Below are positions 1 through 15,785 of a stretch of DNA of 15,785 bases, piece by piece. The position numbers were made by a program, and so were the translations under genes. How positions within the stretch are numbered: position 1 is the first letter of the stretch; each line of letters opens with the position of its first letter. Below the pieces are notes generated by a model. It did no database searches and was not told where the DNA came from. It was given only the letters and a program-made list of their open reading frames with translations. The DNA is taken from contig JALGZR010000087.1 of NCBI GenBank assembly GCA_025774805.1, forward strand, positions 1 through 15,785, in the 5' to 3' direction. The stretch comes from a bacterium. Its GTDB lineage: Bacteria > ARS69.

Positions 1-276
1 CGTCCGGAGAGGAGCGGAGCGGGGGGCCCGTGTCTCGGGGCCCCGCGGATAGAACAGGATCGCGAGCAAGAGCGCGGCAGCGACGGCGAACGCCAGGCGG
101 CGGGGAGCCAGGAGCACCCCGAGGCGCTCGAGAAGGCTCGGGCCCGCGAGGTTCCGGAGCAGCGGCTCCGCCGCGGCGAGGAGCTCCTCCCGTTCCTCTG
201 CCGTGGGCTCGACGGATGCCGAGTCGAGAAGCTCCCGGACGATCTCCTCGCTTCTTCCGTCCTCGTCCCTTCTCAT
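1..276 (-). CDS. Single-pass membrane protein coupled to ECF sigma factor, putative anti-sigma factor (partial)
   Basis: This gene runs off the left edge of the window, so only its first 92 codons are visible. It starts with ATG inside the stop codon of the sigma factor gene (ATGA overlap). An AAGGAG-type ribosome binding site sits about 8 nt upstream. The visible protein has an acidic, Glu/Leu-rich N-terminal region (residues 1-55), then a basic stretch and a hydrophobic segment (about residues 65-84, RLAFAVAAALLLAILF) that should cross the inner membrane. Residues after it are Pro/Arg-rich. A gene translationally coupled to an ECF sigma factor and encoding a cytoplasmic segment plus one membrane helix is typically an anti-sigma factor. 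The visible part has no cysteine or histidine, so it is not a zinc-binding (ZAS) anti-sigma domain. The role is inferred from context; an unrelated membrane protein remains possible. Confidence 0.6.
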   Translation of the reverse strand, partial: MRRDEDGRSEEIVRELLDSASVEPTAEEREELLAAAEPLLRNLAGPSLLERLGVLLAPRRLAFAVAAALLLAILFYPRGPETRAPRSAPLRT

Positions 277-839
277 GGCCCCTTCTCCTTCCATCGTTCG
301 CGCCATCGCTCCCGGACCTGCCGGACGGCCCGACTCTTGCGCGAGGCGACCGTTCCCTCGGGCACGCCCGCCAGCTCGGCGATCTCCCGGTAACGGAGCC
401 CGCCGACCTCGCTGAGCAGCAGTGCCTCGCGATCCTCCTCCGCCAGCGTCCCCAGGACCGCCACGAGGCGAGCGGATCGCTCCCGGGTCTCGAGTTCCGC
501 GTCCGGACCCGGATCGGGGGCCGGCGGCTCCGCCTCCAGCGGCTCTCGCCGCCCCCACGCCTTGGCCCGCTCGTCCAGAGCGAGCCGCCGGGCGATCGTG
601 ACGAGGTACGTCGTGAACCGGGCCCGTGGCTCGTAGCGCGGAGCCGCCCGCAGCAACCGGAGGAAGCACTCCTGCGTGAGATCCCTCGCCGTCTCCCGAT
701 CCCCGAGGAGGAAGAGCATCAGATTGAGGACGCGCCTCTGGTGCCGCTCGACGATCACCGCGAACGCCTCGCGCGAACCGTGCCGGGCCGACACCATGAG
801 CTCCTCGTCGCTCGTCTCAGATCGGGCTCTCGGGATCAC
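273..839 (-). CDS. RNA polymerase sigma-70 factor, ECF subfamily
   Basis: This 188-residue protein has the two-domain layout of ECF sigma factors. Region 2 covers about residues 23-92, with a DLTQECFLRLLRA core that contacts core polymerase and the -10 element. Region 4 covers about residues 125-178, with a helix-turn-helix (LRYREIAELAGVPEGTVASRKSRA) that reads the -35 element. A Pro/Glu-rich linker (residues 98-122) joins them. I chose the GTG at 839 because a GGAGGGGAG ribosome binding site lies 8 nt upstream. An internal ATG at 797 would remove part of the N-terminus before region 2. The stop codon overlaps the start of a membrane protein gene, the usual sigma/anti-sigma pairing. The protein should redirect RNA polymerase to a small regulon, probably for envelope or stress genes, but the signal and targets cannot be read here. 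Confidence 0.9.
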   Translation of the reverse strand: MIPRARSETSDEELMVSARHGSREAFAVIVERHQRRVLNLMLFLLGDRETARDLTQECFLRLLRAAPRYEPRARFTTYLVTIARRLALDERAKAWGRREPLEAEPPAPDPGPDAELETRERSARLVAVLGTLAEEDREALLLSEVGGLRYREIAELAGVPEGTVASRKSRAVRQVRERWRERWKEKGP

Positions 840-1103
840 CGCGTCTTCTCCCCTCCACCGAATGAAACGGGCCCGGCCGGGAATCCTTCACGAGAACGCG
901 CGGGTGCGGACCCCCGGCGGCAGGCGTCGGAAGTGGGGAGTCGGGGCTCCGCGGCGGGGGTCGGGCAGCCCGCGGTGTGTCGCGGGCCGCTGGCCGCCGG
1001 TCGCGGCCGCGGTCGCGGTCGCCCCCCGCGCGGGTCGAGGAGGGGGGACGGGTCGAGCGAAGGGTGCCGGAGAGAGTGGGGAAACAGAATCCACAGCCAA
1101 TGG
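840..1103. other. Non-coding gap with GC-rich hairpin
   Basis: This gap separates the S9 peptidase from the sigma factor gene. It holds a perfect 7-bp stem (968-974 pairing with 981-987, loop GTGTGT) followed by short repeats of a GGTCGC-like hexamer at about 1000-1022. The hairpin has no T-tract on either side, so it is not a standard intrinsic terminator. The minus-strand side nearest the sigma gene should contain its promoter, but I cannot pick out a clear one. Confidence 0.4.
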
Positions 1104-3092
1104 CTACAGGTACCTCTCGATCCACTCCACGATGCGGTTCAGCCTCTCCTCCCGGTTCCGGGGCTTCCCGCCCCGGGACAGCCCGTGGGACTCGCCCTCG
1201 AACCGCACCATCTCGCAGGGCGCCCGGTCGAGAAACCTCATCGCGGTGAAGAGCCACTCGCTCTCCGCGATCGGGCACCGCAGGTCTCCCTCGGAGTGGA
1301 TGATGAGAAGCGGAGTCGTGATGTTCTTCACGTAGGAATTCGGCGAAGCCCGATCGTAGGCCCCCGGCGCCTCCCAGGGCGCCTTGCCGCGAAAGAAGAA
1401 GTTGAAGTACCAGCCGTAGTCGCTCGCGCCCCACAGGATCGAGAAGTCCCCCGCCTGCCGCTGCGTGACCCCGACCCGGTAGCGGTTCGTGTGGCCGAGG
1501 GCCCACGTCGTCATGTAACCGCCGTAGCTTCCCCCCAGGATCCCGATTCGCTTGGCGTCGACGTACGGCTTGCGGGCCATGGCGTTCGTGAGCGCCTGGA
1601 CGTCGGCCCAGTCGTCCTTTCCCCACTTTCCGTCGATACAGTTGCAGAATCTCATTCCGCGCCCCGAGCTCCCGCGCGGGTTGCAGTACGCGACGACCCA
1701 CCCCTTCGCGGCGAGCACCTGCATCTCGTGGAACCAGGCCTCGCCGTACTGCGCCATCGGACCGCCGTGGACCTCGATCAGGCAGGGGTACTTCCTTCCC
1801 GAACGTAAGCCGGGGGGCTTGAGAACCCAGGCCTGCAGGTCGACCTTGCCGCTCTTCACCCGAAACTCCTCCGGTTCCCGGAAGCGGAGCGGTCGGAAGA
1901 AGGGGGCGGTGAGGCGGGAGATCTTCCTCCTCTCGCAGGAGCCGTCGAGACGGACGCGATAGAGCTCTCCCGTGTCGATCGCCGTTCCGACGCAGGCCAC
2001 GGCGATCGGGTCGCCGTCGGTCGCGACCGAGAGACCGAGAACCGAGACGTTGCCGTCGATCTCCGGCCGCACGTCTCCACCCCCGCTCGACAGGGAGTAG
2101 ACGCGGAAGCACCCCTCCTCGTCGGAGCCGAACGCCACGCGCTCCTCGTCGCCGTCGGCGTAGACCTCCATCAGGATTGCCATCAACGACACCGAGGTGT
2201 CGGACACCGTCATGTTCATCGCCCACCGGTCGTGCCCGAGGTTCAGGGGCTCGCTCTTCCCCCTCCCGCTCGTGGGCGATCTCCACACCGACATCTCGTG
2301 GTACAGCCACTCGCCGGGTCCCCCCTCGTAGCCCAGCCAGTAGAGGTGCCGGCCGTCCAGGCTCCACCGGGGCGTGTTGCGATCCCCGGTGGTCGGGGTG
2401 ATCTCCCGCAGGCGCTTCCCGTTCCGGTCCATCACGTACACCGACGTGAGGTCGGGGTAGCGGTGGCGGTCCTCGCCGCGCCCCGAGATGAAGGCGATGC
2501 GTCTTCCGTCGGGACTCCACCGGGGCTCCCGATCGTGATGGTCCCCCGGAGTCAGGCAGGTCGTGCGGCCGCTCCGAACACTCGCCGTCCAGACGCCCCA
2601 GAACTCGTCGGCGAACCAGCCGAAGCCATCCTCCTTGTGATAGAGACGCGTGATGTGCTTGAACGTCGGCCCCCTCTTCCTCTCCCTTTCCGACTTCTTC
2701 GAAACCGGGATGTGCTGGAAGAGAAGCTCTCCCCCGCGCGGAGACCAGGAGAGGGCGGTGATCGGGCCTCCCTTCAGAGAGGTCACCTGCCGGGGCTCCC
2801 CGCCGTCCAGGGAGAGCTCCCAGACATTCGGCACGTCTCCCCGGTCGGACACGAACGCGACACTCCTCCCGTCGGGGCTCCACGTCGGCGTCGCGTCGTG
2901 CACGAGGCCGCGCGTGAGCTGCCGGGGCCGGCCGCCCCGGATCGGCACGATCCAGAGGTGGGACTCGTAGCGGTTCTCGCGCCGGTTCAGGCGCCGAACG
3001 GTGAACACGACCCGGCGTCCGTCAGGCGAGAGGGAGGGAGACCCGGGAAGGATCAAACGAAAGAGATCCTCGATGCGGACGTCGCGGGGCAT
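1104..3092 (-). CDS. S9C-family prolyl-oligopeptidase / acylaminoacyl-peptidase-like serine peptidase
   Basis: This 662-residue protein has the S9 layout. An N-terminal beta-propeller (about residues 15-400) carries repeated WSPDGRxxAF-type PD40 blades near residues 21, 71, 117, 192 and 243. A C-terminal alpha/beta hydrolase follows (about 405-662). The catalytic triad looks intact: Ser522 in GGSYGGYM, Asp603 in EGDLRCP and His636 in GESHGLSR. The HGGP motif at 442-445 would form the oxyanion hole. Family members cleave short or N-blocked peptides; the exact substrate is unknown. No signal peptide or membrane segment is seen, so it is probably cytoplasmic. I chose the ATG at 3092 because AGGAG lies 7 nt upstream. 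The frame stays open far upstream but would overlap the outer-membrane gene. It starts 44 bp after that gene and is probably co-transcribed with it. Confidence 0.93.
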   Translation of the reverse strand: MPRDVRIEDLFRLILPGSPSLSPDGRRVVFTVRRLNRRENRYESHLWIVPIRGGRPRQLTRGLVHDATPTWSPDGRSVAFVSDRGDVPNVWELSLDGGEPRQVTSLKGGPITALSWSPRGGELLFQHIPVSKKSERERKRGPTFKHITRLYHKEDGFGWFADEFWGVWTASVRSGRTTCLTPGDHHDREPRWSPDGRRIAFISGRGEDRHRYPDLTSVYVMDRNGKRLREITPTTGDRNTPRWSLDGRHLYWLGYEGGPGEWLYHEMSVWRSPTSGRGKSEPLNLGHDRWAMNMTVSDTSVSLMAILMEVYADGDEERVAFGSDEEGCFRVYSLSSGGGDVRPEIDGNVSVLGLSVATDGDPIAVACVGTAIDTGELYRVRLDGSCERRKISRLTAPFFRPLRFREPEEFRVKSGKVDLQAWVLKPPGLRSGRKYPCLIEVHGGPMAQYGEAWFHEMQVLAAKGWVVAYCNPRGSSGRGMRFCNCIDGKWGKDDWADVQALTNAMARKPYVDAKRIGILGGSYGGYMTTWALGHTNRYRVGVTQRQAGDFSILWGASDYGWYFNFFFRGKAPWEAPGAYDRASPNSYVKNITTPLLIIHSEGDLRCPIAESEWLFTAMRFLDRAPCEMVRFEGESHGLSRGGKPRNREERLNRIVEWIERYL

Positions 3093-3136
3093 TGTCCTGC
3101 TCCTGGATTGGGACCGACCCGGATCTCGCGTCCGTG

Positions 3137-3703
3137 CTAGTAGAACCCGAGGCCGACCATGAACTTGAAGTCCGGAAGTTCGTCGATGCCGAATCGGATC
3201 TCGGCCCGCGCACTCTTGTAGCCCGCGAGCTCCTTCTCGATGCCGACCAACAGATTCAATCCGATCTCGGTTTCCGTGTCGTCGATCCGCCCGTGTCCCG
3301 CTCCGCTCGGAACCCCCGGGTCCAGGTCCTTGAAATCGTAGTAGGCAAGTCCGAGCCCCATTCCGACGTAGGGCATGGCGGGGAAGTTCTGCGCGGGAAT
3401 CGCGTACTGCACATCGGCGTTCAGGATCAGCGTGAGGACGTTGTCTCCGAATCCGACATCGGCGCTCGGACGGAGAGCCAGATCGGGCGTGAACTCCGCG
3501 AGCTCCGCGAACACGCCGATCACGAGCTGATCGGGGTCGGCGGACAGTCCGATGTGGGGGCCGTAGATCGACCGTCCGGCACCGCTCTGGGCGTCGGCGG
3601 GTGACGAAGTGAAGAGGCCGAGAGCCGTGACCAGGGCCAGGACGATGGTCGGGCTCGGAGTCATCGCTCGGGCGTGATCCGCCCATCGCAGAATCGAGAT
3701 CAT
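3137..3703 (-). CDS. Small outer-membrane beta-barrel protein
   Basis: This 188-residue protein starts with an extended basic region and a hydrophobic signal segment (about residues 17-33), with a likely cleavage site after ADA (residue 38). The mature part alternates hydrophobic and polar residues in short strands (for example PYVGMGLGLAYYDF and ETEIGLNLLVGI). It ends in ...MVGLGFY, a C-terminal aromatic strand typical of proteins inserted by the BAM machinery. The size suits an eight-stranded barrel of the OmpW/OmpX/OMP_b-brl kind. I chose the ATG at 3703 because GGGAGG is 4-5 nt upstream; the internal ATG at 3664 has no ribosome binding site. A TTGACA-17-TAAACA promoter lies just upstream. 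The peptidase gene follows 44 bp later. The specific function is unknown. Confidence 0.8.
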   Translation of the reverse strand: MISILRWADHARAMTPSPTIVLALVTALGLFTSSPADAQSGAGRSIYGPHIGLSADPDQLVIGVFAELAEFTPDLALRPSADVGFGDNVLTLILNADVQYAIPAQNFPAMPYVGMGLGLAYYDFKDLDPGVPSGAGHGRIDDTETEIGLNLLVGIEKELAGYKSARAEIRFGIDELPDFKFMVGLGFY

Positions 3704-3753
3704 GATTCCTCCCGAAGACGAGTCCTCTCGTGGCGCGGAAGGGGCTCGCGCCC

Positions 3754-3782
3754 TGTTTATCCCCTCACCCCGGGCTTGTCAA
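3754..3782 (-). promoter_or_regulatory. Sigma-70-type promoter of the beta-barrel/S9 peptidase unit
   Basis: On the minus strand a perfect TTGACA (-35, 3782-3777) is followed after 17 bp by TAAACA (-10, 3759-3754). Transcription would begin near 3747, leaving a leader of about 44 nt before the ATG at 3703. The -35 is perfect but the -10 is only a partial match. Confidence 0.55.
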
Positions 3783-3876
3783 CGGAACGGCCCACGGACG
3801 CCTGCCGGCAGGGGGTGGGGGACCCGTCTTGGATGACGTCGGTGGGTGGTCCCCGCGAATGGCCGCGCGGATGGTC

Positions 3877-4059
3877 CTGGCCCGCATTTCTCACCAGGCT
3901 CGTCGCGAGGCTCAAGGATAGTCGTGTCTGGCGAGAAGATGCGGGGCTTTCGCCGGAGGCGGGGCCGTAGCCCCGTCGCAGGGTGGAAGCTCCGCAACGA
4001 CGAAGCCAGGCGCGGCTTTGCCGCTGCCGCAGCAGAGACTGGTGAGAAATGCGGGCTAG
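3877..4059. repeat. Inverted-terminus intergenic element, copy A (intact, 183 bp)
   Basis: The two ends are near-perfect inverted repeats of each other. CCCGCATTTCTCACCAG at 3881-3897 pairs with its exact complement at 4039-4055. The flanking four bases are CTGG on the left and CTAG on the right. The interior is GC-rich and full of short hairpins, for example CGGGGC-CGTA-GCCCCG (3960-3975) and GCGGC-TTT-GCCGC near 4013-4025. No reading frame of note is present. It lies 76 bp downstream of the OmpA-family gene. The same element recurs at 6849-7030 and, degraded, at 6201-6437 and 11731-11890. It resembles a MITE or a REP-like unit. Confidence 0.85.
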
Positions 4060-4135
4060 GGAAGGCCGCTGCAGAAGACCGCTGGGGAAGGGGTGTGGCT
4101 TGGGAGCGCGGGTCGATTCGCACGGCGGGGCGCCG

Positions 4136-5983
4136 CTACTCGAGCTCCACCTTCGGTGGCTCCGGCTCCTCCGGTAACTCGAGCTCGATGTCCTCGTCGA
4201 GGTCCGGCATTATCGCGTCCGGGGGAAGTTCGATCTCGCCGACCTTGTCCGCGCCGGCGTCTTCGGTGGCGTCCGACGCCGATGCTCCCGGCTCCTCGCC
4301 GAATTCCTCGTCGAAGTCGGCGCCGAACTCCGCATCGAAGTCGGCGTCGAACTCCTCATCGAACTCCTCGTCGAAAAAGCCGCCCAGATCCTCTTCCTCT
4401 TCGTCGGCACCGAAGTCGTATTCCTCGGGCGGATCGCCGGGCGAGAGCACGAGCACTTCGATGCGTCGATTCGCGGCCCGTCCCTCTTCGGTCGTGTCGC
4501 TCGAGATCGGCATCGATTCGCCGTACCCGGTGGCCACCAGGTTGTTCGCGCCCATGTCGTAGAAGGTCTCGAGCAGATACTGTCTCAACTTCGTGGCCCG
4601 GCGCTCGCTCAGCTCCTGGTTGAACCCGGCCGCACCGATCCCGTCGGTGTGGACCCCGATCTCGATCTTGAGCGGTCTCTCCTCGTTGCCGGTCCAGCGC
4701 TCCAGGAGCACCGCCACCTTGTTGATCGCGTGGAACGAGAGGGGCTCGATCTCTTCGCTGCCCGGCTCGAACTCGGCTTCTTGCACGATGATCTTGTCGC
4801 CCTGGAGCAGTTGTTTCTCCAGCGGGTTCTCCGCGCACCCGTCGTTGTCGACCCCGGCGCCGAGCGGGGTGTTCTCGCACAGATCGAGACCGTCCAGGAC
4901 GCCGTCCTCGTCCGTGTCGAAGTGGCGTCCCTGCGCATCCACGAGCGCTCCGATCGGAGTGTCGTTCATCAGATCGAGCCCGTCGAAGACGCCGTCCTGA
5001 TCGGAGTCGCTCGGACATCCCACGAGGTCGACGGTCGCGCCGATCGGTGTGACATCGCACTGGTCGAGCCCGTCGAAAACGCCGTCCTGATCCGAGTCGA
5101 TTCCGCAACCCACGCCATCGACGACCACTCCGGGGGCGGTCGTGGGGCAATCGTCGAATCGGTTGGCGATCTCGTCGCCATCCGCGTCTTTCCAGACCCA
5201 TCCGAATGGGAAGGAGACGCTCGCGGTGACGGCGATGTTGTTCAGCCACCGACGGCCCCGATAGTCGACCGGGCTGTAAGGTTCCTGCAGGAAGACCCCA
5301 TCGTCGCCGCCGCCGGTGAACAGATCCCGTTGCGCCGCCAGGAGCGGCGCGCGCGGGTTTTCGCGCGGGAGGTCGCTCTTTCGCGCCACGAGGTCGCGCA
5401 CGTCGAGCCGGAACGTGAAGCCGCTGGGCCGAAAGTACTTCAGACCGACCCCGAAGTCGAGGAATGCATCGGAGAAGGGGCCCGGGGGTTCCTCATCGGC
5501 ATTGCTGAGATCATCGAGGAAGCCTCCCCCGATGCTGATGAACGGACGGAGCCGCTGCTTCGTGACGTGAAGCAGAAACGATCCACCGACCATGAGCAGG
5601 TCCGTGTCCACCTCGTTCGAGATCCCGCGGGTCTCCAGGTCGGTGATCACCGCGCCCACGATCCGGTTTTCGGCGTCGAAGACGTACTGAAACCTGTAGG
5701 ATTCGAGCATTCCCTCGCGGTAGCTCTGCGTCTGGCCGGGGGAGACCGCGACGGTTCCTTCGAACGCCCACCAGGCCGAGTTGTTCAGCGTGAGGCGCAA
5801 ACCCGTGAGTGGAGTCGCGGAGCTGTACTGGGCGTTGTCGTCGAGCTGCAAGACCCCGAAGACGGGACTCACCTCGAGGATCCGCTCGTGGACGCCGTCC
5901 GCGGAGACCGGGCCGGAAGCCGCCATTAAGAGGGCTGCTCCCCCCGCCACGAGACCGAAGCGTGCCCTGCCGGCGAGCCTCAT
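4136..5983 (-). CDS. OmpA-family outer-membrane protein with TSP3 calcium-type repeats and acidic tail
   Basis: This 615-residue protein has a signal peptide (about residues 1-28) and a beta-barrel-like region (about 30-260). Four Asp-rich thrombospondin type 3 repeats follow (about 264-385, DxDxDG cores at 266, 296, 326 and 356). Next comes an OmpA C-terminal domain (about 395-513) that should bind peptidoglycan; Asp447 and Arg461 (in NQELSERRA) sit where the diaminopimelate-binding residues occur. It ends in a strongly acidic tail (about 518-615) with FDEEFDEEFDADFDAEF-like repeats. It would anchor the outer membrane to the cell wall, with the TSP3 stalk probably binding calcium. GAGGGAG lies 4 nt before the chosen ATG. 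The acidic tail after the OmpA domain is unusual, and the third TSP3 repeat has lost both cysteines. It appears to be transcribed alone. Confidence 0.93.
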   Translation of the reverse strand: MRLAGRARFGLVAGGAALLMAASGPVSADGVHERILEVSPVFGVLQLDDNAQYSSATPLTGLRLTLNNSAWWAFEGTVAVSPGQTQSYREGMLESYRFQYVFDAENRIVGAVITDLETRGISNEVDTDLLMVGGSFLLHVTKQRLRPFISIGGGFLDDLSNADEEPPGPFSDAFLDFGVGLKYFRPSGFTFRLDVRDLVARKSDLPRENPRAPLLAAQRDLFTGGGDDGVFLQEPYSPVDYRGRRWLNNIAVTASVSFPFGWVWKDADGDEIANRFDDCPTTAPGVVVDGVGCGIDSDQDGVFDGLDQCDVTPIGATVDLVGCPSDSDQDGVFDGLDLMNDTPIGALVDAQGRHFDTDEDGVLDGLDLCENTPLGAGVDNDGCAENPLEKQLLQGDKIIVQEAEFEPGSEEIEPLSFHAINKVAVLLERWTGNEERPLKIEIGVHTDGIGAAGFNQELSERRATKLRQYLLETFYDMGANNLVATGYGESMPISSDTTEEGRAANRRIEVLVLSPGDPPEEYDFGADEEEEDLGGFFDEEFDEEFDADFDAEFGADFDEEFGEEPGASASDATEDAGADKVGEIELPPDAIMPDLDEDIELELPEEPEPPKVELE

Positions 5984-6200
5984 GTCGCTCCCTCTCTCGT
6001 CAGCCCTGCCGCAGACCCCCCCGCGGAGGGCACTGCAGGGCCCGGAGCCCCGCCTCGTTCGCTCGCAGGGGTCTCTCGAGGCCGAAGGCCGTTCGCCAAA
6101 CTCCCATAGATCCGGGGAACGGAATGGCCAATGTGCATCATAACTTCCCCCTTGTCAACGCGATCGGGGGAATCGACGGTCGCGCGTCCACGCTCGGCGA
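5984..6200. promoter_or_regulatory. Upstream region of the OmpA-family gene, weak promoter
   Basis: This non-coding stretch is the leader and promoter region of the OmpA-family gene. A perfect TTGACA on the minus strand (6158-6153) is the best -35 candidate. At normal spacing the -10 (CACATT) is poor. A TATGAT (6142-6137) is a better hexamer but lies only 10 bp away. The start site is therefore unresolved, and the leader could exceed 130 nt. No gene is visible. Confidence 0.35.
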
Positions 6201-6437
6201 CTGCCCTGCAACCCTTACCGGCCCCATAGCGAGGCGGTGGATCGTCGTCTCGGGCGAGGAGATGGGGTGCCTTCGCCCGAGGCGGGGCCGTCGCCGCTCG
6301 GCGGGACGGATGCGCCGCAGCGGCACTCCTCGCCCGTATCTCTCACCAGGCGCGGCACAATGGGTGGGGGCAAGGCACGGCGGGGGCGGCGCGGCCTTGC
6401 CGCCGCCGTGGCCGGGGCGGGTGAGATCTGTCGGCTA
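6201..6437. repeat. Inverted-terminus intergenic element, copy B (composite or decayed)
   Basis: The left boundary (6201-6221) matches the family terminus at only 13 of 21 positions. The interior at 6225-6300 follows the family pattern (GCGAGGC, then TCGCCCGAGGCGGGGCCGTC). A second, better left terminus appears inside at 6332-6349 (CCCGTATCTCTCACCAGG, 16 of 18 identical to copy A). The right terminus (6417-6437) runs into the spoVG stop codon. Two left ends and one right end suggest one element inserted next to or inside another. Confidence 0.65.
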
Positions 6438-6734
6438 AGGGGCCTGGTCCGAAACAGCGAGGTCCACATCGGAATCCATCGCAAGGACTTCCTGGTCGTA
6501 GGCGGAGAGAACCACACGCTCCAGATACGCCCGGGTCTCGCGATTGATGGGGTGCGCGATGTCCTGGAAGGTCCCGTCTTTCTTTTTCCTCGCGGGCATG
6601 GCAACGAACCGCCCATCCGCCCCCTGAATCACCTTGAGTCCGCGGATGACGAACTCATTGTCCAACGTGATCGACACGAAGGCCTTGAGTACTTCCTCGT
6701 CTTGGAGGTTCACGCGCACTTCGGTGATTTCCAT
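6435..6734 (-). CDS. spoVG: SpoVG family nucleic-acid-binding regulator
   Basis: This 99-residue protein begins MEITEVRVNLQDEE, the standard SpoVG start, and contains the family core (LDNEFVIRGLKVIQG, FVAMPARKKKDGTFQDIAHPI). SpoVG proteins are small dimers that bind DNA and RNA and act as pleiotropic regulators (sporulation and septation in Bacillus; virulence and metabolism elsewhere). Nothing here suggests sporulation, so a general regulatory role is more likely. The frame extends 23 codons upstream, but I chose the ATG at 6734 because it matches the family N-terminus and has GGGAG about 8 nt upstream. The TAG stop is part of the terminus of repeat copy B, so the element starts exactly where the gene ends. 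It is flanked on both sides by repeat copies and seems to be transcribed alone. Confidence 0.93.
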   Translation of the reverse strand: MEITEVRVNLQDEEVLKAFVSITLDNEFVIRGLKVIQGADGRFVAMPARKKKDGTFQDIAHPINRETRAYLERVVLSAYDQEVLAMDSDVDLAVSDQAP

Positions 6735-6794
6735 TCGAGTGTCTCCCGGCTGCCGTTGTCCTCTCCAGCGCAGTATCGGACTCCTGAGTTCAGG

Positions 6795-6823
6795 TTTCAA
6801 CAAATCTTGCGGCCTGTTGTCAA
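6795..6823 (-). promoter_or_regulatory. Putative spoVG promoter
   Basis: On the minus strand a perfect TTGACA (6823-6818) is followed after 17 bp by TTGAAA (6800-6795), a weak -10 hexamer. Transcription would start near 6788, giving a leader of about 54 nt. The region is visibly less GC-rich than its surroundings, which supports a promoter. Confidence 0.45.
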
Positions 6824-6848
6824 GCTTTGCAAATCTGGCCGAACCCTT

Positions 6849-7030
6849 CTAGCCAGCATTTCTCACCAGGCTCGTCGCGAGGCTGCGGATCGTCGCGGCC
6901 GGCGAGGGGATGGGGGGCTTTCGCCCGGGGCGGGGCCGTAGCCCCGTCGCAGGGCGGTAGCGCCCCAGCGACGAAGCCAGGCGCGGCTTTGCCGCGGCGG
7001 CAGCAGAGGCCGGTGAGATCCGCAGGCCAG
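6849..7030. repeat. Inverted-terminus intergenic element, copy C (intact, 182 bp)
   Basis: The left end (6849-6869) is CTAG followed by CCAGCATTTCTCACCAG, one base different from copy A over the 17-base core. The right end (7010-7030) is a partial inverted match (CCGGTGAGAT..., ending CCAG). The interior is very like copy A: the hairpin CGGGGC-CGTA-GCCCCG at 6931-6946, and the shared string AAGCCAGGCGCGGCTTTGCC near 6974. It has the same orientation as copies A and E. It sits just upstream of the spoVG promoter. Confidence 0.85.
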
Positions 7031-7207
7031 GCACCGGCGTTTGATGAGAATCGGGATCCGGAATCTCGGCCCCGGAGCTGCCCGGTGGACCGGGAAGACC
7101 GGGTCCGGCCGAGGAACGGCCTCCGGTCAGGAGAAAGCAGCGGAAGGGAGTGGCCCGGGCACCCGGGCCGATCGGGCGCGGGGTTCGGTCCGTCGGCGCC
7201 GGATCGG

Positions 7208-7279
7208 CTAGCCTTTATTTCTCTCCCAGCTCTGTTGCGGAAGCAGTCCGCAACGGGCCCGGTGAGAATTGCAGGCCAG
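7208..7279. repeat. Short inverted-terminus element, copy D (72 bp)
   Basis: The left end (7208-7229, CTAGCCTTTATTTCTCTCCCAG) and right end (7259-7279, CCGGTGAGAATTGCAGGCCAG) are recognisable versions of the family termini. The interior is only about 30 bp and is replaced by a single perfect hairpin, GTTGCGG paired with CCGCAAC around a 7-nt loop (7234-7254). It looks like an internally deleted or separate short form of the same family. Confidence 0.65.
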
Positions 7280-7475
7280 GATCTGTCCAACTCTTGACAC
7301 TTCAACCACTTGGGGATAAGCGCGGTTTCGACACGGGAGTGGATCTCCGTAGTGCGTGTCTTCTCAATGACTTATTCGCTTCAGAAGATGCCTGGCCGAC
7401 TTGTCCACATATCCACAGCGGTGGATGTCTCTGGAAGATCTCAGGGCGGTTCAGCGCAGCGCGATCGGGTCCCGC
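7280..7475. other. Non-coding, relatively AT-rich gap with DnaA-box-like sites; candidate origin region
   Basis: This gap has no gene and is much less GC-rich than its neighbours. It contains three 9-mers one mismatch from the DnaA box TTATCCACA: TGGGGATAA (7311-7319, opposite strand), TTGTCCACA (7401-7409) and ATATCCACA (7409-7417, sharing one base with the previous one). A short stem ATCCAC-AGCG-GTGGAT (7411-7426) overlaps them. The nearby parAB and parS make an origin plausible, but three imperfect boxes are modest evidence. A plus-strand TTGACA at 7294-7299 with TAAGCG 17 bp later may be a promoter facing right, although no plus-strand gene follows. Confidence 0.4.
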
Positions 7476-7931
7476 TCACTCCCCGATCTGCACCTGGCCC
7501 CGAAAGCGGAGACCGTCCTCCATGACCATGTTCTTGGCCTGGATCTCCCCCTCGACGTCGCACCCCGTCTGGACCTCGACGCGGTCCTCGGCCTCGATCT
7601 TCCCCCGGAACCGACCGTTGAGGACCGCCCGGCGGGTCTTCACGTCCGCTTGGACGTCCCCGCTCTTCCCGACGACGAGGCTCTCACCCGCCCGGATCGT
7701 TCCTTCAGCGGTCCCTTCGACCCGAAGGGTTCCCGCGACCTCAGCCGTTCCCGTGAACTTCGCGCCCTCGGCCAGAACGGTGGCCGCGCCGCCGCTCGCG
7801 ACGCTCTTGGCCTGCGGTGCGGGGGGAACGGCGGGCTCCGCCGGGGCGGGCGAGGAGCCTGCGCTCGGGGTCGTCCGGTCGGGCATTCCCGCCGGCTCGG
7901 TCTGCTCGTCGCCCGTCTTCTTGTTGAACAT
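7476..7931 (-). CDS. Bactofilin family cytoskeletal protein
   Basis: This 151-residue protein has a disordered Pro/Ala/Ser-rich N-terminus (about residues 10-48). A bactofilin (DUF583) domain follows (about 50-150), built of regular short beta repeats (GTAEVAGTLRVEGTAEGTIRAGESLVVGKSG...). Bactofilins polymerise without nucleotide into filaments that scaffold peptidoglycan enzymes and help set cell shape. The gene follows an M23 peptidase by 40 bp. That pairing is well known, since bactofilins partner with LytM-type peptidases, as in Helicobacter, where the bactofilin CcmA works with the M23 peptidase Csd1. I chose the ATG at 7931 because GGGGAGAG lies 7 nt upstream; a TTG two codons earlier is too close to it. 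The protein is probably cytoplasmic and membrane-associated. Confidence 0.92.
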   Translation of the reverse strand: MFNKKTGDEQTEPAGMPDRTTPSAGSSPAPAEPAVPPAPQAKSVASGGAATVLAEGAKFTGTAEVAGTLRVEGTAEGTIRAGESLVVGKSGDVQADVKTRRAVLNGRFRGKIEAEDRVEVQTGCDVEGEIQAKNMVMEDGLRFRGQVQIGE

Positions 7932-7971
7932 GTGCAATCTCTCCCCTTGACTTCGTGATGGGTTCGCTCGC

Positions 7972-8724
7972 TCAGAAACCGGAGGCGAGCAGATAGCTCG
8001 GATCGATCAGCTCCTCCTCGAGGCGCACCTCGAAGTGGACGTGGGGCGCGCTGGAGCGCCCCGTGTTCCCGAGGGTCGCGACGACGTCGCCGCGCGATAC
8101 CGGGTCTCCCGTGTTCACCAAGAGGGAATCGTTGTGGCCGTACCGCGTCGTGAATCCGTTCCCGTGATCCAGAACCACGGTCCTTCCGAGATCTTCGTCC
8201 CAGCCGGCGAAGCGAACGACTCCGACCGCCGAGGCCCGAACCGGGGTTCCGGTCTCTCCGACGAAGTCGATCCCCGGGTGCCCTTCCGGGCCGGCTTCGA
8301 AGCCCCGGGAGATCCAGCCCTCCACGGGCGAGAGTGCCGGGATCTCCTCCAGGAGCTCGTCCTCCCGCTCCCACCGGACCTGGCGGCCGGGTTCCGATCG
8401 CATGGACTCCGCGTTCGGCTCGATGCCCGCCCATCGACGGATGCGGGTCTCGAGCTCCTGCAGACGGATGACCTCCGCCTCGAGTCCGTCGACGCGGCGC
8501 ACCTGGTCTCGCAGCGCGGCGTTCTCCTCACGGAGAGAGACCACCTCCCGCGCTTGTGAGGAGAGCTCCGCCACCTGGAGCAGCAACATGAAAAACCCCA
8601 GGACCAACGCCAGGGAGACCACCCCGATTCCCAACAGAACCGGCAGGGGAACGACGCGACTCCAGCTCTTCGAGCTCCGGTGCGGAGCCAGAATCACGGA
8701 GACCTTGCGCGAACGCTCGAACAT
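7972..8724 (-). CDS. Membrane-anchored M23 (LytM) family peptidoglycan endopeptidase
   Basis: This 250-residue protein has a basic N-terminus, one transmembrane helix (about residues 24-49) and a Leu/Glu-rich coiled coil (about 52-97). A C-terminal M23 domain follows (about 143-236). The zinc ligands look intact: His149 and Asp153 in HPGIDF, and His230 in HVHF, with His228 and His197 as the other conserved histidines. It should therefore be a catalytically active periplasmic endopeptidase cutting peptide cross-bridges, unlike the degenerate LytM activators. The ATG at 8724 follows GGGGAGAGGG by about 5 nt. The longer frame to 8793 would begin inside the predicted promoter. With the bactofilin 40 bp downstream it likely forms a cell-shape operon, the bactofilin positioning the peptidase. 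Confidence 0.93.
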   Translation of the reverse strand: MFERSRKVSVILAPHRSSKSWSRVVPLPVLLGIGVVSLALVLGFFMLLLQVAELSSQAREVVSLREENAALRDQVRRVDGLEAEVIRLQELETRIRRWAGIEPNAESMRSEPGRQVRWEREDELLEEIPALSPVEGWISRGFEAGPEGHPGIDFVGETGTPVRASAVGVVRFAGWDEDLGRTVVLDHGNGFTTRYGHNDSLLVNTGDPVSRGDVVATLGNTGRSSAPHVHFEVRLEEELIDPSYLLASGF

Positions 8725-8783
8725 CGTCCCTCTCCCCGAGAAGAGCGGCTCCCTCCCGCTCATCCCGAGCGAGCCGGGGCCGA

Positions 8784-8812
8784 CTCTTAGCACCGCCCCC
8801 CACGGGTGTCAA
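8784..8812 (-). promoter_or_regulatory. Promoter of the M23 peptidase-bactofilin unit
   Basis: On the minus strand a perfect TTGACA (8812-8807) is followed after 17 bp by TAAGAG (8789-8784), the same spacing as the beta-barrel promoter. The start would be near 8777, about 53 nt before the ATG at 8724. This supports that ATG over the upstream one at 8793. Confidence 0.5.
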
Positions 8813-9257
8813 GCCGGGCCCGGAGGGTCCCGGTTCACCTTTTTCGGGGTGTGGTGGCCAGTCCTCGGCCCAGGAACGATGCCCCCTCCGAGGCCCACCC
8901 CACGGCCTCCCACACTTTCCCTCACATCCCCCCATTCGGCCCGTTTCTCCCCAAACTTGACCTCAATTCCCCCATTCCTGTCCCCTTCCCGCAATCCCTT
9001 CCCACCCGCGTCGGAGTCTTCCTCGACCCGCCGAGTGGGCGCCTCCCCGGACGGATCACCACGATCAACATCCCTTCCCAATCCCCCTTCCATCCCGAGC
9101 CCTCCGTCCGTTCGGGCCGGCCGCAGCACCCCCCTTCTCCGCTCTCACGGACTTCGCCCGGTCCGCCTCTCCGATTCCCTCCCACTCCCCACCGCCGTCC
9201 CTCCACGGCGGACTCCACAGCGCGGGGTGTGGGGCTGCTGATCCCACCGGGACCGCG
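8813..9257. other. Long pyrimidine-rich non-coding tract with G-quadruplex motif
   Basis: I see no gene here. The plus strand is rich in C and T: by my count 44 of 60 bases at 8881-8940 and 47 of 60 at 8941-9000 are pyrimidines. On the minus strand, 8911-8882 reads as four runs of three or more G separated by loops of 7, 1 and 7 bases, a canonical G-quadruplex pattern about 70 bp upstream of the M23 promoter. Open frames across it are low-complexity Pro/Ser/Arg products and look non-coding. Confidence 0.55.
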
Positions 9258-9291
9258 AATGACCGACCGAAAAAACTTTCGGTCGGTCATT
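9258..9291. repeat. Perfect 15-bp inverted repeat
   Basis: AATGACCGACCGAAA (9258-9272) pairs perfectly with 9277-9291 across a 4-base spacer (AAAC). It lies about 100 bp downstream of the parB stop, in otherwise featureless sequence. As RNA it would fold into a stable hairpin and could end the parAB transcript, but there is no T-tract after the stem on either strand. The GACCGACCG half-sites also recall some TetR-type operators, although here the halves are separated by an A/T-rich centre. Confidence 0.75.
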
Positions 9292-9388
9292 TCTCGCCCT
9301 TGTTCGCCGGATTCAAGGTTCAGATGACCCACCAGGAGTGGAGATTCGCCCTGTTTGGCATGAGCCGGCGACCGCCCGGTGCAAAGGC

Positions 9389-10282
9389 TCAGCGCCCTCG
9401 GGGGCTGGCGGGGGATCTCTCCTCGGCCTGGAGCAGCAGCTCGAGCAGGCGACCGAGGTCGTCGTAGGAGTAGAAATCCAGGGAGACCCGGCCCCGCCCT
9501 TTCCGGTCGTGGATCTGCACGAGGGTCCCGTAGGCCCGTTGGAGTCGCTCCTCGAGCTCACGCGTCTCGGGAGAGACCACGCGGGTGGTCTTTCGACGCC
9601 TTTTTCGTCGGGGCGGGGTCTTCGGAGTCGATTGCTCCTCGCTCTCGCGGACCGAAAGGCCCTGGGAGAGAATCCGGTCTCGGAGGGCGTACATCTCCTC
9701 AGAGGAGGAACAGGCGAGCAGGGCCCGGGCGTGGCCGGGAGAGATCGCGGAGGACATCACGTCCGCCTGGATGTCCTCGGGCAGTTGGAGGAGGCGAAGC
9801 GTGTTCGCCACGTGCGCCCGGCTCTTCCCGATCTGGCGGGCGATCGCGCCCTGGGTCCATTCCCCCGCGTCGGCGAGCGCCTGATAGGCCATGGCCTCTT
9901 CGATCGGGTTCAGGTTCTCCCGCAGGAGGTTCTCGATGAGGGAAAGGGGAAGCATCTCGTCATCGGGCGTCTCGCGGACGAGGGCCGGGATCCGCTCGAA
10001 GCCCGCCATCCGGGCCGCCCTCAGGCGCCGCTCCCCCGCCACAAGCTGATAGGAGTCCGGAGCGGTCGAGCGGACGACGACGGGCTGGAGGACGCCCTGG
10101 TCCCGAATGGAGTCGGCCAGGGCCGTCAACTCGTCCTCGGCGAACTCCTGGCGCGGCTGGGAGGGGTTCCGCTCGATCGCGTCGATGGGAAGGGAGTGGA
10201 TTCGCGTCCCCTCCTCCTTCGCCAGGGCCGTCGTGCTCGGAATCAGTGCCTCCAGGCCCCGCCCGAGACCTCGCTTGGTCAT
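9389..10282 (-). CDS. parB: Chromosome-partitioning protein ParB (Spo0J family)
   Basis: This 297-residue protein has the full ParB plan. A typical KRGLGRGLEALI start is followed by the CTP-binding N-terminal domain with GERRLRA (residues 83-89) and ENLLRENLNPIEEA (117-130). A helix-turn-helix (about 142-166, TQGAIARQIGKSRAHVANTLRLL) should read parS, and GHARALL sits at 183-189. Next come a very basic linker (PPRRKRRRKTTR, about 223-234) and a C-terminal dimerisation domain (about 236-285). It loads onto parS, spreads as a CTP-dependent clamp and works with ParA to segregate the origin. The start overlaps the parA stop (ATGA), with AGGAGGG 5 nt upstream, so the two are translationally coupled. 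A parS site lies 1.4 kb upstream. Confidence 0.97.
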   Translation of the reverse strand: MTKRGLGRGLEALIPSTTALAKEEGTRIHSLPIDAIERNPSQPRQEFAEDELTALADSIRDQGVLQPVVVRSTAPDSYQLVAGERRLRAARMAGFERIPALVRETPDDEMLPLSLIENLLRENLNPIEEAMAYQALADAGEWTQGAIARQIGKSRAHVANTLRLLQLPEDIQADVMSSAISPGHARALLACSSSEEMYALRDRILSQGLSVRESEEQSTPKTPPRRKRRRKTTRVVSPETRELEERLQRAYGTLVQIHDRKGRGRVSLDFYSYDDLGRLLELLLQAEERSPASPRGR

Positions 10283-11163
10283 GGAATCCCTCCTTTCGTC
10301 GCGACGAGCCCTTCGGGGGCCGTCCTCGGGGCGGGACCGATGGCCGACCTCTCACGATTGATCATCTCACCCGCGAGATTCATGTAGCTTACGGCGCCGG
10401 GCGAGAGGATGTCGTAGAGAATGATGGGCTTGCCGTGGCTCGGAGCTTCCCCGAGCCGGACGTTCCGGGGTACGACGGTCTCGAACACCTTGCCCCCGAA
10501 GTGGCTTCGCGCCTCCTCCGCCACCTGCTGGGACAGATTCAGACGGCGGTCGTACATCGTCAGCAGGACCCCCTCGATCTCGAGGTCGCCGTTCAGATTG
10601 CGCTGGACCAGACGAATCGTGTTGAGGAGCTGGCTCAGGCCCTCCAGAGCGTAGTACTCACACTGGATCGGGACGAGGACCGAGTCGGCCGCCGTGAGAG
10701 CGTTCAAGGTCAGGAGCCCGAGAGAGGGCGGACAGTCGAGGAAGATGTAGTCGTAGTCGCGCCTGACCTCTCGAATCGCCGTGCGGAGCTTGGTCTCCCG
10801 TGCCATCACCCCGACCAGCTCGATCTCGGCCCCCGCCAGCTCGGGATTCGAGGGCACGAGATCGAGAAACGGCACGCCGCTGGGATGAATGACCTCGTGC
10901 AGCTCTCGGTCGGCGAGAAGCACCTCGTAGACCCCTGGGACGCCCTCCCGGTCGAAGAGGCCGAGCCCGCTGCAGGCGTTCGCCTGGGGGTCCATGTCGA
11001 CGAGGAGGGTCCGACGCTCCGAGGCGGCCAGGCTCGCGGCCAGATTCACTGCCGTGGTGGTCTTGCCGACCCCGCCCTTCTGATTCGTGATGGCGATGAC
11101 CCGGGCGCGGGCTGGGTCGCTCTCGCGCCGGGGCTCCTTCGGGCTCTCCCTCTCGGCGACCAC
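10279..11163 (-). CDS. parA: Chromosome-partitioning ATPase ParA (Soj)
   Basis: This 294-residue P-loop ATPase has the deviant Walker A motif QKGGVGKTTT (about residues 28-37, with signature Lys29), LLVDMDPQ (about 54-60), Walker B FLDCPPSLG (about 141-149) and the RNVRLGEAPSHGKPI motif (about 233-247). These mark a chromosomal ParA/Soj. It binds DNA when ATP-bound and is stimulated by ParB to pull origins apart. The start is uncertain. I prefer GTG at 11163 because a very strong AGGAGGAGG sits 6 nt upstream; an ATG at 11181 overlaps that motif and has a weaker site. The frame continues to 11352 without support. The C-terminus overlaps parB by four bases. Confidence 0.96.
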   Translation of the reverse strand: MVAERESPKEPRRESDPARARVIAITNQKGGVGKTTTAVNLAASLAASERRTLLVDMDPQANACSGLGLFDREGVPGVYEVLLADRELHEVIHPSGVPFLDLVPSNPELAGAEIELVGVMARETKLRTAIREVRRDYDYIFLDCPPSLGLLTLNALTAADSVLVPIQCEYYALEGLSQLLNTIRLVQRNLNGDLEIEGVLLTMYDRRLNLSQQVAEEARSHFGGKVFETVVPRNVRLGEAPSHGKPIILYDILSPGAVSYMNLAGEMINRERSAIGPAPRTAPEGLVATKGGIP

Positions 11164-11181
11164 GGGGGACCTCCTCCTCAT

Positions 11182-11668
11182 CCGAACCGCTTCCCTCACC
11201 TCGACCCCACGGGGACTCCCTGACAGTCGGGCTCCGGGCCCGTGCCGTCTGGGGAGCGATCCCCGAGCGCTCTGCGGAGACGCGCGTGCGCCAACCATTG
11301 CGGCCGATGCAGAGCTCGAGCCCGGTCCCCCGGAGGAGTGTGCCCAGAACATACAACACGCCCCTGGGATCGGGGAGTGTTTTCAGAATGTGACGTCGGG
11401 GAAGACCGGTGGATAAGTTCCGGTCTTCTCCGGGATTGCCCGACGTCAAGGGGCGGAGATCCCCGACAGGCAGGCGATTCCCACCGGTGGCCATTTGGGA
11501 AAGCTGTCAGGTAGAAGTGGGCTATCTGTGGGTATCTCACCTCGGCGCGGGTACCCGCGGAGATCGTCAAGGCCGAGACCGGCCCACCGATCCCCCCGAT
11601 CCTGCTGCGGCAGGGTGAAGCGCTGCCTGGAGAAGGATGCGGCCTGAGTGTCGTATTCTCTCGACGGT
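11182..11668. other. Non-coding leader region upstream of parA with nested inverted repeat
   Basis: No credible gene is seen. At 11391-11448 two perfect inverted repeats are nested. The outer pair is TGACGTCGGG with CCCGACGTCA (11391-11400 and 11439-11448). The inner pair is GAAGACCGG with CCGGTCTTC (11401-11409 and 11420-11428). The 10-base inner loop carries TTATCCACC on the minus strand, one mismatch from a DnaA box. This lies roughly 230 bp upstream of parA, so it may be a regulatory leader structure or a protein-binding site. A clear parA promoter is not evident. Confidence 0.55.
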
Positions 11669-11684
11669 TGTTTCACGTGAAGCA
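11669..11684. promoter_or_regulatory. parS centromere-like site (ParB binding)
   Basis: The 16-mer TGTTTCACGTGAAGCA matches the widely conserved chromosomal parS consensus TGTTTCACGTGAAACA at 15 of 16 positions. The single change, near the right end, breaks the perfect palindrome but leaves the central TTTCACGTGAA intact. It lies between rsmG and parA, 1.4 kb from parB, the expected place for an origin-proximal parS. Confidence 0.88.
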
Positions 11685-11730
11685 CCCCACGGCTGGTGCC
11701 TGCAGTCACCCCGCACAGGAGGGAGGAGGC

Positions 11731-11890
11731 GCTCGTCGCGAGGCCGCGAACCGCCTTCGCGGGCCGAAGAGGGCGGGCCTCCGCCCGAGGCGGGGCGGTA
11801 GCCCCGTCGCAGGGCGGCCGCGACGTGACGACGGCCCCGGGCGCGGCTTCGCCGCTGCCGCACCAGGGGCTGGTAAGAGATGCTCGCTAG
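11731..11890. repeat. Inverted-terminus intergenic element, copy E (left end lost)
   Basis: The interior matches copies A and C: GCTCGTCGCGAGGC at the left, the hairpin CGGGGC-GGTA-GCCCCG (11791-11806), then GCGCGGCTTCGCCGCTGCCG. The right terminus (11870-11890) matches copy A at 17 of 21 positions and ends in CTAG, which contains the stop codon of rsmG. I cannot find the left terminus, so this copy is truncated or decayed there. Its orientation is the same as the others. Confidence 0.75.
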
Positions 11891-12528
11891 ATCGCGGAGC
11901 CCATCCGCCGGAGGGCGGTCACCGGGGCCCCCGAAGAGTCCGTCCAGAGGATCCGGTCCTTCGGCTCCCCGACGACTCCATCGGGACTGTCGGGATTCTC
12001 GAAGACCCAGAAGCCCCCGCTCCCGTCGAGAAGCGGTTCGACGGACTTCCCGAGCCGTTCCCGGTCTCCGACCGCCCGCGCGAAAGCGAGCTCGAAAGGG
12101 GCCCGCTCGATCACGGAGGCGGGTGACGCCTCGACTCGCCCCCAGTGTACCTCGCAGTCGAGAAGCTCCAGCTCGCGGATCACGTCGCTCAGGAAATCGC
12201 ACTTCCTTTGCACGGCTTCGACCAGGTCGAGGCGGACACGTGGACGCAGGATCTTGAGGGGGATTGCGGGGAAGCCACCACCGCTGCCGATATCGAGCAC
12301 CCGAAGTCGCGCGTCCCGGCACACCAGCCGAAGAGTGGCCAGGCTCGGGACCACGTGGTTCTCGACGACCCGCGAGGCCGTCCGCCGGGAGATCAGGTTC
12401 ACGTGACGATTCCGACGGGCGAGCCGCTCCAGGAAGGCGGCCAGTCGTTCCGGCCAGTCCGGTGGTCCCCCGCCTTCCCGGTCCACCAGACCGCCGAGGC
12501 AGTCCCGCAGTGCCGGAGCCGAGGTCAT
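11887..12528 (-). CDS. rsmG: 16S rRNA (guanine-N7)-methyltransferase RsmG
   Basis: This 213-residue protein is a Rossmann-fold SAM-dependent methyltransferase. RsmG hallmarks are visible: RHVNLIS (about residues 41-47), the SAM-binding loop [15 protein letters not shown] (77-91), the motif [11 protein letters not shown] (103-113) and ARAV (150-153). RsmG methylates N7 of G527 in 16S rRNA (E. coli numbering) in the decoding region. The start overlaps the mnmG stop (ATGA) and GGAGGG lies 4-5 nt upstream, within the end of mnmG. The length is normal for the family. The TAG stop is part of the CTAG end of repeat copy E, so an insertion may have set the C-terminus; the last residues (RRMGSAI) should be compared with relatives. 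Confidence 0.95.
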
Positions 12529-14384
12529 CCGGCCCTCCTCCGCAAGGCGACGAGAAGAACGCTGATGTCCGCCGGTGACACTCCCGAGATCCGGGACGCC
12601 TGACCGACGGTCGCAGGTCGGATTCGGCCGAGCTTCTCTCTCCCCTCGGCCGAGATGCCTCCCAGGACCGAGAATTCGAGATCCTCGGGGATCGAGACGT
12701 GCTCGAGGTCGCGGTACCGGCGGATCCGGGCTCGCTCTCTCTCTAGGTAACCCCGGTATTTCTGGCGAACCCGGACTCGCTCCTGTTCCTCGAGCGAGAA
12801 CCGGGCCAGATACGGGATCTCGCTCTCCCAGTCGGACAGGGCGACGTCCGGTCGCGCGAGGAGCTCCAGCACGGGCACACCACCCCAGGACTCCTTCGAA
12901 AGGCGCTCCTGCAGGTCCTCGACCCGCCGGACTCTCTCCTCCAGCCGTGCGAGGTCGGCCGGATCGAGAAGCCGGAGGCGCCGGGCGTGCGGAAGCATCC
13001 GCTCGTCCGCATTGTCCTGCCGCAGGTGAAGGCGGTACTCCGCTCGCGAAGTGAACATGCGGTAGGGCTCATCGGTCCCCTTCGTCACCAGATCATCGAT
13101 GAGCACGCCGATGTACCCCTCGTCGCGTCCCAGAACCCAGGGCTCCTCCCTGCGCTGGGAGCGGACCGCATTCACCCCCGCGACGAGCCCCTGGGCCGCC
13201 GCCTCCTCGTACCCGGTCGACCCGTTGATCTGCCCGGCGAGAAAGAGCCCGGGGACTTTCCGGCACTCCAGGGTCGGCCGCAGCTCCGTGGGATCGACGA
13301 AGTCGTACTCCACGGCGTAGCCCGGACGGTGGGGGACGGTATCGGGACGAATCCCGGGAATCGATCGGAGGACTTCGGTCTGGACGTCTTCGGGAAGACT
13401 CATGGAGAGCCCGTTGACGTAGATCTCTTCCGTTTCCCACCCCTCCGGCTCGAGGAAGAGGAGATGCCCCTCGACCCCGGGGAAGCGACAGACCTTGTCC
13501 TCCAGCGACGGACAGTAGCGCGGCCCCGTCCCCGTGATGCGGCCCGAGTAGAGGGGCGAGCGCATCAGGTTGCGTCGCACGATCTCGTGCGTGCGGGCCG
13601 TCGTGCGGGTCACGTAGCAGTCAAGCTGACGGAGCGATCCCTGCGGCGTCGTGAAGTGCGAGAAGGGGCGGGGCGACGCGTCTCCCGGCTGACTCTCCAG
13701 ATGAACGAAGTCCAGATCGCGCCGGAGGAGACGGGGCGAGGTCCCGGTCTTGAGCCGACGGACGCGAAGGCCCACCGCCCGCAGACTCTCCGTGAGGCGA
13801 GTCGCCGCGGGCTCCCCGCGTCGGCCCCCATTCGTCACCTCGGATCCGGTGAAGAGACGTCCCCCCAGAAACGTCCCCGTGGCGAGGATGACCGAGCGGG
13901 CCCGAATCGTCTGACCGTCCACGAGCCGGACCCCCACAACCTCACCCTCTTCGCCATGAAGGACCGCCTCGGCTTCCCCCTCCACGATCCGGAGGCCCTT
14001 CTGCCTCTCGACCACTCGCCGCAAGACTTCGCTGTAGAGCACCCGATCCGCCTGGGCCCGGGGGCCCCAGACCGCGGGCCCCTTGCGGGTATTCAGCATT
14101 CGGAACTGCACCCGGGCCGCGTCGATGGCCCGTCCCATCTGGCCGCCGAGCGCATCGATCTCCCGAACGAGATGACCCTTCGCGAGCCCACCGATCGCCG
14201 GATTGCACGACATTCGACCCACGCTGGTCCGATCGAGCGAGAGCATCACCGTGGGCAGACCGCTCCGGGCGGTCGCGAGAGCCGCCTCGACCCCGGCGTG
14301 CCCCGCCCCCACCACGACGACGGTCCTCGTCCCCCGGTCCGTGCTTTCGCCGTTCTCCCCACACAGCAAGGTCAGTTTCCTCAC
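12525..14384 (-). CDS. mnmG: tRNA uridine-5-carboxymethylaminomethyl modification enzyme MnmG (GidA)
   Basis: This protein of about 619 residues is a full-length MnmG. It has the FAD-binding [14 protein letters not shown] (about residues 22-35), [23 protein letters not shown] (59-81) and [15 protein letters not shown] (285-298, containing a conserved Cys). The second flavin motif is [20 protein letters not shown] (381-400). The C-terminal helical domain contacts MnmE. With MnmE it installs the (carboxymethyl)aminomethyl group at wobble U34 of tRNAs. The start is non-ATG. I use GTG at 14384 because it overlaps the mnmE stop (GTGA), as at the other junctions here. A TTG at 14369 with GAGGA upstream is an alternative. 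The frame continues to 14825 only as a shadow of mnmE. Confidence 0.95.
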
Positions 14385-15754
14385 TTTCCGATGCAGAACC
14401 GGGAGAAGATCCGGTCGAGGACCTCCTCTCCCACGGTGCGCCCGGTGATCTCGCCGAGCGCCTCCGCCGCATCGCGGACATCGCCGGCCAAGAGCTCCTC
14501 GCTCTCCCCGTTCTTCCAGGCCATCCCGGCCCGCTCGAGAGCCTCCACGGTGCGACGGATCACGTCCTCGTGCCGCTCCCCGGGGACGATCTCGTCGGCA
14601 GGCTCGCGCCCGACCCCCTCCAGGAGGACCTCCGCAATGCGCTCCCGTACCGAACCGACACCCTCGCCCGTCAGGGCCGAGACGCGGAGCTCGGGCTCGT
14701 TCCGCGGTTTCTTCCGGCCCTCCGGCTCGTCCGCGCCCTCCATCGCCAGATCGATCTTGTTCCCGATCAACACGCGCGGACGACCCGCGGTTCGCCCGAG
14801 GATTCGGAGATCCTCGTCTTCCCACCCCGCCGTCACGTCATGGAGGACGAGACGGAGATCCGCGCGTTCCTCCAGGCGCTCGGCTCGTCGGACGCCCTCG
14901 GCCTCCAGCTCCTCGCCGGTCTCGTGCAGGCCGGCCGTATCGACCAACCGCACCGGCATGCCGCCGACATCGATCCACGCCTCCAGATAGTCGCGCGTCG
15001 TTCCGGGGCTTCGGCTCACCAACGCGCGCTCCTCCTCGAGCAGCGCGTTGAAAAGGCTCGACTTCCCGACGTTCGGCCGCCCGAGAATCACCACGGCCGC
15101 GCCCTCTCGCAATCGACGCCCCCAGGGAATCCTCCGACGGAGATCGTCGATCCTCTCGCGGCACTCCTCGAGCGTCCTTCCGATGGTCTCCCGATCGACC
15201 GCCTCCACGTCCTCCTGGAAATCCAGGTTGAGCTCGAGCCGTGCCAGCAGATCCAGCAGTCGAGCCTCCACCTGCTCGGTGCGGCGCGCGAGCTTTCCCG
15301 CCAGGGCCGCGAGTGCGACGTTGCCACCCCGCTCGGTCCGGGCCGCCACGAGATCCGCCACCGCCTCCGCCTGCGAGAGATCGATTCGTCCACACAGGAA
15401 CGCGCGCTTCGTGAACTCCCCTCGATCCGCCAGGCGCGCCCCGACCTCGAGCAGCGCGCGGAGCACGCGTCGCGCGGGAATCGTACCGCCGTGAACACCG
15501 ATCTCGACCAGGTCCTCGCCCGTGTACGTGCGCGGCGCTCGCATCACGCTGACGAGCGTCTCGTCCAGCACCCGCCCCTCCCGATCATGGAGCCAGGCGT
15601 GGTGCACCGTGTGCGTGGGCACGTCGGTCAGCGGGGGCCGGGTCCGGGCCAGGCGCGCCACGAGATCCACCGCCTCCGGTCCGCTCACGCGGACGATGCC
15701 GACCCCGCTCTCTCCGAGGGCCGTCGCGATCGCCGCGATGGTGTCGGTCTCCAT
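14381..15754 (-). CDS. mnmE: tRNA modification GTPase MnmE (TrmE)
   Basis: This 457-residue protein is complete. Its N-terminal tetrahydrofolate-binding domain (about residues 3-120) begins [22 protein letters not shown] and contains VEIGVHGG and [16 protein letters not shown] helical domain follows, interrupted by a G domain (about 217-378) with GRPNVGKSS (G1, 225-233), GTTRD (G2, 251-255), DTAG (G3, 272-275) and NKID (G4, 332-335). It ends FCIGK, with the conserved C-terminal cysteine (454). With MnmG it modifies wobble uridine 34. GGAGG lies just before the ATG, near the window edge. The genes normally found upstream in this locus (yidC, jag, rnpA) would be outside the window. Transcription probably starts before the window. 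Confidence 0.97.
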
Positions 15755-15785
15755 CGCCTCCGACGATTCAGCTCGCCGGCGCCGG

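Follow-up and report, generated by a model that had tools for sequence, protein, structure and literature searches.

A CTAG-flanked family of palindromic repeats with IS1380-like ends in a bacterial draft genome

Introduction

Bacterial MITEs such as Correia/NEMIS, RUP, ERIC and Nezha are geneless, intergenic repeats of 70-300 bp that carry terminal inverted repeats (TIRs) of 15-30 bp and fold strongly (definition in PMC3733652). GTAG-tagged REPs and REPINs, which occur with RAYT, are likewise palindromic and intergenic, and their terminal tetranucleotide gives TAG stop codons to neighbouring genes (PMC3733652). IS1380 insertion sequences, whose duplications measure 4-5 bp (PMC12116815), encode a transposase of ~450 aa and have ends of the type CCCGNATWWTTCACNA adjoined by YTAR. 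IS1380 serves in turn as the outgroup of piggyBac, a eukaryotic group with miniature derivatives, whose ends start with CCC and whose palindromic four-base target is TTAA, rarely TTAG or CTAA (PMC10813416).

Here we analyze a repeat family found in a window of 15,785 nucleotides (the whole stretch of DNA under study, from assembly GCA_025774805.1), which is part of contig C30 in a draft genome of 5.1 Mb (completeness 96%, contamination 5%). The repeats resemble IS1380 sequences in their ends, CCYGCATWTCTCACCAG, and in the YTAR that adjoins them, and differ from them in being ~175 bp long, in encoding nothing and in their subterminal motifs CGTCGCGA and GCAGCAGA, which were not seen in the IS ends inspected. 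Compared to bacterial MITEs as defined in PMC3733652, they are of fitting size (43-183 bp), non-coding and multi-copy, with TIRs of 17 bp; what sets them apart from the MITEs named above is their CTAG/YTAR target and their IS1380-like ends. Unlike GTAG REPs and REPINs, they display CTAG at both ends, paired together, and 17-bp inverted repeats, and no Y1 transposase was detected. A palindromic four-base target and CCC-starting ends are held in common with piggyBac, whose hosts are eukaryotic; the main target here is CTAG, with TTAA seen in one genome of another phylum (G275). The closest genomes available for comparison were four members of the same family belonging to other genera, the remainder sharing the domain only.

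Results

The original prediction placed five copies of an intergenic, hairpin-rich element in the window, with shared termini, a uniform orientation and a position downstream of minus-strand genes. Copies A and C stood as full-length elements, whereas the second proved to consist of two elements in a row (B1 and B2), D turned out to be a decayed short form and E to be missing its left end. The predicted CGGGGC-N4-GCCCCG apical hairpin and the GCGGCTTTGCCGC motif were both present. The features are as follows, in window coordinates.

3877..4059, plus strand: copy A, full length, 183 bp, both 17-bp ends intact; flanks CTGG (decayed CTAG) and CTAG
6201..6322, plus strand: copy B1, right side truncated, model positions 5-122
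6329..6438, plus strand: copy B2, short element of 110 bp immediately following B1; the spoVG-like gene takes its stop codon from the right end of this copy
6435..6437, minus strand: TAG stop codon of the spoVG-like gene (6435-6734, minus), within the terminal tetranucleotide of B2
6849..7030, plus strand: copy C, full length, 182 bp; flanks CTAG and CCAG
7208..7279, no strand assigned: copy D, decayed short form of 72 bp; flanks CTAG and CCAG
11731..11890, plus strand: copy E, interior full and right end present, left terminal repeat missing, model positions 22-182
11887..11889, minus strand: TAG stop codon of rsmG (11887-12528, minus), within the terminal CTAG of copy E

Genes were called with our own codon-usage script, which recovers the known genes of the window; none was called within the window copies of the element, and Rfam 15 returned no match in the window at gathering score. 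The uniform orientation applies to A, B, C and E but not to the genome at large, where 12 of the 40 full copies lying between co-directional genes run with the genes and 28 against them. The position downstream of minus-strand genes is correct but trivial, as the gene calls in the window are all minus-strand, and the density near a probable origin is not special, copies of the family being distributed genome-wide.

The window further contains a parS-like site, TGTTTCACGTGAAGCA, at 11669-11684 between rsmG and parAB (a single mismatch to the consensus, with no such site expected by chance); a scan of genome contigs with ParB yielded distant relatives only. Four DnaA-box-like sites with at most one mismatch to TTATCCACA (0.4 expected) are found at 7311-7417 and 11408-11416, three of them clustering right after copy D, a possible replication origin. 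The 12-bp tandem repeats at 4292-4396 correspond to the acidic (Asp/Glu-rich) tail of an OmpA-domain protein (4136-5926).

Analysis of the genome confirmed that the window repeats are real and far above chance, and that their shared termini define a family. Ends with at most one mismatch numbered 95 + 95 genome-wide, compared to 0 for the reversed pattern, and none was found in 59 other genomes searched. The end matrix identified 283 ends in 1.52 Mb, against one match on one strand when the sequence was read backwards. Using a profile of full copies together with this matrix, at least 127 two-ended copies were identified in 2.3 Mb (45% of the genome), 70 of them of ~182 bp and 57 corresponding to internally deleted short forms of 43-110 bp, in addition to 17 truncated copies; the contigs examined were picked partly for having matches, and the copy density is not to be extrapolated to the whole genome. 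Copy A, used as a query, retrieved 39 further near-full-length matches with 88-95% identity. The family is thus neither confined to the window nor a product of GC-rich composition only. No match to the element was found in viral contigs, plasmids or phages. Divergence among full copies had a median of 12% (2.2% for the closest pair, with a median of 6% between nearest neighbours), and the family is an old burst that is now decaying.

Each copy is bounded by CTAG and terminates in the 17-bp inverted repeat CCYGCATWTCTCACCAG (21 bp including CTAG), the consensus layout being CTAG-CCTGCATTTCTCACCAG-GCTCGTCGCGAGGC ... CGGGGCCGTAGCCCCG ... GCCGCAGCAGAGG-CTGGTGAGATATGCAGG-CTAG. Upon folding, the ends pair over 17 bp and the whole element forms one long imperfect hairpin. 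In each of the 69 full copies, folding favours the same strand, namely the one whose left side has CGTCGCGA (mean -126 vs -99 kcal/mol), and the G-U pairs of the consensus are in excess on this strand. At the variable end positions 7 and 10, the two ends of one copy tend to match; the tree of the interiors, which is poorly resolved, leaves the state of a copy at these positions unexplained.

CTAG flanks both ends of 45 of the 127 copies, and most of the others are one or two changes away from it. Outside the elements, this tetranucleotide was observed 452 times in 2.3 Mb, compared to 6,867 expected by base composition and 1,789 by a second-order model, amounting to a ~15-fold and a ~4-fold depletion, respectively. 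TAG stop codons account for 188 of the 356 CTAGs that lie outside the elements and are not internal to genes. Forty-nine elements provide the stop codon of a neighbouring gene with one of their ends. In 10 of these, the two ends act as the stop codons of two convergent genes, coding scores being high for almost all of the genes concerned. The share of stop codons is not higher among elements (49:74) than among free CTAGs (188:168), and the gene contexts of the elements match those of free CTAG sites, with a slight convergent excess (p = 0.04). Target choice therefore explains the location of the repeats at 3' ends. CTAG sites common to two convergent stop codons are still in excess, being occupied in 10 of 14 cases (p = 3e-5 vs single stop codons). 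Two tandem pairs have a single CTAG in common, as would be expected if one element entered the CTAG of another, and flanks of the non-palindromic type were found once in direct and twice in inverted relation. The two-sided CTAGs, together with the stop codons and tandem CTAGs that are shared, would fit a duplication of the target on insertion, but the site is palindromic.

The better-folding strand was the non-transcribed one in 28 of the 40 full copies between co-directional genes (p = 0.017; 26 of 38 and p = 0.03 upon exclusion of the window copies), a weak bias that would fit a tendency to keep strong hairpins out of mRNA.

Private substitutions, occurring in no more than two copies, are placed randomly relative to the fold (-0.5 +/- 0.7 kcal/mol), whereas those that are widely shared preserve it (-5.2 +/- 0.8 kcal/mol); constraint, if any, was therefore exerted on the lineage that was spreading. 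Comparison of the two ends on the transcribed strand gave as many G-U as A-C mismatches (33:33), and derived events over the whole fold stood at 32:28 (interior) and 16:14 (ends). RNA selection at the insertion sites was rejected on the grounds that G-U equals A-C. Selection on the structure after insertion left no sign, and the structure seems to have been constrained during mobility instead. Because subfamilies are disregarded in shuffling, a column-shuffle energy z-score of -14.6 was not considered to prove selection, and the split between private and widespread substitutions was used in its place.

The element has no coding content and encodes no DDE_Tnp_1_4 transposase. No transposase domain of the IS4/IS5 type (PF01609) or of IS630 (PF13358) was detected in the genome, and a whole-genome search for Y1/RAYT (PF01797) gave no match, 5 of 14 control genomes being positive. 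The only transposase trace found here was a C-terminal remnant of IS1380 (PF13701; L291, contig C17, 1747-2085) with no recognisable ends. Its membership in the genome is doubtful because of a lower GC content (61%, compared to a mean of 68%), and it could be foreign or misbinned. Four end pairs located 1-2 kb apart in this genome were rejected as transposons, each involving a degenerate copy of the element.

For comparison, 29 IS1380 loci bearing the transposase were collected from other genomes. The best end scores in their correctly oriented flanks were 16, 15, 14, 14 and 14 of 17; in shuffled flanks, a score of 14 was reached in 0.1% of trials. The match of 16 lies beside the G275 transposase; as G275 itself has ~100 such ends, this match was discounted, leaving 15, 14, 14 and 14 as the best scores. 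Over all 29 loci, the correct orientation beat the wrong one modestly (p = 0.04), as IS1380-family ends vary. CTAG-CCCGCAAAACTCACCAG was found just upstream of the transposase at L300 and CCCGGATATTTCATAAA at both ends of L294, with TTAG on both sides, while L293, L295 and L315 read YTAR-CCCG at TTAG, CTAA and CTAG sites, respectively. None of the genomes examined showed an intact IS1380 gene between ends identical to those of the element, and G152 has 70 such ends yet only a weak PF13701 match. A 1-kb end-bounded segment of G275 (L345) was rejected as a transposon, its longest open frame being unlike a transposase by eye. The element is possibly a derivative of the IS1380 family rather than a member of it, since it is devoid of coding content.

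Exact ends are abundant in two genomes of other phyla, with ~100 in G275 and 17 in G152 (70 when one mismatch is allowed); a sample of 386 genomes yielded, beyond these, a single end in each of only two others. Full elements from G275 and G152 are mostly 172-190 bp in size and have in common the motifs (C/T)TCGTCGCGA on the left and GCAGCAGA on the right, as well as an apical hairpin. A sequence profile restricted to the interior does not find them, and a covariance model built from this genome matches them end to end, yielding 79, 67 and 62 bits with structure vs 43, 40 and 32 without it for L341, L353 and L372, respectively. The foreign elements form 92% of the model pairs, with the caveat that any long palindrome would also pair well. 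Pairs changed on both sides amounted to 31 of 59, compared to 21.5 in shuffles, in an alignment that leans toward structure, having been fitted to it and including both strands of one element as separate entries. Of 22 foreign elements, 21 likewise fold better on the strand with CGTCGCGA at left, in one case by a margin below 1 kcal/mol; copies within one genome are related, and the independent cases of strand bias number three to a few more. The same ends and hairpin plan and a length of ~175 bp are present in at least three phyla, with unrecognisable interiors, a combination for which no precedent was found in the literature searched.

G275 (L342, L326) and G152 also harbor same-ended elements with TTAA on both sides, as well as short near-perfect hairpins consisting of the two ends around CCTCGTCGCGAGG.

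Discussion

The ends, copy number, CTAG junctions and stop-codon junctions of this repeat family, the age of its burst and its relatives in other phyla were all shown by the analysis. We consider it likely, from the sequence features described above, that the repeats represent a non-autonomous, IS1380-type (piggyBac-like) MITE that targets CTAG and was moved in trans. The MITE-like nature proposed in the original prediction agrees with the multiple copies, the terminal inverted repeats, the fixed target tetranucleotide, the CTAG common to tandem copies and the similar IS1380 ends found elsewhere. A transposase of the IS1380 family, acting in trans, would recognise the 17-bp ends and join the element to a palindromic site, CTAG here and YTAR in relatives, so that each side retains CTAG. 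Surviving insertions would fall between genes or exactly at stop codons, the latter being restored, because the genome nearly lacks CTAG and TAG stops make up half of its CTAGs outside coding sequence. An IS1380 enzyme is probably the mover, CTAG would be duplicated on insertion, and a miniature element of this type accounts for the ends, target and location. The long hairpin would matter, if at all, during mobility rather than to the host afterwards.

Strand-polar hairpins, with the same strand folding better here and in nearly all foreign elements, are also what one would expect of a REP/REPIN-type element, in which the folded strand, moved as single-stranded DNA by a Y1 (RAYT-like) transposase, would serve as substrate, with cleavage at the flanking tetranucleotide and no target duplication. 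GTAG REPs likewise give TAG stop codons to their neighbours (PMC3733652), and the mixed relation of the non-palindromic flanks leaves target duplication unproven. REPs, however, have an unpaired GTAG at one end (PMC3733652) where the present repeats have CTAG at both ends of 17-bp inverted repeats, the matching ends sit on IS1380 elements, and the Y1 domain was missing from the genome search, against the RAYT-associated, REP-like family that the original prediction had also considered; we regard this explanation as improbable. Retention as a 3' structure, the other proposal made for the copies, would have them kept at gene ends since the transcribed hairpin protects or terminates mRNAs. The great stability of the fold, the excess of consensus G-U pairs on one strand and the high occupancy of convergent double-stop CTAG sites speak for such a structured RNA or terminator. 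For single insertions, however, the site follows CTAG availability, with stop-codon and context shares not above those of free CTAG sites, private substitutions ignore the structure, and the transcribed strand has no excess of G-U over A-C. Given, in addition, that the better-folding strand is mostly the non-transcribed one and that Rfam returned no match, a role as RNA is very unlikely. Overall, the original prediction was partly supported.

A plain MITE model does not predict the fold and strand bias conserved across phyla, for which there are two options. Palindrome correction (template switching between arms) combined with shared descent, rather than selection on the fold, may account for the match between arms and for the hairpin plan, as suggested by end positions 7 and 10 matching each other across copies without being grouped by the interior tree and by post-insertion changes in which G-U equals A-C. 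It leaves unexplained the strand preference of folding, which is the same in the three phyla, and the length of ~175 bp that they have in common, and we entertain it tentatively. Alternatively, the repeats could belong to an ancient, cross-phylum family of mobile hairpins in which, besides the IS1380-type ends, the ~175-nt fold and its strand polarity were selected, one strand folding as ssDNA or RNA during mobility. Such a role for the folded strand is possible and somewhat doubtful in our view; if true, it would make this a mobile element defined by its shape and not by its sequence or genes.

With regard to an IS1380-type miniature element, target choice explains why the repeats are found at gene ends: for an element targeting CTAG in a genome that avoids it, stop codons are a main safe harbour, and one CTAG site can serve two convergent genes. 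Our findings further suggest that the ends, length and hairpin plan of a miniature element can persist over three phyla despite turnover of its interior, a retention of shape that is not expected of ordinary MITEs and that makes the role of structure in the spread of the element testable.
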